Positions 1-64,000 of a DNA stretch of 64,000 nt are shown piece by piece. The position numbers and the translations under genes are program-made. The notes beneath the pieces are model-generated. The model saw only the letters and a list, made by a program, of their open reading frames with translations. It ran no database searches and was not told the origin of the DNA. Within the stretch, counting starts at the first letter, position 1; the number at the start of each line of letters is the position of its first letter. Origin of the DNA: Halorubrum aquaticum (GTDB taxonomy: Archaea > Halobacteriota > Halobacteria > Halobacteriales > Haloferacaceae); assembly GCF_900113615.1 (NCBI RefSeq), contig NZ_FOPZ01000001.1, positions 186,001-250,000 on the forward strand. The letters are read 5' to 3'.

Positions 1-173
1 AAGAGCTCGGCGAGGGGATCGGCGTCCGCGTCCCCCATCGAGCGGTACACCGCGTCGCCGTACCAGCTGTCGGTCGGCTCGCGGGTGAAGACGGCGTCCG
101 GTTGGACGTCCTGTAACGCCTCCCACACGGTCGTCTTCCCGCTCCCGTCCAGTCCCTCGAGCGTGATCAGCAT
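1..173 (-). CDS. tmk: Thymidylate kinase, N-terminal part (gene runs off the window start)
   Basis: Reading the minus strand from the ATG at 173 gives [15 protein letters not shown], the P-loop opening of dTMP kinases, followed by the [11 protein letters not shown] stretch that matches the conserved R-E-P motif binding the phosphoryl acceptor. The enzyme phosphorylates dTMP to dTDP in the cytoplasm for DNA precursor synthesis. Only about 57 residues are present; the C-terminal lid and the rest lie outside the window. A TATA-like element (minus-strand TTTATT, near 198-204) is about 28 nt upstream of this ATG, so a leaderless mRNA is likely. The gene is divergent from gcvH. Confidence 0.9.
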
Positions 174-197
174 GAGTCGCGCTCCGACCCGCCGGGA

Positions 198-250
198 GAA
201 TAAACCGTCGGGATCCGGTCGATCGACCGCCGGGAACACACCTTTTATTT
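198..250. promoter_or_regulatory. Divergent promoter region tmk / gcvH
   Basis: Two TATA-like elements of opposite orientation are visible: minus-strand TTTATT near 198-204 (for tmk) and plus-strand TTTTATTT at 243-250 (for gcvH). The second predicts a start near 273, which would give gcvH an unusually long leader of about 100 nt for a haloarchaeon. Confidence 0.5.
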
Positions 251-320
251 CCCCGTCCTCGGTAGGACCACGCACGCGCATCGCGGAGCACGCGCGACCG
301 ACCGGCGTTCGACCCGAGCC

Positions 321-350
321 CCGTGACGCTCGATCCGAGCGCCGTCACGG
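321..350 (+). other. Hairpin in the gcvH leader
   Basis: CCGTGAC (321-327) pairs with GTCACGG (344-350), and inside it GCTCG (328-332) pairs with CGAGC (336-340), leaving a 3-nt ATC loop and a 3-nt bulge at 341-343. The 12-bp stem ends 27 nt before the gcvH ATG and would lie in the 5' leader predicted from the TATA element at 243-250. Its function is unknown. A GTG at 323 in the gcvH frame lies inside the stem. Confidence 0.45.
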
Positions 351-376
351 CCGCGTGTGCCGCGATCGATCCCACA

Positions 377-760
377 ATGAGCTTCGAAGTTCCCGACGAG
401 CTACGATACCTGGAATCGCACGAGTGGACCACCGTCGACGACGAGAGCGTTCGCGTCGGCATCTCCGACTTCGCACAGGACGAGCTCGGCGACGTGGTCT
501 TCGTCGAACTGCCCGACGCCGGCGACGAGATCGCCGCCGGCGAGGAGTTCGGCGTGGTCGAGTCGATCAAGGCGGTCTCGGACGTGTATTCGCCCGTCTC
601 CGGCGAGGTCCTCGCCGTCAACGAGGAGCTCTTCGACCGACCCGAGCTCGTCAACGAGGACCCCTACGGCGACGGCTGGATGATCGAGATCGCCCCGAGC
701 GACGGCGTCGGATACGAGGAGCTGCTCGACGCCGACGAGTACGACGCCCAGATCGCCTGA
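377..760 (+). CDS. gcvH: Glycine cleavage system H protein
   Basis: This 127-residue protein is the lipoyl carrier of the glycine cleavage complex and shuttles the aminomethyl group between P, T and L proteins. The lipoyl-lysine motif is clear: [17 protein letters not shown] with K65 as the attachment site. Length matches the family (about 125-130). The ATG at 377 is preferred over the in-frame GTG at 323, because [17 protein letters not shown] is the usual N terminus. It is followed by a micro-ORF and then gcvPA and gcvPB on the same strand, so the three probably form an operon. No gcvT is seen in the window. lipA (33.6 kb) could supply the lipoylation. Confidence 0.95.
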
Positions 761-792
761 GACATCGTCCCGACACACCGAACCGACACCAC

Positions 793-984
793 ATGACGAG
801 ACACCAACCCCAGCCGGAACCGACCGGACGATCCGAACCGACCGGACGATACGTATCGACCCGCCCATCCGAACCGACCGGACGATACGTATCGACCCGC
901 CCATCCGAACCGACCGGACGAACGGAGCCGGACGAGCGCTCCCGACCGAACGCCACGGTCGACGCCGACGCGGGGCACAGATGA
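793..984 (+). CDS. Micro-ORF (63 aa) bridging gcvH and gcvPA, with 12-residue repeats
   Basis: An ATG at 793 opens a 63-codon frame whose TGA (982-984) overlaps the gcvPA start codon in an ATGA arrangement. The peptide is rich in Arg, Pro, Ser and Thr and contains two copies of the 12-residue unit [12 protein letters not shown], encoded by the 36-bp tandem repeat. Nothing suggests a folded protein. The most economical idea is that translating it brings ribosomes from the gcvH end to the gcvPA start. It could also be a chance frame in GC-rich DNA: no homologue is recognised and expression is not shown. Confidence 0.4.
814..921 (+). repeat. 36-bp tandem repeat between gcvH and gcvPA
   Basis: Two perfect copies of a 36-bp unit lie at 833-868 and 869-904. 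Each unit is two 18-bp halves. The first half (CCGAACCGACCGGACGAT) also occurs, complete or nearly so, at 814-832 and 905-921, giving four copies. Each junction between halves contains the palindrome GATACGTATC. The period is a multiple of three, so copy number can change without shifting the micro-ORF frame. Confidence 0.9.
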
Positions 985-2300
985 GCGGGAGCCCGTACGC
1001 GCCACACACCGACGCCGAGACCGCGGCGATGCTGGAGACGATCGGCGTCGACGAGGAGGCGGACCTGTTCGACATCCCGGACGACGTCGCCTTCGACGGC
1101 GAGTTCGGGATCGACGCCCGGACCGAACGCGGCATCCGCGACGAGTGCGCCCGGATCTTCGGCCGCAACGACGACGCGACCGAGTTCCTCGGCCGCGGCC
1201 ACTACGGCCACTACGTACCGAGCGTGGTGGACCACCTCGCCGACCGCGCGGAGTTCCTCACGAGCTACACGCAGTACCAGCCGGAGGTCTCACAGGGGTT
1301 CCTCCAAGCGCTCTTCGAGTACCAGTCGATGCTCGTGGAACTGACGGGCCTCCCGGTCGCGAACTGCTCGATGTACGACGCCGCCACCGCGCTGGCGGAG
1401 GCCGCGACGCTCGCGGACCGCACGCGCTCGACCGACGGCGACGTCGTCCTCGTCCCCGAACACCTCCGGGAGGGGAAGCGGGCGGTCCTCGAGAACTACT
1501 GTGCGGGCGCGGACCTGACCGTCGAGTCGTACCCGATGGACGACGGGATCGCCGACGTCGACGCCCTCGCCGACCGCGTCGACGACGACGTCGTGATGGT
1601 GTACGCGGAGAACCCCACCCTCCGCGGCTGTATCGAGGAGAACCTCGCCGCGATCGGCGAGGTCGCGGCCGAGAACGACGCGCTGTTCACGCTCGGCTCG
1701 GATGTCGTCGCGCTGTCGGTCCTCGAGGAGCCGGCGAACGTCGGGGCCGACGTCGTCGTCGGCGAAGCCGGGGCGCTCGGCCTCCCGACCGCCTACGGCA
1801 TGGGACTCGGGATCTTCGCCTGTCGCGAGGAGCACCTCCGACAGGTGCCCGGCCGGCTCGTCGGCGCGAGCGAGGACGCCGAGGGGGACCGGGCGTTCAC
1901 GCTCACGCTCCAGACCCGCGAACAGCACATCCGCAAGGAGCGGGCGACCTCGAACATCTGTACGAACCAGGCGTGGGTCGCGCTGCGCGCGGCGATCCAC
2001 GCCGCGTGGCTCGGACCGGACGGGCTCGTCGACCTCGCGAACGACTGCGTGCGCGAGGCCGCCGCGCTCGCCGACCGCGTCGACGACGTCTCGGGCGCGA
2101 CCGCGCCCGTCCACGACCGCCATCACTTCCGGGAGTTCACGGTGCGGACCGACCAGCCCGCCGCCGCGGTTGCCGACGACCTCGCGAGCGTCGGGTTCCT
2201 CGTCCACGTCGTCGACGAGCACCTGCTTCAGGTGTGCGTGACCGACCTCACCGTCGGGCGGACGGACGACCTCGTCGCCGCGATCGAGGAGGTGATCTGA
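981..2300 (+). CDS. gcvPA: Glycine dehydrogenase (decarboxylating) subunit 1
   Basis: This 439-residue protein is the N-terminal half of the split P protein, which with GcvPB decarboxylates glycine and loads the aminomethyl group onto lipoyl-GcvH. Recognisable stretches include [38 protein letters not shown] and the later [21 protein letters not shown]. As expected for subunit 1 it lacks the PLP lysine, which is in subunit 2. Archaea and many Gram-positive bacteria split P this way. The ATG at 981 overlaps the stop of the preceding micro-ORF, and the gene ends one base before gcvPB, so translation of the two P subunits is probably coupled. Confidence 0.95.
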
Positions 2301-2301
2301 C

Positions 2302-3732
2302 GTGATCCACGACCAGGCGGACTACGCGCGCGAGGACGAGCCGGTCCACGAACCCCTGCTCTCCGAGAAGGGCGAGGAGACCGTCGACGTGCGGGACGAC
2401 TCGCCCCTGCCGGACGAGTTGACCCGCGAGGAACTCACGCTGCCCGCCCCCTCGGAGCCGGAGATCGCCCGCCACTACACCCGGCTCTCGCAGATGAACT
2501 GGGCGATCGACTCGGGGCCGTATCCGCTCGGGAGCTGTACGATGAAGTACAACCCGAAGTTCACCGAGGACGTCGCCGCCGACCCGAACGCGGCGGTCCA
2601 CCCGGACCGACCGGACCGCTCGATCCAGGGGAACCTCGAGCTCCAGTACCGGCTTCAGGAGTTCCTCGCGGACGTCGGCGGGATGGACGCCGTTACGCTC
2701 CAGCCGCCCGCGGGCGCGGCCGGCGAGTTCACGGGCATCCTGATCGCGAAGGCGTACCACGAGCACCACGGGAACGACCGCTCGGAGGTGGTGATCCCGG
2801 CGTCCGCACACGGGACCAACTTCGCGACCGCCGCGACCGCCGGCTACGACGTGGTCGAGTTGCCCTCCGGCGAGGACGGGCGCGTCGACCTGGAGGCGCT
2901 CGAGGCCGCCGTCGGCGACGACACCGCGGCGCTCATGTTGACCAACCCGAACACGGTCGGGCTCTTCGAGCGCGACATCACCGAGATCGCCGAGATCGTC
3001 CACGACGCCGGCGGCCTGCTCTACTACGACGGGGCGAACCTCAACGCCCTGCTCGGTCGCGGTCGGCCGGGCGACATGGGGTTCGACGTGATGCACTACA
3101 ACGTCCACAAGACGTTCGCGACGCCCCACGGCGGCGGCGGCCCCGGCGCGGGACCGGTGGGCGTCACGGAGGAGCTGGCCGAGTTCCTCCCGAGCCCCCG
3201 GGTCCGCGAGACGGAGGACGGAAGCGGCTACGAGCGCTTCGAGCCCGGCGGGACGATCGGGCAGGTCCACGGCTTCGAGGGCAACTGGCTCGTGTTGATC
3301 AAGACGTACGCCTACATCGCTCGCCTCGGCGACGAGGGGCTCGCGGACGCCGCGGCCAAGGCCGTGCTCAACGCGAACTACCTCGCCGAGCGGATCGACC
3401 TCGAGGTCCCCTACGGGCCGTTCCACCACGAGTTCGCGGCGACCGCCGGCGACCGCGACGCGGCCGACGTCGCGAAGCGCATGCTGGACTTCGGCGTCCA
3501 CCCGCCGACGACGAAGTGGCCCGAGATGGTGCCGGAGGCGATGTTGACCGAGCCGACCGAGATCGAAGGGAAGTCGTCGCTCGACGACCTCGCGGAGGCG
3601 TTCGACCTCGCGTACGCCGACGTCGACGAGGCGCTCGAGACCGCGCCGAACCGGACCGCCGCGGCGCGGATCGATCAGGTCGGGGCCGCCCGCAACCCGC
3701 GGCTCTCCTGGCAGGCGCTCGACGGGGAGTAG
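2302..3732 (+). CDS. gcvPB: Glycine dehydrogenase (decarboxylating) subunit 2
   Basis: This 476-residue protein carries the PLP site of the P protein: in NVHKTFATPHGGGGPGAGP, K270 is the predicted Schiff-base lysine and the glycine-rich tail is typical. The opening SQMNWAIDSGPYPLGSCTMKYNPK is also family-diagnostic. It starts with GTG at 2302, one base after the gcvPA stop, so coupled translation is likely and gives equal subunit amounts. Last gene of the gcv cluster; the next gene is 144 bp further on. Confidence 0.95.
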   Translation: MIHDQADYAREDEPVHEPLLSEKGEETVDVRDDSPLPDELTREELTLPAPSEPEIARHYTRLSQMNWAIDSGPYPLGSCTMKYNPKFTEDVAADPNAAVHPDRPDRSIQGNLELQYRLQEFLADVGGMDAVTLQPPAGAAGEFTGILIAKAYHEHHGNDRSEVVIPASAHGTNFATAATAGYDVVELPSGEDGRVDLEALEAAVGDDTAALMLTNPNTVGLFERDITEIAEIVHDAGGLLYYDGANLNALLGRGRPGDMGFDVMHYNVHKTFATPHGGGGPGAGPVGVTEELAEFLPSPRVRETEDGSGYERFEPGGTIGQVHGFEGNWLVLIKTYAYIARLGDEGLADAAAKAVLNANYLAERIDLEVPYGPFHHEFAATAGDRDAADVAKRMLDFGVHPPTTKWPEMVPEAMLTEPTEIEGKSSLDDLAEAFDLAYADVDEALETAPNRTAAARIDQVGAARNPRLSWQALDGE

Positions 3733-3876
3733 GGTCGATAACGGCCCGGAGGCGACCCGGACACGTCCCGGCGGCGATCCGGCGACCGCCGACCGCTCCC
3801 GGCGATCGAGCGTGATCCTCCCGCCGGACGGGAACGGTCGCCAGTCCTTATCTCCCGCCGGACCCTACGACGACAC

Positions 3877-4278
3877 ATGATACGAGCGATCCTCGGGTTC
3901 GTCGGAGCCCTCACCGCGCTGTTCCCGGACCGCATGGTCGACGCCTTCGAGACCGTCGCGATCGAGGAGGACGGCGCCGACACCAGGCCGTGGGTCGGAT
4001 CCGCGGTTCGCGCCGAGGGGGTCCTCGCGGTCGCCGTCGCGCTGCTCGGTGGTCGTACCTACGCGTGGCTGTTGAACCTCACGGGCGTCTTCGGCGTCGT
4101 CGTGTTCGCGTTCCCGGAGGCGTATCGCGAGTTCGCCGCCCGGTTCCTCTATGAACGCTCGGAGGAGGTCCGGTGGGCCGATCGGTCCACGCGGATCCTC
4201 AAAGCGATCGGAGTCGCGTACGCCCTCGCGGCGCTCCGCGAGTTCCGGCGGCGTCGCCGAGCGCGAAGCCAGTTCTGA
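3877..4278 (+). CDS. Small membrane protein of unknown function
   Basis: This 133-residue protein has a short hydrophobic N terminus (about 4-17), a long hydrophobic stretch at about 48-80 that could make two membrane passes, and a C-terminal arginine-rich tail (FRRRRRARSQF) that probably stays in the cytoplasm. I do not recognise a named family. It stands alone, same orientation as the phosphodiesterase that follows 87 bp later. The ATG at 3877 is about 29 nt after a TATA-like cttatc near 3846-3851, consistent with a leaderless transcript. Confidence 0.7.
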   Translation: MIRAILGFVGALTALFPDRMVDAFETVAIEEDGADTRPWVGSAVRAEGVLAVAVALLGGRTYAWLLNLTGVFGVVVFAFPEAYREFAARFLYERSEEVRWADRSTRILKAIGVAYALAALREFRRRRRARSQF

Positions 4279-4365
4279 CGGCGGAAACGAGGCGTGGGAA
4301 CGAGCGGTGACGACGGTCCCGGACCGCCGGTGGACTTTTCTCGTCCCGCACGTACCTCACCGACC

Positions 4366-4875
4366 ATGCTCGTCGGCATCGTCTCCGACACGCACGACGA
4401 CCTCGCCGCCGTCGAGGCGGCGGTCGACCTGTTCGAGTCGCGGGGCGTCGACGCGGTCGTCCACTGCGGCGACTTCGTCGCCCCCTTCTCCGTGACCCCC
4501 TTCGACGCCGGGTTCGACTTCTACGCGGTCCGCGGGAACAACGACGGCGAGTGGGCCGTCGAGTCCACGGTGAACTCGTTCGGGACGTACCTCGGCGAGG
4601 CGGGAACCCTCGCGTTCGACTCCGTCGACGTCGCGGTGGCTCACGGAACGAGCGGGGTCGTCGTCGACGCGCTCGTCGATTGCGGCGACTACGACTACGT
4701 CCTCCACGGCCACACCCACGGACGCGGGGTCGAGGAACGCGACGGCACCGTTCGGGTGAACCCCGGCGGACTCCCGATCCCGGTCAAGGGCGCGGACGAC
4801 GACTTCCACGTGGCGACGCTCGACACGACGGAGTCGGGCGTCGCGGCCGTGACGCACCACCGGCTGGACCGCTGA
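4366..4875 (+). CDS. YfcE/MJ0936-type metallophosphoesterase
   Basis: A 169-residue calcineurin-like phosphoesterase. The dinuclear-metal ligands are all visible: SDTH (D8, H10), HCGDF, RGNNDGEW, AHG and LHGHTHG. Members of this family hydrolyse phosphodiesters such as bis-p-nitrophenyl phosphate in vitro; the natural substrate is usually unknown, as here. The ATG at 4366 is chosen over the upstream in-frame one because it directly precedes the conserved MLVGIVSDTHD strand and is 27 nt after a TATA-like acttttc. Length fits the family (160-180). Confidence 0.88.
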   Translation: MLVGIVSDTHDDLAAVEAAVDLFESRGVDAVVHCGDFVAPFSVTPFDAGFDFYAVRGNNDGEWAVESTVNSFGTYLGEAGTLAFDSVDVAVAHGTSGVVVDALVDCGDYDYVLHGHTHGRGVEERDGTVRVNPGGLPIPVKGADDDFHVATLDTTESGVAAVTHHRLDR

Positions 4876-4930
4876 GTGGGACGATCGAGCCGACGGTCGG
4901 GAGCCGGCATCCCGCGGCCCCTCCCCGAGT

Positions 4931-4936
4931 GGTTAT
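4931..4936 (+). promoter_or_regulatory. TATA-like element for the 4962 micro-ORF
   Basis: GGTTATG is centred about 27 nt before the ATG at 4962. That spacing is the one expected for a leaderless haloarchaeal start, so the transcript would begin at the micro-ORF rather than at the hydrolase gene. Confidence 0.5.
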
Positions 4937-4961
4937 GTCGCTCCGCCGGGAGCGTCGTGAC

Positions 4962-5060
4962 ATGTCCGAACCGACGGTCGTACTCGAGACGAACGGGGCG
5001 GCGCCCGCGGAGGCGACACGCACGGCGTTCCCCGAACGGGACGAGGTCCGACACGGATGA
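4962..5060 (+). CDS. Leaderless micro-ORF (32 aa) coupled to the beta-lactamase-like gene
   Basis: The ATG at 4962 opens a 32-codon frame (MSEPTVVLETNGAAP..., ending VRHG). It ends in a TGA at 5058-5060 that overlaps the downstream ATG (5057) as ATGA. Amino acid composition is ordinary and acidic for this genome. The TATA-like element at 4931-4936 places the predicted transcript start at this ATG. I see no domain or signal peptide. Either it is a translated upstream ORF handing ribosomes to the hydrolase, or a fortuitous frame. Confidence 0.5.
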   Translation: MSEPTVVLETNGAAPAEATRTAFPERDEVRHG

Positions 5061-5917
5061 GACCGGACCGACCGCCCGTCGAGACCGACGCCGACCTCGC
5101 TCGAGCGGTCGACTCGATCGCCGACCGCTTCGACGGCCGGCTCGGCGTCTTCCTCGGCGTGCCGCGAGGACCGGACGAGTTCGACGTGCTCCACCGGCGG
5201 AACGCGGACGAGACGTTCGTCGCCGCGAGCACGATCAAGCTCCCGATACTCTACGCCCTCTATGAGACCTACGACGGGCGGCTCGACGATCTCGGGGAGC
5301 CGCGGCCGATCGCGGCGGAGAACCGCGTGGGGGGCAGCGGGGTCCTTCACCTGTTCGACGACCCGACCCCGTCGCTCGAGGACCTCGCCCGGGCGATGAT
5401 CGCGATCAGCGACAACGCGGCGACCAACCAGCTGATCGACGAGCTCGGCGCGGAGCGGATCGAGGCGGCCGCGACGCGGCTCGGCATGGCGGACACCCGG
5501 CTCCGCCGGAAGCTGATGGCGACGCTCGAGGGCCACGACTTCGAACCGCTCGGCGAGCAGCCCGAAGGAGAGCCCGCGAACGCCACGACCCCGATGGACT
5601 GCGCCCGCTTCTTCGCAGACCTCGTTCACGAGGCGACGCTCTCCGCTCCGGCCTACGAGCGGCTTCGCGTGCCGCTCGACGAACAGAAGGACGCCTCGCT
5701 CTTCGCCCGCTACCTCCCGTACGGGACCCCCATCGCACACAAGACCGGCGGCCTCCCGACGGCGGCGCTCGACGCCGGCGTCCTCGACCCGCCCGACGCC
5801 GACCCGTCGCCGCTCGCGTTCGCCGCGTTCGCGACGGAGGCCGAGAACGGCGGCGACGCGAGCGATGTAGTCGCGGCGGTCGGCGAGGCGGCGTTCGAAC
5901 GGATCGCTTCGCGGTGA
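5057..5917 (+). CDS. Class A beta-lactamase-like serine hydrolase
   Basis: A 286-residue protein with the three active-site motifs of the penicillin-binding/class A beta-lactamase fold: S58-T-I-K61 (nucleophile and general base), S118-D-N120, and K229-T-G. The omega-loop region GEPANATTPMD is shorter and less canonical than in true beta-lactamases. There is no signal peptide, so it is probably cytoplasmic, where a peptidoglycan substrate is unlikely; archaea lack murein. The native activity is probably hydrolysis of some amide, ester or peptide. Calling it a resistance gene would not be justified. Translation is probably coupled to the micro-ORF at 4962. Confidence 0.85.
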   Translation: MRPDRPPVETDADLARAVDSIADRFDGRLGVFLGVPRGPDEFDVLHRRNADETFVAASTIKLPILYALYETYDGRLDDLGEPRPIAAENRVGGSGVLHLFDDPTPSLEDLARAMIAISDNAATNQLIDELGAERIEAAATRLGMADTRLRRKLMATLEGHDFEPLGEQPEGEPANATTPMDCARFFADLVHEATLSAPAYERLRVPLDEQKDASLFARYLPYGTPIAHKTGGLPTAALDAGVLDPPDADPSPLAFAAFATEAENGGDASDVVAAVGEAAFERIASR

Positions 5918-5959
5918 GCGGCACGGGCACGTCCCGTCCGACGCGCTCCCGTCGAGACC

Positions 5960-7114
5960 TCACTCGATCGGCCAGTGCGCCCGATGGTGGTCGATCGCCT
6001 CGTCCAGCCACTCGTCGACGAGTTCCGTCGGCTCGTCGAGCCATCCCATCGGGTCGTCGTGGCCGTATCCCTCCAGGTCGACGAGCCGGTCGAGGACGCC
6101 CTCGAGGACGCCGAGGGTGGCGAACGAGAGGTGCGAGGGCTGGTAGCCGCCCTCCTGGATCAGCGCCAGCCGGTCGTCCGCGACCTCCCTCGAGAGGTCG
6201 CGGACGCGGGACCCGAGCGTTCGGAACCCGCCGCGGGTGACGAGGTTGCGGCCGTTCGGATCGACGGTGCCCGCGTCCTGTCCGGCGCTCACGAGGACGA
6301 GGTCCGGGTCGTACGACCGGACGATCGGCTCCACAACCTCGTCGAACAATCGCTCGTATCCGCGGTCGCCGGTTCCGGGCGGGAGCGGGACGTTCACGGT
6401 GTACCCCGTCCCGTCGCCCTCGCCGTCCTCCTCGAGTGACCCCTCCTGCGGGTGGTACTCGGACCACGAGCCGTGGTCGTGGTGCGCGCTCACGAGGAGG
6501 ACGTCGTCGCGGTCGTAAAAGGCCTCCTGGGTCCCGTTGCCGTGGTGGACGTCCCAGTCGACGATCGCGACCCGGTCCGCGCCCGACGCGAGCGCGTCCT
6601 CGGCGGCGACGGCCGCGTTGTTGAGAAAGCAGAACCCGTCCGCCTGCGTCGGCTGCGCGTGGTGGCCGCTCGGGCGGCAGAGCGCGTACGGGACTCCCGG
6701 CCGCCCCGACAGCGCGTGGTCGGCGGCGGCGACCGCGGCCCCGGCCGCGACCCGCGCCGCGTCGTACGTCGCCTCGTTCGCGCCGGTGGTGGTCCGGCCG
6801 ATCCGGCCGCCGCCGTCGGCACAGAACCCCTCCAGCCAGTCCACGTACTCGGCGTCGTGAACGCGCTCGATGGTTTCCCTGCTCGCTCGCTCGGGCTCGA
6901 CGAAGCGGCTCTCCTCCGGGAAGCCGTGTTCCACCGTCGCGACGACGTTCTCCACGCGTTCGCGGCGGTCCGGATGCGTCTCGTCGGCGGCGACGATCGG
7001 CGTCGACGGGTGCTTGAACGCGCCCGCCGGCTGTTCGTGATCCAGCATGCGGTCGTGCCAGTAGACCGTGAGGTCGGCGTCGCTCCCGCCGTCCGTCGTC
7101 GGCTCGTCGGTCAT
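5960..7114 (-). CDS. HDAC / acetylpolyamine amidohydrolase family deacetylase
   Basis: A 384-residue zinc deacetylase of the arginase-deacetylase fold. Conserved active-site parts are intact: RPSGHHA (H151, H152), DWDVHHGNGT (zinc ligands D188, H190), SAGQDA (third ligand D280) and the GGY tyrosine (Y324). The family removes acetyl groups from lysine side chains, polyamines and other small acetylated amines. Its place beside a BCCT transporter and near an ectoine hydrolase makes N-acetyl-diaminobutyrate a plausible substrate, but that is inference; protein or acetylpolyamine substrates remain possible. The ATG at 7114 overlaps the stop of a micro-ORF. Confidence 0.88.
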   Translation of the reverse strand: MTDEPTTDGGSDADLTVYWHDRMLDHEQPAGAFKHPSTPIVAADETHPDRRERVENVVATVEHGFPEESRFVEPERASRETIERVHDAEYVDWLEGFCADGGGRIGRTTTGANEATYDAARVAAGAAVAAADHALSGRPGVPYALCRPSGHHAQPTQADGFCFLNNAAVAAEDALASGADRVAIVDWDVHHGNGTQEAFYDRDDVLLVSAHHDHGSWSEYHPQEGSLEEDGEGDGTGYTVNVPLPPGTGDRGYERLFDEVVEPIVRSYDPDLVLVSAGQDAGTVDPNGRNLVTRGGFRTLGSRVRDLSREVADDRLALIQEGGYQPSHLSFATLGVLEGVLDRLVDLEGYGHDDPMGWLDEPTELVDEWLDEAIDHHRAHWPIE

Positions 7115-7233
7115 CGTCCCCTCCGTCCGTGAACCGGACCCTTCACGTTCGATTCGGCCGGATCCGACGCCGTTCGGTCCCTCCTCGCTCCGGCGGTCGT
7201 CCGTCCGGACGACCCGCGTGTCGTGTGTCGCAT
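7111..7233 (-). CDS. Leaderless micro-ORF (40 aa) coupled to the deacetylase gene
   Basis: On the minus strand an ATG at 7233 opens a 40-codon, Arg- and Gly-rich frame (MRHTTRGSSGRTTAGARR..., ending HGRRGR). Its TGA (7113-7111) overlaps the deacetylase ATG (7114-7112). A T-rich TATA-like GATTTTTC (minus strand, centred near 7260) sits about 27 nt before this ATG. No matching element lies 27 nt before the deacetylase start. The composition is unusually basic for this genome, which argues against a stable protein product. Confidence 0.45.
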   Translation of the reverse strand: MRHTTRGSSGRTTAGARRDRTASDPAESNVKGPVHGRRGR

Positions 7234-7404
7234 GCCCTCGCTTTCGCGGCGGGTGTGAAAAATCCCGGCGTCGGATCGACGTTCGGCTTTCCCGGCATTC
7301 CGTGCCGGTTCGCTCACCCGCTCGACCAGATCGTACACAACAACCGTGTACTACGGGTACGAAAATGAGCAACATTTATGTAATACCGATTCAACAACCG
7401 GACT
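7234..7404. promoter_or_regulatory. Divergent control region deacetylase / BCCT transporter
   Basis: This stretch holds the T-rich TATA-like element of the minus transcript (near 7256-7264), the TACAC-N7-GTGTA palindrome (7334-7350), and the plus-strand TATA-like element CATTTATG (core 7375-7380). It is markedly richer in A+T than the surrounding coding DNA from about 7334 to 7410. Together with the two micro-ORFs, it accounts for the 388-bp gap between the two large genes. Confidence 0.6.
7334..7350. promoter_or_regulatory. Operator 1: TACAC-N7-GTGTA palindrome upstream of the BCCT promoter
   Basis: TACAC (7334-7338), seven bases, then GTGTA (7346-7350). It lies 25 bp upstream of the TATA core of the transporter promoter. 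The same 17-bp architecture recurs at 9377-9393 and 12096-12112. Length and symmetry suit a dimeric winged-helix regulator such as an Lrp/AsnC- or TrmB-like protein; no regulator gene is present nearby. Confidence 0.75.
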
Positions 7405-7506
7405 GTGCTATCACGTATCACGGCAGTCGGCCGTCGGGGGGAATCGGACGACGACCGTCGCGTGCGCTCGGCTTCGAGCCGGTCCGACGGGGGTGATCCG
7501 GCGTGA
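7405..7506 (+). CDS. Leaderless GTG micro-ORF (33 aa) coupled to the BCCT gene
   Basis: A GTG at 7405 lies 27 nt after the centre of the TATA core at 7375-7380. It opens a 33-codon frame (starting with LSRITAVGRRGESDDD after the initiator) that ends in a TGA at 7504-7506. That stop overlaps the transporter GTG (7503) as GTGA. The frame has no recognisable domain. The position of its start codon relative to the TATA element is the main support. Confidence 0.45.
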   Translation: MLSRITAVGRRGESDDDRRVRSASSRSDGGDPA

Positions 7507-9200
7507 GCGACCCGGAGGAGGCGGAGAGCCCGATCACGAGGTTCCGCGAGGAGATCGACCCGGTCGTCTTCGCGTTCGGCGCCCTGATCACCCTGGGCGT
7601 GATCGTCGCGTTCTTCATCAGTCCGTCCGCCGTCGAGGACGGCATCTCGTCGCTGAACGACCAGCTTCTCGGCGCGTTCAACTGGGCGATGATGCTGATC
7701 GTGTTCCTGATCGTGTTGTTCCTCCTCTTCCTGATCGTGGGGCCGTGGGGTGGAATCAAGCTCGGCGACGAGCCGCCGGAGTACAGCTTCCTGTCCTTCT
7801 TCGCGATGTTGTACTCGGCGGGCTTCGCGGCCGGCGTCGTGTTCTGGGGGCCGACCGAGGCGCTGTTCTACTACGACAACCCCTCGCCGCTCTTCAGTAC
7901 CGTCGAGGGAGGATCGGCCGAGGCGATGACGGTCGCCGTCCAGCAGACGCTGTTCCACTGGGCGCTGCCGCAACTCGCGGTGTTCACGATAATGGGCATC
8001 GCGATCGGGTACTTCGCGTACAACTACGAGAGCGTCCCGCTGCGCGTCTCCTCGGCGCTCACGCCGATCCTCGGCGCCGACAACCTCGACGGTCCGCTCG
8101 CGAAGGTCATCGACGTCCTCGCCGTCTTCGCCACGATCGGCGGCGTCGCCACGTCGCTCGGCTTCATCGGGAGCCAGTTCGTCACCGGGCTCGACTACCA
8201 GTGGGGGATCGACATGGGCGATCTCGGCATCCTCCTCGTCGTCACCATGATGACCCTGCTGTTCACGACCTCCATGGTGCTCGGGGTCGACAGGGGGATC
8301 CGTCGGCTCTCGAACTTCAACATGGTCCTCTTCGTCGCGCTGATGTTGGTGACGTTCGTCGTGGGGCCGACGCTGTTCCTCCTGCTTCTCGGCACCCAGG
8401 CGTTCGGCGGGATGATCTCCGATTTCGTCTCGATGAGCCTCTTCACCGGTGCCGGCCCGATGGGGACGGGCGACGCGAGCGCGACCGGCTGGATCAACGC
8501 GTGGACGGTGTTCTACTGGGCGTGGGCGCTGTCGTGGTCGCCGTTCGCCGGGCTGTTCATCGCGCGGATCTCCAAGGGACGGACCGTCCGCGAGGTCGCG
8601 TTCACGGGGATCGTCGCGACCTCCGCGGCCACCATCCCGTGGTTCACCTTCGTCGGCGGCACCGCGGTCTGGGCACAGCACAACGGCATCGCCGACTTCG
8701 GCGCGGTGATCGCGGGCGAGGCCGGTCCGGAGGTGTCCGGGTTCATCCTCTTCGAGGCGCTGAACTTCACGTTGAACCTCGGAGGAACGTCGATGACGAT
8801 CCCGATCGGGTCCGTGCTGATCTACGCGTTCATGATCCTCGTGACGACGTTCTTCGTCACCTCGGCGGACTCCTCGACGCTCGCCGTCTCGATGATGACG
8901 ACCGGTGGTAAGGCGGAGCCGTCGAACATCAACCGGATCTTCTGGGGCGTCGTCCTCGGGATGACCGCGGCGATCCTGATGATCCTCGGCGGCACCGGCA
9001 GCGCGAACACGCTCCAGCAGGCGGCGATCATCACCGGCACGCCGTTCGCCTTCGTCTGTTTCCTCGCGATGCTGGCGCTGATCAAGGACTTCGGCGAGAA
9101 CTACGACCAGGTGCTCTTCCAAAACGAGACCGTGCTGTACGGGTCGGAGGACGACTCCGGGTCGCGAACCGGGTCGCCGGTCGAGTCCGACGACGACTGA
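7503..9200 (+). CDS. BCCT-family compatible-solute transporter
   Basis: A 565-residue polytopic membrane protein of the betaine/choline/carnitine transporter family (12 predicted helices), which imports quaternary or zwitterionic osmolytes with Na+ or H+. The BCCT signature is visible as NAWTVFYWAWALSWSPFAGL, with the tryptophan near residue 334, followed by ISKGRTVRE. The C-terminal tail is short and acidic. The substrate cannot be read from sequence. The neighbouring ectoine-hydrolase-type gene and shared operator make ectoine or hydroxyectoine a good guess, with glycine betaine as alternative. The start is the GTG at 7503, overlapping a micro-ORF stop. Confidence 0.92.
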   Translation: MSDPEEAESPITRFREEIDPVVFAFGALITLGVIVAFFISPSAVEDGISSLNDQLLGAFNWAMMLIVFLIVLFLLFLIVGPWGGIKLGDEPPEYSFLSFFAMLYSAGFAAGVVFWGPTEALFYYDNPSPLFSTVEGGSAEAMTVAVQQTLFHWALPQLAVFTIMGIAIGYFAYNYESVPLRVSSALTPILGADNLDGPLAKVIDVLAVFATIGGVATSLGFIGSQFVTGLDYQWGIDMGDLGILLVVTMMTLLFTTSMVLGVDRGIRRLSNFNMVLFVALMLVTFVVGPTLFLLLLGTQAFGGMISDFVSMSLFTGAGPMGTGDASATGWINAWTVFYWAWALSWSPFAGLFIARISKGRTVREVAFTGIVATSAATIPWFTFVGGTAVWAQHNGIADFGAVIAGEAGPEVSGFILFEALNFTLNLGGTSMTIPIGSVLIYAFMILVTTFFVTSADSSTLAVSMMTTGGKAEPSNINRIFWGVVLGMTAAILMILGGTGSANTLQQAAIITGTPFAFVCFLAMLALIKDFGENYDQVLFQNETVLYGSEDDSGSRTGSPVESDDD

Positions 9201-9201
9201 A

Positions 9202-9270
9202 CGGCTGACGGTCGAACCGATCGACCGGATCGGCTGACGGTCGAATCGGCTGACGACCGAACCGATCGAC
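9202..9270 (+). repeat. Imperfect short direct repeats downstream of the BCCT gene
   Basis: CGGCTGACGGTCGAA occurs at 9202-9216 and 9231-9245. A variant, CGGCTGACGACCGAA, occurs at 9247-9261. The first and third copies both continue with CCGATCGAC. The rest of the gap up to the aminotransferase promoter shows a CT-rich run but no gene. Confidence 0.7.
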
Positions 9271-9361
9271 GACGACTCGGTCGGTCGGATTCGGTTCCGG
9301 TTCACACTCCTTCTCGCCCGCTCACGTCCTCGCTCCCGCCCGCTCGCGTGTCGGGAGAAGG

Positions 9362-9393
9362 TTTTAATGGACACTATACACACTTACTGTGTA
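9362..9393 (+). promoter_or_regulatory. Aminotransferase promoter with operator 2 (TACAC-N7-GTGTA)
   Basis: A TATA-like TTTTAA (9362-9367) is 27-28 nt before the ATG at 9393, predicting a leaderless start. The palindrome TACAC (9377-9381), N7, GTGTA (9389-9393) fills the space between TATA and start codon and shares its last base with the ATG. A protein bound here would block transcription initiation, so this site looks repressive. Confidence 0.75.
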
Positions 9394-10754
9394 TGGACAG
9401 GGACACCGCGGAGCCGGACACCGGCGGGTTGCCGGGACCGAACGCCGAGAAGTGGGTCGAACACTACGGCGAGCACGCCGCGCCCAGCGAGTACTCCCAC
9501 GAGTTCGTCTGGGACGTCACTCGGGAGGCGGACGGCCCGTTCGTCACCGACGTCGACGGCAACGTCCTCATGGACTTCACGTGCCACATCGGGGCCGCGC
9601 CGCTCGGCTACAACAACGAGAAGGTGCTCGGCACGCTCCGGGAGTTCGACCTCGTCGAGCCGATGAAGATCGCGGGACAGGACATGTACTTCGGCTCCGG
9701 ACCGGATCCCGACGACGCGCCGTTCCCGGGCTCGACACAGCTGATGGAGAAGCTCACGGAGGTCTCCTCGACGTTCGGGTTGGACACCGTCTTCCTCTCG
9801 AACTCCGGGGCGGAGGCCATCGAGAACGCGATGAAGGTCGCACACGACCACAAGCCGGCCGCGAAGTACGGCTTTGCGTTCGGCGGGAGCTTCCACGGCC
9901 GCACCCTCGGAACCCTCTCTCTCACCAACTCAAAGGACGTGTACACCCGCCACTATCCGGAGATAGCCGGGATCGAGACGGTCCCGTTCTGTGCGGACCG
10001 CGAGTGTACCCCCGAGACGTGCGACTGCGGCTTCTTCGCCGGCGGCGGCTCGCAGCTGCGGAACGCGCTCGCGCCGGAGGGTGGCCACGTCGATCCCGCG
10101 GAGGTCGCCTTCGTGGTCCTCGAACCGATCCAGGGCGTCGGCGGCTACCGCTTCCCGAGCGAGCCGTTCATGGCGGAGGTCGGCGCGGTCACCGACGAGT
10201 ACGATATCCCGCTGATCGTCGACGAGATCCAGTCGGGGGTCGGGCGCACCGGGGAGTTCTGGGCGTCGGAGCACTACGACGTCGAGCCCGACGTGATCGG
10301 CGCCGCGAAGGCGCTCCGCGTCGGCGCGACGGTCGGTCGTTCCGAGCTGTTCCCGTCGGAGAAGAACCGGCTCGGCTCCACGTTCGGTGGCGGCGACCTC
10401 CTCGCGTCGATGATGGGCGCGCTCACGATAGAGGCGATCGAGGAGCACGACCTGCTCGCGAACGCGAAAACGCGCGGCCGGCAGGCGAAGGAGTTGCTCG
10501 CGGACGACGCGGGCGACCACGTCGTCGACGTGCGCGGGAAGGGCCTCATGCTCGCCGTCGAGTTCGACACGCCCGACCGCCGCGACGACGTGGTCGCCGA
10601 GGCGTTGGAACGCGGCCTGCTCACGCTCGGCTGCGGCAAGAAGACGATCCGGCTCCTCCCCCCGCTCGACTCGACGGAACGCGAGATCGACCTCGGGGTC
10701 TCGATCTTCCTCGACGCGGTGTCGGCCGCGGGACCGACGCCGACGACCGCCTGA
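9393..10754 (+). CDS. Class III (GABA/diaminobutyrate-type) aminotransferase
   Basis: A 453-residue PLP enzyme of the ornithine/GABA aminotransferase group. Visible motifs are LSNSGAEAIENAMKVA (cofactor phosphate loop), FHGRTLGTL, VLEPIQGVGGY, LIVDEIQSGVGRTGE (PLP-binding Asp) and DVIGAAKALRVG with the predicted Schiff-base lysine. A cysteine-rich insert (CADRECTPETCDCGFF) could bind metal. In the setting of an ectoine pathway it would be the DoeD-like step from 2,4-diaminobutyrate to aspartate semialdehyde; a general 4-aminobutyrate aminotransferase is the alternative. ATG 9393 is supported by the TATA spacing. Confidence 0.85.
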   Translation: MDRDTAEPDTGGLPGPNAEKWVEHYGEHAAPSEYSHEFVWDVTREADGPFVTDVDGNVLMDFTCHIGAAPLGYNNEKVLGTLREFDLVEPMKIAGQDMYFGSGPDPDDAPFPGSTQLMEKLTEVSSTFGLDTVFLSNSGAEAIENAMKVAHDHKPAAKYGFAFGGSFHGRTLGTLSLTNSKDVYTRHYPEIAGIETVPFCADRECTPETCDCGFFAGGGSQLRNALAPEGGHVDPAEVAFVVLEPIQGVGGYRFPSEPFMAEVGAVTDEYDIPLIVDEIQSGVGRTGEFWASEHYDVEPDVIGAAKALRVGATVGRSELFPSEKNRLGSTFGGGDLLASMMGALTIEAIEEHDLLANAKTRGRQAKELLADDAGDHVVDVRGKGLMLAVEFDTPDRRDDVVAEALERGLLTLGCGKKTIRLLPPLDSTEREIDLGVSIFLDAVSAAGPTPTTA

Positions 10755-10785
10755 TTCGGGGCGCGCTCGCCACGATCGGTCTCGA

Positions 10786-12063
10786 TCACTCCACGTCGCC
10801 GACGCCGAGGACCGCCCCCGTCAACACCTCGACGCCGATCCGCAGGCTGCGCTCGTCGACGTCGAACGTCGGCGTGTGGTGGGCGGTCGGGTGGTCGGTC
10901 CCGACGATCAGGTACGTCGCGAGCCCGCCCGCCTCCTGGACGCGCTCCATCAGGAACGTCGCGTCCTCGCTCGCGCCGAAGTCAGCGGTCGGCACCACCT
11001 CCGTGACGCCGTCGACTCCGCGGGCGACGTTCGCGACGTGCTCGACGAGTTCGGGGTCGCTGTCCGCCCGCGGCGACTCGCTGACGACGTCGAACTCGAG
11101 TTCACAGCCGTGCGACACCGCCGCCCCGCGGAACGCCCGCTCCAGCCGAGACTTCGCGTACTCCTTCAACGCGGTGGTCTCACCGCGGGCCTCGGCCTCG
11201 ACGCGCGCGTGTTCCGCTATCACGTTGCTCGCGCTCCCGGCCTCCGCGTACCCGACGTTCACCCGGGTCATCCCGTCGCTGTGTCTGGGGATCCCGTAGG
11301 CGTTCGAGATGGCGGTGCCGAGCGCCTGCATCGCGTTGTCCCCCTCCTCGGGAGCCTTCCCCGCGTGCGCCGAGGTCCCTCGGAACGACGCGTCGACGTG
11401 CGCCATCGCGAGGGGCCGTTCGATCCCGGCGACGACCCGGCCGGTCGGGTGGTCGAGCCCGACGTGGACCGCGAAGAGGTGGTCGATCCCCTCGATGAAG
11501 CGGCTCTCGGCCATCGGGTGACCGCCGCCGCTTATCTCCTCGGCGGGCTGGAAGAAGGCGACGAACCGCCCCTCGAAGTCGCTCTCCTTCACCGCCTCGA
11601 GCGTCGCGAGCCCCCAGGTCATGTGCGCGTCGTGCCCGCACGCGTGCACCGTCCCGTCGGTCTCCGACCGGAACCCCTCGCGGGCCGGCTCGTGGTCGTC
11701 GTCGGTCGACTCCTCGATGAACAGGCCGTCGATGTCGACCCGGAGGCCGACGGTCGGGCCCTCGCCGCGGTCGAGAACGGCGACGCAGCCGGTGACGCCG
11801 CCCGCGGTCCGCTCGAGCACGTCCTCGCGAGCGCCGCGCTCGCGGGCCCGCTCGACCCACTCGTCGTGGGCGTCGTCCTCCAGTACGGCCATCCGGTCGT
11901 CGGGGTCGTACGCCTCCCTCCCGACCGCGAGTTCGTCGACGCCGATCCCCTCTATCTCCTCGACCAGTCGGCTCGTCGTGTAGTACTCGCGCCAGCCGGG
12001 CTCCGGATGGCGGTGGAACCCCCGACGCAACTCCACGAGCCGGTCCGCGATCGGGCGTGTCAT
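10786..12063 (-). CDS. M20-family amidohydrolase, AbgA-like
   Basis: A 425-residue zinc/manganese hydrolase. Metal-binding motifs are VHACGHDAHMTWG, FQPAEEISGGG, VHVGLDHP and a late HHTPTFD. The insert around residues 50-95 (DRMAVLEDD...RERGAREDVLE) and the phrases TSAHAGKAPEEGDNA and SEDATFLMERVQ resemble AbgA, a subunit of p-aminobenzoyl-glutamate hydrolase. Family members cleave N-acyl amino acids. Here a likely job is removing the acetyl group from N-acetyl-diaminobutyrate produced by the ectoine hydrolase; this is inference from context. The start at 12063 is 27 nt after a minus-strand TATA-like CTTAAG (12088-12093), so it is leaderless. Confidence 0.88.
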   Translation of the reverse strand: MTRPIADRLVELRRGFHRHPEPGWREYYTTSRLVEEIEGIGVDELAVGREAYDPDDRMAVLEDDAHDEWVERARERGAREDVLERTAGGVTGCVAVLDRGEGPTVGLRVDIDGLFIEESTDDDHEPAREGFRSETDGTVHACGHDAHMTWGLATLEAVKESDFEGRFVAFFQPAEEISGGGHPMAESRFIEGIDHLFAVHVGLDHPTGRVVAGIERPLAMAHVDASFRGTSAHAGKAPEEGDNAMQALGTAISNAYGIPRHSDGMTRVNVGYAEAGSASNVIAEHARVEAEARGETTALKEYAKSRLERAFRGAAVSHGCELEFDVVSESPRADSDPELVEHVANVARGVDGVTEVVPTADFGASEDATFLMERVQEAGGLATYLIVGTDHPTAHHTPTFDVDERSLRIGVEVLTGAVLGVGDVE

Positions 12064-12087
12064 GTGAGCCCGTGGCGCCCGGACGCA

Positions 12088-12112
12088 CTTAAGCGTACAC
12101 GATGATCGTGTA
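12088..12112. promoter_or_regulatory. M20 gene promoter with operator 3 (TACAC-N7-GTGTA)
   Basis: TACAC (12096-12100), GATGATC, GTGTA (12108-12112) is directly upstream of the CTTAAG TATA-like box (12088-12093) of the minus-strand M20 gene, over the expected BRE. The inner bases extend the dyad (CGATGATCG), giving the most symmetric of the three sites. It may also serve the divergent dehydrogenase gene, which starts 84 bp away. Confidence 0.75.
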
Positions 12113-12195
12113 CGATAGCTACAGGAACTACAAAAAAGGTAAGTAGCGTACCGTCGAATCCGCGGACGTCACCGCCGCACGGCGGCGGATCCACC

Positions 12196-13179
12196 ATGAG
12201 CGACCAGCCAGATATCGTCGTCCTCCGCGAGGGGACCGAGGGACTGTCGATGGGATCGTACGCCGAGACGCTCCGCGAGCGTCTGCCCGACCACGAGGTC
12301 GCGCTCGCGCGGACGCCGGCCGAGGAGCGCGACCTCGTCCCGCGGGCCCGGGTCGTCACCGGGATCACGGTCGAGAGGTCACGGATCGCCGACGCGGACC
12401 GCCTAGAGCTGTTCGCGTGCACCTTCGCCGGCACCGACCACGTGCCCGTGGAGGCGCTCACGGACCGGGGCGTGGCCGTCACCAACGCCGGCGGGATCCA
12501 CGCGCCGGGCATCGCGGAGCAGTCGATCGCCAACATGCTCGTCTTCGCCCGCCGGCTCCACGAGGGGTGGCGCCGCAAGTCGAACGCGGAGTGGCGGCAC
12601 TTCCAGTCGTACGAGTTCGCGGACAGCACCGTCACCGTGATCGGGCTCGGCTCCATCGGCCAGCACGTCGTCGAACGCCTCGAGGGGTTCGGCGTGGGCA
12701 CGATCGGCGTCCGGTACACCCCCTCGAAGGGCGGCCCCACCGACGAGGTCGTCGGCTTCGAGACGGACGCGATCCACGACGCCCTCTCCCGCAGCGACTA
12801 CGTCGTTCTCGCGTGTCCGCTCAACGACCTCACGCGCGGGCTGATCGGTGAGGAGGAGCTCGCGACGCTGCCGCCGCACGCCGTCGTCGTCAACGCAGCC
12901 CGCGGCGGGATCGTCGACACCGACGCCCTGGTGTCCGCGCTCCGGTCAAGCGGGCTCCGCGGGGCCGCCCTCGACGTGACCGACCCCGAGCCGCTCCCGG
13001 CGGACCACCCGCTGTGGGACCTCGAGAACTGCCTGATCACCCCTCACACCGGCGGTCACACGCCGAAGCACTGGGACCGCCTCGCCGACATCGTCGCCGA
13101 CAACGTGGCCGCGCTCGACTCCGGCGGCGACCCCGCCGACCTCCGGAACCTCGTGGCTGCCCCAGACGACGGGAACTGA
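12196..13179 (+). CDS. D-2-hydroxyacid dehydrogenase
   Basis: A 327-residue NAD(P)-dependent dehydrogenase of the D-isomer-specific family. The Rossmann motif is VIGLGSIGQHV (G150-x-G152-xx-G155). Later motifs are VVNAARGGIVD (substrate-binding Arg), DPEPLPADHPLWD (Glu) and ITPHTGGHTPKHW (catalytic His). It reversibly converts 2-oxo acids to D-2-hydroxy acids; the substrate is not predictable. It is divergent from the M20 gene across operator 3 and may be part of the same regulon. A short GC hairpin (CCGCCG 12172-12177 with CGGCGG 12183-12188) overlaps its putative ribosome-binding purines. Confidence 0.85.
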   Translation: MSDQPDIVVLREGTEGLSMGSYAETLRERLPDHEVALARTPAEERDLVPRARVVTGITVERSRIADADRLELFACTFAGTDHVPVEALTDRGVAVTNAGGIHAPGIAEQSIANMLVFARRLHEGWRRKSNAEWRHFQSYEFADSTVTVIGLGSIGQHVVERLEGFGVGTIGVRYTPSKGGPTDEVVGFETDAIHDALSRSDYVVLACPLNDLTRGLIGEEELATLPPHAVVVNAARGGIVDTDALVSALRSSGLRGAALDVTDPEPLPADHPLWDLENCLITPHTGGHTPKHWDRLADIVADNVAALDSGGDPADLRNLVAAPDDGN

Positions 13180-13240
13180 CCGTTCCGGTCCTCGAAGGGA
13201 GTTTCCGATCAACCACCCGTCTTTAATACCTCAGCGAGCG

Positions 13241-13257
13241 TATATGTTTTCGGTGTA
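13241..13257. promoter_or_regulatory. Weak operator-like site before the DUF4870 gene
   Basis: TATAT (13241-13245), seven bases, GTGTA (13253-13257) has the spacing of the TACAC-N7-GTGTA sites but two mismatches in the left arm. It overlaps the probable TATA region of the next gene. Treat as a candidate only. Confidence 0.3.
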
Positions 13258-13263
13258 TAATCA

Positions 13264-13800
13264 ATGGTAACCGACCGGTCAACCGCGGGGGACGCCGTCG
13301 ACGCCGTCGTCGAGGACACGACGGACGACTCGCTCACGGGAGAGGAACCGATGGATTCGGAGGCGACGAGCGGGATCGGCGAGGCGGGGACGACGGAGCC
13401 GGAGACGGCCGCGACGACCGCCGACGCGACGACGGGTACCGGGCTCGAACCCAACGTCGCGGGCGCGCTCAGCTACCTGCTCGGTCCGATCACCGGCGTG
13501 TTGTTCTACGTCCTAGAACCCGAGGACGCCTTCGTCCGGTTCCACGCCGTCCAGAGCACGCTCGTCTTCGGCGGGCTGTTCGTCGCCTCGCTGGTCCTGT
13601 CCGTCGTCCTCACGCTGGTGTCGTTCGTCCCCGGCGTCGGCTGGATCGCGGCGGCGGTGCTGGGGATCGGGAGCCTGGTCCTCACGCCGGTCGCGTTCCT
13701 CGCGTGGGCGTTCCTGATGTACGAGGCGTACCAGGGCGACGAGTACGTGGTGCCGCTCGTGGGCTCGTACGCCCGGCGATACGCGACCGTCGACGAGTGA
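13264..13800 (+). CDS. DUF4870 family membrane protein
   Basis: A 178-residue protein with a long acidic, Thr/Ala-rich N-terminal tail (about 1-60), then a DUF4870 core. The core has ALSYLLGPITGVLFYVLE, the conserved FVRFHAVQST, two long hydrophobic segments (about 105-130 and 135-158) and a short charged C terminus. The family is widespread in archaea and bacteria, with unknown function. It sits between the dehydrogenase and the M24 hydrolase; a role in solute catabolism is not indicated beyond position. Confidence 0.82.
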   Translation: MVTDRSTAGDAVDAVVEDTTDDSLTGEEPMDSEATSGIGEAGTTEPETAATTADATTGTGLEPNVAGALSYLLGPITGVLFYVLEPEDAFVRFHAVQSTLVFGGLFVASLVLSVVLTLVSFVPGVGWIAAAVLGIGSLVLTPVAFLAWAFLMYEAYQGDEYVVPLVGSYARRYATVDE

Positions 13801-13833
13801 GCCGGTCGACCCGACTCCGAGCCCGATCCCTTC

Positions 13834-15012
13834 TCACGCCGTGAACAGCCGGCGTGGGAAGTCGGCGAGCGTCTCCGCACCCGTCGAGGTGACCCGGAAC
13901 GTCTCGCTGAGTTCGACGCCGAACTCGTCCTCCCACAGCCCCGGGATCATGTGGAAGGTCATCCCCTCCTCCATGACGGTCTCGTCGCCGGGGCGGATGC
14001 TGGCGGTGTGTTCGCCCCAGTCCGGCGGGTAGCCGAGCCCCATCGAGTAGCCGATCCGGTCCTCCTTTTCGACGCCGTACTGCGCGATCGTCTCGCGCCA
14101 CTCCCGCTCGACGCGCTCGCAGGTGACGCCCGGCTCGACGACGTCGAGCGCGGCCTCGATCCCCTCGACGACGACGTCGGCCGTCTCCTGAATGGCGTCC
14201 GGCGGGTCGCCCACGAACGTCGTCCGCGCGAGCGGCGAGTGGTAGCGGTGGCGACACCCCGACAGCTCGATGAGGACGGGGTCGCCCTCCTCGAACTCGC
14301 GGTCGGTCCAGGTGAGATGCGGCGTGCCCGTGTGGTCGCCGGAGGGCATGAGCGGGACGATCGCGGGGTAGTCGCCGCCGTACTCGTCGGTGCCTCGGAT
14401 CAGGCGGTCGTAGATCGCGGCGGCGGCCTCGTACTCGGGGACGCCCGCCTCGATGGCGTTGAGCCCCGCGAGCATCGCCTCCTCGGAGATGCGGGCGGCC
14501 TCCTCCATGTACTCGATCTCGCGGTCGGACTTCTTTATGCGGAGCCAGTTGACGAGCAAGTCGGCGTCGACGAACTCCGCCTTCGGCAGCTGTGACTGGA
14601 GCCGGGTGTACGACTTCGCCGTGAAGTAGGAGGCGTCCATCTCGAGGCCGATCCGGCCGCCGTCGACCTCCAGGTCCTCGAGCACGTCGGCGACGAAGTC
14701 CATGGGATGGAGATCGTACGGGGAGTGGACGTGGTCGTCGCTGTAGGCCCGCATGTTCTCCTCGGCGAGCCACGTCGTGGCGCGCGCGCCGTTACGGTCC
14801 ATGTCGCGGCCGACCCAGACCGGCTCGGGGTACTCGCGCGCCACGACGACGGCCTGGTGGACGTAGAAGGACCAGCCGTCGTAGCCCGCGAGGTAGTTCA
14901 TGTTCGCCGGGTCCGCGACCACGATGGCGTCGAGGTCGCGCTCGTGAAGCCGCTCTTTGGTGCGTTCGACCCGCGATTCGTACTCCGACCGTGGGAAGAC
15001 ATCGTGTGGCAT
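13834..15012 (-). CDS. doeA: M24 family hydrolase, ectoine hydrolase (DoeA/EutD) type
   Basis: A 392-residue pita-bread-fold protein related to Xaa-Pro peptidases and creatinase. From memory, several stretches match the DoeA/EutD ectoine hydrolases rather than general M24 proteins: NYLAGYDGWSFYVHQ, GGDYPAIVPLMPSG, PHLTWTDR, SGCRHRYHSPLAR, YPPDWGEHTASIRPGDET and GMTFHMIPGLWEDEFGVELSE. DoeA opens the ectoine ring to N-acetyl-2,4-diaminobutyrate. The nearby M20 and HDAC-like deacetylases, class III aminotransferase and BCCT transporter provide the other expected activities except the aldehyde dehydrogenase (DoeC). It is divergent from the asparaginase gene. A creatinase or peptidase role is less likely. 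Confidence 0.78.
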   Translation of the reverse strand: MPHDVFPRSEYESRVERTKERLHERDLDAIVVADPANMNYLAGYDGWSFYVHQAVVVAREYPEPVWVGRDMDRNGARATTWLAEENMRAYSDDHVHSPYDLHPMDFVADVLEDLEVDGGRIGLEMDASYFTAKSYTRLQSQLPKAEFVDADLLVNWLRIKKSDREIEYMEEAARISEEAMLAGLNAIEAGVPEYEAAAAIYDRLIRGTDEYGGDYPAIVPLMPSGDHTGTPHLTWTDREFEEGDPVLIELSGCRHRYHSPLARTTFVGDPPDAIQETADVVVEGIEAALDVVEPGVTCERVEREWRETIAQYGVEKEDRIGYSMGLGYPPDWGEHTASIRPGDETVMEEGMTFHMIPGLWEDEFGVELSETFRVTSTGAETLADFPRRLFTA

Positions 15013-15045
15013 GGTCCGGACTCTACGGACGTGTCTCTCGCCCGA

Positions 15046-15064
15046 GTGTAAAATATTTCGTGTA
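15046..15064. promoter_or_regulatory. Direct GTGTA repeats in the doeA / asparaginase intergenic region
   Basis: GTGTA occurs at 15046-15050 and 15060-15064 in the same orientation, flanking an A/T run that probably contains the minus-strand TATA element of doeA. These are half-sites of the operator seen at the other promoters but not a palindrome. Plus-strand CTTATA at 15106-15111 is 27 nt before the asparaginase ATG. Confidence 0.35.
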
Positions 15065-15135
15065 TCAAAACTACGGAAACCGTTTACGACGTGGCGGGAG
15101 GAATACTTATACGAGTTCGCTTGTCAGGACGGGGC

Positions 15136-16101
15136 ATGACGGTAACCGTCGTTTCCACGGGCGGTACGATCGCTTCGACACCGGACTCCGGTGGAGACGC
15201 GAGCCCACAGCTCACCGGGGAAGACCTCGTCTCCGCCGTTCCCGAACTCGCGGACGTCGCGGAGATCGACACGGAGGAGTTCTCCAACGTCCCGAGCGCG
15301 CACTTCACGATCGAGCAGATGGGAGCGCTCGCGCGGTTCCTCACGGAGCTCGACGACGACCCGGACGTCGACGGGATCGTCGTCACGCAGGGGACGGACG
15401 TCCTCGAGGAGTCGGCGTACTTCGTCGATCTCTGTTATCGCGGCGAGACGCCGGTCGTCTTCACGGGAGCGATGCGGAACCCGTCGCTTCCGAGCGCGGA
15501 CGGCCCCGCGAACCTCCTCGCGAGCGTGAGAGCGGCGACGGACGAGCACGCGTCCGGACGCGTGCTCGTCGCGTTCAACGACCGTGTTCACGCCGCTCGA
15601 GAGGTGACGAAGACGAACTCGATGAACCTCGACACGTTCAGGTCGCCGGAGTTCGGCCCGCTCGGCGTCATCGACGAGTCGCGAGTCACGTGGCGTCGGA
15701 CGCCCGAGTCGCCCGACCCGGACCTCGCCGTCGAGTACGACGACCTCACGAACGACGTGTACGCGGCGTTCGTGACCGCGGACGTGGCTCCGGAACACCT
15801 CGCTCCAGCCCGCGAGAGCGACGCGCTCTGTCTCGCGACGACGGGGGCCGGCCACATCCCTCCGAAGATCGTCCCCGAGTTGGAATCGGTCGTCGAGAAC
15901 GGCGTTCCGATCGTCGCGACCACGCGGTGTCCCGAGGGTCGCCTCGCGCGGGACACGTACGGGTTTCGTGGAAGCGAACGGACCCTCCAGGAACTCGGGT
16001 GTTACTACGGCGATCTGAACCTCCAGAAGACGCGTATTCGGACGATCGTCGGGCTCGCGGCCGGGCGTCTCGACGACGTCTTCGAACGGCCAGGGGAATG
16101 A
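15136..16101 (+). CDS. Asparaginase/glutaminase family protein
   Basis: A 321-residue homologue of L-asparaginase. The first catalytic motif is intact (STGGTIAS, nucleophile T11). The second reads VVTQGTDVLEESAYFVDL, with T87 and D88 conserved but Gln in place of the usual His before GTD. K159 in EVTKTNSMN matches the catalytic lysine. The reaction would be hydrolysis of asparagine, glutamine or a related amide in the cytoplasm, as there is no signal peptide. In this neighbourhood it could supply aspartate or act on an amide intermediate, which is speculative. ATG 15136 is fixed by the TATA box at 15106-15111. Confidence 0.85.
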   Translation: MTVTVVSTGGTIASTPDSGGDASPQLTGEDLVSAVPELADVAEIDTEEFSNVPSAHFTIEQMGALARFLTELDDDPDVDGIVVTQGTDVLEESAYFVDLCYRGETPVVFTGAMRNPSLPSADGPANLLASVRAATDEHASGRVLVAFNDRVHAAREVTKTNSMNLDTFRSPEFGPLGVIDESRVTWRRTPESPDPDLAVEYDDLTNDVYAAFVTADVAPEHLAPARESDALCLATTGAGHIPPKIVPELESVVENGVPIVATTRCPEGRLARDTYGFRGSERTLQELGCYYGDLNLQKTRIRTIVGLAAGRLDDVFERPGE

Positions 16102-16263
16102 GACCTCGAATCAGACGCTATACGCACCTTCACTCACACGTCTCCCGTATCGGAAACGGATCGGCTAGTTGGACCCGTTGAACTCCCGTTTCAAGGACCT
16201 GTCCGCCCGAAACAATTGGTCGTTGAAACCGGCGAACTGAACGGGATCCCGTCCGTCGTCACT

Positions 16264-16300
16264 CTGTCCGATACATCGAACCGTACTCCATATCGGACAG
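16264..16300. other. 10-bp inverted repeat downstream of the asparaginase gene
   Basis: CTGTCCGATA (16264-16273) and TATCGGACAG (16291-16300) are perfect inverted copies separated by 17 nt. A 12-bp palindrome, ACGGGATCCCGT, lies just before at 16241-16252. The 280-bp gap between convergent genes is AT-richer than its surroundings and holds no ORF I can support. The repeats may mark a terminator for both genes. Confidence 0.5.
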
Positions 16301-16381
16301 GTCTCTGGTTCGAGAGACAGTTGTGCGGTTCAGTCGAACCCCGTAGCCACGGGGATGCCGGGAACCGCCGGGATCCGCACG

Positions 16382-16837
16382 TTACTCGATCTCGATCGTG
16401 GTTCGCTCGCCCGAGGACCGAGACGAGCGGTCGTGATCCGTCGTGAGGTCTTCCAACACCAGTTCGAAGTTACGCTTGTTGGCCTTCCAGACGATGTCGA
16501 AGACGTCACCGACGACCGGGATCGTTCCCACGGCCACATCCAAGGAGACGTTCGCGATCATTCTGAGCAGCGTCGTGTAGGACACACCGAGACGGGCCGC
16601 CTCAACCACGATGTACAGCGAGACACCGCCGCTGAGTACGTCTCCTGCCCCCGGGAGGATCCCGAGCAGTGGATCGATACCGATACGATAGTCCATTCCC
16701 GGAACGCGAATGCCCTCATCGAGAACGTACGCCACGACCTGCATACGCTTGACCGCCGCTCGGTCAACCGATCTCGGGAGGTGCTCTATCCTCTCGTTGA
16801 ACTCGGTCAGAAACTCGCTTTTCTGCTCTCCCGTCAT
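16382..16837 (-). CDS. DUF4112 family protein
   Basis: A 151-residue protein with the DUF4112 pattern: a charged N-terminal helix, then DYRIGIDPLLGILPGAGDVLSGGVSLYIVVEAARLGV and a second glycine-rich hydrophobic stretch, VAVGTIPVVGDVFDIVWKANKRN. The family is membrane-associated and uncharacterised. The C-terminal tail is charged and Ser-rich. A TATA-like TTATCC (minus strand, near 16866) is about 29 nt upstream of the ATG at 16837. The gene ends close to the inverted repeat at 16264-16300. Confidence 0.85.
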   Translation of the reverse strand: MTGEQKSEFLTEFNERIEHLPRSVDRAAVKRMQVVAYVLDEGIRVPGMDYRIGIDPLLGILPGAGDVLSGGVSLYIVVEAARLGVSYTTLLRMIANVSLDVAVGTIPVVGDVFDIVWKANKRNFELVLEDLTTDHDRSSRSSGERTTIEIE

Positions 16838-17006
16838 AGGTCACGTATGGCCCCCTGCCGGATAACTCCGATGTCGGTGTAGTCGGTCGTGAGGACGCAC
16901 GGGACGCTGTCGCTGTACTGAGCTATCCGGTTCGAACGTATCGACGATCGAGGGATGGAACGGGACGGGACGGGACGACGGGTCGACTCGCCCGACGAAC
17001 GGGCCC

Positions 17007-18068
17007 CTACTCGCCCAGCGACCGGACGGCCGAAACCGCCTCGTCGACGGGGGGCGCGTCGAACCACGCGGTCCCGGTGTAGGCGTTCGCGCCGGCGGCG
17101 TACATCGCCGAGACCGCCTCGAGGACCCCGTCGGGGAGATCGATCGGCTCCTCCTCGCAGAGTTCGCGCCAGTCGGCGAGGTCGCGGTCGGCGACCGCGG
17201 ATTTCGCCTCGCCGACCGCCTCGACCCACTCGGGGTCGGCGCGCTTGTACCACTGGCGGACGACCTCCTTGGAGACCTGCTGACCGCCGTAGGAGAACCG
17301 GTTCTCGTCGAAGGTGCCGACCACGTCGGCGACGCGGAGCTCCCCGTCGACGTAGAGACACTCGATCTTGCCGTCCTCGTGGACGAACCCGGTCTCCTCG
17401 GCGCGGTCGGTGACGACGCGGTTCACGTCGCGGGCGAGGTCCGCGAGCGCGTCGACGTCGGCGCGACCGGCGATCCGGTCGGCCTCCTCCCGCGAGAGGT
17501 AGCGGTCCTGCTCCTCGTACTTCGTCGAGAACTCCACGACGGGTTCGGGCAGGTCGACCGACTCGTCCGGCCACTCCTCGAAGGGGAGGTCGAAGTCGGC
17601 GGGGTCACGCCGGCTCCGGAGGCTCGAGCCCACGGGGACCGTGTTCCGGAAGACGACCTCCAGGGGGACGAGGTAGTTCTCCCCGCCCGCGGCGTGGAAC
17701 GCGTCGTAGTCGTACCCCGCCTCGGGACCCGCGTACGGGAGGTCGGGTACCCGGGTCAACTCGATCGCCATCTCCGTCGGCGGCGCGTCGGCCTCCGCGA
17801 GGGGAACGACCGCGTCCTCGGGGTCGGCTCCCGACTCGACCGCGACGGGGTCGACGACGCCGCGGTAGTGCGTGGCGACCCCGGCGTCGGCCAGTCGCTC
17901 GAAGTTGAACGCGCCCATCACACAGAGGCTCGCGCCCTTTCGCGGGATCGCGTCGGGCATCCGCCCCCAGTCGAACACGGAATACGCGTCGGTGAACGCG
18001 AACCGGCCGCGGCCGAGGCCGTCGGCGGTCGCGGGCTCGACGACGCGGAACTCCTTGACGCTCGTCAT
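17007..18068 (-). CDS. purC: Phosphoribosylaminoimidazole-succinocarboxamide (SAICAR) synthase
   Basis: A 353-residue ATP-dependent ligase joining CAIR and aspartate in purine biosynthesis. Recognisable regions are [36 protein letters not shown], the family's VPLEVVFRN, and [32 protein letters not shown] near the end. It is longer than the 240-residue bacterial form, as usual in haloarchaea. The ATG at 18068 (MTSVKEFRV) is used rather than one eight codons upstream because of the start of homology. purM, another purine gene, is at 58.7 kb. Confidence 0.93.
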
Positions 18069-18235
18069 ACCGGATCCGCGACCGCCTCCCAAATGAATCT
18101 TTCAGTTACGTGGTCACCTCGGTGGATCTTCGACCGAAGCGATCCATAGACGTGGATCGTATTTCGCCCGGAGGCGGCGGGAGACCGTCCGTCCGCATCG
18201 AAAGGCCCTCACGCCCCCTCCCCGCAGATGGACGT

Positions 18236-18787
18236 ATGAACGAGGAGAGCGAGGTCGTCGTCCTCCGGTACGGCCACCGTCCCGGACGGGACGACCGAAT
18301 GACGACGCACGTGGGACTGACCGCGCGGGCGCTCGGCGCGGACCGGGTGATCCTCCCGGACAACGCCGGCCAGTCGGCCGAGACGGTCCGGGACATCACG
18401 AACCGGTTCGGCGGGCCGTTCGCGGTCGAGTTACGCGAGGACCAGAAGGCGATCGTCGGCGACTGGGACGGGGTCGTCGTCCACCTCACCATGTACGGCG
18501 AGCGGGTTCAGGACGTCGAAGTCGAGGTCCGCGAGGAGGTCCACGACGCGGGCCGTGACCTCCTCGTCGTCGTCGGCGGCGAGAAGGTCCCATGGGCGCT
18601 GTACGAGCGCGCGGACTTCAACGTGGGCGTGACGAACCAGCCGCACTCGGAGGTCGCCGGGCTCGCCGTCTTCCTCGACCGGCTCTTCGAGGGCACGGAA
18701 CTCGACCGCGAGTGGGTCGACGCCGACCGTCGCGTGGTGCCGGAGGCGACCGGAAAGACGGTGATCGACGCGGACGACGACCGATAG
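18236..18787 (+). CDS. trm56: tRNA (cytidine(56)-2'-O)-methyltransferase (aTrm56)
   Basis: A 183-residue SPOUT-fold methyltransferase specific to archaea, which methylates the ribose of C56 in the T-loop of tRNAs using S-adenosylmethionine. Family stretches are VVVLRYGHRPGRDDRMTTHVGLTARALGA, VHLTMYGE, LLVVVGGEKVP, and the cofactor-binding knot region NVGVTNQPHSEVAGLAVFLDRL. Length fits the family. Start at 18236 because homology begins right there. It is divergent from purC and convergent with the KaiC-like gene. Confidence 0.92.
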   Translation: MNEESEVVVLRYGHRPGRDDRMTTHVGLTARALGADRVILPDNAGQSAETVRDITNRFGGPFAVELREDQKAIVGDWDGVVVHLTMYGERVQDVEVEVREEVHDAGRDLLVVVGGEKVPWALYERADFNVGVTNQPHSEVAGLAVFLDRLFEGTELDREWVDADRRVVPEATGKTVIDADDDR

Positions 18788-18833
18788 CCCGACTCGTCGG
18801 ACTCCGACCGCCCTCGGACTGTCACCCTTCGGA

Positions 18834-20315
18834 CTACCCGTCCTCGGCGTCGCATCGATCGCGCCGTCGGTCGACGACCTCCGGCGTCCCGCTCAGGATG
18901 CCGCGCATGCCCGACATCGGCTCGCCGACCTTGATCCCGTGTTCGGTGATCCGGAACTCGCGGATCGTCCGCTCGAAGTCGCTGGTCCGCTTTTTCAACA
19001 CGCCGATCGCCTTGCGGATCTCCCCGTTCACCTCGAGGTGTCGTAGAAAGACGATGTTGTCGGCGAGGTAGCTGATGTTCTCCATCGTCGCCTGGAACTC
19101 GCCCGTCACGTTTCGCGTCTCGTCGACGAAGATGGCCGTCGCGCCCGTGTTCTTGAGATAGCGACCGAGCGCGTGCATCTGTTGGAGCATCGTGCTCCCC
19201 TCGCCGCGGAGGGTGAGTCGATACCCCGAGATCCCGTCGACCATCACGATGTCGGCGTCCCGCCCTTCGACCTCCTCGCGGACCATTCGAGCGAACTCCT
19301 GGGGCGACCGTTCGAGCGCCTCGACCTCGTTCACCTGGAGGGTCCCCTTCTCGATCATCCGATCGACGGGGATGTTGACCGCCCGCGACCGGCTGAGAAA
19401 CGTCTCCTCGGTCTCCTCGAAGAGGTAGATGACCGATCGTTCCCCGCGGCCGGCCGCCTCCTTCATGAACTGCGTGGACAGCGTCGTCTTGCCGACGCCG
19501 GTCGGCCCGCTGACGATGCTGACGGTCCCGCGTTCGAGCCCGCCGTTGAGGAGCTCGTCGACCTCGGGGATCCCCGAGGAGATCTGTTCGATCTCGTACT
19601 CGCCGACGTGTTCGCCCGGCTGGAGCGCCGGATAGACCTCGATCCCTCCGTCGGTTACCCGGTAGGCGTGGTCGCCGCTCTGCGTTGAGGAACCGCGGAA
19701 CTTCGGTACGCGGATGGACCTCCCGTGCGCCTCGGTTCCCAACACGATCGTCCCGTCCGTGATGAACTCGAGGTCGTCGGTCGGCAGCGACTCCGTGTCC
19801 TGAACCGTGAACAGCACGGTCGCGTTCCGCTCCTTGAGAAACCGCATGAATCCGACGACCTGCTTGCGGAACTGGTAGTCGTCGTCGGTCAGGAATCGGA
19901 GCTGCGTCAGCGGGTCGACGACGACACGGTCCGGATCGACTTCGGTCACCCCCTCGACGATCCGCTCCGTGAGCGACTCCCGCTCGACCTCCGAGGGAGC
20001 GAACACCTCGTAGGACCGGTCCTCGGTGAAGACGTCCGCGCTCGGGCTCAGGTCGAGGAAGTCTATCGCCTCGGTGTCGAATCCCAGCGCCTCGGCGTTC
20101 GCCTTCAGGTCGTCGAGGTCCTCCTCGAGGTTGATGAAGAGCGCCGTCTCGCCTCGCTCGACGCCAGCCGCGAGAAAGTGGAGTCCGAGGATCGTCTTCC
20201 CGCTTCCCGCCCGCCCGTTGATCATGTAGCTCCGCTCCGGAACGAGTCCGCCGGACAGGACCTCATCGAGACCGCCGACGCCGGTCGAGAGTCGCTCGGA
20301 CAGTGATGGTGACAT
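18834..20315 (-). CDS. KaiC-like double-domain RecA ATPase
   Basis: A 493-residue protein with two KaiC domains. Domain 1 has the P-loop GRAGSGKT (34-41) and paired glutamates in NLEED. Domain 2 has GPTGVGKT (270-277) and FEETEE. The C-terminal part (ATMENISYLADNIVFLRHLE, then EIRKAIGVLKKR) aligns from memory with the cyanobacterial KaiC phosphorylation segment, with S415 at the Ser431 position and Y416 replacing Thr432. Archaeal homologues are ATPases with proposed signalling or timing roles. It is divergent from a LOV-domain histidine kinase. A TATA-like ATTTATA (minus strand, near 20342) is 27 nt from the ATG, so it is leaderless. Confidence 0.88.
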   Translation of the reverse strand: MSPSLSERLSTGVGGLDEVLSGGLVPERSYMINGRAGSGKTILGLHFLAAGVERGETALFINLEEDLDDLKANAEALGFDTEAIDFLDLSPSADVFTEDRSYEVFAPSEVERESLTERIVEGVTEVDPDRVVVDPLTQLRFLTDDDYQFRKQVVGFMRFLKERNATVLFTVQDTESLPTDDLEFITDGTIVLGTEAHGRSIRVPKFRGSSTQSGDHAYRVTDGGIEVYPALQPGEHVGEYEIEQISSGIPEVDELLNGGLERGTVSIVSGPTGVGKTTLSTQFMKEAAGRGERSVIYLFEETEETFLSRSRAVNIPVDRMIEKGTLQVNEVEALERSPQEFARMVREEVEGRDADIVMVDGISGYRLTLRGEGSTMLQQMHALGRYLKNTGATAIFVDETRNVTGEFQATMENISYLADNIVFLRHLEVNGEIRKAIGVLKKRTSDFERTIREFRITEHGIKVGEPMSGMRGILSGTPEVVDRRRDRCDAEDG

Positions 20316-20435
20316 CCGTAGGCCATTCGACGGGTGAACGTATAAATGCTACAAGGAAACGTGCTCGCGTTCGGGCGGCAGAGGACGTGAAGAAGGGACA
20401 ACGCTTAGTGGACGTGTACGCTTCTCTTAGGGGAA

Positions 20436-21914
20436 ATGGTCTCGGGCTCCGAAGGGATCGACGCGGGCACGAGCCGCGGCACCGAGGACCCCGAGGGCCG
20501 GTCCGTTGTCCTGTTGTTCATGCGGCCGGGACGCGACCGCGAGCTGTTGGCGGAGGCGCTGTCCGGCCGATATCGGATCGAGACGGCGACGGACGTGGCG
20601 GCACTCGAGTCGACGTTCGACTGTTGTCTCCTCGACGCCGACGGGTTCGGGCGGGCGGCCGAGGTCGTCGAATCGAGACGGGAACGGTCGGACCCCGTCT
20701 TCCTCCCGTTCGTCCTGTTGATCCCCGAGGGAACGAGCGACTCGGCCGTCGAGAACGCGTGGGAACGCGTCGACGACGTCATCGATCTCCCGGTGAAACG
20801 CGCCGAACTGGCCGCCCGGATCGAGAACCTGATCGGGCGGCGGGAGACGTCCCTGCGGCTCGCCGAGCGCGAGCGGCGGCTCGAGGAGGCGGTCGAGGAA
20901 CTGACGCTGAAGGAGCGGGCGATGGACGAGGCGCCGGTCGGCATCACGCTCGCGGAGCCGGGATCGGGAGACAACCCGATGATCTACGCGAACGCGGAGT
21001 TCGAGGAGCTCACCGGGTACGGCCCGGAGATGCTCGGGGAGGACTGTCGATTCCTCCAGGGCGAGGAGACCGACGAGGAGACGCGGACGGCGATCCGCGA
21101 GGCGATAGACGCGGAGGAACCGGTCTCCGTGGACGTCCTGAACTACCGGGCGAACGGCCGGAAGTTCTGGAACCGCCTCACGGTCGCGCCGATACGCGAC
21201 GGGAGCGGGACCGTCACGAACTACGTCGGGTTCCAGGCCGACATCACCGACCGGAAGATCCGCGAGCGCAGACTGGAGGTGATGAACCGCGTGCTCAACC
21301 ACAACCTCCGGAACAAGATGAACCTCATCGACGGCTACACGGAGCTCCTCCGCGAGGAACTCGGCGACGAACACCGGAAACCGATCGAGGTGATAGAGGA
21401 GACGACGGACGACCTCATGCGGATCGCGGAGGCGGTACGGAAGATCGACCACACGCTGTCGTCGTCCGACCCCGGGGGAGCCCCGATCGCGTTGCGCGAC
21501 CGGCTCTCGGAACTGCTGAGCACGTACGAGGGCCGATACCCGAACGCGACCTTCGCGTTGTCCGTCCCCGAAGACGACCCGCTCGAGGTCGCCGTCGTCG
21601 GGCTCTCGACGGCGATCGAGGAGGGCATCGAGAACGCGATCAAACACAACGACGACCCGAACCCGTCCGTCGAGATCCGGGTCGAGCGCCCGGATCCGGG
21701 GTGGATCGTGATCGAGATCGAGGACGACGGACCCGGGATACCCGACCACGAGACCCGAGTGCTCAGGAGCGGCGAGACATCGCTGAAACACGCCGACAGG
21801 CTGGGGATCTGGCTGATGTACTGGGTCGTGAACAGGGCGGGCGGCGACTTCTCCGTGTCCACCGGCGAGGGGGAGGGGACGACCCTTCGCCTGTCCGTTC
21901 CGACGGAGTCCTGA
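20436..21914 (+). CDS. Sensor histidine kinase with receiver-like and LOV/PAS domains
   Basis: A 492-residue soluble kinase. Residues about 22-135 resemble a receiver domain (CLLDADGF, DLPVKRAEL). Residues about 165-275 form a PAS domain with the LOV signature: GEDCRFLQG (C204 at the flavin-adduct position, Asp203 where Asn is usual), NYRANGRKFWN (N236, N246) and GFQADITDR (Q267). A HisKA-like helix follows with phosphoacceptor candidate H289 (LNHNLRNKMNLIDGY). The HATPase has ENAIKHND and EDDGPGIPD. It probably senses blue light or redox state through a flavin, then autophosphorylates. It is divergent from the KaiC-like gene 120 bp away. Confidence 0.88.
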   Translation: MVSGSEGIDAGTSRGTEDPEGRSVVLLFMRPGRDRELLAEALSGRYRIETATDVAALESTFDCCLLDADGFGRAAEVVESRRERSDPVFLPFVLLIPEGTSDSAVENAWERVDDVIDLPVKRAELAARIENLIGRRETSLRLAERERRLEEAVEELTLKERAMDEAPVGITLAEPGSGDNPMIYANAEFEELTGYGPEMLGEDCRFLQGEETDEETRTAIREAIDAEEPVSVDVLNYRANGRKFWNRLTVAPIRDGSGTVTNYVGFQADITDRKIRERRLEVMNRVLNHNLRNKMNLIDGYTELLREELGDEHRKPIEVIEETTDDLMRIAEAVRKIDHTLSSSDPGGAPIALRDRLSELLSTYEGRYPNATFALSVPEDDPLEVAVVGLSTAIEEGIENAIKHNDDPNPSVEIRVERPDPGWIVIEIEDDGPGIPDHETRVLRSGETSLKHADRLGIWLMYWVVNRAGGDFSVSTGEGEGTTLRLSVPTES

Positions 21915-21965
21915 AGTCCGTCGCCGTCGACCGGGAAACGGTCGGTGGAACCGCCGAGAAGCCGC

Positions 21966-22925
21966 CTACATCGCTCGCTTCGACCGGAGCCTCGCGAGCC
22001 GGACCCGCGCCTCCTGCCGGCTCGTCCCGCGCACCCGGCCGGTCTCGTCGTCCGCCATCGAGACGAGCGAGAGCCGGTCGAAGAGGGGGGGCCAGTCGGC
22101 CGCGCCGGCGGCCTCGCCCGCGAACGCGACAGCGTTCGCGAGCCCGTCACGTTCCGTCTCGCCGGCGCGGGACACCGCGGCGTCGGCGGCGCGCCGGCGC
22201 CCGGCGACGAACAGTCGGTCGCCGACGACCGCCGGGATCCACGCCGGGAGCGCGACCAGCCAGACGAGGAGGCCGGCGACTGCGTACGCCGGTCCCGGGA
22301 TCCGCTCGCGGTCGGGCTCGTATCCGTGAATTCGGTTGACGCGGCGGTCGGCCGGGCTGCGGTCCGACCGGCGGCCGACGAGCAGCGTCGCGAGCAGCGT
22401 CACCGTCTCGACGGCGACGAGTCCGGGCAACGCCGCCGTCGTGAACGCGGCCTCTCGGGTCCGAAGCCGGACCATCGCGTGCCGCAACGCGGCGTCGCGG
22501 TCAGCCGCGGGCAGCGAGAGGAGTCGCGTGGAGACGACGAGCCGCGGCCCTCGGAAGCCGTCGGCGACGGCGACGTTGGCCGCCTCCGCCCGGACGGCCG
22601 TGACCGGCGGCGGGTCGACGCCGACCGCCTCCGCGACCGCCTCGACGCGGGAGTCGATAAACGCCGCGGGGCGGTCGTCGAGGTCGGCCGAGGGGAGCCG
22701 CGCGATCCGCCGATCGACGAGGACGGGACCGAGCGCGGCCGAGGTCGCGATCCCGACGACCGCGGCTACGAGCACGCCGATCCCGACGCCGACGTCGAGG
22801 CCGCCGACGGTGCCGAGGAGCCACGCGAGGGGGACGACCGGGATCGCCGCGAGGACGACCGGGACCGTCGCGAGCGCGAGCGCGCCGACGACCGCGGATG
22901 CCCGTTCGATCGAACCGGAACTCAT
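21966..22925 (-). CDS. M48-like membrane protein lacking the HExxH motif
   Basis: A 319-residue protein with two N-terminal hydrophobic segments (about 8-38 and 44-68), a central soluble region resembling the HtpX/M48 fold (PRLVVSTRLLSLPAADRDAALRHAMVRLRTRE), and further membrane segments at about 150-170 and 212-240. Where active M48 proteases have HExxH, this protein reads RHAMVR, so the zinc site is absent and proteolysis is unlikely. It may be a pseudoprotease, or the resemblance may be superficial. A TATA-like element (agctatac on the minus strand, near 22952) supports the ATG at 22925. Convergent with the LOV kinase gene. Confidence 0.6.
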   Translation of the reverse strand: MSSGSIERASAVVGALALATVPVVLAAIPVVPLAWLLGTVGGLDVGVGIGVLVAAVVGIATSAALGPVLVDRRIARLPSADLDDRPAAFIDSRVEAVAEAVGVDPPPVTAVRAEAANVAVADGFRGPRLVVSTRLLSLPAADRDAALRHAMVRLRTREAAFTTAALPGLVAVETVTLLATLLVGRRSDRSPADRRVNRIHGYEPDRERIPGPAYAVAGLLVWLVALPAWIPAVVGDRLFVAGRRRAADAAVSRAGETERDGLANAVAFAGEAAGAADWPPLFDRLSLVSMADDETGRVRGTSRQEARVRLARLRSKRAM

Positions 22926-23056
22926 ACGCGGAAGCCGTGTCGCGGGCGGCGTATAGCTCTGCCGGAGCCGACGGACGGGGCGGCCGGGACCGGCGGGAAC
23001 CGTGAGGGCTCTCCCTTCCGGAGCTTTTAACCCCGCTCCACCGCCAAATAACGGTA

Positions 23057-23581
23057 ATGGCTTTTGAGGACCTGTTGAACGACCCCGTCATCCAGAAGTA
23101 CCTCCACGAGCTCGTGGGGCCGACGGGGATGCCGGTCGCGGCCGCGCCCCCCGACGGCGAGGTGACCGACGAGGAGTTGGCGGAGGAGCTCGGACTGGAG
23201 CTCAACGACGTCCGCCGCGCGCTGTTCATCCTCTACGAGAACGACCTCGCCACCTATCGGCGGGTCCGCGACGAGGACTCCGGCTGGCTCACGTACCTCT
23301 GGACGTTCCACTACGACAACATCCCGGAGAACCTCCAGGAGGAGATGTACCGACTGCTCGAGGCCTTGGAGGAACGCGAGGAGTACGAGCGAACCCACGA
23401 GTTCTACCTCTGTGAGGTGTGTTCGCTCCGCTTCGAGTTCGGCGAGGCGATGGACTTCGGCTTCGAGTGTCCCGAGTGCGGGTCGCCGCTCGACGCGATG
23501 GAGAACGACCGGCTCCAGGAGGCGCTGTCGATGCGATTCGAGGAGCTTCGAGACGAACTCAACGCGGACGTGACCGGCTGA
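23057..23581 (+). CDS. tfe: Transcription factor E (TFE alpha)
   Basis: A 174-residue archaeal homologue of TFIIE-alpha that helps open promoters and binds the RNA polymerase clamp. The N-terminal winged helix covers about 1-90 (MAFEDLLNDPVIQKYLHELVG, LGLELNDVRRALFILYENDL). The C-terminal zinc ribbon has FYLCEVCSLRF and FECPECGSPL. Acidic residues dominate the tail. A TATA-like cttttaac lies about 29 nt upstream of the ATG. The stop overlaps the next start (TGATG), so it forms a tight unit with the DUF2110 gene. Confidence 0.95.
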   Translation: MAFEDLLNDPVIQKYLHELVGPTGMPVAAAPPDGEVTDEELAEELGLELNDVRRALFILYENDLATYRRVRDEDSGWLTYLWTFHYDNIPENLQEEMYRLLEALEEREEYERTHEFYLCEVCSLRFEFGEAMDFGFECPECGSPLDAMENDRLQEALSMRFEELRDELNADVTG

Positions 23582-24276
23582 TGGTCGTCCTCGCGACCAA
23601 GTGCTACGTCGAGGGCGACGCCCGCGACCGCGCGCTCGACGGCATGTACTCGCTCGTCGACAACGACGTCGGCGACCTCGCGGTCGACTGGACGGTCGGC
23701 GTCCGCGACGACGACTTCGTCCAGGTCGACGTGAGCGGTGATGACGCCACGGTCGCCCGCAACGTCCTCGCGGAGACGTGGGGCGAGGTCGTCGCCCACG
23801 ACGAGGGACTCGTCGCCGACGAGACGTACGTCGGCACCCTCGAGTCGTGGGACGCCGAGGGCTTCGTCCTCGACGCGGGCGAGGAGGTGTTCGTCCCGGC
23901 CGACGAGCTGGGCCTCGGCGTCGGGTCCCCCGAACAGGTCGTCGAGCGGTTCGGCCTCGTCCAACACCTCCCGATGACGTTCGTCTACGGCGGCGACCAC
24001 GGCGATACGGACGCCGATCCACACCGGCTCGCCGACGCCGAACGGGACCGCCTCTACGACTGGCAGCGGGGACCGGGTCGGCTGAACGTCAACTCCGCGA
24101 CCCGCGGAGAGGTGCGCGCGACGGTGAACCGGGCGGGCCACGCCCAGGACATCGTCACCGTCGAGCGGCTGGGGCTCTTGGAACAGAGCGTCGTCTGTGC
24201 GGAGGGAACCGACCCGCCGGGCCTGTTGGCCGCGATCGGCTCGTACCTCCCGGCTGAGATGCGCTGTGTCGTCTGA
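23581..24276 (+). CDS. DUF2110 family protein
   Basis: A 231-residue archaeal protein of the DUF2110 family, commonly found beside tfe. Phrases such as GEVVAHDEGLVADETYVGTLESWD and a C-terminal GRLNVNSATRGEVRATVNRAGHAQDI are its conserved core. It is acidic and soluble, with no recognisable catalytic motif. Its ATG shares bases with the tfe stop codon (TGATG), so the two are translationally coupled, suggesting a transcription- or RNA-related role; that is inference. Confidence 0.88.
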   Translation: MVVLATKCYVEGDARDRALDGMYSLVDNDVGDLAVDWTVGVRDDDFVQVDVSGDDATVARNVLAETWGEVVAHDEGLVADETYVGTLESWDAEGFVLDAGEEVFVPADELGLGVGSPEQVVERFGLVQHLPMTFVYGGDHGDTDADPHRLADAERDRLYDWQRGPGRLNVNSATRGEVRATVNRAGHAQDIVTVERLGLLEQSVVCAEGTDPPGLLAAIGSYLPAEMRCVV

Positions 24277-24279
24277 GCC

Positions 24280-25056
24280 GTGAACCGACGCTTCGTCCTC
24301 GCCGTGGCCCTCGTCGCGCTGCTCGCCGCGAGCGCCGGCTGCCTCGACTACGCGACCGGCGGCGGCGAGGTCACGAACGAGACGCTCGACTCCGAACCGC
24401 CGCGCGAGTACGACTTCGACACCGACCGCGACGCCGCCTTCGAGCTCTCGACGGACTCCCGATACACGGTCGTCTACGACCTCTCCGGCCGCGACGAGCT
24501 CCGTCTGTACCGGCAGACCCCGTACGCGGGCGATCAACCCCTCGAGTTCGAGGCGTTCCGGTACCGGTTCCCCGACGGCGAGGTGGTGTCCGGAAGCGAG
24601 TTCCGCGCTCGCGGCGGCGAGATAGAGCGGACGCCCGACGAGACGTGGATCCGCCTCGGCGACGACATGGACGGCGGGAAGGCCGCGTTCTCGGGGGCGG
24701 GCTCACCCCGGCGGTTCACGTCGCTGGCGTACGTCGAGGGCTCCTACGCCGTGACGCTCCCGCCCGGGTTCAGCACGGACTTCCCGATCGTCGGCCACGT
24801 CTCGCCGCGGAGCTACGAGGTCGAGACCGTCGGCGACCGCGACCGGATCGTCTGGGAGGAGGTGACGGGATCGATCGTCGTCCAGGCGTATCGCGAACCC
24901 GACCTCGTCGTCTTCGGCGGGATCCTCGCCGTCGCGACCCTCATCGCGGTCGTGGGGACGCTCCGGTTCAAACGCCAGCTCGAGGAGCTCCGCGAGCGAC
25001 GCCGCGAGATGGGCCTCGACGTGTACGACGACGAGGACGACGACGGGTTCCTCTAG
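24280..25056 (+). CDS. DUF5803 lipoprotein
   Basis: A 258-residue exported protein. The N terminus MNRRFVLAVALVALLAASAGC is a signal peptide ending in a lipobox with C21 for lipid anchoring. A beta-rich extracellular region (about 30-205) follows, then one membrane helix (about 211-232) and a charged coiled cytoplasmic tail (KRQLEELRERRREMG). The GTG at 24280 lies 3 nt after the DUF2110 stop, so it is third in the tfe unit. The haloarchaeal family has no known function. Confidence 0.85.
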   Translation: MNRRFVLAVALVALLAASAGCLDYATGGGEVTNETLDSEPPREYDFDTDRDAAFELSTDSRYTVVYDLSGRDELRLYRQTPYAGDQPLEFEAFRYRFPDGEVVSGSEFRARGGEIERTPDETWIRLGDDMDGGKAAFSGAGSPRRFTSLAYVEGSYAVTLPPGFSTDFPIVGHVSPRSYEVETVGDRDRIVWEEVTGSIVVQAYREPDLVVFGGILAVATLIAVVGTLRFKRQLEELRERRREMGLDVYDDEDDDGFL

Positions 25057-25157
25057 GACGGCGGAGCGGTCCCGCGACTGCTATCGCCCCGTCCCCCGAC
25101 GGCGCCCTCGGGGCGTCCGCCGGCGGCCTTTTTTATCGCCCCCGCGTGGATCCTCGC

Positions 25158-25844
25158 ATGAACGCCGCGATCGTCACCGTCGGGGACGAGCTCCTCGTCG
25201 GGGACACCGAGAACACGAACGCGACCTGGCTCTGCGGTCGGCTCGCGGACCGAGGCGTCCCGGTCCGGCGAGTGACCGTCGTCCCCGACGAGGTCGCGGA
25301 GATCGCCCGGGTCGTCAACGAGTACCACGCGGAGTACGACGCCGTGATCGTCACCGGCGGGCTCGGCCCGACCCACGACGACGTGACGATGGAGGCGGTC
25401 GCGGCCGCCTTCGGACGGGAGGTCGTCGAGAACGAGGAGGCGGCCGCGTGGCTCGAGGAACGGGGATACAGCGCCGACGACCTCGCCGCGGAGACGACGC
25501 ACCTGCCCGCGGACTGTCGGCCGCTCCCCAACGACGAGGGGGTCGCCCCGGGCGCGGTCGTCGAGTCGGCCTACGTGCTGCCGGGCGTCCCCGCGGAGAT
25601 GCGGGCGATGTTCGAGCGGGTCGCGGCGGAGTTCGACGGCGTCCCGTCCCACGCGGTCGTCGTCGCCGTCGACGAGCCCGAGAGCACGCTCATCGGTCGG
25701 TTCGCAGAACTCAGGGAGCGGTTCGACGTGAGCGTCGGGTCGTACCCGGGCGAGAGCGTCAGGGTGAAGATCACCGCGAGCGACGCGGCGGAGGCCGAAC
25801 GGGCCGCCGCGTGGCTGCGGGAACGGGCGGATCTGGTCGAGTGA
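25158..25844 (+). CDS. CinA/MoCF-domain protein (competence/damage-inducible family, N-terminal type)
   Basis: A 228-residue protein consisting of only the molybdopterin-binding-like domain of CinA. It has AAIVTVGDELLVGDTENTNATWL and VIVTGGLGPTHDDVTMEAVAAAFG, and the late YVLPGVPAEMRAMF. CinA proteins have ADP-ribose pyrophosphatase or NMN deamidase activities, the latter in a C-terminal domain missing here. The archaeal one-domain form probably hydrolyses nucleotide sugars or pyrophosphates. A TATA-like run cttttttat about 25 nt upstream fits the ATG at 25158. Confidence 0.88.
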   Translation: MNAAIVTVGDELLVGDTENTNATWLCGRLADRGVPVRRVTVVPDEVAEIARVVNEYHAEYDAVIVTGGLGPTHDDVTMEAVAAAFGREVVENEEAAAWLEERGYSADDLAAETTHLPADCRPLPNDEGVAPGAVVESAYVLPGVPAEMRAMFERVAAEFDGVPSHAVVVAVDEPESTLIGRFAELRERFDVSVGSYPGESVRVKITASDAAEAERAAAWLRERADLVE

Positions 25845-25880
25845 GAGGCGTCGGGAGGAGCCGGCTGCCGGTCGCCGCGG

Positions 25881-25994
25881 TCAGCGCGCGAGGTAGGCGA
25901 CCCACACGGCGGTGACGATCAGGCTGACGGCGAGCACGGCGAGCGCGGTCGCCTCGATCGGGAGCGGCTCGGGCTGGACGGCGGACAGGATCAT
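25881..25994 (-). CDS. 37-residue single-pass membrane protein
   Basis: On the minus strand an ATG at 25994 encodes 37 residues: about 13 polar residues, a hydrophobic helix (ATALAVLAVSLIVTAVWVAYL), then Ala-Arg and stop. A TATA-like ATTTAAGC on the same strand is centred near 26021, exactly 27 nt upstream, which argues for a real leaderless gene in this short divergent gap. It is convergent with the CinA-like gene and divergent from the NAD-kinase-like gene. Function unknown. Confidence 0.6.
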   Translation of the reverse strand: MILSAVQPEPLPIEATALAVLAVSLIVTAVWVAYLAR

Positions 25995-26102
25995 GTCCGG
26001 AGGTTGTCCGGGTCCCGGCTTAAATGTTGATCTTCGCCGACGGACCGCTCCGCGTTCGAATCGTCCGCGATCCGTTAAGTGGCCGCCGCCGCAACGTCGG
26101 GT

Positions 26103-27206
26103 ATGCACGTCGGCGTCGTGATGAACCCGATCGCCGGGATGGGCGGTCGCGTGGGGCTGAAGGGGACCGACGGGAAGATCGCGGAGGCGCGCGAGCGCGG
26201 CGCGGAGCCGCGCGCTCCCGACCGGGCGAAGCGGGCGATGGATCGGCTCGCCGCGGTCGCGCCCGAGACGGCCGTCTCGACGGCGGTTGACCCGATGGGC
26301 GAGCGGATCGTCCGCGAGGCCGGCTTCGAGCCGGTCCGGGTCGTCGATCCGTTCGAGAGCGGAGAGCGGCGAGGGACCGACGACGCCCCCGCCGAGACGA
26401 CCGCCGAGCACACCCGCCGCGCGGTGGAGGCCTTTCTGGAGGCGGGCGTCGACCTCGTGTTGTTCGTCGGCGGCGACGGTACCGCGGCGGACGTGGCGAC
26501 GGCCCTGGAGGGCACGGACACGCCGATGCTCGGCGTTCCCGCGGGCGTGAAGGTGTACTCGTCGGTGTTCGCGGTCTCCCCGGAGGACGCCGCGGAGGTG
26601 GCGGCGACCTTCTCGCGGACCGAGCGCCGCGAGGTGATGGACATCGACGAGGACGCCTATCGGGAGGGGGAGGTCCACCCGGAGCTTCGCGGGGTCGCCC
26701 ACGTCCCCGTCGCCGAGGACCTCCAGTCGTCGAAACAGACCGCGAGCGGCACCGTCGAGTCGCTCGCCGAGGGGGTCGCCGACGACATCCGGGAGCGCGA
26801 GGGAGATGGGGTCACCTACGTCCTCGGCCCGGGGTCGACGGTGGGTGCGATCAAGGCCGAGCTCGGCTTCTCGCCCTCCCCGATCGGCGTCGATGTCTGG
26901 CGCGACGGCGAGGTGGTTGCCTTGGACGCGACGGAGTCGGAGATCCTCGCGGAACTCGGCGAGGAGAACGCCATCGTCGTCTCGCCGATCGGCGGACAGG
27001 GGTTCGTCTTCGGGCGGGGGAACCCGCAGCTCTCGCCGGCGGTGATCCGCGAGTGTGACGTGACGATCGTCGCGTCCCGCGCGAAGCTCGACGACGTGCG
27101 GGCCCTGCGGGTGGACACGGACGACCCCGAGCTCGACGCCGAGCTGGCGGGCTGGGTGCGCGTCCGCGTCGGGAAGTTCGAGACGCGGATGATGAAGATC
27201 GTGTGA
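26103..27206 (+). CDS. ATP-NAD kinase family protein (COG3199/AcoX-like)
   Basis: A 367-residue protein with the diacylglycerol/NAD kinase-like nucleotide site LVLFVGGDGTAADVATAL and GVPAGVKVYSSVFAVSP. The AcoX-like second half has TYVLGPGSTVGAIKAELGF and AIVVSPIGGQGFVFGRGNPQLSP. Proteins of this group resemble NAD kinases but lack proven activity in most cases; a sugar or nucleotide phosphorylation role is likely. A TATA-like gttaag is 27 nt upstream of the ATG at 26103. Confidence 0.85.
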   Translation: MHVGVVMNPIAGMGGRVGLKGTDGKIAEARERGAEPRAPDRAKRAMDRLAAVAPETAVSTAVDPMGERIVREAGFEPVRVVDPFESGERRGTDDAPAETTAEHTRRAVEAFLEAGVDLVLFVGGDGTAADVATALEGTDTPMLGVPAGVKVYSSVFAVSPEDAAEVAATFSRTERREVMDIDEDAYREGEVHPELRGVAHVPVAEDLQSSKQTASGTVESLAEGVADDIREREGDGVTYVLGPGSTVGAIKAELGFSPSPIGVDVWRDGEVVALDATESEILAELGEENAIVVSPIGGQGFVFGRGNPQLSPAVIRECDVTIVASRAKLDDVRALRVDTDDPELDAELAGWVRVRVGKFETRMMKIV

Positions 27207-27238
27207 CCGGGTCCCCCGGCGAGGGATCCGTCGGCGAG

Positions 27239-28147
27239 CTAGTCGTCGAAGCCGTGAATGCCCGCGGTGGTCACCTCGACGCCGTCGTCGGTGATCAACA
27301 GGGTGTGTTCCGCCTGGCTCACGAGAGCGTCGTCGGCCTCCTTTAACACGGGATACCCCTTGATCACGTTCGCCTGCTTCAGGCGGCGAAGCGCCATGCC
27401 GGCGCGGTCGTCGGGGAGCCACCGGGCGGCGAAGGGGAGGTCGTCGAACTCCCGGATCTCCTCGAGCACCTGTCTCGCCCGGCGGTCCCGGACGCTCTTG
27501 TCCCGTTCGAGCTCGAAGATCTCCTCGTCGGTGCCCTCCCCGACCTTGCCGCGGCCGTCGGTCGCGAACGGCTCGATGGCGACCGCCTGCCCCGGCTGTA
27601 ATTCGACGGAGCGGTCGACCCCGCGGTTCGGGACGTTCGGGCCGGTGTGGGCGTCGTACCGCTCGACGCCGTGGCCGGAGAGGTTGAGCACCGGCGTGTA
27701 GCCGTACCCGCGGATCACGTCCTCGATCGCCTTCCCGACGACGCCGACCTCGACGCCCGGTCCCGCCTCGTCGATCGCGGCCTCGAGGGCCATCTCGGCC
27801 GCCTCCACGAGCTCGACGCTGCCGGTGTGGTCGACGGTGACCGCGGCGTCGGCGATGTAGCCGTCGACGTGGACGCCGACGTCGAGACACACCATCTCCT
27901 CGCCGAACTCCGTCTCGTCGTCGCGGGACGGCGTCGCGTGGGAGGCCTCGGCGTCGACGCTGAGGTTGACCGGAAACGCCAGCCCGGCGCCCGACTCGCG
28001 GACGAAGTCCTCAACCCACTCGGCGACCTCGAGTTGACTCCGGCCCGGTTCGACCATCGATCTGGCCTCGTTCATCGCCTCGACCAGCACCGCGCCGGCC
28101 TCCCGATAGCTCTCGACCGCGTCGTCGTCGAGGGGTCCGTGACTCAT
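27239..28147 (-). CDS. map: Methionine aminopeptidase, type II
   Basis: A 302-residue metallo-aminopeptidase that removes initiator methionine. The five metal ligands of the family are seen in MVCLDVGVHVDGYIADAAVTVD (two Asp), LSGHGVERYDAHTG (His), AIEPFATDG (Glu) and SQAEHTLLI (Glu). The long insert before the last Glu is typical of type II. The ATG at 28147 (MSHGPLDDDAVE) is chosen over one nine codons upstream as it begins the usual haloarchaeal N terminus. Convergent with the NAD-kinase-like gene. Confidence 0.94.
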   Translation of the reverse strand: MSHGPLDDDAVESYREAGAVLVEAMNEARSMVEPGRSQLEVAEWVEDFVRESGAGLAFPVNLSVDAEASHATPSRDDETEFGEEMVCLDVGVHVDGYIADAAVTVDHTGSVELVEAAEMALEAAIDEAGPGVEVGVVGKAIEDVIRGYGYTPVLNLSGHGVERYDAHTGPNVPNRGVDRSVELQPGQAVAIEPFATDGRGKVGEGTDEEIFELERDKSVRDRRARQVLEEIREFDDLPFAARWLPDDRAGMALRRLKQANVIKGYPVLKEADDALVSQAEHTLLITDDGVEVTTAGIHGFDD

Positions 28148-28222
28148 GTCCTCGGGTTCGTCGAGGGGCCGCAAAGAGGTTGCGGGAGCGGATCGGTCAC
28201 CGAAGGGGCGCTCGCACCCGAC

Positions 28223-30274
28223 TCACGCGCGGTTCCCCGCCGGGAACCACATGGAGACGCGGGTTCCGGTTGGTTCGCGGGTCTCGATCGCCAGCTCGCC
28301 GCCGGATCCCGTGACGATCCAGTGGACGAGCCAGAGCCCGAGGCCGCTCGCGTGCTCGAGTGGCGTCTCGCGTCCCTCCGAGAACACGGTCCGCTCGACC
28401 GGCGGAATGCCCGGGCCGTCGTCGGCGATCTCGACGCGATAGCCGTCGCGGTCGACCGCGACGCGTACCTCGATGTTCGCGACGGACCCGTCGTGGTGGA
28501 CGACCGCGTTCTCCAGGACGTTCCGCACCGCGGACTCGAGGAGCTCGTCGGCCGAGACCACCGCCTCCTCAGGTGCCGAGAGCGACACCGACGCGTCGGG
28601 GAACGCCGCCTCCAGCGAGTCGCACAGCCGCGGGAGCAGCGACGCGAGGTCGATCTCCGCCCGGTCGAAATCGTCGTGGAGCGCCACGTCGATCTCGCGG
28701 GCCTGATCGCTGAGGTGCGTCAGCGTCTCCACCTTCCGGTCGATCACGTCGAGGTGCTCGCGTCCCTCCCCGTCGACGTGGTCTCGAAGGAGGTCCGCGT
28801 ACCCGCCGATCACGTTCGCGTCGTTCTTCAGGTCGTGTCTGAGCACGCGGTTGAGAACCTGGAGCCGCTGTTCGTGTCTTCGCCCCTCGGTCACGTCGGT
28901 CGCGGTGATGACCACCTCGTCCGCGGCGTTCTCGAAGAGCGGCTCGATGGTCGTCTCGAAGGTGCGCCAGTCGCCGTTCTCGCGAGCGATCCGATGTTCG
29001 AACACCTGCGGTTCGCCGGTCTCCAGTGCGGCCTCGAAGCGACGTTGACACTCCTCGCGGTCCTCCGGATGGATCAGGTCGAGAACCGGCCGCCCCTCGA
29101 CCGCGGCGGCGTCGTGGCCGAGGAGCCGGTCGACGGAGGGGCTCACGTACCGGAGCAGGCCGTCGGTACCACACACGGCGATGACGTTCGGCGACTTCTC
29201 GATGAGCGCCCGGTATCGACGCTGGAGCGTCTCGCGTTCGGTGACGTCACGGAACAGGAGGACGCTCCCGCCGCGTTCGTCCCCAGATCCGGCCGTGGAG
29301 AGCGCGTGTTCGGTGACGGTGAGGAATCGGGGTCCGTTCTCGGTCTCGATGGTCACCTGCCCGGTCTCTCCGGTTCCGCCGTTCCGCACGGCGTCGACGA
29401 CCGTCGGCGCGTTCGAGAACGCCGCCTCGACCGGCCGCCCGAACTCGAGGGAGTCGAACAGCCCCCGTGACCGGTCGTTCGCGTCGACGACCCGGTCGTC
29501 GCCGTCGAGGACGACGACCCCGTCGGAGAGGTTCGTGAACACCGCCTTCCGGGCGACCGGCGAGAGGTCGAGCAGCCGGTACCGGAACACCACCCAGGCG
29601 ACGATCCCGGCCGTCACGGAGAACGAGATCGGCGTGAGATCGACGAACTCCGGCCCCAGAGACGTCCACGCGCCGATGACGCCGACGGCCATCGGAACCG
29701 TGCCGGCGGCGAACAGGAGTCCGGCCTGCCGCCGGAAGATGCCGGTCCGGTCGACCACGGCGTACCCGAGCACGAGGAAGGCGATCAGGTTCACGACGTA
29801 CGTGTACGCCGTGAACGCCAGAAGCGCGAGCGTGGGAGAATAGGTAACCGCGAGATAGCCGCCGTCGGCGATCGTGATCGAGGGGTATCGATAGAACAGG
29901 GGAACGGCACCGAGGAACCACACCGCGACGACGACCGACGCGGGGACCAGACAGATCGCCGACAGCCGTCGGGGGCGGAACCACTCCACTCGCCCGATGT
30001 ACGCCAACACGAACGCCGGCCACGCGGCCGCCAGCGTTCCGATGCCGAGCCAGACGAACCGATTCCAGAACAGCATCGCGGGGAGGGTGGTCGCCGACAG
30101 CTGGACCGCGTACGCCGTGGCCCACACCCCGGCGCCGACGGTGACGCCGAGGAACGACCGGACGAGCCACTTCGACCCGCGGAACCGGCGGACGAACGCG
30201 TAGGCCGCGAAGACGAACGACGCCGACCCGGCCACGAGGAGCGGGACCGTGTACGGCGTCGTCTGCCAGACCAT
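28223..30274 (-). CDS. 7TM-PAS-PAS sensor histidine kinase
   Basis: A 683-residue membrane kinase. Seven hydrophobic segments fill residues 8-232 (N-terminal 7TM sensing module of archaeal histidine kinases). Two PAS domains follow, at about 248-345 and 355-465. The phosphoacceptor is H480 in LNRVLRHDLKNDANVIGGY. The HATPase domain shows LENAVVHHD, ADDGPGIPP and ASGLGLWLVHWIV. The signal is unknown. No response regulator is adjacent, as common in haloarchaea. A TATA-like element (gataaaaat near 30300) supports the ATG at 30274. Confidence 0.9.
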   Translation of the reverse strand: MVWQTTPYTVPLLVAGSASFVFAAYAFVRRFRGSKWLVRSFLGVTVGAGVWATAYAVQLSATTLPAMLFWNRFVWLGIGTLAAAWPAFVLAYIGRVEWFRPRRLSAICLVPASVVVAVWFLGAVPLFYRYPSITIADGGYLAVTYSPTLALLAFTAYTYVVNLIAFLVLGYAVVDRTGIFRRQAGLLFAAGTVPMAVGVIGAWTSLGPEFVDLTPISFSVTAGIVAWVVFRYRLLDLSPVARKAVFTNLSDGVVVLDGDDRVVDANDRSRGLFDSLEFGRPVEAAFSNAPTVVDAVRNGGTGETGQVTIETENGPRFLTVTEHALSTAGSGDERGGSVLLFRDVTERETLQRRYRALIEKSPNVIAVCGTDGLLRYVSPSVDRLLGHDAAAVEGRPVLDLIHPEDREECQRRFEAALETGEPQVFEHRIARENGDWRTFETTIEPLFENAADEVVITATDVTEGRRHEQRLQVLNRVLRHDLKNDANVIGGYADLLRDHVDGEGREHLDVIDRKVETLTHLSDQAREIDVALHDDFDRAEIDLASLLPRLCDSLEAAFPDASVSLSAPEEAVVSADELLESAVRNVLENAVVHHDGSVANIEVRVAVDRDGYRVEIADDGPGIPPVERTVFSEGRETPLEHASGLGLWLVHWIVTGSGGELAIETREPTGTRVSMWFPAGNRA

Positions 30275-30395
30275 CGATACCGGAGGGATGCGAGTCGGCG
30301 ATAAAAATCGAACGGAGAACGCGAACGCTTCGGTCCGCTCTTCCGGTTCGGTGATCGATCGGTGCCGATAAGCGGGTTCCGGATCGACGGACCGT

Positions 30396-30863
30396 ATGCT
30401 CGACTCCGGCGAAGACGCGCCGACGTTCACCCTCGAGAACCAGCACGGCGAGCCGGTCTCGCTCGGCGACACCGACGCGTCGTACACGGTCGTCTACTTC
30501 TACCCGCGCGCGGACACCCCGGGCTGTACGACCGAGGCGTGCGGCTTCCGCGACGAGTGGGACGCCTTCGAGGCGGCCGGCGTCGCGGTGCTCGGGATCA
30601 GCGACGACCCCGTCGAGGACCTCGCCGACTTCGCGGCGAAACACGACCTGCCCTTCGAACTCCTCTCGGACCCCGACGGCGAGGTCGCGAGCGCGTACGA
30701 CTCCTACGGTGAAAAGGATATGTTCGGAAACGTCTTCGACGGCGTGTTCCGGAACACGTACGTCGTCGACGCCGAGGGGACGATCGCGCTCGCGTACGAG
30801 GGGGTCTCCCCGGAGGGTCACGCCGACCGGATCCTCGAGGACGTCGCGGCGCTCGGGGAGTGA
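30396..30863 (+). CDS. bcp: Peroxiredoxin, BCP/PrxQ type
   Basis: A 155-residue thiol peroxidase reducing hydrogen peroxide and organic hydroperoxides in the cytoplasm. The active site PRADTPGCTTEACGFRDEW holds the peroxidatic C44 and resolving C49 five residues later, the atypical two-cysteine PrxQ pattern. Length is typical. A TATA-like gataag is about 27 nt before the ATG. It is divergent from the 7TM kinase and convergent with the DMT transporter. Confidence 0.93.
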   Translation: MLDSGEDAPTFTLENQHGEPVSLGDTDASYTVVYFYPRADTPGCTTEACGFRDEWDAFEAAGVAVLGISDDPVEDLADFAAKHDLPFELLSDPDGEVASAYDSYGEKDMFGNVFDGVFRNTYVVDAEGTIALAYEGVSPEGHADRILEDVAALGE

Positions 30864-30908
30864 GACCGTCGAGACGCCCGGGTCGTCCGGACGGGTCCCG
30901 CGTCCCGC

Positions 30909-31835
30909 TCAGAAGAACCCGCCGGCTCGCGAGACGAGCTTCGGCACCTCCTCCGCTATCGCGTGGCGTTTGACCAGCACGAAGCCGCCGAGGACCACGA
31001 CGAATCCGGCGACGGTCGTCGCCGTCACCGGCTCCGCGAGGAGGACGGCACCGGCGACCGTCGCGACCACGGGGACGACGTAGGAGACGAGGTTGATCTC
31101 GAACGCGCCGAGCCGGTCGAGAAGCGTGAAGTAGATCGTGTAGGCGACCGCCGAGGACAACACGCCGAGGAAGCCCAACGCGACGAGCGCCGGGAGTTCG
31201 GTCGCTGGGAGCCGCTGTCCCTCGCCGAGACCGAGGCTGAACCCGTGCATCAGGAGGCCGCCGAACAGCATCGCCCAGGCGGTGAGCGCGACGCTCGAGA
31301 ACGTCGTCTCCACGACGCGGAGCCCGACGCTGCTGAACGAGACGGAGACCACGCCGACGAAGATGAGCGCGACCCCGATCGTCACCCCGCCGGCCAGGTT
31401 CGCGGGGTCCGGCTGGGCGACGAGGCCGACGCCGACGAACGCGAGCACGACGCCGAGGCTTCCCCGCGCGTCGAGGCTCGACTCGCCGATCCACACCGCC
31501 GCGACGGCCGCGGTGACGATGGGGACGAGGCTGTAGGTGATCGAGGCGATCCCGCTCGTCGTGTACTGCTGGCCCGTGAAGAGCAGCGAGTTGTTGACGG
31601 CCACGTTGAACCCGCCGCTGAGCCCGATCGCGGCGAGGTCGCCGCGGGTCCGCGGGAGCGGGTTCGACTCGGTCAGGAGGACGTACGTGACGAGGACCAA
31701 CGCGGCGATGTCGAAGCGGTAGGCCGCGTACAACACGGGCGGGTAGTACGCCAGCCCGACCTCGATGGCGACGAACGAGCCGCCCCACAGGCTGGCGAGG
31801 AGGAAGAACAGGAGGACGTCGCGATACCTGGACAC
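30909..31835 (-). CDS. EamA/DMT-family transporter
   Basis: A 308-residue drug/metabolite-transporter-type protein with ten predicted helices in two EamA repeats (about 5-135 and 150-290). Family phrases are LLFFLLASLWGGSFVAIEVGLAYYPP, SITYSLVPIVTAAVAAVWIGE and FEINLVSYVVPVVATVAGAVLLAEPVTATTVAGF. The substrate is unknown; amino acids or metabolites are typical. A TATA-like gatatac on the minus strand near 31861 supports the ATG at 31835. Confidence 0.9.
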   Translation of the reverse strand: MSRYRDVLLFFLLASLWGGSFVAIEVGLAYYPPVLYAAYRFDIAALVLVTYVLLTESNPLPRTRGDLAAIGLSGGFNVAVNNSLLFTGQQYTTSGIASITYSLVPIVTAAVAAVWIGESSLDARGSLGVVLAFVGVGLVAQPDPANLAGGVTIGVALIFVGVVSVSFSSVGLRVVETTFSSVALTAWAMLFGGLLMHGFSLGLGEGQRLPATELPALVALGFLGVLSSAVAYTIYFTLLDRLGAFEINLVSYVVPVVATVAGAVLLAEPVTATTVAGFVVVLGGFVLVKRHAIAEEVPKLVSRAGGFF

Positions 31836-32000
31836 GACGATGCGGACGGCGTCCTCCCGTATATCGGTGTCCGTTCCGGTCAGCGAGCGGGGGAATCGAC
31901 GCCATAGCGATCTCCGGCGGACCGGTCAAACGGCGGCCGAACGGACACGAACGATCCGGTTTACGGGGGTATTTACACCCATCGACCGTGAGCGTGAGTC

Positions 32001-33629
32001 ATGGAACCAGACCTCGACCGGTTTACGTCCCGACGATCGACCGTCTACGGCCAGAGCGGGGTCGTCGCCACGAGCCAGCCGCTCGCGAGCGAGGCGGGTA
32101 TCGGCGTCCTGCGGGACGGCGGCAACGCCTTCGACGCCGCGGTGGCGACGGCGGCCGCGCTCAACGTCGTGGAGCCGACCTCGACCGGACTGGGGGGCGA
32201 CGTGTTCGCGCTGTACCGGACCGCCGACGGCGACGTGGGCGCGATGCGCGCCTGCGGCGGCGCGCCCGCTGACGCGACGATCGAGAACGCTCGGGAGGCG
32301 ATCGCCGCCGACGAGGGGAGCGACGTCGACGACCCGGCCGACGCCGAGATGCCGACGACCGGCCCGCACGCCGTCACCGTCCCCGGGACCGCTCGCGGCT
32401 GGGAGGCGACCGCCGAGACGCTCGGAACGATGGACCTCGGCGAGCTGCTTCGACCCGCGATCCGGCTGGCGACGGAGGGATACCCCGTCTCGGAGGTCGT
32501 CGCCGCCCAGTGGGAGCACGGCGAGGAGCTCTTCGAGACCGACCACGCCCGCGACGCCTTCCTCTTCGACGGGGAGTCGCCGTCGGTCGGCCAGCGCGTG
32601 ACCCTCCCGAAACTGGGCGCGTCGATGGAGCGGATCGCCGAGGAGGGCGCCGACGTCGTCTACGAGGGCGAGATCGCCGAGGCGATCGCCGAGGAGGTCC
32701 AGCGCGCGGGCGGGTTCATGACCGTCGACGACCTCGCGGACTTCGAGGTCGAGTGGCCCGAGCCGGTCTCGACGACGTACAACGGCGCGGAGGTGTACGA
32801 GCTCCCGCCGAACAACCAGGGGCTCATCGCGCTCGAGGCGCTCAACGTCGCCGAGGAGCTCGGCGCGGGCGAGTACGACTACGACTCCGCCGAGCGCGTC
32901 CACTACCTCTCGGAGGCGCTGAAGGTCGCCTTCCACGACGGCCACCGCTACATCACCGACCCCGAGTACGAGGACCACCCGCCGCTGGGGTCGAAGTCGT
33001 GGGCGAGGGAACGCGCCGCGGAGGTCGGCGAGACCGCGAACCACGACGTGAGCTTCGGGGTGCCCGACGCGAACGCCGAGGACGCCGACACCGTCCTCCT
33101 CACCGTCGCCGACGACGAGGGGAACGTGGTCTCGTACATCAACTCGCGGTTCGCCGGGTTCGGTTCCGGGCTCGTCGCCGGCGACACCGGGATCGCCCTC
33201 CAGAACCGGGGGTCGTCGTTCTCGCTCGACCCCGACCACCCGAACAGCCTCGAGCCCGGCAAGCGGCCGTTCCACACCCTCATTCCGGGGCTCGTCCGGT
33301 TCGCCGAGGACGACTGGGCGGCCTTCGGCGTGATGGGCGGGTACATGCAGCCGCAGGGGCACCTCCAGACGCTCTCGAACGTCATCGATTACGGGATGCC
33401 GATCCAGCGCGCGCTCGACGAGCCGCGGTGGCGGTACCGCGAGGACGGGACGCTGGCGCTGGAGCCGCACTTCGACGACGACGTCGCGGCGAAACTCGTC
33501 CGGAAGGGCCACGACGTGCGGACGATGTCGCCGGGAGTGTTCGGCGGCGCGCAGATCGCTCGGAACGAGGACGGCGTCCTCTCGGCGGCGACGGAGCCGC
33601 GCAAGGACGGGAACGCGCAGGGGTATTAA
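32001..33629 (+). CDS. ggt: Gamma-glutamyltransferase
   Basis: A 542-residue Ntn-hydrolase precursor. Early motifs are SQPLASEAGIGVLRDGGNAFDAAVA and STGLGGDVFALY. The autocleavage and nucleophile region is EDADTVLLTVADDEGNVVSYINS, with T364 as the predicted new N terminus of the small subunit. IPGLVRFAEDDWAAFGVMGGYMQPQGHLQ follows. It hydrolyses or transfers gamma-glutamyl groups; haloarchaea often contain gamma-glutamylcysteine as a thiol, a likely substrate. No clear signal peptide, so it is probably cytoplasmic. Convergent with lipA, 6 nt apart. Confidence 0.92.
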   Translation: MEPDLDRFTSRRSTVYGQSGVVATSQPLASEAGIGVLRDGGNAFDAAVATAAALNVVEPTSTGLGGDVFALYRTADGDVGAMRACGGAPADATIENAREAIAADEGSDVDDPADAEMPTTGPHAVTVPGTARGWEATAETLGTMDLGELLRPAIRLATEGYPVSEVVAAQWEHGEELFETDHARDAFLFDGESPSVGQRVTLPKLGASMERIAEEGADVVYEGEIAEAIAEEVQRAGGFMTVDDLADFEVEWPEPVSTTYNGAEVYELPPNNQGLIALEALNVAEELGAGEYDYDSAERVHYLSEALKVAFHDGHRYITDPEYEDHPPLGSKSWARERAAEVGETANHDVSFGVPDANAEDADTVLLTVADDEGNVVSYINSRFAGFGSGLVAGDTGIALQNRGSSFSLDPDHPNSLEPGKRPFHTLIPGLVRFAEDDWAAFGVMGGYMQPQGHLQTLSNVIDYGMPIQRALDEPRWRYREDGTLALEPHFDDDVAAKLVRKGHDVRTMSPGVFGGAQIARNEDGVLSAATEPRKDGNAQGY

Positions 33630-33635
33630 AGGGCC

Positions 33636-34577
33636 TCAGTCCCCGCCGGCCGCCCGCGCCCGCCGTCTGGCGTCCTCGGGCGACCGCCCCTCACGGAGGA
33701 GCGCGTCGACGAACAGCTCGCCGGCCTTGTACGACGACCGGACCATCGGGCCGGACGCACAGTAGAGGAAGTCGAACTCCGTTTCGGCCACCTCGCGCCA
33801 CGTCTCGAAGACGTCCGGGTGGACGTACTCGAAGACGTCGAGGTGCGACCGGGAGGGCTGGAGGTACTGTCCGAAGGTGACGACGTCGACGCCGACCTCC
33901 CGGAGGTCGCCGAGCGTCCGGTACACCTCGTGGTCGTACTCGCCGACGCCGAGCATGAGGCTCGTCTTGGTGTGGATCTCGGACTCGCGGTCGACTCGAT
34001 CGAGCACGGCGAGCGACTGCTCGTAGTTCGCGCGACGGTCGCGAACGGGCCACTGGAGGCGCTCGACCGTCTCCACGTTGTGGGCGATCACGTCGGGTCC
34101 GGCGTCGACGATCCGGTCGACCGCTTCGGGGTCGCCGCCGAAGTCGGGGATCAGCGTCTCCACGAGGATCTCGGGGTCGCGCCGCTTGATCGCGCGGATC
34201 GTCTCGGCGAAGTGTGCGGACCCGCCGTCCGCGAGGTCGTCGCGGTCGACGGAGGTGAGAACGACGTACTCCAGGCCGATCTCCGCGACCGCGTCCGCGA
34301 CGTTCTCCGGCTCGTCGGAGTCGAGCGGGTCCATCCCGCCGGTCTCGACGTCACAGAAGTTACACCCGCGCGAGCAGCGGTCGCCCATGAGCATGAACGT
34401 CGCCGTGCCCGGTCCGTTCGTGCCCCCTGACCAACACTCGCCCATGTTCGGGCAGTTGGCCTCCTCACAGACGGTGTGGAGGTCGCGATCGCGGAGGCTC
34501 GCTTTGATCTCCGTGAACCGGCTCCCCGAGGGGGGACGCGACTTCAGCCAGTCCGGTTTCCGCCGGCCGCGTTGCAT
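33636..34577 (-). CDS. lipA: Lipoyl synthase
   Basis: A 313-residue radical-SAM enzyme that inserts two sulfurs into octanoyl-lysine of carrier proteins such as GcvH. Both iron-sulfur sites are visible: the auxiliary cluster cysteines C37, C42 and C48 (VCEEANCPNMGECW) and the radical-SAM triad C68, C72 and C75 (DRCSRGCNFCDVE). The C-terminal SSYKAGE supplies the usual Ser ligand region. ATG 34577 (MQRGRRKPDWLKSR) fits family N termini, and a T-rich TATA-like element lies about 27 nt upstream. Confidence 0.95.
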   Translation of the reverse strand: MQRGRRKPDWLKSRPPSGSRFTEIKASLRDRDLHTVCEEANCPNMGECWSGGTNGPGTATFMLMGDRCSRGCNFCDVETGGMDPLDSDEPENVADAVAEIGLEYVVLTSVDRDDLADGGSAHFAETIRAIKRRDPEILVETLIPDFGGDPEAVDRIVDAGPDVIAHNVETVERLQWPVRDRRANYEQSLAVLDRVDRESEIHTKTSLMLGVGEYDHEVYRTLGDLREVGVDVVTFGQYLQPSRSHLDVFEYVHPDVFETWREVAETEFDFLYCASGPMVRSSYKAGELFVDALLREGRSPEDARRRARAAGGD

Positions 34578-34699
34578 GCTCGATCCCTCGGGGGGCGAGT
34601 GGAAAAACGTGCGGGTCGACCGTGGTCGTCGAAGGCGTCGGAATCGCCTCGTCGCCCCGGTGGAAGAACCTATATGGAACCCCTCCTCGGTGTGGACGT

Positions 34700-35890
34700 A
34701 TGGAAGACCCCTCGGAACGCTCGGATCACGCCTTCGAGACGGAAGCGGTCCACGCCGGCGAGGAACCGGACCTCGGTCCCGGCGGGACCGGCGACCTCGT
34801 GTCACCGATCCACCTGTCGTCGACGTTCGCGATGGACGAGGCCGGCGATCCGAGCCACGGATACAAGTACTCTCGACTCGGGAACCCGACCCGAGAGGCC
34901 CTCGAGCACCGCGTCGCGGCGCTGAGCGACGCGGAGCACGCGATGACGTTCGCGTCCGGCATGGCCGCCATCGCGACGACGTGTCTGAGCGTGCTCGGAT
35001 CGGGCGACCACGTCGTGGCGTTCGACGGCATCTACGGGGGAACGAAGGTGTTCTTCGACGACTACCTCACCGAGCACTTCGACGTGACCGTCGACTACGT
35101 CGATGCGACCGACACGGACGTCGTCGCCGACGCGGTCACCCCCGAGACCGCGTTGTTCTGGATGGAGTCGCCGACGAACCCGCTGTTGAAACTGTGTGAC
35201 ATCGAGGCCATCGGCGGGATCGCCGACCGCCACGGCGCCCGCTTGGTCGTGGACAACACGTTCGCCACGCCGTACTTCCAGCGGCCGCTCGCGTTGGGTG
35301 CGGACGTGTCCGTCTACAGCACGACGAAGTACCTCAACGGCCACACGGACTCGATAGGGGGTGCGGTCGTGACGAACGACGACGGGCTCGCCGAGCAGGT
35401 CAGGTTCGTTCAGGAGTACGCCCTCGGCGCGATGCTGTCGCCGTTCGACTGTTACCTCGTCCTCCGCGGCAGCAAGACCCTCCCGCTCCGGATGCGCCAG
35501 CACGAGGCGAACGCGAAGCGCGTCGCGAACTACCTATCGGAACACGAGAAGGTCACCACGGTCCACTACCCCGGTCTCGACACCCATCCCGGACACGACC
35601 TCGCGACACGCCAGATGGACGGCTTCGGCGGGGTCGTTTCGTTCGAGATCGACGGCGGGGCCGCGGAGGCGAGGGCGTTCGTCGAGTCGCTCGACCTGTT
35701 CACCCTGGCCGTCAGCCTGGGTAGCGTCGAGTCGCTGATCGAACACCCGGCGAGCATGTCGGCCTCGTACGTCCCGGAGGAGGAGCGACTGGCGTCCGGC
35801 ATAACGGACTCGCTGATCCGGGCGCCCATCGGCACCGAGAGCGCCGACGACCTGATCGCCGACCTGGAGCGTGGATTAGGGTACCTCTGA
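34700..35890 (+). CDS. Cystathionine gamma-synthase/lyase family PLP enzyme
   Basis: A 396-residue trans-sulfuration enzyme. Diagnostic stretches are HPYKYSR-like HGYKYSRLGNPTREALE, AEHAMTFASGMAAI, LVVDNTFATPYFQRPL, and YSTTKYLNGHTDSIGG with K210 as the PLP lysine. The C terminus SVESLIEHPASMSASYVP is common to MetB, MetC and CGL forms. Sequence alone does not separate cystathionine synthesis from cystathionine cleavage. A TATA-like ctatat 27 nt before ATG 34700 supports a leaderless start. Confidence 0.9.
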   Translation: MEDPSERSDHAFETEAVHAGEEPDLGPGGTGDLVSPIHLSSTFAMDEAGDPSHGYKYSRLGNPTREALEHRVAALSDAEHAMTFASGMAAIATTCLSVLGSGDHVVAFDGIYGGTKVFFDDYLTEHFDVTVDYVDATDTDVVADAVTPETALFWMESPTNPLLKLCDIEAIGGIADRHGARLVVDNTFATPYFQRPLALGADVSVYSTTKYLNGHTDSIGGAVVTNDDGLAEQVRFVQEYALGAMLSPFDCYLVLRGSKTLPLRMRQHEANAKRVANYLSEHEKVTTVHYPGLDTHPGHDLATRQMDGFGGVVSFEIDGGAAEARAFVESLDLFTLAVSLGSVESLIEHPASMSASYVPEEERLASGITDSLIRAPIGTESADDLIADLERGLGYL

Positions 35891-35964
35891 GCCGTCGAAC
35901 GGGGTCGCCGACGTCCTCCCGCGAGCGGACCGAGGACGCCGCGGCCGAGCGACGTCGTCCCGGC

Positions 35965-36543
35965 TCAACCGAGGTCGACGGCGTCGACGACCGTCGCGAA
36001 CTCCCCGTTCAGGTGCGCGAGCGCGACTCGGTGGGAGGTCTCCGGGTCGATCCGTTCCCCGTCGTGGGCCTCGCGCTCGTGGGTCGCGGTCGCGTCGGCG
36101 ACGAGGTACACGTCGTAGCCGCGGTTCTCCGCCATCCGGACGGTCGTCGAGACGCAGTGGTCGGTGGTGAGCCCGCAGACGACGAGCGTGTCGTAGCCGC
36201 GTTCGGTCAGCCAGTCGCCGAGGTCGGTCCCGAGGAACGCGCCGTTGACCGACTTCTCGAAGGTCGCCTCGCCCTCCGCGGGGGCGGTCTCGGCCTTCCA
36301 GGCAAACCCCGGCGCGTCGCGCCGGAGCGGCGACTCGGGCTCGCTCGAGGCGTGTCGGACGTGCGCGATCGGACGGTCCGCGGCGCGCCAGCGCGCGAGC
36401 AGGTCGGCGGCGACCGCCTCCGCGTTCGGGTTGTTCCGTTCGCCCCATCCGGGCTCGTCGAAGCCGGTCTGGAAGTCGACGAGGAGCAGGACGGCGTCGT
36501 CGGGGAGCGGGGTGTCCGCGTCGGCGTGCGACGGGTCAGTCAT
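35965..36543 (-). CDS. Isochorismatase-family cysteine hydrolase
   Basis: A 192-residue hydrolase with the Asp-Lys-Cys triad of the family: D23 ([10 protein letters not shown]), K97 ([10 protein letters not shown]) and C130 ([12 protein letters not shown]), including the GLTTDHCV cis-peptide segment. Substrates in the family include isochorismate, nicotinamide and N-carbamoyl compounds, and cannot be assigned here. It overlaps the upstream YcgG-family gene by 8 bp and is probably translated from the same mRNA. Confidence 0.87.
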
Positions 36544-37435
36544 CGCCGACCCCCAGAACCGTCGCCGGCGACTCGCCCGATCCGCCGGCGGCACCGTCCG
36601 AGCCGGCGAACCGTCGCCACGCGCCGCGTTCGAGCAGCTCGGCGGGGGCCTTCGGGTGCTCGCGGGTCGGCCGGAGTGGGCACTCGTCGGGGCTCTCCTC
36701 GTCGTCCTCGCGGAAGAGGTACTGCTTCCACTCGCGGTCGCCCGCCGCGCCCCAGTCGCCGAGGTCGGCGTGCGGGCAGACCCCGTCGTACGCCTCCATC
36801 CGGGAGCGGATGGCGTCGCGGGCGCGCTCTCCGGCCTCCGTGTCCGCCGTGATCCCCTCGAAGACCGCGCGCGGCTGGAAGGTGACTTCCAGGCCCACCG
36901 GCGAGTAGCGGCTGGCCCGCTCGTCGTAGAAGGGGGCCCGCGAGGTGGGAAACAGCGGCTCGCCGCCGAAACAGAACTCCCAGTAGGGGTCGTCGGGGTC
37001 GGTCGGGATGTCCTCGGGCCACGGCTCTGGGTCGTGGACGTGGAGGAACTCGAGGACGTGCCAGAGCGCCTCGTGGTAGTCGGCCTCCGTCGCGTCCGTC
37101 GGATCCGTCTCGTCCCCTCCGGGTGGACGGAAGAACACCGCAAGCGGTGCCCGCTCCGCGTGGTCCGGGTAGGTCTCGAGGTACTCCGAGAGGACGTCGC
37201 GGAGGCGGAGGAGCGCGGCCGGGTCGCTCGTTGACCCACACGCCGCGTACAGCAGGTCGCCCTCGCGTTCGACCTCGATCCCGAAGTAACACGGGAACGG
37301 CGACCCGTCGCGCTCGCCGAGCATCGACTCGCGGAACGTGCGGTAGTGTTCCCGGAGCCAGCCGGGAGCGTCCTCGAGCCGACCGTGGAGCGTCTCCTGG
37401 TCCAACAGCACGCCCTCGGTTCCGGGCTCGTTCAT
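36536..37435 (-). CDS. YqcI/YcgG family protein
   Basis: A 299-residue protein of the YqcI/YcgG family. Supporting phrases are [25 protein letters not shown], a central [27 protein letters not shown], and [27 protein letters not shown]. The C-terminal 60 residues contain a Cys/His segment ([16 protein letters not shown]). Function unknown; family members are often near stress or metal genes. Its 3' end overlaps the isochorismatase gene by 8 bp, indicating a two-gene operon. Confidence 0.8.
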
Positions 37436-37544
37436 GGACTCTCTCCGTGGGCGACCGGCTTTTGGCTTTCGGCGAGACCCGCGTCTCGAGAGGGTCGCCC
37501 CGCACCGCCGGGACGTTTATTCCGTCGGCCGCGAGTGACGACGT

Positions 37545-38615
37545 ATGCTCATGACGCCGGGGCCGACCGCGGTCCCAGAACCCGTCCGCGACGCGATGAG
37601 CCGCGAACTGATCAACCCCGACGTCGACCCCGCGTTTCAGGGGATCTACGGCGACCTCGTCTCGCGGCTGAGAACCGTATACGGCCTCGAAGGAAGCGAC
37701 TCCCACGACGTCGTCGTCCCCGGCGGCGAGGGGATCCTCGGGCTGGAGGCCGCGGTCGCCTCCCTCGTCGAGCCCGGCACCGAGGTCCTGTGTCTGTCGA
37801 ACGGGCTCTACGGCGACGGCTTCGCGGACTTCGTCGAGTCGTACGGCGGCGAGGCGACCGTGGTCGACGCCCCCTACGACGAACCGCTCCCGCTCGCGGA
37901 CCTCGAGGACGCGCTCGCGGCCGACGACGCCGCCTTCGACGTCGCGACGATGGTCCACTGCGAGACGCCCACCGGGACGCTCAACGACCTTGCCCCCGCC
38001 CTCGACCTGCTGGAGGCGGCGGACGGGGAGGTCCTCACCGTCGTCGACGCCGTCTCCTCGCTCGGCGGGACGCCCGTCCCGACGGACCGGATCGACGTCT
38101 GTCTGGGGGCCTCCCAGAAGTGTTTCAGCGCGCCACCGGGGCTCACGACCGCCGCGATCAGCGACCGCGCGTGGGCGGCGATGGAGGAACGCGACCCGCA
38201 CTCGCTGTACACGAACTTCCTGCCGTGGCGCGACACCGACGAGGGGTTCCCCTACACCCACCTCACGACGAACGTCGTGGCGCTGTCGGAGGCGCTCTCG
38301 CTCCTCCTCGAGGAGGGGATCGACGACGTCCACGCCCGCCACGAGGCGGCCGCGGAACGCTGTCGCGAGCGCGGCGCGGAGCTGGGGCTGGAGCCGTTCG
38401 CCGACCTCGACCGCTGTTCGCCGACCGTGACGGCCTTCGAGGTCCCCGGCCGGGCGGAAGAGCTCCAGAACCGGCTCCACGAGGAACACGACGTGCTCGT
38501 CGCGACCGGGCTCGGCGACCTCGCCGACGACGTGTTGCGGGTCGGACACATGGGCCACGCCGCGCGCGTCGAGCGCGTGGACGAGACGATGGACGCGCTC
38601 GACGCCGTGTTGTGA
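37545..38615 (+). CDS. Class V aminotransferase (alanine/serine-glyoxylate type)
   Basis: A 356-residue PLP enzyme. It begins MLMTPGPTAVPEPVRDAM, the usual start of serine-pyruvate/alanine-glyoxylate aminotransferases. It has VPGGEGILGLEAAVASL, VVDAVSSLGGTPVP (PLP-binding Asp) and LGASQKCFSAPPGL with K192 as the Schiff-base lysine. It would move an amino group between Ala or Ser and glyoxylate or pyruvate, thus linking to glycine metabolism. A TATA-like tttatt is about 27 nt before the ATG at 37545. Confidence 0.9.
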   Translation: MLMTPGPTAVPEPVRDAMSRELINPDVDPAFQGIYGDLVSRLRTVYGLEGSDSHDVVVPGGEGILGLEAAVASLVEPGTEVLCLSNGLYGDGFADFVESYGGEATVVDAPYDEPLPLADLEDALAADDAAFDVATMVHCETPTGTLNDLAPALDLLEAADGEVLTVVDAVSSLGGTPVPTDRIDVCLGASQKCFSAPPGLTTAAISDRAWAAMEERDPHSLYTNFLPWRDTDEGFPYTHLTTNVVALSEALSLLLEEGIDDVHARHEAAAERCRERGAELGLEPFADLDRCSPTVTAFEVPGRAEELQNRLHEEHDVLVATGLGDLADDVLRVGHMGHAARVERVDETMDALDAVL

Positions 38616-38675
38616 GCGCGGGGCTCTCGCCGGACGCCTCCGCAGACGCCCGACGCCCGTCGCCAGTCGCCACGC

Positions 38676-41399
38676 CTACTGCCGCGCCCACTCGAGCATC
38701 CGCCCGTAGAAGGGTTCGGAGGCGAGCGCATCGGCGTCGCCGACGAGCGTGAGCTGTTTCTTCGCGCGGGTGAGCGCGACGTTCATCCGGCGGTGGTCCT
38801 CGAAGATCGGCCCGTCGAGGTCGCCCGTCGCGACGAACGAGACCACGATCACCTCCTTCGAGGAGCCCTGGAACCGGTCGACGGTGTCGACGGTCACGTC
38901 CGTGCGGCGGCCGATCTCCGCGACCTGCGCGCGGAAGGGGGCGATGACGCCGACGTCGTCGGGGTCGACGCCGGCCGCGAGATAGGCCTCGACGACCTCG
39001 GCGACGCGCTCGGCCTCGCGGACGTTCCGGTTGCCGTCGCGCTCCCCGCCGGGGTCGTGGAAGTCGACCCCCCCGGCGAGTCCGTCGGGCAACGCCGCCG
39101 GGTCGACGCCGAGGTCCGACAGCCGCTGGCCGGCCACTTCGGGGGTCGCCGGGCGCAACGCGCCGTCGTAGAACTCCCGGGAGGCGAACGCCTGGATCCG
39201 CTGGCTCATCCGGTACTGCCGGTCGAGCATCACGCTCGCGTCGGGATACGCCTCGATGAGTCGCTGAAAGAGGGAGGTCTTCAGGTCGTTCTCGGCTCGG
39301 ACGACGGGAGGTAGCTGCTCGTGGTCGCCGACGAGCACGAACCGGTCCGCCAGCGTGATCGCCGCGTGGGTGCTCGGCTCCGTGAGCTGTGAGGCCTCGT
39401 CGACGAGCGCCACGTCGAACTCGCACTCGCGCATGACCCGCGAGCCGCAGGCGGCGGTCGTGGCCGCGACGACCGGGGCGTCCCGAAGCTCCGCCGCCTT
39501 CCGGTTCGGGTCGCCGCGCTCGATCAGCCGCACGTCCTGCATGTCGGTCCGGACGCCGGTCTCGCTGCCGACCCGGAGCACGTCGTCGAACCCCTGATCA
39601 CGAAGCGCCTCCAGGGCGTTGTCGACGGCGCGGTTCGTGAACGCCGAGAGCAACACCCGGTTCCCGTCGGCGACGAGCGCGCGGATCGTCCGCGCGATGG
39701 TGTACGTCTTGCCCGTTCCCGGCGGGCCGTGGATCAGCGCGCAGTCCTCGGCGTCGACCGCGAGCGACACCGCGTCGTTCTGGGCGGCGTTGTTGTCGAT
39801 GTAGGTCGGGCGATCGGCGGCGTCGCCTCCGCGGTCGCCGTCGACGGCGGCAGTCCTTCCGGCGAATTCCGGCTCGCGACGGCCGAAGACCACGTCCTTC
39901 CGGCGCTCTCCCCCCTTCAACACCGCATCGTGGAGGGCGGTGAGCATCCGGTCGACGGAGATCTCCGAGGGGTAGACGTCGAGCCGCCGGAGGTCGACCG
40001 GTTCGTCCGTCTCGACGACGACCTCCTCGCCCAGCTCGCGGATCCGCCCAAGCTCGGCGTGGCCGGTCACGGGGTCGCCGTCGCTCGCGAGCGCCACGTC
40101 GCCCTCGCGCAGCTTGGAGACCGCGTCGTCGGGCTTGCGGGCGCGCAGTTCCCAGCGGTTGTCGTCGATCTCGGTCCGCGAGACGGGTTCCAAGTCGATC
40201 AGCGCCCGGTCGTCGGCCGCCCGCTCCTCGGGGCTCTGCTCCCACAGCTTCCGGTACTCCGCGTGCGTCTCGCGTCGCTCCTCCTCGATGGCGGTGTAAA
40301 AGCGGTCGAAGTAGTCGCGTTCGTCCTCGGGGACGGGATTTCCAACCTGCCCCGCCTTCGACTCCTGGTCGAGGCGGCCGGAGACGACCATACACGTGTC
40401 CTGCTCGAAACAGTAGTTACAGTTCGCGTCCGCCTCGTACCCCGTGGGCACCGTCGGGCGCTCGCCGGGGTCGTTGAGCGCGCGCCACTCCATCGCGGCG
40501 AGCGCGTTTCGCTCGCGTACGACGAACTTCAGCAGGCCGTCGCCGACGGTGAACTCCTTGGCGGGCGCGAGGTCGCCGCTCTCCTCGTTGCGGTCGAGCG
40601 CGGTGTTCTTCGTGTACAGGAGGGTTCCGATGTCGGGGTCGACGCCGCGCTCATCGAGCATGAGCGCGTAGCAGGCCGCCTGGATCTTGTCCTGGAACCG
40701 CGGCTCGCGGTTCGTGTTCTTGCCCGTCTTGAGTTCGACGGGGGTCCCGCGCCGCAGCGCGTCGGCGCGTCCCTTCAGCCCGAAGGTCGGCGAGAGGAGC
40801 GTGAACTCCGAGCGCCACGTGTCCTCGTCGGTCAGCGTTCCCTGCGCGAGCCATCCCTCGATGGCTGCCGCGTTGCGTCGGACCTCGTCCTCCACCTCCG
40901 CCGTCTCGTAGCCGAGCAGGCCGAGCTCGAGGCCCGCCTCCTCGACGCGGTCGCTCACGGACGCCTCGAGGTCCATCCCACGGAGGAGGTCGCCGAACAC
41001 CTCGTGGACGATCGTCCCCTTGACGACCGGGTAGTTGAGGGGGATCCCCGAGAGCTTGTTCAGGTAGTACATCCGGGGACACTGGACCCACGACCGGATC
41101 CCCGTCACGTCGACGAGGAAGTCGGGCTCGAGCACGACCCACGAGTCGCCGGTGGTCGCGTACCCCGTCTCTCCTCCGTAGTCGTCCTCCTCCGCCCCCG
41201 TGACGAGCAGTTCCATGCCGGGCTCGGCGTGCTCGGCCGTCTCCGTCCAGTCGCCCCACAGGGTCACGTCGACCGGGTCGCCGGCTCCGCGCTCCGGGCG
41301 GATCCGGAGCTCGCGGAGGTCGCGCTCGCCGTACGACGTCGACACCGTCCGCGTCTCCCCGACGGAGACGATCGGTCCCCGAACGTTCACGCCCTCCAT
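38676..41399 (-). CDS. Dna2-like protein: OB fold, Cas4-type nuclease, SF1 helicase
   Basis: A 907-residue fusion. Residues 5-95 look like an OB fold. A PD-(D/E)XK nuclease follows, with H132, D213, E222/K224 (VELKTGK) and the Q240-AACY motif. Four cysteines (C107, C327, C330, C336) are placed as in the Fe-S cluster of Cas4/AddB/Dna2 nucleases. The superfamily 1 helicase has GPPGTGKT (558-565), DEASQL, GDHEQLPP, DRQYRMS and NVALTRAKKQL. It probably processes flaps, R-loops or breaks in replication and repair. No cas genes are near, so a CRISPR role is not suggested. Confidence 0.92.
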   Translation of the reverse strand: MEGVNVRGPIVSVGETRTVSTSYGERDLRELRIRPERGAGDPVDVTLWGDWTETAEHAEPGMELLVTGAEEDDYGGETGYATTGDSWVVLEPDFLVDVTGIRSWVQCPRMYYLNKLSGIPLNYPVVKGTIVHEVFGDLLRGMDLEASVSDRVEEAGLELGLLGYETAEVEDEVRRNAAAIEGWLAQGTLTDEDTWRSEFTLLSPTFGLKGRADALRRGTPVELKTGKNTNREPRFQDKIQAACYALMLDERGVDPDIGTLLYTKNTALDRNEESGDLAPAKEFTVGDGLLKFVVRERNALAAMEWRALNDPGERPTVPTGYEADANCNYCFEQDTCMVVSGRLDQESKAGQVGNPVPEDERDYFDRFYTAIEEERRETHAEYRKLWEQSPEERAADDRALIDLEPVSRTEIDDNRWELRARKPDDAVSKLREGDVALASDGDPVTGHAELGRIRELGEEVVVETDEPVDLRRLDVYPSEISVDRMLTALHDAVLKGGERRKDVVFGRREPEFAGRTAAVDGDRGGDAADRPTYIDNNAAQNDAVSLAVDAEDCALIHGPPGTGKTYTIARTIRALVADGNRVLLSAFTNRAVDNALEALRDQGFDDVLRVGSETGVRTDMQDVRLIERGDPNRKAAELRDAPVVAATTAACGSRVMRECEFDVALVDEASQLTEPSTHAAITLADRFVLVGDHEQLPPVVRAENDLKTSLFQRLIEAYPDASVMLDRQYRMSQRIQAFASREFYDGALRPATPEVAGQRLSDLGVDPAALPDGLAGGVDFHDPGGERDGNRNVREAERVAEVVEAYLAAGVDPDDVGVIAPFRAQVAEIGRRTDVTVDTVDRFQGSSKEVIVVSFVATGDLDGPIFEDHRRMNVALTRAKKQLTLVGDADALASEPFYGRMLEWARQ

Positions 41400-41499
41400 C
41401 CTCGGCCGCGGCGAAAAACGCTGTCGGTGCGGGGGACGGATCCGGACGCCGACGGGGAGAACCCGAGGATTCCTTATCCCTCGCCGCGTGGGATGGCAC

Positions 41500-41865
41500 A
41501 TGAGCGAGGTGTACGACCGGTACGGGCGACCCGTCGTCGTCGGGTTCGTCGTCGTGCTGGCCGGGCTGTCCGTCGCGAGCGCGTACCTCCGCGTCTCGAG
41601 CGCCGGGCTCGCGGCCGCCGGCGACGCGCTGATCAGCCTCTACATCGCCGGGGTCGTCGTCTGGGGGACGTTCCGCGAGGGGTACGACACCGCCCGCTTC
41701 CGGATCGCGCTCTACGGCGTCCTCGTGCTCTGGGGGTCGGCCGATCTGATCGCCGGGTCCGAGGGGGCGATCCCGTACCTCTTCCTGATCGGCGGCTCGC
41801 TTCTGATCGCCTGGGAATCGTATTCTCACACGCGCGATCGGGGGAAACCGGTGTACGAGCGGTAA
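41500..41865 (+). CDS. Small four-helix membrane protein, unknown function
   Basis: A 121-residue hydrophobic protein with segments at about 11-30, 35-55, 66-83 and 88-103, and a short charged C terminus (YSHTRDRGKPVYER). I recognise no family. TATA-like ccttat at 41472-41477 is about 25 nt before the ATG at 41500, supporting the start. Divergent from the Dna2-like gene. Confidence 0.7.
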   Translation: MSEVYDRYGRPVVVGFVVVLAGLSVASAYLRVSSAGLAAAGDALISLYIAGVVVWGTFREGYDTARFRIALYGVLVLWGSADLIAGSEGAIPYLFLIGGSLLIAWESYSHTRDRGKPVYER

Positions 41866-41952
41866 CGTTCCGTCCGGTCGTGACACGCGTCCGCGAGCCC
41901 GGTCGCCGCGACCGACACCCTCATGCGCGCTCCGTCGCAACGTGACGCCGAC

Positions 41953-42504
41953 ATGCGCGTACGCGACTGGCAGGAGATCCTCGCGGACGTCGCGAGCGAC
42001 TCGACCGACCCGGACGGCTGGCGCGCCGTCGCCGGCTCCCGACGCGGAGGGCTCGGCGAGGACCTCTACTTCGGGCATCCGAGCGTCGGCGTCTACCACC
42101 TGAAGACGTACGCGAAGAACCCGCGCGACCTCCGTGGGGTCGGAACTCGAGTGGCCCGGAAGGTCGACGACGAGCTCGACCCGCTGCTTCCCGGCGACGA
42201 CTCGGCGGGGCGGTTCGCGGTGCGCACGCCGCCCGAGAACGAGGACGAGGCGAAGGACGTGGCGACCCGACTGGAGGAGACGCTGAAGGTCCACGCCGAA
42301 GCCCCCACGGAGCCAAACCACCTCTTCGAGGACGTGATGGAGGCGATCGACTCGCCGGCGTTCGGCCCCATGGCCTACGAGTTCGACGGGCGTCCCGACG
42401 AGCTCGACGAGCTCGGCGACACCTTCGAGGAGGCCGAGGAGTTGCTCTCGGCGGAGCTCGAGGACCTGATCGACGAGGACGACGTCGACCGCGGCTTCCA
42501 TTGA
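41953..42504 (+). CDS. Conserved-looking acidic protein of unknown function
   Basis: A 183-residue soluble acidic protein beginning MRVRDWQEILADVASD. It has a compact middle (GEDLYFGHPSVGVYHLKTYAKNPRDL) and a very acidic helical C terminus (about 145-183). No motif allows a function. An in-frame ATG ten codons upstream (41923) is an alternative start. I chose 41953 because MRVRDWQ looks like the start of the folded part. Convergent with menC. Confidence 0.7.
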   Translation: MRVRDWQEILADVASDSTDPDGWRAVAGSRRGGLGEDLYFGHPSVGVYHLKTYAKNPRDLRGVGTRVARKVDDELDPLLPGDDSAGRFAVRTPPENEDEAKDVATRLEETLKVHAEAPTEPNHLFEDVMEAIDSPAFGPMAYEFDGRPDELDELGDTFEEAEELLSAELEDLIDEDDVDRGFH

Positions 42505-42537
42505 GGGTCCGGCGTTCGCCCCTCCCACCTGCCGTCC

Positions 42538-43617
42538 TCACACCAGTTCGTCGAACGCGCCGTCCGCGATCCCCGGACCGTCCGGAACCGCGATCCGACC
42601 GTCGGCGACCGGACGGGGATCCGGCGCGAGGTCCGCGGCGAGCAGGTCGCCGGTCGCGAGCCCGCAGGGGAGGACCTCGGGGACCGCGCCCGCGACGTGG
42701 ACCGCCGCGGTCCGCGCGACCACCGCGTCGATCGTCGTGGTGATCACCGGATCGACGCCCGCCTCGCGGGCCCGGAGCGCCGCGTCGAGCGCGCGGTCGG
42801 GACCGCCGAGCGCCATCGGCTTGATGACGAGCGCGTCGGCCGCGCCGGCCGCCAACACGTCCGCGACGGAGTGCGCCGCGAGCGACTCGTCGAGCGCGAT
42901 CGGCACCTCGCTCTCCGCGCGAAGCCCGGCGGTTCCGCCGAGGTCGGCCGCGGGGAGCGGCTGCTCGACGTACGCGATATCGAGCGGTTTCAGTCGGTCG
43001 AGCGCCCGCCGCGCGGTCGCGCGGTCCCACGCGCCGTTGGCGTCGACGCGGAGGTCGATCGCGGATCCCACCGCCTCCCGAACCGCCCGGAGCCGGTCGA
43101 GGTCGTCGGCGAGCGGACGCGCGCCCGCCTTCACCTTCAGGCAGCGGTAGCCGTCCTCGACCGCGCGCGCCGCGGCCGCCGCCGTCGACTCCGGGGTACC
43201 GTCCCCGATCGTCGCGTTCACCGGGACGGAATCGGCGGGGTTCGGTGCGTCGGCTCGATCGGCGAGGTGATCGGCGAGCGACCGGTCCGCCTCGCGGGCG
43301 GCCGCGTCCCCGAGCGCGAGTGCGAGGCCGTGGCGGGCGGCGGGCGTCTCGCGGGCGTCGATGACGGCGAGGTCCTCGGGGGCGGCCACCCGGCCGGCCG
43401 ACGCCGTGTCCGACCCCGCCTCCCGGAGCGCCGCCTCACACGCGGAGAACGACTCGGTCCAGCCGGGCAGCGGCGTGGCCTCGCCGACGCCGGGGACCGG
43501 ACCGTCCTCGCCACCGTCGAACCCGACGCCGACGAGGAAGCCCTCCCGTTCGGTCAGCTCCTCGCGGGCGGTCCGGAGGGGGCTCGCGAGCGTGAGGGAG
43601 AAGGGACGGATCCGCAT
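42538..43617 (-). CDS. menC: o-Succinylbenzoate synthase (enolase superfamily)
   Basis: A 359-residue member of the mandelate racemase/muconate-lactonizing group. Active-site pieces are CLKVKAG (KxK), LRVDANGAW (Asp), AYVEQPL (Glu), ALDES (Asp) and ALVIKPM (Lys). Its position directly after menA in the same operon points to dehydration of SHCHC to o-succinylbenzoate for menaquinone. Without that context a dipeptide epimerase or other enolase-superfamily role would be possible. Its ATG overlaps the menA stop. Confidence 0.9.
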   Translation of the reverse strand: MRIRPFSLTLASPLRTAREELTEREGFLVGVGFDGGEDGPVPGVGEATPLPGWTESFSACEAALREAGSDTASAGRVAAPEDLAVIDARETPAARHGLALALGDAAAREADRSLADHLADRADAPNPADSVPVNATIGDGTPESTAAAAARAVEDGYRCLKVKAGARPLADDLDRLRAVREAVGSAIDLRVDANGAWDRATARRALDRLKPLDIAYVEQPLPAADLGGTAGLRAESEVPIALDESLAAHSVADVLAAGAADALVIKPMALGGPDRALDAALRAREAGVDPVITTTIDAVVARTAAVHVAGAVPEVLPCGLATGDLLAADLAPDPRPVADGRIAVPDGPGIADGAFDELV

Positions 43618-44546
43618 CAGAGCGCGAGGCCGACGGCGAACGCGACCGCGTAGGCCGCGAGCAGCTTGCCGGTCGACTCCAGCGCCGGGTTGAGCGCGTC
43701 GCCGGAGGTCTCGGTCAGGACGGTTCGGGCGACGGCAGCCGCGAGCGGGAGGGTCACGAGCGGAAGCAGGGGGGCGAGGCCGTCCCCGGCCGCGACGAAC
43801 CAGAACGGGGTGACGTACGCGAGCGCGAGGAGGCCGACGTACTGGACCCGGGAGAACCGGTAGCCGAAGCGGACGGCGAGGGTTCGCTTGCCCGTCTCCG
43901 CATCCTCCTCGCGGTCGCGGACGTTGTTGACGACGAGGATGTTCGTCGAGAGCGCGGCCACCGGCAGGCTGGCGACGACGGCCGCGAGCGTGACGGTCCC
44001 ATCGGGGATCCACAGCGGGAAGGTCCCGCCAACGAGCGCGGCCGCCTGGACGTAGTAGGTGCCCGTGACCGCGATCACGCCGAAGAAGACGAAGACGAAC
44101 ACGTCGCCGAGCCCGTGGTAGCCGAGCGGGTAGGGGCCGCCGGTGTAGGCGATGCCGGCGGCGACGCTCGCGAGGCCGATGACGAGGATCGGGACGCCGC
44201 CGACGGCGACGAGGTACGTGCCGACGCCGATCGCGGCCGCGAACGTCAGCCACATGGCGCGTTTGACCTCCGGCGGGTCGATGAGTCCGCTGGCGACGAC
44301 GCGGGTGAACCCCTCGCGGTCGTCGGTGTCGGCTCCCTGGATCGCGTCGTAGTAGTCGTTCGCGAAGTTGGTCCCTATCTGGATCAGCGCCGCGCCGACG
44401 AACGCCGCGAGCGCCGGGAGCGGGGCGAACACGCCCGCCCCGATCGCGAGCCCGACGCCGACGATCACGGGCGCGGCCGCCGCGGGGAGCGTCTGCGGTC
44501 GCGCGGCGATCACCCACGCCCGCCGACGCGAGACCTCCGTAGCCAT
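43617..44546 (-). CDS. menA: 1,4-Dihydroxy-2-naphthoate polyprenyltransferase
   Basis: A 309-residue UbiA-family membrane prenyltransferase with about nine helices. The prenyl diphosphate-binding motif is [18 protein letters not shown], and the second aspartate-rich motif is [24 protein letters not shown]. It attaches the isoprenoid tail to DHNA, making demethylmenaquinone. The start [21 protein letters not shown] is typical. ATG 44546 lies 27 nt after a minus-strand TATA-like CTTAAG. menC follows with a one-base overlap. Confidence 0.93.
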
Positions 44547-44667
44547 TACCGACGCTTGGTCGGTCTCGCCCCTTAAGCTTCCCATCGGCGGCCGCCCGAT
44601 CGAACCGACTCGCGGTGAACGCTACCGACTCACGTACACCTAACCCTCGCGGGACCGCCTCGGACGT

Positions 44668-45210
44668 ATGGCGCGCGTTCCATACGTCGAGGCGGCGGAC
44701 GTCCCGGACGAACACGAGGAGCTGTTGGAGTCGGTCCTCCAGGGGAAGCCGCTCAACGTGTACCGATCGCTCGGCAACAACCCGGCGGTGCTCGCGGGGA
44801 TGCGGGCGTTCCTGCGCTCGCTGTGGCACGACAGCGGGCTCACGGACAGGGAACGGGAGCTCGTCATCCTCGCGACGGCGGCGACGATCGACAACCGCTA
44901 CGAGTGGCACCAGCACGTCAACATCGCGCGCGAGGTCGGCATCGACGACGCGGTCATCGCCGGGATCGGCACGGACGATCCGACCGCGCTCGACGGCGAC
45001 GAGCGGACCCTCGTGGAGTACGTTCGCGCCGTCGCCGAGGAGTCGGTCGACGCGGTCACCCACGAGTCGATCGAGGCGCTGTACGACGAGGACGAGGTCG
45101 TCGGTATCGCCGCCACCGCGCAGGGCTACGCCGCGCTCGGCGGGCTGATTCGCGCGTTCGACCTCGAGTTGGAGCCGGGGACGACGTTCCACGGGTGGGA
45201 CCCGCGGTGA
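44668..45210 (+). CDS. Carboxymuconolactone decarboxylase family protein
   Basis: A 180-residue alpha-helical protein of the CMD/AhpD superfamily. The core SGLTDRERELVILATAATIDNRYEWHQHVNIAREVG matches, but the CxxC redox pair of AhpD is absent, so a peroxidase function is unlikely. Related proteins include decarboxylases and uncharacterised oxidative-stress proteins. Divergent from menA. A micro-ORF starts on its stop codon. Confidence 0.85.
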   Translation: MARVPYVEAADVPDEHEELLESVLQGKPLNVYRSLGNNPAVLAGMRAFLRSLWHDSGLTDRERELVILATAATIDNRYEWHQHVNIAREVGIDDAVIAGIGTDDPTALDGDERTLVEYVRAVAEESVDAVTHESIEALYDEDEVVGIAATAQGYAALGGLIRAFDLELEPGTTFHGWDPR

Positions 45211-45305
45211 GCAGGAGGGGATCGACGCAGCGTGTCGAGGCGATCCGGGGTGAGGAGATCCGGACCGACAGATACGACAGGGCTCGGGGCCAACGTCGCG
45301 TATGA
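45207..45305 (+). CDS. Micro-ORF (32 aa) bridging the CMD gene and the 45302 gene
   Basis: The GTG at 45207 overlaps the upstream TGA (GTGA). The frame runs 32 codons (starting SRRGSTQRVEAIRGEEI after the initiator) and ends in a TGA (45303-45305) that overlaps the next ATG (45302) as ATGA. It thus joins both neighbours by overlaps. It is arginine-rich and unlike the acidic proteins around it. No homologue is recognised. Confidence 0.35.
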   Translation: MSRRGSTQRVEAIRGEEIRTDRYDRARGQRRV

Positions 45306-45613
45306 CGGACACGACGGAGTCGGATCACGTCGGATCGGACGGGACGGCGACCGCCGAAGCGGAGGGCGTCACGGCCCGCTACGAGGAGACGGACGCCGAG
45401 CGGCTGCTCACGTTCTCGGCGGACGGACGGACGGCGACGGTCGCACAGAACCGGGAGGGATACGCCATGCTCAAGGTCCGGACCGGCCCGGACGGCGACG
45501 AACTGGAGCGGTACTACGGGTTCGACATGGCGCTCGATCACGCCGCCGAGCTGCTCGGGGTGGCGGTCCACGACCTCCCCGTGCCGGACCCCGCGGCCGA
45601 CATGGGGATGTGA
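45302..45613 (+). CDS. Small acidic protein of unknown function
   Basis: A 103-residue soluble protein with a disordered acidic N terminus (about 1-20) and a small beta-rich domain (VTARYEETDAERLLTFSADGRTATVAQNREGYAMLKVRTG). It ends with a helix and the tail PVPDPAADMGM. No family recognised. Likely in one transcript with the CMD-family gene. Confidence 0.7.
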   Translation: MTDTTESDHVGSDGTATAEAEGVTARYEETDAERLLTFSADGRTATVAQNREGYAMLKVRTGPDGDELERYYGFDMALDHAAELLGVAVHDLPVPDPAADMGM

Positions 45614-45672
45614 CTCCCCTCGTCATTTCTCCTCTCACTCCCACCATCACTTCTCCCCTCACTTCTCTCACG
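45614..45672 (+). other. Polypyrimidine tract between the 45302 gene and leuA
   Basis: After the stop codon about 59 bases are nearly all C and T, with irregular repeats of CTCACT/CTCCC. It resembles a pyrimidine-rich archaeal 3' end, but there is no strong T run. The gap to leuA (173 bp) otherwise holds only the leuA promoter. Confidence 0.3.
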
Positions 45673-45755
45673 CGATCTCCCGCCGATTTCCGCCACGTCT
45701 CCGCCGCACACGACGGCGACTGATCGAACGATCGGATCCCCCGAGGGACGTAACT

Positions 45756-45761
45756 CTTAAG
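45756..45761 (+). promoter_or_regulatory. leuA TATA-like element
   Basis: CTTAAG centred 28 nt before the ATG at 45787. It fixes 45787 as the natural start, although the frame from there is broken soon afterwards. Confidence 0.6.
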
Positions 45762-45786
45762 TAGACGAACGTTCTGCTGTCAGTCG

Positions 45787-47008
45787 ATGACAGACATCAC
45801 GGAGGCTTCGTCGGACACCCCGGCGGATCGAGTTCTTCCAGGGCACGATAGCTTCTAACATCGAAATCGGTCCTGTACGGATCTTCGACACGACGTTACG
45901 AGACGGCGAACAGTCACCACGTACTTCGTTCAGCTACGACGAGAAACGCGAGATAGCGGCGACGCTGGACGACATGAGGACCCACGTCATCGAGGCCGGG
46001 TTCCCGGTGAACTCCGAGGCGGAGTTCGAGGCCGTGAGCGATATCGCAGCCGCGACGGACACGACCGTCTGTGGGCTCGCCCGCGTCGTCGAGGGCGACA
46101 TCGAGGCCGCCATCGACTCGGGCGTCGAGATGGTCCACGTGTTCGTCTCGACGAGCGACGTCCAACTCGAGGACTCCATGCACGCGACGCGCATGGAGGC
46201 GAAGGAACGCGCGGTCGACGCCGTCGAGCAGGTGAAAGACGCCGGCGTCGAGTGCATGTTCTCGCCGATGGACGCCACGCGGACCGACCCCGACTACCTG
46301 ACGGAGATCGTCGAGGCGGTCTCGGACGCCGGCACCGACTGGATCAACATCCCGGACACGTGCGGCGTCGCGATGCCGACGAGCTTCGGCAAGACGGTGA
46401 AGGCGGTCGTCGAGGCGACGGACGCCCGCGTCGACGTCCACACCCACGACGACTTCGGGATGGCCGCGGCCAACGCGGTCATGGGCTTCGAGAACGGGGC
46501 CGAGCAGGCGCAGGTATCGGTCAACGGGATCGGCGAGCGCGCCGGCAACGCGGCCTACGAGGAGGTCGTGATGGCGGTCGAGTCGGTCTACGGCGTCGAC
46601 ACCGGGATCGACACGACCCAGATCACGAAGCTGGCGCGGATCGTCGAGGACGCCTCGGACATCCCGGTGCCGGCGAACAAGCCCGTCACCGGACGGAACG
46701 CGTTCGCCCACGAGTCGGGCATCCACGCCGCGGGCGTGATCGAGAACACGGACACGTTCGAGACCGGCGTGATGACCCCCGAGATGGTCGGCGCGGAACG
46801 CGAGTTCGTGCTCGGGAAACACACGGGTACCCACAGCGTGCGCAAGCACCTGGTCGAGGCCGGCTTCGATCCCTCCGACGGGGAGGTCCGCGAGATCACG
46901 AAGCGGGTCAAGGAGTACGGGTCCGGCAAGCGGCAGGTGACCGCCGGCGACGTCGAGCGGTTCGCCCGCGAGGCCGGCGTCGAGCGCGAGGAGGAGGTCC
47001 GGATCTGA
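45787..47008 (+). CDS. leuA: 2-Isopropylmalate/(R)-citramalate synthase with an N-terminal frameshift
   Basis: From 45791 an open frame encodes IEFFQGTIASN, the catalytic RIFDTTLRDGEQSPRTSFS, the metal-site VDVHTHDDFGMA and a conserved end, about 405 codons without a C-terminal regulatory domain. That frame has no start codon before 45974, which lies inside the catalytic domain. The ATG placed by the promoter (45787, MTDITEASSDTPADR) is in another frame that stops at 45858. Removing one C from the CCCC run at 45818-45821 joins them as SSDT-RRIEFFQG. So this is either a sequencing error, a real mutation or recoding. The enzyme condenses acetyl-CoA with 2-oxoisovalerate or pyruvate. Confidence 0.85.
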
Positions 47009-47157
47009 TGGCCTCCTCCGTGGTCGCAACGACTCGCCAGCGACTGCCGAACGCGTCGTGCGGTCGGCCCGCTGGCGGATCCGTCCCTGACGGATCCACG
47101 CCGGACGCCCGGTGTGTGCCGACGGGTCGGCGCACGGATCGCTCACGCCGACAGGAA

Positions 47158-47163
47158 TTTATA
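47158..47163 (+). promoter_or_regulatory. TATA-like element for the ilvB leader transcript
   Basis: TTTATA centred 28 nt before the ATG at 47189. It marks a promoter of its own for ilvB and the genes after it, 252 nt upstream of the ilvB start codon, so the mRNA would have a long leader beginning with the leader peptide. Confidence 0.65.
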
Positions 47164-47188
47164 GGCGGCCCACGTGGGTTCGGATCGA

Positions 47189-47263
47189 ATGCGACGGTCA
47201 CGGTACACCCGCGCGGACGACGTTCGGACGGGAGCCGTCGCTGTAGCCATCGTAGGGGTTTGA
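47189..47263 (+). CDS. Putative ilv leader peptide (24 aa)
   Basis: The ATG at 47189, about 28 nt after a TATA box, encodes MRRSRYTRADDVRT followed by GAVAVAIVGV and a TGA at 47261-47263. The last ten residues hold four Val and one Ile, products of the operon, plus three Ala. The stop codon lies in the loop of the hairpin 47252-47271. This is the layout of bacterial ilv attenuator leader peptides, and the next gene is ilvB. It would be unusual in an archaeon. A chance short ORF cannot be excluded. Confidence 0.6.
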   Translation: MRRSRYTRADDVRTGAVAVAIVGV

Positions 47264-47271
47264 TCCCCTAC
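47252..47271 (+). promoter_or_regulatory. Leader hairpin 1 upstream of ilvB
   Basis: GTAGGGG (47252-47258) pairs perfectly with CCCCTAC (47265-47271) around a 6-nt loop TTTGAT containing most of the leader-peptide stop codon. An alternative partner for AGGGG, CCCCT at 47276-47280, would give a competing structure. A ribosome stalled on the Val/Ile codons would cover the left arm. Confidence 0.65.
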
Positions 47272-47336
47272 CACACCCCTTCCTCACCGACCCGACGTAC
47301 CGACGGACGCCGGCGCGCCGACTACGACTCGTCGAC

Positions 47337-47355
47337 CGCCGTCGATTCGACGGCG
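47337..47355 (+). promoter_or_regulatory. Leader hairpin 2 upstream of ilvB
   Basis: CGCCGTCG (47337-47344) pairs perfectly with CGACGGCG (47348-47355), leaving a 3-nt ATT loop. It lies 60 nt before the ilvB ATG, in a leader without other ORFs. No T run follows, so if it terminates transcription it is not by the bacterial intrinsic mechanism. Confidence 0.6.
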
Positions 47356-47414
47356 CGACCCGCGTCCGGATCGACCGACGCTCGAACTCGAGAGACACAA
47401 ACACACCACACACG

Positions 47415-49250
47415 ATGAGCGATTCAGCAGCACACCCACGAGAGGACGACCCCGACGCCGAGCCGGCGTCCGACCCGGCCGACGCGGACGGCCCGGGCGC
47501 GGCGGACCCGGCCGGCGAGGAGAACCGACCAGACGGCGAGACGCCGACGGCGGTGTCGACCGGCGCGGAGTCGGTCGTCGCCGCCCTCGAGGCCGCCGGC
47601 GCGGAGACCGCCTTCGGCGTGCAGGGCGGAGCGATCATGCCGGTGTACGACGCGCTGTACGGCTCGTCGATCCGCCACCTGACGATGGCTCACGAACAGG
47701 GGGCCGCTCACGCGGCCGACGCGTACGGCGTCGTCTCCGGCGAGCCCGGCCTCTGTCTGGCCACGTCCGGCCCCGGCGCGACGAACCTCGTCACCGGCAT
47801 CGCCGACGCCGACATGGACAGCGACGCGATGCTGGCGCTGACCGGGCAGGTCCCCACGGAGTTCGTCGGCAACGACGCGTTCCAGGAGACCGACACGGTC
47901 GGCGTCACGCGACCGATCACGAAACACAACTACTTCGCGGGCGACGCGGACTCAGTCGGCGACGTCGTCGGCGAGGCGTTCGAGCTCTCGCGGGTCGGCC
48001 GGCCCGGCCCGACGCTCGTCGACCTGCCGAAGGACGTCACGCTGGACGACACGGAGGAGTCGCCCGGTCCCGCGGAGGCGCCGGCGGGGACCGACCCGAA
48101 CCCGAGCGCCCGCGAGGACGCTGTCGCGGCCGCGGCCCGCGCGATCGAGGAGGCCGACCGGCCGCTGTGTCTGTTCGGCGGCGGCGTGATCAAGGGGGAG
48201 GCAAGCGAGGCCGCGCGGAAGTTCGCGCGCACGTACGAGATCCCGGTCACGACGACGATGCCGGGGATCGGCTCGTTCCCCGAGGACGACGAGCTGTCGC
48301 TCTCGTGGGCGGGGATGCACGGGACCGGCTACGCCAACATGGCGATCACCCACACCGACTGTCTGATCGCGGTCGGCACGCGGTTCGACGACCGGCTCAC
48401 CGGCGGGATCGACACGTTCGCGCCGGAGGCCGAGGTCGTCCACATCGACATCGACCCGGCGGAGATCTCGAAGAACGTGTACGCCGACTACCCGCTGGTC
48501 GGCGACGCGGGGACCGTCCTCGACCAGCTGTTCGAGGCGATCCACGAGGAGCCCGACGCGGACGAATGGCGCGAGCAGTGTCAGGAGTGGAAGGAGACGT
48601 ACCCGATGACGTACGCGACGCCCGACGACGAGCCGCTCAAACCGCAGTTCGTCGTCGAGGCGTTCGACGAGGCGACCGACGACGACACCATCGTCACGAC
48701 CGGCGTCGGCCAACACCAGATGTGGGCCTCCCAGTTCTGGACGTACACGGAGCCCCGAACGTGGGTCTCCTCGCACGGACTGGGCACGATGGGGTACGGC
48801 GTTCCGGCCGCGGTCGGCGCGCGCGTCGCCGCCGACGCGATGGGCGACGCCGACCGCGACGTGATCTGTTTCGACGGCGACGGCTCCTTCCTGATGACGA
48901 TGCAGGAGCTGTCGGTCGCCGTCCGCGAGGACCTCGACATCACGTTCGCGGTGCTCAACAACGAGTACATCGGGATGGTGCGCCAGTGGCAGGACGCGTT
49001 CTTCGAGGGGCGGCACATGGCCTCCGACTACAACTGGATGCCGGAGTTCGACAAGCTCGCCGAGGCGTTCGGCGCGCTCGGGATCCGCGTCGACGGCTAC
49101 GACGAGGTCGCCCCGGCGGTCGAGGAGGCGCTCGCGTACGACGGGCCCGCGGTGATCGACTTCCACGTCGACCCCGAGGAGAACGTGCTGCCGATGGTGC
49201 CGAGCGGCGGAGCGAACGGCCGGTTCGCGCTCACGGAGGACCAGCTATGA
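47415..49250 (+). CDS. ilvB: Acetolactate synthase, large (catalytic) subunit
   Basis: A 611-residue ThDP enzyme making acetolactate or acetohydroxybutyrate, the first common step to Val, Leu and Ile. The catalytic glutamate is E94 in TMAHEQGAAHAADAYG. The ThDP/Mg motif is CFDGDGSFLMTMQELSVAVREDLDITFAVLNN. GTGYANMAITHTDCLIAVGTRFDDR is also typical. The first 42 residues are an acidic, Pro/Asp-rich extension beyond the usual start at TGAESVVAALEAAGAE. Its stop overlaps the ilvN start, and its long leader carries the putative attenuator. Confidence 0.95.
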   Translation: MSDSAAHPREDDPDAEPASDPADADGPGAADPAGEENRPDGETPTAVSTGAESVVAALEAAGAETAFGVQGGAIMPVYDALYGSSIRHLTMAHEQGAAHAADAYGVVSGEPGLCLATSGPGATNLVTGIADADMDSDAMLALTGQVPTEFVGNDAFQETDTVGVTRPITKHNYFAGDADSVGDVVGEAFELSRVGRPGPTLVDLPKDVTLDDTEESPGPAEAPAGTDPNPSAREDAVAAAARAIEEADRPLCLFGGGVIKGEASEAARKFARTYEIPVTTTMPGIGSFPEDDELSLSWAGMHGTGYANMAITHTDCLIAVGTRFDDRLTGGIDTFAPEAEVVHIDIDPAEISKNVYADYPLVGDAGTVLDQLFEAIHEEPDADEWREQCQEWKETYPMTYATPDDEPLKPQFVVEAFDEATDDDTIVTTGVGQHQMWASQFWTYTEPRTWVSSHGLGTMGYGVPAAVGARVAADAMGDADRDVICFDGDGSFLMTMQELSVAVREDLDITFAVLNNEYIGMVRQWQDAFFEGRHMASDYNWMPEFDKLAEAFGALGIRVDGYDEVAPAVEEALAYDGPAVIDFHVDPEENVLPMVPSGGANGRFALTEDQL

Positions 49251-49900
49251 GCGGGGAGGACGCGGCCGGCATGCCCGGTCCCGCACCGGACGAGCGCCCC
49301 CAGCCGGAGGGGCGTCGAAACCTGGAGGGCCACCGGATCGACCCCGTCGTCGAGGCGGAACACGACTCCCGGCGCGCGGTCATCTCCGCGCTGGTCGAGG
49401 ACGAGCCCGGCGTGCTCGCGCGCGTCTCCGGGCTCGTCTCCCGCCGACAGTTCAACATCGAGAGCCTGACGGTCGGGCCGACGACCGTCGAGGGTCACTC
49501 CCGCATCACGATGGTGGTCGAGGAGACCGACCCGGGGATCGACCAGATCGAAAAACAAATGGCGAAGCTGAAGCCCGTTATCTCCGTGGGCGAAGTCTCC
49601 GGCAGCGCCGTCACGTCCGAGCTCGTCCTGCTCAAGGTTCACGGCGAGGAGCCGGACAAGGTCCACGCCGTCGCGGAGATGTACGACGGCCAGACGCTCG
49701 ACGCCGGGCCGGAGACGATCACGGTGCAGCTCACCGGCGACGAGTCGAAGATCGACGACGCGATCGACGCGTTCGACCAGTTCGGGATCATCGAGATCGC
49801 CCGGACCGGTCAGACCGCGCTCGCACGGGGGAACATCCCCACCGCGCCAGGAGAGAAACCCGGAACGGCCGGCGAACCGACGACGCCGAACACAGACTGA
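49247..49900 (+). CDS. ilvN: Acetolactate synthase, small (regulatory) subunit
   Basis: A 217-residue regulatory subunit. An acidic N-terminal tail of about 40 residues precedes the ACT domain ([36 protein letters not shown]). The conserved LVLLKVHG and C-terminal domain ([38 protein letters not shown]) follow. It binds valine for feedback control of IlvB. The ATG overlaps the ilvB stop as ATGA, ensuring coupled synthesis. Confidence 0.94.
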
Positions 49901-49910
49901 TCCACACACC

Positions 49911-50963
49911 ATGACAGAAGACGACAACCAGACGTTCGATTCGACAGTATACTACGACGACGACGCCGACAGCGAGGCGATCGTCCAGAAGACCGTCGCC
50001 GTGCTCGGTTACGGCTCGCAGGGGCACGCGCACGCCCAGAACCTCTCCGACAGCGGAGTCGACGTGGTCGTCGGTCTCCGCGAGGGCAGCTCCTCGCGCG
50101 AGGCCGCCGAGGGCGACGGGCTCCGCGTGGCGACCCCCGCCGAGGCGGCCGCCGAGGCCGACATCGTGAGCGTACTCGTTCCCGACACCGTCCAGCCGGA
50201 CGTCTACGAGGACGCCATCGAGCCGAACCTGGAGGCGGGCGACACGCTCCAGTTCGCGCACGGGTTCAACATCCACTACAACCAGATCCAGCCGCCCGAG
50301 GACGTCGACGTGACGATGGTCGCGCCGAAGTCGCCGGGCCACCTCGTCCGCCGGAACTACGAGAACGACGAGGGGACGCCCGGCCTGCTGGCGGTGTACC
50401 AGGACGCCACCGGCGAGGCCCACGACGAGGGGCTCGCGTACGCGGCCGCGATCGGCTGTACCCGCGCCGGCGTCGTCGAGACGTCGTTCCGCGAGGAGAC
50501 GGAGACGGACCTGTTCGGCGAGCAGGCGGTGCTCTGTGGCGGCGTCACCTCGCTCGTGAAGCAGGGGTACGAGACGCTCGTCGACGCCGGCTACTCGCCC
50601 GAGATGGCGTACTTCGAGTGTCTCAACGAGCTCAAGCTCATCGTCGACCTGATGTACGAGGACGGGCTCGGCGGCATGTGGGATTCGGTCTCCGACACCG
50701 CCGAGTACGGCGGGCTCACCCAGGGCGACGTCGTCGTCGACGAGCACGCCCGCGAGAACATGGAAGAGATCCTCGAGAAGGTCCAGAACGGCCAGTTCGC
50801 CCGTGAGTGGATCGCGGAGAACCAGGCCGGTCGACCCTCCTACACCCAGCTCCGTCACGCCGAGAAGAACCACGAGATCGAGGAGGTCGGCGAGGAGCTG
50901 CGCGGGCTGTTCGCCTGGCAGGAGGAGGAGGACGAGGAGGAGTCGGCCGAGGTGAAGGCCTGA
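49911..50963 (+). CDS. ilvC: Ketol-acid reductoisomerase, class I
   Basis: A 350-residue NADPH enzyme converting acetolactate to dihydroxyisovalerate. The Rossmann motif is [19 protein letters not shown]. The substrate and Mg region includes [35 protein letters not shown], and [19 protein letters not shown]. The acidic C-terminal tail ([13 protein letters not shown]) is a haloarchaeal extra. The stop shares a base with the following micro-ORF start (TGATG). Confidence 0.96.
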
Positions 50964-51064
50964 TGGGCGGGAGCGGCGACGCGAACCGCTCGGACGAGCC
51001 CGCGGGTTCCCGGAGTGATCCCCGATCCCGGAGTGATCCCCGATCCCGGAGTGATCCCCGATGA
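50963..51064 (+). CDS. Micro-ORF (33 aa) bridging ilvC and leuC
   Basis: The ATG at 50963 overlaps the ilvC TGA (TGATG). The 33-codon frame ([15 protein letters not shown], then SRSDPR three times) ends in a TGA at 51062-51064 that overlaps the leuC ATG (51061) as ATGA. Every gene boundary from ilvC to leuB is thus linked by overlaps. The peptide is low-complexity and unlikely to fold. Keeping ribosomes moving into leuC is the likeliest role. Confidence 0.5.
51008..51061 (+). repeat. Three 18-bp tandem repeats ending at the leuC start codon
   Basis: The unit TCCCGGAGTGATCCCCGA occurs perfectly at 51008-51025, 51026-51043 and 51044-51061. The last base is the A of the leuC ATG. Each unit contains GGAG, and in the third copy this sits about 12 nt before the ATG, so the putative ribosome-binding site itself is triplicated. 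The unit is a multiple of three and keeps the micro-ORF in frame. Confidence 0.92.
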
Positions 51065-52482
51065 GCGAGGGGACGCTGTACGACAAGGTGTGGGACCGCC
51101 ACAAGGTGACGGAGTTGCCGACCGGACAGGACCAGCTGTTCGTCGGGCTCCACCTCGTCCACGAGGTCACCAGTCCGCAGGCGTTCGGCATGCTGAAGGA
51201 GCGCGATCAGGAGGTCGCGTTCCCCGAGCGCACGCACGCGACGGTCGACCACATCGTGCCGACCGGCAACCGCGACCGGCCGTACCGCGACGAGGCCGCG
51301 GAGGAGATGATGGCCGAACTCGAGGAGAACGTCCGCGGGTCCGGGATCGACTTCTCCGATCCCGACTCGGGCGATCAGGGCATCGTCCACGTCATCGGGC
51401 CGGAGCAGGGGCTCACCCAGCCCGGCATGACCATCGTCTGTGGCGACTCGCACACGTCGACACACGGCGCGTTCGGCGCGCTGGCGTTCGGCATCGGCAC
51501 CTCACAGATCCGCGACGTGCTGGCGACGGGCTGCGTCGCCATGGAGAAACAGAAGGTCCGTCGGATCGAGGTCACCGGCGAGCTCGGCGAGGGCGTCACC
51601 GCCAAGGACGTCATCCTGACGATCATCGGGAAGCTCGGGACCGACGGCGGCGTGGGCTACGTCTACGAGTACGCCGGCGAGGCCATCGAGAAGCTGGGCA
51701 TGGAGGGTCGGATGTCGATCTGTAACATGTCCATCGAGGGCGGCGCTCGCGCGGGGTACGTCAACCCCGACGAGACCACCTACGAGTGGCTGGAGGGGAC
51801 GGACGCCTTCGAGAACGATCCCGAGAAATTCGAGCGGCTGAAACCCTACTGGGAGTCGATCCGGACCGACGACGACGCCGAGTACGACGACGTGGTCACC
51901 ATCGACGGCTCGGCCATCGAGCCGACGGTCACCTGGGGGACCACCCCCGGACAGACCGCGGGGATCACCGAGCCGATCCCGGACCCCGAGGACCTGCCCG
52001 AGGAGGACCGCGACACCGCCCGTCGCGCGCAGAAACACATGCGCGTCGAGCCGGGCGACACGATGGAGGGCTACGAGATCGACGTGGCGTTCCTCGGATC
52101 GTGTACCAACGCGCGGCTGAAGGACCTCCGCGAGGCCGCGGCGTTCGTCGAGGGTCGCGAGGTCGACGACGACGTGCGTGCGATGGTCGTCCCCGGCAGC
52201 CAGCGCGTCCGCGACGCCGCGGAGGCGGAGGGGCTCGACGAGGTCTTCAAGGACGCCGGCTTCGACTGGCGTGAGCCCGGCTGTTCGATGTGTCTCGGCA
52301 TGAACGACGACCAGCTCCAGGGCGACGAGGCGAGCGCCTCGTCCTCGAACCGGAACTTCGTCGGTCGGCAGGGCTCGAAGGACGGCCGGACCGTCCTGAT
52401 GAGTCCGATCATGGTCGCGGCCGCGGCGGTGACCGGTGAGGTCACCGACGTGCGCGAGATGGAGGAGGTGGCGACCGTATGA
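51061..52482 (+). CDS. leuC: 3-Isopropylmalate dehydratase, large subunit
   Basis: A 473-residue aconitase-family protein that isomerises 2- to 3-isopropylmalate (and citramalate derivatives). The 4Fe-4S ligands are in [10 protein letters not shown] and GCSMCLGMN. Other family parts are [33 protein letters not shown] and RNFVGRQG. It is the long single-piece form used with a separate small subunit. The ATG overlaps the micro-ORF stop, and its own stop overlaps leuD. Confidence 0.94.
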
Positions 52483-53135
52483 GCTCGCCCGAGTTCAGCG
52501 CCGGCGAGGCACCGGCCGAGAAGGTGACCGAGGTCACCGGGACGGGGATCCCCGTCCGCGGGAACGACATCGACACCGACCAGATCATCCCCGCCCGGTT
52601 CATGAAGGTCGTCACCTTCGACGGGCTGGGACAGTTCTCCTTTTTCGACCAGCGGTTCGACGACGACGACAACGAGAAGGACCACCCCTTCAACGAGGAG
52701 CAGTACCGGGGCGCGAACGTGCTCGTCGTCAACGCGAACTTCGGCTGCGGCTCCTCGCGCGAGCACGCCCCGCAGGCGCTGATGCGCTGGGGGATCGACG
52801 CCGTCGTCGGCGAGTCGTTCGCGGAGATCTTCGCGGGCAACTGTCTCGCGCTCGGGGTCCCGACGGTCACCGCCGACCAGGAGTCCATCGAGGCGCTCCA
52901 GGACTACGTCGAGGCGAATCCCGACGCCGAGATCGACATCGACGTCGCGGCCGAGACGATCACCTACGACGACACCGTGATCGACGCGACGGTCCACGAC
53001 GCCCAGCGGAAGGCGCTCGTCGAGGGCGTCTGGGACACCACGGCGCTGATGGGCGCGAACGCGGGGGCGGTCCGTGAGACCGCCCGGTCGCTGCCGTACG
53101 TCCCCGAGGAGGACGTTCCGGGGGACGGCGCGTGA
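52479..53135 (+). CDS. leuD: 3-Isopropylmalate dehydratase, small subunit
   Basis: A 218-residue swivelling-domain subunit of the dehydratase. Conserved pieces are [33 protein letters not shown] and [15 protein letters not shown]. The N terminus has about 20 extra residues before the core. It overlaps leuC at the start (ATGA) and leuB at the end (GTGA), so the three are translated together. Confidence 0.94.
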
Positions 53136-54130
53136 GCCACGAGATCGCCGTCATCGAGGGCGACGGGATCGGACGGGAGGTCGTCCCGGCCGCCATCGAG
53201 GTGCTCGAGGCGCTCGAGGTCGACTTCGAGTTCGTCGAGGGCGAGGCCGGCGACGCGGTTCGGGAGGCGACCGGCGAGGCGCTCCCGGCGGAGACGTACG
53301 AACAGGTCGCCGACGCCGACGCGACGCTGTTCGGCGCGGCCGGCGAGACGGCCGCGGACGTCATCCTCCCGTTGCGCGAGGCGGTCGACTCCTTCGTCAA
53401 CGTCCGGCCCGCGAAGGCGTATCCCGGCGTCGACGCGCTGCGCCCGGAGACGGACGTGGTCTTCCTGCGTGAGAACACCGAGGGCGTCTACGCCGGCCAC
53501 GAGGACCGGCTCAGCGACGACCTCTCGACGCTGACGCGCGTGGTCACGTCCTCAGCCTCCCGCGAGCTGGCCGAGTACGCCTGCGAGTTCGTCGAGGACG
53601 GTCGCGGGCCCGCCGGCGACCCCGAGGAGGGGTTCACCGTCGCGCACAAGTCGAACGTGATGCGCGAGACCGACGGGCGCTTCCGCGAGGCGGTGCTCGC
53701 CGTCGCCGAGGAGCGCGGCGTCGACGCCGACGAGGAGCTGATGGACGCGTTCGCGACGAAGCTCCCGCTCGACCCCTCACAGTACGGCGTGGTCGTCTGT
53801 CCGAACCTCGCGGGCGACGTGCTCTCGGACCTGGCGGCGGGGCTCGTCGGCGGGCTCGGCCTGCTTCCCTCGGCGAACGTCGGCCACGACAACGCGCTCT
53901 TCGAGCCCGTCCACGGCACTGCGCCCGACATCGCCGGCGAGGGGATCGCGAACCCGACGGCGGCGGTGCTCTCGGCCGCGATGCTTCTCGAGTACCTCGG
54001 ACACGTCGAGGAGGGCACGCGGGTCCGGACCGCGGTCGAGTCGGTGCTCTCGGAGGGCCCCCGGACGGGGGACCTCGGCGGGGACGCGACGACCGAGGCG
54101 GTCACCGCGGCGATCGTCGACCGGCTGTAG
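53132..54130 (+). CDS. leuB: 3-Isopropylmalate dehydrogenase
   Basis: A 332-residue NAD-dependent decarboxylating dehydrogenase, the last leucine-specific oxidation before transamination. Motifs are [67 protein letters not shown] and [20 protein letters not shown]. It starts with GTG at 53132 overlapping the leuD stop. Last gene of the ilv-leu cluster. Confidence 0.93.
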
Positions 54131-54212
54131 GTCGTCTCCCCCCTCCACTGCTTCCTCCGAGACGCCGCCAACGAACCACAAGAGACGAAACCCTGCGGCA
54201 CCTCGGAGGGGT

Positions 54213-54593
54213 ATGAGCAACTACGCGGTCGCGATGGAAGCAGCCTGGTTGGTCCGTGACGTCGAGGAGACCGACGACGCCATCGGCGTCGCGGTCAGCG
54301 AGGCCGGAAAGCGACTCAACGAGACGGACAAGCAGTACGTCGAGGTCGAGCCCGGCGTCACCGGCTGTCCCGCCTGCGGGGAGCCGTTCGACGCGGCCTT
54401 CCTCGCGGCGAACACGGCGCTCGTCGGACTCCTCCTGGAGATCGACGTCTTCAACGCCGACAGCGAGGAGCACGCGGAGCGGATCGCGAAGAGCGAGGTC
54501 GGCGGCGCGCTCCGGGACGTCCCGCTCGAGGTCATCGAGATCGTCGAAACGGAGGCGGACGAGGACGACGAGACGGACGACGGCGCGCGCTGA
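54213..54593 (+). CDS. UPF0212 (DUF555) family protein
   Basis: A 126-residue archaeal protein of the UPF0212 family. Recognisable core: NYAVAMEAAWLVRDV, NETDKQYVEVEPGVTGCPACGEPFDAAFLAANTALVGLLLE. The CPACG pair suggests metal binding. Function unknown. It has a clear ribosome-binding site (GGAGG about 6 nt before the ATG), unlike most genes here, so it is probably read from a leadered mRNA. Confidence 0.9.
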   Translation: MSNYAVAMEAAWLVRDVEETDDAIGVAVSEAGKRLNETDKQYVEVEPGVTGCPACGEPFDAAFLAANTALVGLLLEIDVFNADSEEHAERIAKSEVGGALRDVPLEVIEIVETEADEDDETDDGAR

Positions 54594-54616
54594 ACGACCG
54601 ACCGCCGAAACCTTTT

Positions 54617-54637
54617 CTAATAACCAGAGGTTATTAG
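54617..54637. promoter_or_regulatory. Perfect palindrome at the start of the XRE-CBS gene (probable autoregulatory operator)
   Basis: CTAATAACC (54617-54625) and GGTTATTAG (54629-54637) are perfect inverted copies around AGA, ending four bases before the ATG at 54642. The TATA-like ttttcta is just upstream, so the site covers the transcription start. Such placement suits repression by the product of the gene itself. Confidence 0.75.
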
Positions 54638-54641
54638 CCGT

Positions 54642-55181
54642 ATGGAGCTTCCGACGCCACAGGACCTGCGCGAACGACGCACGTCGCTCGAACTGACCCA
54701 GAGCGCGCTCGCGGACGCCGCGGGCGTCTCACAGCCGCTCATCGCCCGCATCGAGGGCGGCGACGTCGATCCGCGGCTCTCGACGCTGCGGCGGATCGTG
54801 AACGCCCTCCAGGAGGCCGAAGGGGAGGTCGTACGCGCGTCCGACCTGATGAACGAGACCGTGATCAGCGTCGCCCCCGACGACGCCGTGAGCGACGCGG
54901 TCGAGCTGATGGAGCGGGAGGCGTACTCCCAGCTCCCCGTTCTCCAGAACGGCGTCCCCGTCGGCTCGATCAGCCAGGGGGACGTGGTCCACGCGGGCGA
55001 GAACGTCGGCGATCACCCCGTCAGCGAGGTGATGAGCGAGTCGTTCCCCACCGTCGCGCCCGGCGCGACCGTCGACGAGGTCCGGAACTTGCTCGACCAC
55101 TACAAGGCCGTGATGGTGACCGACGGCGGGGAGACGGTGGGGATACTCACCGAGGCCGACATCGCCGCACACCTGTCGTAG
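54642..55181 (+). CDS. XRE-type HTH regulator with CBS domain pair
   Basis: A 179-residue protein. Residues 8-62 are a Cro/C1-type helix-turn-helix (DLRERRTSLELTQSALADAAGVSQPLIARIEGGDVDPRLSTLRRI). Residues about 69-178 are two CBS domains (VISVAPDDAVSDAVELMERE, and FPTVAPGATVDEVRNLLDHYKAVMV), which usually bind adenine nucleotides or SAM. It is thus a DNA-binding protein gated by a small ligand. The palindrome at 54617-54637 is its probable binding site. Confidence 0.9.
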   Translation: MELPTPQDLRERRTSLELTQSALADAAGVSQPLIARIEGGDVDPRLSTLRRIVNALQEAEGEVVRASDLMNETVISVAPDDAVSDAVELMEREAYSQLPVLQNGVPVGSISQGDVVHAGENVGDHPVSEVMSESFPTVAPGATVDEVRNLLDHYKAVMVTDGGETVGILTEADIAAHLS

Positions 55182-55229
55182 GCACGTTCGGGGGCTCGGT
55201 TCGGCGCGTCAGTCGGCTCCGCTTGCGAG

Positions 55230-55484
55230 TCACTCCTCGCGGCTCTCCGAGAGGTGCTCCCAGATCTCCGTACAGCCGGCACCGTCCTTCAGGTCCTCGA
55301 GGTGATCGGCCTCGTCGCCGCCCGCCGGTTTTCGGGGCGCTTCCGCGTCCGGATCCGGATCGGTGCTCGCGGTTTCCTCGGTCGATCGCTCGCCGGCCGA
55401 GTCGTCGCTCTCGACGTCGTCCGGGGACGGTCGGGAACCGCCGCCGTTGGCGGTCCGCCGCCGAGACTGGCGTCTCTGGGTCAT
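55230..55484 (-). CDS. Small acidic protein of unknown function
   Basis: An 84-residue hydrophilic protein with a basic start (MTQRRQSRRRTANGG), a long acidic Ser/Thr/Pro-rich middle that is probably disordered, and a folded-looking end (EADHLEDLKDGAGCTEIWEHLSESREE). No family assigned. Its ATG overlaps the stop of the upstream micro-ORF. Convergent with the XRE-CBS gene. Confidence 0.6.
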   Translation of the reverse strand: MTQRRQSRRRTANGGGSRPSPDDVESDDSAGERSTEETASTDPDPDAEAPRKPAGGDEADHLEDLKDGAGCTEIWEHLSESREE

Positions 55485-55606
55485 CGGTCGACCCCTGGCT
55501 CGAACAGCTCGGGCGCGACGTCGGCGGACGCGTGCTGGCGATGTGCTCCGCCGCCGTCGGGATCGCTCGGGGGGTCGGTAACGGTCTCGGGTGTCGTCTC
55601 GGTCAT
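55481..55606 (-). CDS. Leaderless micro-ORF (41 aa) coupled to the 84-residue protein
   Basis: On the minus strand the ATG at 55606 starts a 41-codon frame (MTETTPETVTDPPSDPDGGG..., ending FEPGVDR). It ends in a TGA (55483-55481) overlapping the next ATG (55484). A TATA-like CTTATG centred near 55634 is about 27 nt upstream. Composition is acidic like real proteins of this genome, so this one may be a true small protein. The 216-bp gap from here to 55823 shows nothing else I can name. Confidence 0.55.
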   Translation of the reverse strand: MTETTPETVTDPPSDPDGGGAHRQHASADVAPELFEPGVDR

Positions 55607-55822
55607 CGATCCCGCCTACGACTGCCCCGATCATAAGGGACGCCTCACGAGTAAATCGAACCACTACTCCCGGGTAGCGGAACCCATGTCCGGTACTCGT
55701 GACGCCGATATCGGACCCGACCGGCCCGCTGTCGGGCGGTTTTCTCGATCCACTCCGTCCCCGACGTCGACCCGGCTTGCGAGCACCGCTACACATTGGG
55801 TCCTCGCGCTCGAAGCGGGGGT

Positions 55823-56131
55823 GTGACCACTCGCTTGCGCGTGCTCGACGACGGGGCGTGGATATCGATCGACGACGGCCGTGAGGTCCGCGTGAGCGAA
55901 CTCTGGCGGCTCGACGCGCCCGATTTCTGTGGCTGTGATCTGGCGGACCTCGTCGTCGAGAACTTCCAGGAGGTCGGCGTCGACGGGTCACGAGTGGAGG
56001 TCCGCGTCTACGGTCAGTGTATCGCGTGCGGCGAGACCGGGATCACCGACTGGCTCCCGGTCGGCCGGATACGGGGCGGCGAGTTCGTCGAGTTCGACCG
56101 TTCCTGCGTCCGCCGGACGCGACGCGACTGA
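55823..56131 (+). CDS. Small cysteine-containing protein upstream of nirA
   Basis: A 102-103-residue protein beginning with GTG at 55823 (TTRLRVLDDGAWISIDDG after the initiator). Four cysteines in two pairs (FCGCDL, QCIACGET) look like a metal or zinc-ribbon site. An in-frame ATG nine codons upstream (55796) is an alternative start. No family recognised. It precedes the nitrite reductase gene on the same strand, with hairpins between. Confidence 0.65.
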   Translation: MTTRLRVLDDGAWISIDDGREVRVSELWRLDAPDFCGCDLADLVVENFQEVGVDGSRVEVRVYGQCIACGETGITDWLPVGRIRGGEFVEFDRSCVRRTRRD

Positions 56132-56138
56132 CCCGGCA

Positions 56139-56163
56139 GGTGTTGCCCCTTCGGAGGGGCACC
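56139..56163 (+). promoter_or_regulatory. Hairpin(s) between the cysteine protein gene and nirA
   Basis: GCCCCT (56145-56150) pairs with AGGGGC (56155-56160) around TCGG, extended by GGT/ACC across a small bulge. A competing pairing, GTTGCCC (56142-56148) with GGGCAAC (56164-56170), uses part of the same left arm. Either a terminator for the preceding gene or a switch upstream of nirA. The likely nirA TATA (ctatgt, 56190-56195) is downstream. Confidence 0.45.
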
Positions 56164-56221
56164 GGGCAACGTTGACTCCACGGGTCCCCCTATGTGATCG
56201 GCGGCCGTGTGTCGGAACACG

Positions 56222-57988
56222 ATGCCAACGGACGTCGAGAAATGGAAATCCGAGGCCTACGGCGAGGAGGTACGCGAGCGCCTCTTCGAGTTCGCCGAGG
56301 CGGGGTTCGATTCGATCCCCGACGACGAGCGGGACGCCTGGTTCGAGCGGTTCAAGTGGTGGGGGCTGTACCACCAGCGGAACGGCCAGGAGGGATACTT
56401 CATGATGCGGATCGGGACGCCGAACGGCGTGCTCGAACCCGGACAGCTCCGCGTCGTCGGCGAGATAGCCGACGAGTACGCCCGCGGCCCGGGGAGGAAC
56501 CCGATCTTCGGCGACGCCTACGCCGACTTCACCACCCGCCAGTCGATCCAGCTCCACTGGATCGAACTCTCGGACGTGCCCGCGATCTTCGAGAAGCTCG
56601 ACGAGAACGGGCTCTCCACCCAGCAGGCGTGTGGCGACTCTTGGCGGAACATCGTCGGGAACCCCGTCGCCGGCAAGGACGGTCAGGAGGTGATCGACGC
56701 CTGGCCCGTCATCCGCGAGCTCAACGAGACGTTCAAGGGCAACGAGGACCACGAGAACCTCCCCCGCAAGTGGAAGGTCTCCGTGACTGGCTCCGCGGAC
56801 GGCTCCGGACAGGGCGACATCAACGACTTGGCGTTCGAGCCCGCCTACAAGGCGGTCGACGGGGACGGCGCGGCGGGCGGCGAGGACGTCGTCGGCTTCA
56901 ACGTCCGGGTCGGCGGCGGGCTCGCGCGCAACGAGCCGCGGTTCGCCCGCGACATCGACGTCTGGGTGCCGCCGGAGCGAGTCCCGGACGTCGCCGGCGG
57001 GCTCTCCGGGCTCTTCCGGGACTACGGCGACCGCGAGGACCGATACAACGCCCGGGTGAAGTTCCTCGTCGACGAGTGGGGCGCGGAGGAGGTCCGCGAG
57101 ACGCTTCAAGAGGAGTACGTCGACTTCGAACTCGAGAGCGCCGGCCGGGACGTCCGCGAAGAGTACACCTACAACGCGGGCGAGGGAGAGCGCAACGACC
57201 TGATCGGCGTCCACGACCAGAAGGACGGGACGAACTTCGTCGGCCTGAACGTGCTCGTCGGTCGGATGGGCGCGGCCGACGTGCTCGACCTCGCCGACCT
57301 CGCCGAGGAGTACGGATCGGGAGAGGTCCGGCTCTCACAGCGGCAGAACGTGATCGTCACCGACGTGCCCGACGACGCCCTCGAGGACTTCCTCGAGGAG
57401 CCGCTACTCGAGCACTACTCGCCGGACCCGTCGCCGTTCATGCGCGGCTCCGTCGCGTGTACCGGCACGGAGTTCTGCTCGCTCTCCATCGTCGAGACGA
57501 AGAACCGGCAGGTCCGGTTCGCCCGCTGGCTCAAGGAGAACGCGGAACTCCCCGCCGACGTCGACGAGTTCCACGTCCACCTCTCGGGGTGTACCGCGTC
57601 GTGTGCGCAGCCGCAGATCGCCGACGTGAGCCTCCGGGGCATGAAGACGCGGAAGGACGGCGACCCGGTCGAGGCGCTCGACGTGGGACTCGGCGGCGGG
57701 CTCGGCGAGGACCCCGGGTTCGCGCGCTGGGTGACCCAGCGCGTGCCCGTGGACGAGGTGCCCGGCGCGATCGCCAACCTGCTCGAGACCTTCGCCGACC
57801 GGCGCGAGGAGGGCGAGTCGTTCCGCGCGTTCGTCGCCCGCCACGACGACGAGGAACTCGACGCGTTCGTCGACCCCGAGGAGACCGACTACGAGGACCC
57901 GATGATGCACAACACGAAGCGCACCTGGTACCCGTACGCCGAGGACGACGGGCTCGAGGACGCCCCGCCGACCCCGGCGGACGACTGA
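56222..57988 (+). CDS. nirA: Ferredoxin-dependent assimilatory nitrite reductase
   Basis: A 588-residue siroheme/4Fe-4S enzyme reducing nitrite to ammonia in the cytoplasm. The cluster-siroheme cysteines are in ACTGTEFCSLSIVETKNR and HLSGCTASCAQPQIAD. The two-fold repeated ferrodoxin-like domains are seen in NVRVGGGLARNEPRFARD and VGLGGGLGEDPGFARW. A sulfite reductase is less likely given the overall family resemblance. ATG 56222 lies 27-30 nt after a TATA-like element. An imperfect dyad CGTGT-N6-ACACG (56206-56221) abuts the start. No nitrate reductase or transporter is in the window. Confidence 0.9.
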   Translation: MPTDVEKWKSEAYGEEVRERLFEFAEAGFDSIPDDERDAWFERFKWWGLYHQRNGQEGYFMMRIGTPNGVLEPGQLRVVGEIADEYARGPGRNPIFGDAYADFTTRQSIQLHWIELSDVPAIFEKLDENGLSTQQACGDSWRNIVGNPVAGKDGQEVIDAWPVIRELNETFKGNEDHENLPRKWKVSVTGSADGSGQGDINDLAFEPAYKAVDGDGAAGGEDVVGFNVRVGGGLARNEPRFARDIDVWVPPERVPDVAGGLSGLFRDYGDREDRYNARVKFLVDEWGAEEVRETLQEEYVDFELESAGRDVREEYTYNAGEGERNDLIGVHDQKDGTNFVGLNVLVGRMGAADVLDLADLAEEYGSGEVRLSQRQNVIVTDVPDDALEDFLEEPLLEHYSPDPSPFMRGSVACTGTEFCSLSIVETKNRQVRFARWLKENAELPADVDEFHVHLSGCTASCAQPQIADVSLRGMKTRKDGDPVEALDVGLGGGLGEDPGFARWVTQRVPVDEVPGAIANLLETFADRREEGESFRAFVARHDDEELDAFVDPEETDYEDPMMHNTKRTWYPYAEDDGLEDAPPTPADD

Positions 57989-58003
57989 GATGGAGGGGTA
58001 GAG

Positions 58004-58300
58004 ATGAGCGACCGACTGCTCCGCGTGAACGCGTACACGACGCTGGACTTCGTGGACGCGCGGGCGCGAGGACACGACTTCGAGGCGGACGCGCCGGGCA
58101 TCGTGAACGTCACCGCGCCGCGGGAGGACCCCGACCGCGTCGACCTCCAGGTCGAACTCGACGAGACGGCGATCGACGACCTCCCGGCACACGCCGACGA
58201 GGTCGAGTTGTCGCCGGCGCAGGCGCGAACCCTCGCCGAGGCGCTGGAGTCGGCCGCGGACCGCGTCGAGGCCGCGCAGGGCGACGCCGACGACGAGTGA
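58004..58300 (+). CDS. Small haloarchaeal protein downstream of nirA (DUF6360-like)
   Basis: A 98-residue acidic protein starting 15 nt after nirA with a purine-rich ribosome-binding site (GGAGGGG). The sequence RLLRVNAYTTLDFVDARARGHDFEADAPGIVNVTAP followed by a C-terminal helix matches what I recall of DUF6360, a haloarchaeal family next to nitrite reductase; the family name is tentative. Probably co-transcribed with nirA. Confidence 0.75.
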   Translation: MSDRLLRVNAYTTLDFVDARARGHDFEADAPGIVNVTAPREDPDRVDLQVELDETAIDDLPAHADEVELSPAQARTLAEALESAADRVEAAQGDADDE

Positions 58301-58346
58301 ATCGCGGCGGCGGCATCACTCACCGATTGATCTGGCGGTGGCGCGC

Positions 58347-58375
58347 CCGGTCGCGGGCCGGCGGCCCGCGACCGG
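58347..58375. terminator. Strong GC hairpin between convergent nirA-unit and purM
   Basis: CCGGTCGCGGGCC (58347-58359) pairs perfectly with GGCCCGCGACCGG (58363-58375) around a 3-nt GGC loop: 13 bp of nearly pure GC. It is 47 nt after the last plus-strand stop, in a convergent gap. No T run follows; a bidirectional terminator or a repeat end are both possible. Confidence 0.5.
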
Positions 58376-58468
58376 AACGCGAGGGAGTTGCGAGCGCGAA
58401 CGCGCGAGCAACGAGGCTGGGGAGGCGTGAGGTGCGGTCGCAGTGCTGTGCGGTTCGGGAGGGGGACT

Positions 58469-58582
58469 CAAAGGGGCAGTCGTGAGGACGAAGACGCGCG
58501 ACGCAAGCACCGCAACGAAGGAGCGATAGCGACTGAGTGAGGAGCACAGCGAGCGCATCGAGCCCTCACGACTGGGGCTTTG
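58469..58582. repeat. Inverted-repeat element of about 114 bp in the nirA/purM gap
   Basis: CAAAGGGGCAGTCGTGAGG (58469-58487) and CCTCACGACTGGGGCTTTG (58564-58582) are inverted copies with 16 of 19 positions matching. The 76-bp interior has no ORF and has GAGCG/GTGAG-type short motifs common in haloarchaeal dispersed repeats. It may be a non-autonomous dispersed repeat or a structured RNA. With the hairpin at 58347 it accounts for most of the 389-bp gene-free stretch 58301-58689. Confidence 0.5.
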
Positions 58583-58689
58583 GCGGGGATCCGCACGACC
58601 CTGTTTTCTGCTTCGTACTATCGAATGACTGGAGATTCGGTGGCGTCGATCCAGTCGGCAACGGCGTGGATCCGGGCGACTGTCGCCTC

Positions 58690-59730
58690 TTATAACTCCA
58701 GTCCGCGGATCGCGACGCTTCCCGCGTCGCCGCCGCCGCTGCCACTCTCCTCCACCCGACCGATCACGCGTCCGTCCGTCGCCGCCGCAAGCGACTCGGC
58801 GGCCTCGGGATCGACCGCGGCGACGAAGCCGGTCCCCATGTTGAACGTGCGGTGCATCTCCTCGTCGGAGACGTTCCCCTCCGACTGTACGAACCCGAAG
58901 ACGGGCTGGGCATCGAAGGGCTCGTCGACGACGTAGCGGTACGCTCCCAGCCGCGTCAGGTTCGTCCAGCCGCCGCCGGTGACGTGGGCTGCTGCCCGCA
59001 CCCCGTGCTCGCGCATGGGATCGAGCAGGTCGGTGTAGATCCGCGTGGGTTCCAACAGCGCCTCGCCGAGGGTGTCGTACCCGTCGAAGGGCGCGGGGTC
59101 CGTGTACTCGCGTGCGCGCGTGACCGCCTCGCGCGCGAGCGTCAGCCCGTTCGAGTGGATCCCCGACGACTCCCACCCGACGAGCGCGTCTCCCGCCTGC
59201 GCCTCGCCGTCGAACACGCCCTCCTTGGCGGCGAGGCCGGCGCAGGTCCCGGCCAGATCGAGCCCGCGGACGACCTCGGGCATCACCGCGGTCTCGCCGC
59301 CGACGAGCTCGATGTCGGCGAGTTCCGCGCCGCGGGCGAGCCCCTCGCCGACCTGCTCGGCGAACTCCTCGTTCGGCTCGTCGACCGCGAGGTAGTCGAC
59401 GAACGCGACCGGGCGGACGCCGGCGGCGACGAGGTCGTTGACGTTCATCGCGATGCAGTCGATCCCGACCGTCGAGTAGTCGGCGAGCGCCTCGGCGACG
59501 AGCAGCTTCGTCCCGACGCCGTCGGTCGCCAGCGCGAGGTAGCGGTCGCCGATGTCGAGCAGGCCGGCGTAGTCGCCCTCGCCTTCGCCGACCATCCCGA
59601 TCAGCGCGGCGGTCGCCGCCTCGCTCGCGTCGATGTCGACGCCCGCGTCGGCGTACGTGAGTTCGTCGCCGTCGTCGCCGCCACGATCGCCGTCACCGCC
59701 GCTATCGCTCCCGTCGCCGTTCTCGGTCAT
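58690..59730 (-). CDS. purM: Phosphoribosylformylglycinamidine cyclo-ligase (AIR synthase)
   Basis: A 346-residue ATP-dependent enzyme of purine biosynthesis. Motifs are LTYADAGVDIDASE, LATDGVGTKLLVAEALADYSTVGIDCIAMNVNDLVAAG, ELVGGETAVMPEVV, GWESSGIHSNGLTLARE, VTGGGWTNLTRLG and FNMGTGFVAAVDP. It is extended at the N terminus by an acidic Gly/Asp-rich tail of about 25 residues. Divergently or separately placed from purC at 17 kb. ATG 59730 is supported by a T-rich element about 27 nt upstream. Confidence 0.94.
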   Translation of the reverse strand: MTENGDGSDSGGDGDRGGDDGDELTYADAGVDIDASEAATAALIGMVGEGEGDYAGLLDIGDRYLALATDGVGTKLLVAEALADYSTVGIDCIAMNVNDLVAAGVRPVAFVDYLAVDEPNEEFAEQVGEGLARGAELADIELVGGETAVMPEVVRGLDLAGTCAGLAAKEGVFDGEAQAGDALVGWESSGIHSNGLTLAREAVTRAREYTDPAPFDGYDTLGEALLEPTRIYTDLLDPMREHGVRAAAHVTGGGWTNLTRLGAYRYVVDEPFDAQPVFGFVQSEGNVSDEEMHRTFNMGTGFVAAVDPEAAESLAAATDGRVIGRVEESGSGGGDAGSVAIRGLEL

Positions 59731-59800
59731 ACGCGTGTCGTAGCGCGCCGGAGCAAAAGGACACCGTTTGCGGCCTCGACGGGAGGACGCCGCGGCCGCC

Positions 59801-60469
59801 TCAGAACGGCCCGCCGAACCCGAGCCCGAGCACGAACACGAGAAGCACCGTGAGCAGGACCGAAGGAACGAACGTCGCCGCCCAGACCCCCCGGCTCCAG
59901 TTCAGCACCGTCTTCCCGTCGAGCGGTCCGTACGGAACCAGGTTGAACGCGGCGAGGAAGACGTTGATCGCGATCCCTCGCTCGCCGACCAGCGCCACGA
60001 CGTCGCTGCCGACCAGCGTCCCGGCGTACAACACCGGCAGGAAGACGAGCATCAAGAGCAGGTTGACGACCGGGCCGGCGAGGGCGATCCGTCCGTGTTG
60101 GCCCGCGGTCAGCCGTCCGCGGTGGTGGACCGCTCCGGGCGCGGCGAAGATGAACCCGAGCAGGGAGCTCGCCACCGCGAGGAACAGCATCCCGTTGTCC
60201 GCGCGGAACTCCGCCACCTGGTCGTAGCGCACGGCGACGACCTTGTGGGCGATCTCGTGGAGGAGGAAGGCCACGCCCGCGGTCAGGAGGCCGACGAGGA
60301 GCGGGAGCACCACGCCGGCGGCGACGATCCGGTCGATGCCGGCGCTCCCGCCCACGAAGAAGAGCGTGAACGCCGCGCCGAGCGCGAGCCACGCGACGAG
60401 CAGGTCTCTGAGTTCGGTGCCGCTGAAGTAGAGGCCGCCGATCCGGCGGCCGGCGATGTTCGTTGCCAT
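59801..60469 (-). CDS. M50-family (site-2 protease-like) intramembrane metalloprotease
   Basis: A 222-residue membrane protein with about six helices. The zinc site is complete: HEIAH (H71, E72, H75) and NLVPYGPLDGKTVLNW with D184 as third ligand. Such proteases cut within membrane-embedded substrates, often to release regulators. The short form has no PDZ or CBS domain. It starts 6 nt after the TraB-family gene stop, so the two are one operon. Confidence 0.88.
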   Translation of the reverse strand: MATNIAGRRIGGLYFSGTELRDLLVAWLALGAAFTLFFVGGSAGIDRIVAAGVVLPLLVGLLTAGVAFLLHEIAHKVVAVRYDQVAEFRADNGMLFLAVASSLLGFIFAAPGAVHHRGRLTAGQHGRIALAGPVVNLLLMLVFLPVLYAGTLVGSDVVALVGERGIAINVFLAAFNLVPYGPLDGKTVLNWSRGVWAATFVPSVLLTVLLVFVLGLGFGGPF

Positions 60470-60475
60470 GGTGTG

Positions 60476-62221
60476 TCAGGGGGCGATCAGCCCGCGGAGT
60501 AGTTCGGCGCTGTTACGCGCGCCCTGTATCATCAGCCGGGAGACCTCCTCGACGCCGCCGATGTCGCCGAACATCGCGGGCAGGACGTACACGGCGAAGA
60601 GGAAGCTCGCGACGATGCTGCCGACGTTCGTCATCGCGACGACCACGATGAGCTTGAAAAGCGGCACGTCGAGCATCTCGGAGACGAGCTCCGAGGGCGG
60701 GCGCGTTTCGTCGGCCAACAGCTCGTTGAGCGTGCCGATGTCGCCGACGTTCACCGTCAGGTGGCGCAACTCGACGTAGCCCGTGAACCAGCCGGGCGCG
60801 AGGAGCGGGTTGATCGAGGTCATCCACGCGACCGCGCCGCCGACGCCGGCCGAGGACCACCGCGCGCCGGCGAGCTTCGCGAACCCGAACGCGAAGGCGG
60901 CGTTGATCAGGAACCACGCGCCGAACAGCCGGAACAGGAACCCGTTCCGGACGCCGGCCATCGCGAGCAGGACGAAGAAGCCGACGAACCCGACCGTTAT
61001 CGCGTAGCCGACCGCCTTCTTCCAGGGGAATCCCCGTCCCGACTCCTCGCCGACCAGGTCCGCCATCGGCGGCAGCGTCGCCGGGTTCGCGAGGTAGCCC
61101 TCGATCCCGGCCCGGTGGCCCGCGCCGACGACGGCGACCACGTCGCGGCCGGCCTCGCGTAAGGCGACGAGCCGGTGGGCGATGAACGCGTCGCGCTCGT
61201 CGATGAGCGCCTCCGCGCCGCCAGGGGAGAACTGCCGGAACTCCTCCATCATCATCGTCACCACGTCGGTGTCGGTGAGTTCCTCGATGTCGATCTCCTC
61301 GATCCCGCCGTACTCCGCGTCGTCGTCGGGGCTCGCGAGCCCGAACAGCCCGAGCAGCGCCGCGCCGAGGACGCCGACCGAGAGCCCGAGCGCGAGTCCG
61401 AGCCCGAGACTGCCGATCGCCCGGACCGTGAGCCCGCCGAGGTACGTCGCGACGAGTCCGTCCGCGACGCCGGAGGCCGCCACCGCGACGCCCGCGACCG
61501 GCCCGACCGTGGCCGCGGCGTACAGCCGGGCGTCCGGCGAGAGGCCGACCTTCCCGACCTGGTCGACGACGAGCGCGACCAGGACCGCCGCCAGCATCCC
61601 CGCGGTGACGCTGGTCAGGATCGGCTCCGTGACGCCGAAGGAGCCGCCGAAGAGGCCGATCGCGGGCCCGGCGATCACGCCGATCAAGATTCCGGCGACC
61701 ACGCCGACGACGCGGGAGTCGGTGACCCCGAACGCGAGTCCGCCGACCATCCGGAGCTTCTCGGCGAGCGTCATGCGCGCCCAGAACCGCTGGATCGTGG
61801 TCTGGATGTCACGGTCGACGAGGGCGACGTCGATCCCGAGACGCTCGGCGACGTCGACGGCGGCCTTCATGTCCGCGCCGGGCTCGATGTCGAACCGCTC
61901 GCCGAGCTGGGTCTGGACGTACGAGAGCATCCAGTAGGCGAGGAACTGGAAGACGGTGTTCCCGCGCAGCAGGTCGCTCGCGTCGAGGTCGTCGGGGGTC
62001 TCCCCCTGCATCTGTCGGTAGCGGCCCTCGTCGAGTTCGACGGCGACGACGTCGGGCTGCTCCCGCGTTATCGCCTCCTCGACCTCCTCGACGGAGCGCT
62101 CCGAGACGTGTGCGGTGCCGACGACCGTCACCGACCCGGTCTCTCCGTCCTCGGCGGCGACGGGGGTGCTCTCGGAGGGGGCCGGCGCGGCGTCGGCCGA
62201 TCCCTCGGGCGTCTCTGTCAT
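60476..62221 (-). CDS. TraB/PrgY-family membrane protein
   Basis: A 581-residue protein. After a Ser/Pro/Glu-rich start, residues about 30-230 form the TraB domain (VVGTAHVSERSVEEVEEAI, DVVAVELDEGRY, LVDRDIQTTIQRFW), which resembles an unusual metalloprotease or erythromycin-esterase fold. Several helices follow in the middle (about 170-330) and the C terminus. GAGHRAGIEGYL is a second conserved piece. The function in archaea is unknown. It lies directly upstream of the M50 protease in one operon, so a joint role in membrane proteolysis is conceivable. Confidence 0.87.
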   Translation of the reverse strand: MTETPEGSADAAPAPSESTPVAAEDGETGSVTVVGTAHVSERSVEEVEEAITREQPDVVAVELDEGRYRQMQGETPDDLDASDLLRGNTVFQFLAYWMLSYVQTQLGERFDIEPGADMKAAVDVAERLGIDVALVDRDIQTTIQRFWARMTLAEKLRMVGGLAFGVTDSRVVGVVAGILIGVIAGPAIGLFGGSFGVTEPILTSVTAGMLAAVLVALVVDQVGKVGLSPDARLYAAATVGPVAGVAVAASGVADGLVATYLGGLTVRAIGSLGLGLALGLSVGVLGAALLGLFGLASPDDDAEYGGIEEIDIEELTDTDVVTMMMEEFRQFSPGGAEALIDERDAFIAHRLVALREAGRDVVAVVGAGHRAGIEGYLANPATLPPMADLVGEESGRGFPWKKAVGYAITVGFVGFFVLLAMAGVRNGFLFRLFGAWFLINAAFAFGFAKLAGARWSSAGVGGAVAWMTSINPLLAPGWFTGYVELRHLTVNVGDIGTLNELLADETRPPSELVSEMLDVPLFKLIVVVAMTNVGSIVASFLFAVYVLPAMFGDIGGVEEVSRLMIQGARNSAELLRGLIAP

Positions 62222-62374
62222 CACCCCGACGTACTGCGTCCCGGCGTTTAGTGCTTGTGAGTCGGTATCGAGCGGTCGTGGGGCCCTCCTTTCCGTCGGA
62301 TCGACACGTCGGTCGCTCGGACGTGGCGCGCGAGTCCCAACAGATTTGTATCCACACCCCGCGCATACCCGCGT

Positions 62375-63118
62375 ATGTCGCGGCTGTTGCCCTCCCTGCC
62401 GGACCCCGAACCCGACGACCGTGATCCGCGCGTCGTCGGCGTCGACGACGAGGAAGCCGAAGAGCTGCTCGCGGCGCTCGGCTCCGAGACCGCCCGGAAC
62501 GTCCTCTCGACGCTTCACGAGCGGCCGGCGACGACCTCCGAACTCGCCGACGAGCTCGACACCTCCCTCCAGAACGTTCAGTACCACCTCTCGAACCTCA
62601 AGGACGCGGACGTCGTCGACGTCATCGACACGACCTACTCCGAGAAGGGTCGCGAGATGAACGTGTACGCGCCGGCCGACGAGCCGCTGGTGTTGTTCGC
62701 GGGAAGCGAGGAGCAGTCCTCCGGGATCAAGACGGCGCTGAAGCGGCTCCTCGGCGGGTACGCGCTCCTCGGGGTCGCCGCGTTCGCCGTCCAACGCCTC
62801 GCGGCGATGGCGACACCCGACGCCACGGCCGAGCGGTACACCGGGGCCGCCGACGGCGACGACGCCGGCGGCGGTTCCGGAGACGGCGGCGACGTGGGGA
62901 TCGCCACCACGGAGCCGGACGCGTCTCCCGAGGAGCCGACGGTGGACGCGGAGGCGAGCGACGGGGTCCTCGACGTCGCCGGCGATCTCACGACGGACCT
63001 CCTCACCGACCCCGCGGCGGTGCTCGCGGAGCCCGGCGTCGTCTTCTTTCTGGGAGCCGCGCTCGTGTTCTCGCTCGGGGTGCTCTACTGGTACCGGCGG
63101 GGCCGAACTGCTCCCTGA
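62375..63118 (+). CDS. Membrane-anchored winged-helix (ArsR-like) regulator
   Basis: A 247-residue protein. Residues about 25-110 are a winged helix (EELLAALGSETARNVLSTLHERPATTSELADELDTSLQNVQYHLSNL). A hydrophobic segment (about 128-145), a Gly/Asp-rich linker, and a C-terminal membrane helix (about 216-237, FFLGAALVFSLGVLYWY) follow. It is thus tethered to the membrane. A target of the adjacent intramembrane protease is one possibility, unproven. Divergent from the TraB-family gene. TATA-like tttgta about 27 nt before ATG 62375. Confidence 0.85.
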   Translation: MSRLLPSLPDPEPDDRDPRVVGVDDEEAEELLAALGSETARNVLSTLHERPATTSELADELDTSLQNVQYHLSNLKDADVVDVIDTTYSEKGREMNVYAPADEPLVLFAGSEEQSSGIKTALKRLLGGYALLGVAAFAVQRLAAMATPDATAERYTGAADGDDAGGGSGDGGDVGIATTEPDASPEEPTVDAEASDGVLDVAGDLTTDLLTDPAAVLAEPGVVFFLGAALVFSLGVLYWYRRGRTAP

Positions 63119-63163
63119 TGTCGCCGGGGACAGCTATTCATGCGCGTGCCACCATCCACCCGT

Positions 63164-63616
63164 ATGGAACACGAAGCCGAGGTCGTCGGGGTCGGAGCCG
63201 GGTCGGCACCCGGCGGCGACGTCCCGGCGGTGGTCCTGAGCGTCCGCGACGAGTACGTCCCCATCTTCGTCAGCGGCGACCAGGCCCGATCGATCGGGAC
63301 GGTCCTGGAGGGAGAACCGTTCGACCGGCCGCTCACGCACGACCTCCTCGTGGAGATCCTCACCGAGTTCGGCGGGGCGATAGACCGGGTCCGGATCGAC
63401 GACCTCGCGGACGGGACCTTCTACGCGAAGGTCGACGCCGAGCGCTACGAGTCGGGCGAGCCGGAGCGGTTCGTCTTCGACGCGCGACCCTCCGACGCGC
63501 TGGCGCTCGCCGTCCGCGTCGAGTGTCCCATCGTCGTCTCCGAGGAGGTGATAGACGAGGCGGGTCGGCCGCCCGACTCGATCCGTTTCGGCGACGGTAG
63601 CCGCGACGGTCCGTAG
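63164..63616 (+). CDS. Bifunctional nuclease (BFN, DUF151) family protein
   Basis: A 150-residue protein of the DUF151 family, plant members of which have RNase and DNase activity. Conserved parts are VVLSVRDEYVPIFVSGDQARSIG, RPLTHDLLVEILTEFGGAIDRVRIDDLADGTFYAKV and FDARPSDALALAVRVECPIVVSEEVIDEAG. The ATG at 63164 is preferred over one eight codons upstream (63140) because it follows a TATA-like ctattc by 27 nt. Its in vivo substrate is unknown. Confidence 0.88.
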   Translation: MEHEAEVVGVGAGSAPGGDVPAVVLSVRDEYVPIFVSGDQARSIGTVLEGEPFDRPLTHDLLVEILTEFGGAIDRVRIDDLADGTFYAKVDAERYESGEPERFVFDARPSDALALAVRVECPIVVSEEVIDEAGRPPDSIRFGDGSRDGP

Positions 63617-63700
63617 CCGCGACCACACGCGGCCACGGCGATCCACCCCCGCGACGTGCCGGTGCCGCGGATTCAAGTGAGCGCCCGCCGGAGCGGACGC

Positions 63701-64000
63701 ATGAGCGACCTCGACGCGGAACCGTCGGAGGACGGATCGGACCCGGCCGTCAGCGCGAACGACGCGACGCTGGCCGACTCCCACACCGAGATGACCGAGA
63801 TGCTCCTGCCGAACGACACCAACAACCTCGGGCGGGCGCTCGGCGGGACGGTGTTGCACTGGATGGACGTCTGCGGCGCGATAGCGGGAATGCGCTTCTC
63901 GAGCCGGCAGGTGGTCACGGCGTCGATGGACCACGTCGACTTCATCGCCCCCATCGAGACCGGCGAGGTCGTCGTGATCGAGGGATACGTGTTCAACACC
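63701..64000 (+). CDS. Hotdog-fold acyl-CoA thioesterase, N-terminal part (runs off the window end)
   Basis: The first 100 residues are present. After an acidic tail comes DSHTEMTEMLLPNDTNNLGRALGGTVLHWMDVCGAIAGMRFSSRQVVTASMDHVDFIAPIETGEVV, the classical YciA/BFIT-type hotdog domain with the NxxGxxxGG and Asp of the central helix. These enzymes hydrolyse acyl-CoA to free acid and CoA. ATG 63701 is about 27 nt after a TATA-like attcaa. Confidence 0.9.
   Translation, partial: MSDLDAEPSEDGSDPAVSANDATLADSHTEMTEMLLPNDTNNLGRALGGTVLHWMDVCGAIAGMRFSSRQVVTASMDHVDFIAPIETGEVVVIEGYVFNT

Follow-up and report, generated by a model that had tools for sequence, protein, structure and literature searches.

A divergently encoded KaiC-like ATPase and LOV-type histidine kinase of Halorubrum aquaticum suggest a light-fed KaiC signalling unit linked by an N-terminal pseudo-receiver

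Introduction

In cyanobacteria KaiC is coupled to a kinase, SasA. Pseudo-receivers acting in the Kai system are contained in CikA and KaiA (PMC12632262), and an N-terminal receiver-like part is described for KaiA3 (PMC11372060). In archaea, four kaiC homologues with light-dark dependent expression were reported for Haloferax volcanii. Among them, cirC encodes the two-domain type and lies downstream of orc2 and next to a gene named 'fixL' (PMC3941300). Motility and cell shape are influenced by two of the other homologues, CirA and CirD, and the accessible passages mention no such phenotype for cirC (PMC13286277). Haloarchaeal LOV domains, e.g. ALovD-1 of Halonotius, occur in receiver/PAS/kinase proteins and are photoactive at high salt, i.e. 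up to 3 M; KaiC appears nowhere in the accessible text of this report, which describes neither a partner gene nor a link to a pseudo-receiver (PMC12202551). A divergent N-terminal receiver is also known from the Bat regulators, and the accessible parts of the source do not tie it to KaiC (PMC5847659). Among the papers listed by literature searches, no title or abstract describes a KaiC-LOV kinase pairing in haloarchaea as a two-gene arrangement; the KaiC hub study of Makarova et al. 2017 may mention kinase neighbours.

Here, we analyse a locus of H. aquaticum, located in a 64-kb stretch of DNA (the window), in which a two-domain KaiC-like ATPase is encoded divergently from a LOV-type histidine kinase. 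As in the cyanobacterial system a KaiC is combined with a kinase, but unlike KaiC/SasA/CikA/KaiA the locus comes with no KaiB detected, the pseudo-receiver is N-terminal in the kinase and the KaiC-like protein stays below the circ_KaiC cut-off. It resembles CirC and 'FixL' of Haloferax, where a two-domain KaiC likewise adjoins a sensor kinase; in contrast to the window pair, the Haloferax cirC locus is arranged in tandem and its kinase has extra PAS domains, and PMC3941300 makes no mention of LOV.

Results

The open reading frames of the two-domain KaiC-like ATPase and of the divergent kinase, separated by a 120-bp gap, lie exactly where an earlier note on this DNA had placed them (Table 1). 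The KaiC-like protein is matched by PF06745 in two stretches (263 bits) and consists of two RecA-like domains in which both Walker A lysines (K40, K276), the Walker B aspartates (D134, D360) and the catalytic Glu pairs are intact; the Walker Lys and Asp residues are retained in 145/145 aligned KaiCs. S415 and Y416 occupy the two cyanobacterial phosphosites, Ser/Thr 431/432 in S. elongatus numbering, so that the Ser is present and the Thr is replaced by Tyr. This is the prevailing state, with Ser415 being retained in 142 and Tyr416 in 120 of the 145 sequences. The protein scores 176.5 bits against TIGR02655 (circ_KaiC), below the cut-off of 546 bits. Its closest named relatives are KaiCs of Halorubrum rubrum, H. 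salinum and H. californiense (83-88% identity). In H. rubrum (L089 and L232, probably one genome) and in genome G087 (L233), the KaiC of the divergent pair is broken or cut short while the partner frame is open, suggesting that KaiC is not always needed, as these two Halorubrum genomes combine a defective KaiC with an intact partner frame. In the H. aquaticum genome, a second two-domain KaiC (L139, G000:C6:37634-41132) precedes two LOV-less kinases, each of which carries the pseudo-receiver described below.

Table 1. Features of the kaiC-kinase locus (positions in the window)
Feature	Position	Strand	Basis or remark
KaiC-like ATPase ORF, two-domain, 493 aa	18834..20315	-	ORF list, Pfam, alignment
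Divergent intergenic region, 120 bp	20316..20435	.	sequence
TATA-like element, TATAAATG on +, CATTTATA towards kaiC	20341..20348	-	~26 nt before kaiC ATG
CTTAGTGG element	20404..20411	+	~25 nt before kinase ATG
Kinase ORF, 492 aa: pseudo-receiver - LOV - HisKA - HATPase_c	20436..21914	+	
N-terminal pseudo-receiver, kinase residues 22-142	20499..20861	+	receiver fold; proposed KaiC-docking domain
LOV domain, residues ~166-272: C204, Q208, N236, N246, Q267	20931..21251	+	Pfam, PDB matches, alignment
Codon of putative adduct Cys204	21045..21047	+	
HisKA-like dimerisation domain with His289	21270..21455	+	Pfam, alignment
HATPase_c kinase domain	21588..21908	+	Pfam

Both genes appear to be served from the intergenic region. 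The TATA-like element upstream of kaiC occurs as a single copy within the window and probably represents a leaderless kaiC promoter. The element on the kinase side is a candidate promoter of the kinase gene, CTTAGTG being retained in 17/18 aligned Halorubrum intergenic regions (counted by eye). One compact divergent promoter would thus serve both genes and may keep the dose of KaiC and kinase matched.

In the kinase, Pfam detects PAS_9 (residues 178-272) and HATPase_c (389-491, 55.9 bits); HisKA (283-332) stays under its cut-off, and the phosphoacceptor His is present. The LOV signature comprises GEDCRFLQG with D203-C204, NYR from residue 236, FWN from 244 and GFQ from 265, and includes Q208, N236, N246 and Q267, which we take to be the flavin-contacting Gln, Asn, Asn and Gln of LOV domains. 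The PDB entries listed as sequence matches to the kinase are LOV proteins or fusions carrying LOV (best E 8e-31). The exact coding motif GX[ND]CRFLQ has three copies in the 3.18-Mb genome, one of them in the kinase, and a reversed control pattern has none, placing the count above chance. In an alignment of 27 divergent KaiC-LOV pairs (23 surveyed including the window, and four named), C204 is retained in 26, Q208, N236, Q267 and H289 in all 27 and N246 in 25; at residue 203, 23 pairs have Asp and four have Asn, and the single exception at residue 204 is His. The LOV assignment made in the earlier note is thereby borne out, as is its remark that the adduct Cys is present and preceded by Asp instead of the usual Asn. 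We rejected the idea that Asp203 marks a dead LOV domain, since photoactive PpSB2-LOV has Asp at this position too: its QDCRFLQG-containing piece matches 7A6P along the whole length, and in a kinase engineered from it the photochemistry is that of a canonical adduct and the activity is controlled by light (PMC13322254). As this motif is photoactive there, Asp203 is compatible with photochemistry. The kinase is homologous to LOV proteins but falls outside the NCBIfam families YtvA_fam (131.7 of 250 bits) and BluLightHisKinLov (117.6 of 450 bits), as judged by these scores. Taken together, its residues make it look like a carrier of a working blue-light sensor. A full-length model of the kinase was set aside because its LOV part has low confidence (block means 41-75). 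The window encodes a further PAS kinase without LOV signature (28223-30487, minus strand), which shares 33% identity with residues 176-489 of the LOV kinase.

A LOV domain might also act mainly as a redox or oxygen sensor via flavin reduction, with light being secondary. Cys-less LOVs can signal in this way (PMC4682037), and at 10/148 haloarchaeal KaiC loci the adduct Cys is replaced by Pro with the flavin residues retained, at one by Ala and in a Halobacteriales MAG by His. For the window kinase we regard this as distinctly unlikely given the retention of the Cys among its divergent relatives. The ten KaiC-linked LOVs with Pro are L123-L129, L131, L132 and L244, all from other genera; the Ala is found in L191 and the His in L081, the named MAG.

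To follow the gene pair, 60 genomes of the host family were searched with the kinase and with KaiC, and the KaiC surroundings were compared. The addition of 100 further stretches resulted in 148 haloarchaeal KaiC loci, among the matches listed; about 20 listed KaiC rows, mostly from one genus, lie outside this set, which also excludes named loci and KaiC fragments below 300 profile positions (including L232 and L233), and the bacterial loci L104-L106 were excluded from this second, class-wide survey. All locus counts of this pair survey ignore kinship. The partner within 3.5 kb of KaiC is a kinase with Cys-containing LOV (Cys-LOV) at 55 of the 148 loci, with Cys-less LOV at 11 and another kinase at 66, and 16 loci have none; for the 49 KaiC loci of the 60 family genomes the corresponding numbers are 24, 9, 11 and 5. 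In Halorubrum, 19/22 loci have a Cys-LOV kinase within this distance. The conservation of the gene pair in relatives, which the earlier note had made decisive for its reading, was thus found within the genus and at more than a third of the class-wide loci. The exact motif G.[ND]CRFLQ is present in 20/49 kinases within 1 kb of KaiC compared to 75/1944 other HATPase_c matches of the 60 genomes, i.e. LOV is enriched beside KaiC with an odds ratio of 17 (p 4.5e-15, a statistic that ignores kinship).

In a FastTree tree of 156 KaiCs (146 haloarchaeal, 10 bacterial), every member of the clade containing the window's KaiC (22 members) and of its two-member sister group is linked to a Cys-LOV kinase. 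Across the tree, the presence and absence of LOV must have switched 14 times or more, which shows LOV not to be a fixed part of the KaiC pairing. LOV as a constant partner of KaiC was also discarded on the counts, since any LOV lies within 3.5 kb at just 66/148 loci.

The proximity of the two genes could reflect descent alone, an ordinary LOV histidine kinase sharing a promoter with a functionally unrelated KaiC. Haloarchaea have many LOV kinases, with 95 exact motifs counted over the 60 genomes, the Halorubrum gene order is inherited vertically and the outer genes look, in our reading, like housekeeping genes. We nevertheless consider this explanation unlikely, because at the 55 Cys-LOV loci the nearest kinase is either encoded divergently (24 loci) or lies co-directionally downstream of KaiC (28 loci), because KaiC-kinase pairs are present in 9/10 families sampled and because the pseudo-receiver is found almost exclusively beside KaiC. 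In tandem pairs, a possible kinase start lies at most 60 nt from the KaiC stop in 89/100 cases. Neighbourhood by mere chance was rejected based on pair conservation, LOV enrichment and pseudo-receiver co-occurrence.

The most constant part of the arrangement is the N-terminal domain of the kinase, which the earlier note had overlooked. No Pfam family matches the first ~140 kinase residues, and the N-terminal parts of ten partner proteins at other loci likewise gave no Pfam match except for one weak unrelated one; PHROGs returned nothing useful. The model of the domain (pLDDT 93.5) has a receiver fold (VIA Z 15.9, rmsd 2.1, 117 aligned; also by Foldseek), and its profile aligns with receivers at an hhalign probability of 96.8. 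Receivers are characterised by an acidic pair after strand 1 and a Lys before Pro after strand 5. The domain has the phosphoacceptor Asp (D46 of the domain, retained in at least 90%) but lacks the acidic pair, reading MRPGRD instead, and has LP in place of the KP found in the compared receivers; we therefore call it a pseudo-receiver. The KaiA and CikA pseudo-receiver structures were absent among the matches listed for its fold.

An iterated profile of the domain matches 129/138 kinases within 1 kb of KaiC, with LOV or without, compared to 7/25 kinases of control loci whose stretch contains no KaiC; some of these seven belong to KaiC clusters that the short stretch truncates. Searching the 60 family genomes with 20 aligned copies gave 60 matches, 53 within 3.5 kb of KaiC and seven away from it, numbers to be read with the profile, built from KaiC-linked proteins, favouring KaiC-linked matches. 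A pseudo-receiver lies within 1 kb at 49/49 family KaiC loci and occurs in 39/39 genomes with KaiC compared to 1/21 without (G002; p 5e-15, kinship ignored). Class-wide, 145/148 loci have it within 1 kb, among the matches listed, and one of the three others has it at 1064 bp. The association extends to bacteria: eight KaiCs (L083, L084, L086, L087, L090, L091, L092, L099) from Cyanobacteria, Chloroflexota, Acidobacteriota, Balneolota, Bacillota and Pseudomonadota have a pseudo-receiver within 1.7 kb, while five more distant bacterial loci (L097, L098, L100, L102, L103) gave no match and L096 a weak one.

Among the 16 haloarchaeal loci without kinase, the same N-terminal domain is present at 10 in a Bat-type partner. 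Three others encode a short receiver-like ORF that stands alone (scanned in two cases), one has a short pseudo-receiver-PAS ORF, and two have nothing. We thus rejected a view of these loci as lost pairs, as most hold a Bat-type or short receiver-like partner. The Bat-type partners, similar to Bat with its divergent receiver, are built as pseudo-receiver - GAF - BAT - HTH_10, unlike the window protein, which ends in a kinase. A short stand-alone receiver-like ORF right after kaiC and before any kinase was also seen at the bacterial loci L083, L084, L086 and L087 and in Haladaptatus (L082).

The pseudo-receiver also diverges together with KaiC. Over 124 pairs, its divergence correlates with that of KaiC at r 0.75, compared to 0.60 for the kinase core; the partial correlations are 0.60 and 0.23, and for distant pairs 0.45 and 0.08. 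Linked genes inherited together correlate anyway, for which the kinase core is a partial control.

For Haloferax, we identified the two-domain KaiC of six relatives as cirC-like by the cirC primers, each of which differs from its site at 0-3 of 18 bases, the spacing being 524 bases throughout; the exact forward primer is absent from the 15 Haloferax genomes. A Cys-LOV kinase lies downstream of the cirC-like KaiC in 6/6 relatives, and an Orc1/Cdc6-like gene, according to our reading, upstream in both loci inspected. As this link rests on the six relatives, H. volcanii 'FixL' would by inference be a LOV kinase. The genus of these relatives is Haloferax, one of its surveyed loci being 98.7% identical to a plasmid stretch from the named species H. 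larsenii; H. larsenii has a different KaiC locus, with kinases lacking LOV.

The light-dark dependence of the cir genes including cirC in H. volcanii (PMC3941300) and the Cys-LOV kinases adjoining the cirC relatives would fit a KaiC oscillator that is reset via LOV and serves as a circadian or diel timer. We judge this highly unlikely: KaiB is found over cut-off in 0/60 family genomes, the H. aquaticum genome itself giving no match, the Thr phosphosite is mostly Tyr and the majority of KaiC partners have no LOV. A KaiABC clock was dismissed on the missing KaiB, to which the Tyr at the Thr phosphosite adds. The earlier note had proposed a signalling or day-night module. Its first half fits our data, with a probable light input and a possible redox input in Cys-less versions, and the day-night timer finds no support in view of the missing KaiB and the replaced Thr.

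Discussion

We favour the interpretation, which we consider probable, that the window pair represents one variant of a KaiC signalling unit of two genes, whose kinase is composed of a docking pseudo-receiver, an exchangeable sensor and a kinase core. The pseudo-receiver would bind the KaiC hexamer. A KaiC-docking role is plausible since the CikA and KaiA pseudo-receivers act in the Kai system, a parallel that is no proof of descent. The sensor behind it appears to be exchangeable, being LOV here and PAS or GAF at other loci. Blue light would generate an FMN-Cys204 adduct, as suggested by the conserved residues and by the light-regulated PpSB2-LOV kinase, which shares the motif; a shift in LOV triggered by the adduct may alter autophosphorylation of His289, from which the phosphoryl group would pass to a response regulator. 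KaiC, having both catalytic sites intact, would gate the kinase or be gated by it via the pseudo-receiver. Such a coupling would be similar to that of SasA and CikA around cyanobacterial KaiC, but would operate without KaiB. The conserved pairing and the near confinement of the pseudo-receiver to KaiC suggest a light-fed KaiC signalling unit and not a copy of the cyanobacterial clock.

A more general model is put forward tentatively, at somewhat less than even odds. According to it, a KaiC subfamily of haloarchaea and some bacteria has a near-obligate docking pseudo-receiver, behind which both the sensor (LOV, Cys-less LOV, PAS or GAF) and the output (a histidine kinase or Bat-type DNA binding) are swapped. 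Light would reach archaeal KaiC through this domain, including Haloferax cirC, whose neighbouring kinase would carry LOV instead of being an oxygen sensor of the FixL kind.

The pairing bears on what archaeal KaiC-like proteins sense and on which partners they signal with. If the pseudo-receiver is the KaiC contact, the input and output of a large archaeal and bacterial KaiC family would be readable from sequence, and the light input would be testable in Haloferax, where cirC mutants exist. If true, the unit would be an example of light being coupled to KaiC without a Kai clock.

Follow-up and report, generated by a model that had tools for sequence, protein, structure and literature searches.

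Does an archaeal ribosome, by reading a few codons ahead of an operon, decide whether that operon is expressed? The ilvB locus of Halorubrum aquaticum raises this question. We analysed a 64,000-nucleotide stretch of its genome (the window), in which a 24-codon upstream open reading frame (uORF) of leaderless type precedes ilvB. The peptide that it encodes ends in AIVGV, so that the last codons read Ile-Val-Gly-Val-stop.

Ribosome-mediated control through leader peptides is a textbook mechanism of bacteria. In the enterobacterial ilv, leu, trp, his and pheST attenuators, the leader is rich in codons for the regulated amino acid, and the position of the ribosome decides which hairpin forms. T-boxes bind tRNA by RNA alone and need no translation. 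To our knowledge, leader-peptide control by the ribosome has not been described in archaea. The literature that we searched, which left most subscription journals out of reach, held no earlier archaeal description; such absence is not proof. A first, sequence-only reading of the locus had, to its knowledge, also taken leader-peptide attenuation as not established in archaea.

The leader locus upstream of ilvB

The leader sits between leuA, which ends at 47008, and ilvB, which starts at 47415. Its parts and the genes behind it are as follows.

47158-47163, + strand: TATA box TTTATA, the leader promoter, from sequence
47189-47263, + strand: leader ORF MRRSRYTRADDVRTGAVAVAIVGV and stop, 24 codons, predicted leaderless; counterparts in 87 of 87 non-identical loci
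47191-47198, + strand: 5' arm of hairpin P1, GCGACGGT, in codons 1-4; nearly invariant across Halorubrum
47234-47241, + strand: 3' arm of P1, GCCGTCGC, pairing with 47191-47198
47249-47254, + strand: candidate regulatory codons ATC (Ile) and GTA (Val), from codon counts in ilvB and valS leaders
47252-47258, + strand: 5' arm of hairpin P2, GTAGGGG, from sequence and stem counts
47261-47263, + strand: stop codon TGA, inside the P2 loop; its place is kept across leaders
47265-47271, + strand: 3' arm of P2, CCCCTAC; exact 4-bp arm in 165 of 166 leaders
47265-47288, + strand: G-free, pyrimidine-rich tract with TTCCT at 47280-47284, from base composition after the arm
47264-47414, + strand: promoterless spacer up to ilvB; 88-282 nt among loci, length not conserved
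47415-49250, + strand: ilvB, acetolactate synthase large subunit, first gene of the operon (TIGR00118 above cut-off)
49247-49900, + strand: ilvN, presumed on the ilvB transcript
49911-50963, + strand: ilvC, likewise presumed
51061-52482, + strand: leuC, likewise presumed
52479-53135, + strand: leuD, likewise presumed
53132-54130, + strand: leuB, likewise presumed

The placing of ilvN-ilvC-leuC-leuD-leuB (49247-54130) on the same transcript as ilvB is presumed from gene spacing. P2 as a whole spans 47252-47271, and its loop, TTTGAT, holds the TGA. The sequence-only reading had described a TATA-like box, a 24-codon ORF, a stop in the loop of a perfect 7-bp hairpin and a gap of about 150 nt before ilvB. 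All are present in the sequence, the gap being 151 nt from the uORF stop to the ilvB ATG. Its placing of the ATG at 47189 also stands, but its spacing of 28 nt from the TATA box does not: the distance is 31 nt from the first T or 26 nt from the last base.

Every Halorubrum locus has TTTATA at -31 relative to the uORF ATG; many other haloarchaea have a TTTATT-like box at about -33. In 76 of 87 loci, a TATA box with at least 5 of 6 matches stands as far from the uORF ATG as a leaderless transcript requires, compared with 0.8% of random positions. The usual sign of a leaderless mRNA in haloarchaea, a TATA box some 25-33 nt ahead of the start codon, is thus present here. Because the distance from TATA to ATG is nearly fixed in the 87 loci, the transcript is predicted to be leaderless. 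Within the spacer, a TATA-like sequence occurs in 1 of 85 cases, and no separate ilvB promoter was found. By sequence, leader and operon share a single promoter upstream of both, as in attenuators. According to the dRNA-seq report on Hfx. volcanii (PMC4983044), 72% of coding transcripts in that species are leaderless.

Conservation across the haloarchaea

The core of the leader, ATYGTAGGGG-(stop)-CCCC, lies upstream of ilvB in nearly all haloarchaeal loci fetched, in Halorubrum, Haloarcula, Natrinema, Halosimplex, Halorussus, Haloparvum and other genera. We built a covariance model from this core and searched it against the genomes of the order and then against a phylum-wide draw. Within the order, 361 of 394 genomes match the model (330 of the 347 good ones), with about one copy each. 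In the phylum-wide draw of 394 genomes it matches 73, every one within the haloarchaeal order; about 312 genomes outside the order (a figure obtained by subtraction) gave no match. Most of the model-negative haloarchaeal genomes inspected still have a diverged leader, whose last residues before the stop are VVGAR (L171), IVGA (L172), IVGALPR (L173 and L174) or VVVGAA (L177); the model-negative locus L175 has the stem GGGCC/GGCCC. Within the stretch read, no leader was found in L176 or in three small-genome lineages (L179-L181).

The uORF is in frame in every one of the 87 non-identical ilvB loci, at a length of 16-41 codons. At this G+C, however, an alternative frame is likewise open in all 87, so an open frame alone is little proof. 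The sequence-only reading had proposed a comparison of relatives. When this comparison was run, the uORF, the Ile-Val codons, the position of the stop and the hairpin proved to be kept, together with the TATA-to-ATG spacing and the G-free tract 3' of the hairpin, while the flanks drift: the remaining peptide varies, as does the spacer in sequence and length. That reading had also allowed for chance, Val and Ala codons being frequent at this GC content. Conservation of the core before ilvB rules out a chance origin.

In the window's own genome, only the ilvB copy of the leader is convincing. Elsewhere, a second leader with an IVG ending (L155, L157, L159 and L160; families f17) precedes a small ORF ending in MADVDHTPPHEAPGANRVFERGNEGRR and stop, not ilvB or valS. 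Its role is unexplained.

The leader codons follow the downstream gene

Weaker matches of the covariance model lie before the valyl-tRNA synthetase gene (valS) in other families. Here a paralogous leader, V-[F/R/V]-V-G-A-x-stop with the same hairpin, is found in several haloarchaeal families (L162, L164-L170, L225, L232, L238-L267 and others); valS of Halorubrum is without a leader. At two loci, L279 (G055) and L287 (G155), ilvB genes carry valS-like leaders, VLVGAL and VFVGAA before the stop, with no Ile codon. The gene behind this leader in G155 is a second ilvB-like gene.

Which codons does each kind of leader contain? We counted them in 166 distinct leaders, 125 of ilvB and 41 of valS; these are distinct sequences and not independent events, given the common ancestry of related species. 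In the search expression, GT and GGG were fixed but the third base of the Val codon was free. Even so, the Val codon is GTA in 125 of 125 ilvB and 41 of 41 valS leaders, compared with 15 of 3096 Val codons (0.5%) in ilvB coding sequence. Pairing is not the explanation: only 66 leaders offer the A of GTA a potential partner, at the base that follows the 3' arm, but the A is invariant in all. We read the invariant GTA as a likely decoding constraint.

The codon before GTA separates the two kinds. It encodes Ile in 121 of 125 ilvB leaders (79 ATT, 42 ATC) and in 0 of 41 valS leaders, where it encodes Phe (30), Arg (6), Val (3) or Leu (2). Nearly all valS leaders (39 of 41) have a Val one codon further upstream, giving Val-x-Val. 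With Ile and Val in ilvB leaders, and Val without Ile in valS leaders, the codons follow the gene product. Counted from the first base of GTA, the stop codon follows at 9 or 12 nt in 121 of 125 ilvB and 41 of 41 valS leaders; among the ilvB leaders its identity varies (TAG 72, TAA 31, TGA 22) while its place is kept. The conservation of the leader and the contrast in codons between ilvB and valS support the suggestion, made in the sequence-only reading, that translation-dependent control may exist here. The element is, very probably, a translated leader that senses amino acids.

The P2 hairpin and its surroundings

The 20-nt P2 hairpin has a folding energy of -11.7 kcal/mol; for the 40 nt around it, the energy is about 5 s.d. 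lower than in mononucleotide shuffles. Covariation could not be read from a MAFFT alignment, since loops of different length put the 3' arms out of register; stems were counted in each sequence instead. A compensatory change from GGGG/CCCC to GGGC/GCCC occurs in 5 leaders, and the next pair inward alternates between C-G and T-A. Downstream of P2 there is almost no G for 15-20 nt (2-3% at positions 1-15), and among the 1933 CCCC sites elsewhere in the loci, not one is followed by a G-free run of at least 18. The tract is rich in C and U, with T peaking at about 40% at 11-15 nt past the arm, and no U-run follows P2. A hairpin followed by a G-free tract with a T peak is terminator-like in its anatomy.

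P1 involves the first codons of the uORF. Stems of other sequence occur at the matching place in several clades besides Halorubrum, and 47% of loci, many of them Halorubrum, reach the 5% level against shuffles. No alternative (antiterminator) fold common to all clades was found. In Halorubrum only, inspection by eye suggests that the P1 3' arm could pair with a downstream GCGACG. Rfam, T-box included, gave no match at the gathering threshold in the whole window.

A proposed mechanism and its alternatives

How might such a leader work? From the conservation, codon specificity, base pairing and promoter spacing seen in these sequences we infer translation of the uORF, stalling, amino acid sensing, polarity and, as the output, termination. 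That the leader exerts ribosome-mediated, amino-acid-specific control in an archaeon, with a termination-type scheme as the best explanation, we regard as probable. In this scheme the mRNA would begin at or near the uORF AUG, so ribosomes would engage the emerging leaderless 5' end while transcription proceeds. They would then translate towards the last codons, Ile (ATY), Val (GTA) and Gly (GGG), of which those for Val and Gly lie in or adjoin the 5' arm of P2. When Ile- and Val-tRNA are charged, the ribosome would reach the stop and leave, P2 would fold beside the pyrimidine tract, and the folded hairpin, alone or with a factor, would stop RNA polymerase early (or leave the transcript unproductive). 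When Ile or Val is short, the ribosome would stall on ATY-GTA, the 5' arm of P2 would stay covered, and ilvBNC-leuCDB would be expressed. P1 may be a pause hairpin that gives the ribosome time to catch up. The valS leader would be the same device with Val-x-Val, and the leader of pheS, described below, the Phe counterpart, built on another hairpin. The scheme demands rapid release, since P2 would be covered also by a ribosome that lingers at the stop.

As to the output, we lean somewhat towards transcription termination. The spacer is long, variable and promoterless, which favours an output at the leader itself and argues against masking of the ilvB start. Against the scheme, an intrinsic terminator would be expected to have more T in its tract, and Halorubrum valS, like every ileS gene examined, lacks a leader. 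Neither the ilvB nor the valS uORF appears in the Hfx. volcanii uORF table (PMC4983044).

The same Ile/Val-sensing leader might instead act through mRNA decay or through re-initiation at ilvB, and not through termination of RNA polymerase. The weak U-tract fits such an output, and a stop inside the hairpin could govern what the ribosome does after release. The spacer, however, ranges over 88-282 nt among loci; re-initiation is reported, in a published view cited in PMC12186497, to require overlaps or very short distances; and we saw no conserved feature that would mask the ilvB start. We consider this output unlikely, if still worth keeping in mind.

A sensing leader of either kind depends on charged tRNA. 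For an arrest peptide this would be irrelevant: the nascent sequence (I/F/R)VG(A/V) would stall near the stop on a metabolite. Val-Gly-Ala/Val before the stop is indeed kept in both ilvB and valS leaders, but the codon is fixed as well. A constraint on the peptide alone would admit GTC or GTG, so the fixation of GTA (166 of 166, with 0.5% expected) counts against arrest, as does the residue preceding Val, which follows the gene: Ile for ilvB, and Phe, Arg, Val or Leu for valS. The mark of arrest peptides of the TnaC/SecM type, conserved residues with free synonymous codons, is not what these leaders display. We find this explanation improbable.

Similar observations bear on the idea that GTAGGGG...CCCC is a site bound by a protein or small RNA and lies within a frame that is open by chance. 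GTAGGGG is conserved at the nucleotide level and the G-free tract could be a protein site. Yet ATY varies at its third base only, within the set read as Ile; the stop changes identity and not place; the stem bases change in compensating pairs; and Ile and Val follow the controlled gene. Such a site is very improbable. A small functional protein gene without regulatory role, for which a conserved ORF with its own promoter might speak, is hardly credible and was rejected: its length varies from 16 to 41 codons, only the C-terminal end is kept, and in codons 2-18 the synonymous share (0.304) equals that of the column-permuted null (0.304), so there is no protein selection in the N-terminal half.

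Leaders before other amino acid genes

A 26-aa uORF before pheS and a 23-aa uORF before a trpS are given for Hfx. volcanii in the dRNA-seq report (PMC4983044). Because of the former, we examined regions upstream of pheS (L294 from the window's own genome, and L289-L305). In 15 of 20 genomes pheS is preceded by a Phe-rich, leaderless-type uORF of 24-29 codons, with ends such as GFGFFFAA and FGFFFN before the stop and, in the own genome (L294, C25), FEPFFD. Unlike the ilvB type, the pheS leader has strong GC hairpins 3' of the stop; as an independent case, it adds weight to the sensing reading. The leader codons match the downstream gene in each case: ilvB has Ile and Val, valS has Val and pheS has Phe. 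In loci L289-L305 a conserved CGGAACCGTTA element, possibly a second promoter, separates the Phe leader from pheS and lies some 45 nt upstream of the start of that gene.

Leaders are not general to amino acid genes: none was seen at any ileS gene examined, and trpC likewise lacks a leader ORF. Among the genomes examined, no convincing leader was found on the PF00579 synthetases TrpRS and TyrRS. The conserved promoter block directly upstream of trpC (L339-L351) contains CTTATGNACAGATACGTNCATTAGTGTACA and a GTAC-type dyad, which suggests a DNA-binding regulator instead of a leader.

An apparent frameshift in leuA

The gene upstream of the leader, leuA, has no usable start in its own frame. To reach its conserved N-terminal region, EFFQGT...DTTLRDGEQSP, translation would have to shift by +1 out of an ORF that begins with ATG, MTDITEASSDTPADRVLPGHDSF and stop, which overlaps the start-less leuA frame at TCGAGTTCTTC (45828-45838, within the region 45787-45975). 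We compared leuA loci L031-L110. The site is present in 73 of 75 haloarchaeal loci, and 52 of the 75 have no ATG, GTG or TTG in the leuA frame; in locus L096 the frames are naturally fused. The site contains CTT, a rare codon that makes up 2% of Leu codons. From these sequences, leuA seems to require a conserved +1 ribosomal frameshift; the site looks like a programmed one, and could answer to leucine. The reviews on archaeal frameshifting that we consulted mention +1 shifts only for a haloarchaeal virus.

We propose tentatively, at somewhat short of even confidence, that haloarchaea possess a class of translation-sensing leaders (ilvB, valS, pheS and perhaps trpS) that arose independently of bacterial attenuators, and that the rare CTT of leuA is the site of a +1 frameshift which responds to leucine and on which LeuA production depends.

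Relation to known systems and significance

The haloarchaeal leader resembles enterobacterial attenuators in having P1 where the pause hairpin sits, and a pheS version occurs in both. It differs in that there is no Shine-Dalgarno leader, no demonstrated antiterminator and no U-run, and in that polymerase and ribosome are archaeal. Like the bacterial T-box, it would use charged tRNA to adjust a synthetase gene such as valS to one particular amino acid. The sequence-only reading had called the leader bacterial-style. This fits its logic but not every part, since no bacterial-type antiterminator was found; lacking a U-run, the leader is not classed as a member of the bacterial attenuator family. 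We describe it as an element that works like an attenuator, not filed as the bacterial kind.

The nearest known arrangement is the actinobacterial ilvB leader of Corynebacterium, Mycobacterium and Streptomyces (Seliverstov et al. 2005, PMC1262725). There, too, a short ORF with Ile, Val or Leu codons precedes ilvB, and the codons overlap a candidate terminator hairpin. The two belong to different domains of life. Actinobacterial hairpins are followed by poly-U runs, the haloarchaeal hairpin by a G-free CU tract with few U; and the haloarchaeal leaders, unlike the actinobacterial ones, have a leaderless start, the stop in the loop and one fixed rare pair, ATY GTA, in place of codon runs. In Streptomyces coelicolor, mutating the candidate codons of a similar ilvB leader had no effect (PMC1262725); by analogy, this null result is a warning for our reading. 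The Hfx. volcanii uORFs (Babski et al. 2016, PMC4983044) are likewise small ORFs behind mapped transcript starts. In the parts available, that report gives no codon analysis and proposes no amino acid regulation.

If the proposed control is real, archaeal transcription and translation would have to run in such close step that a ribosome can gate its own operon, and amino acid sensors would sit on leaderless mRNAs, which are the main class in haloarchaea. In a haloarchaeon amenable to genetics, the contrast between ilvB and valS allows a direct test of the codon logic.
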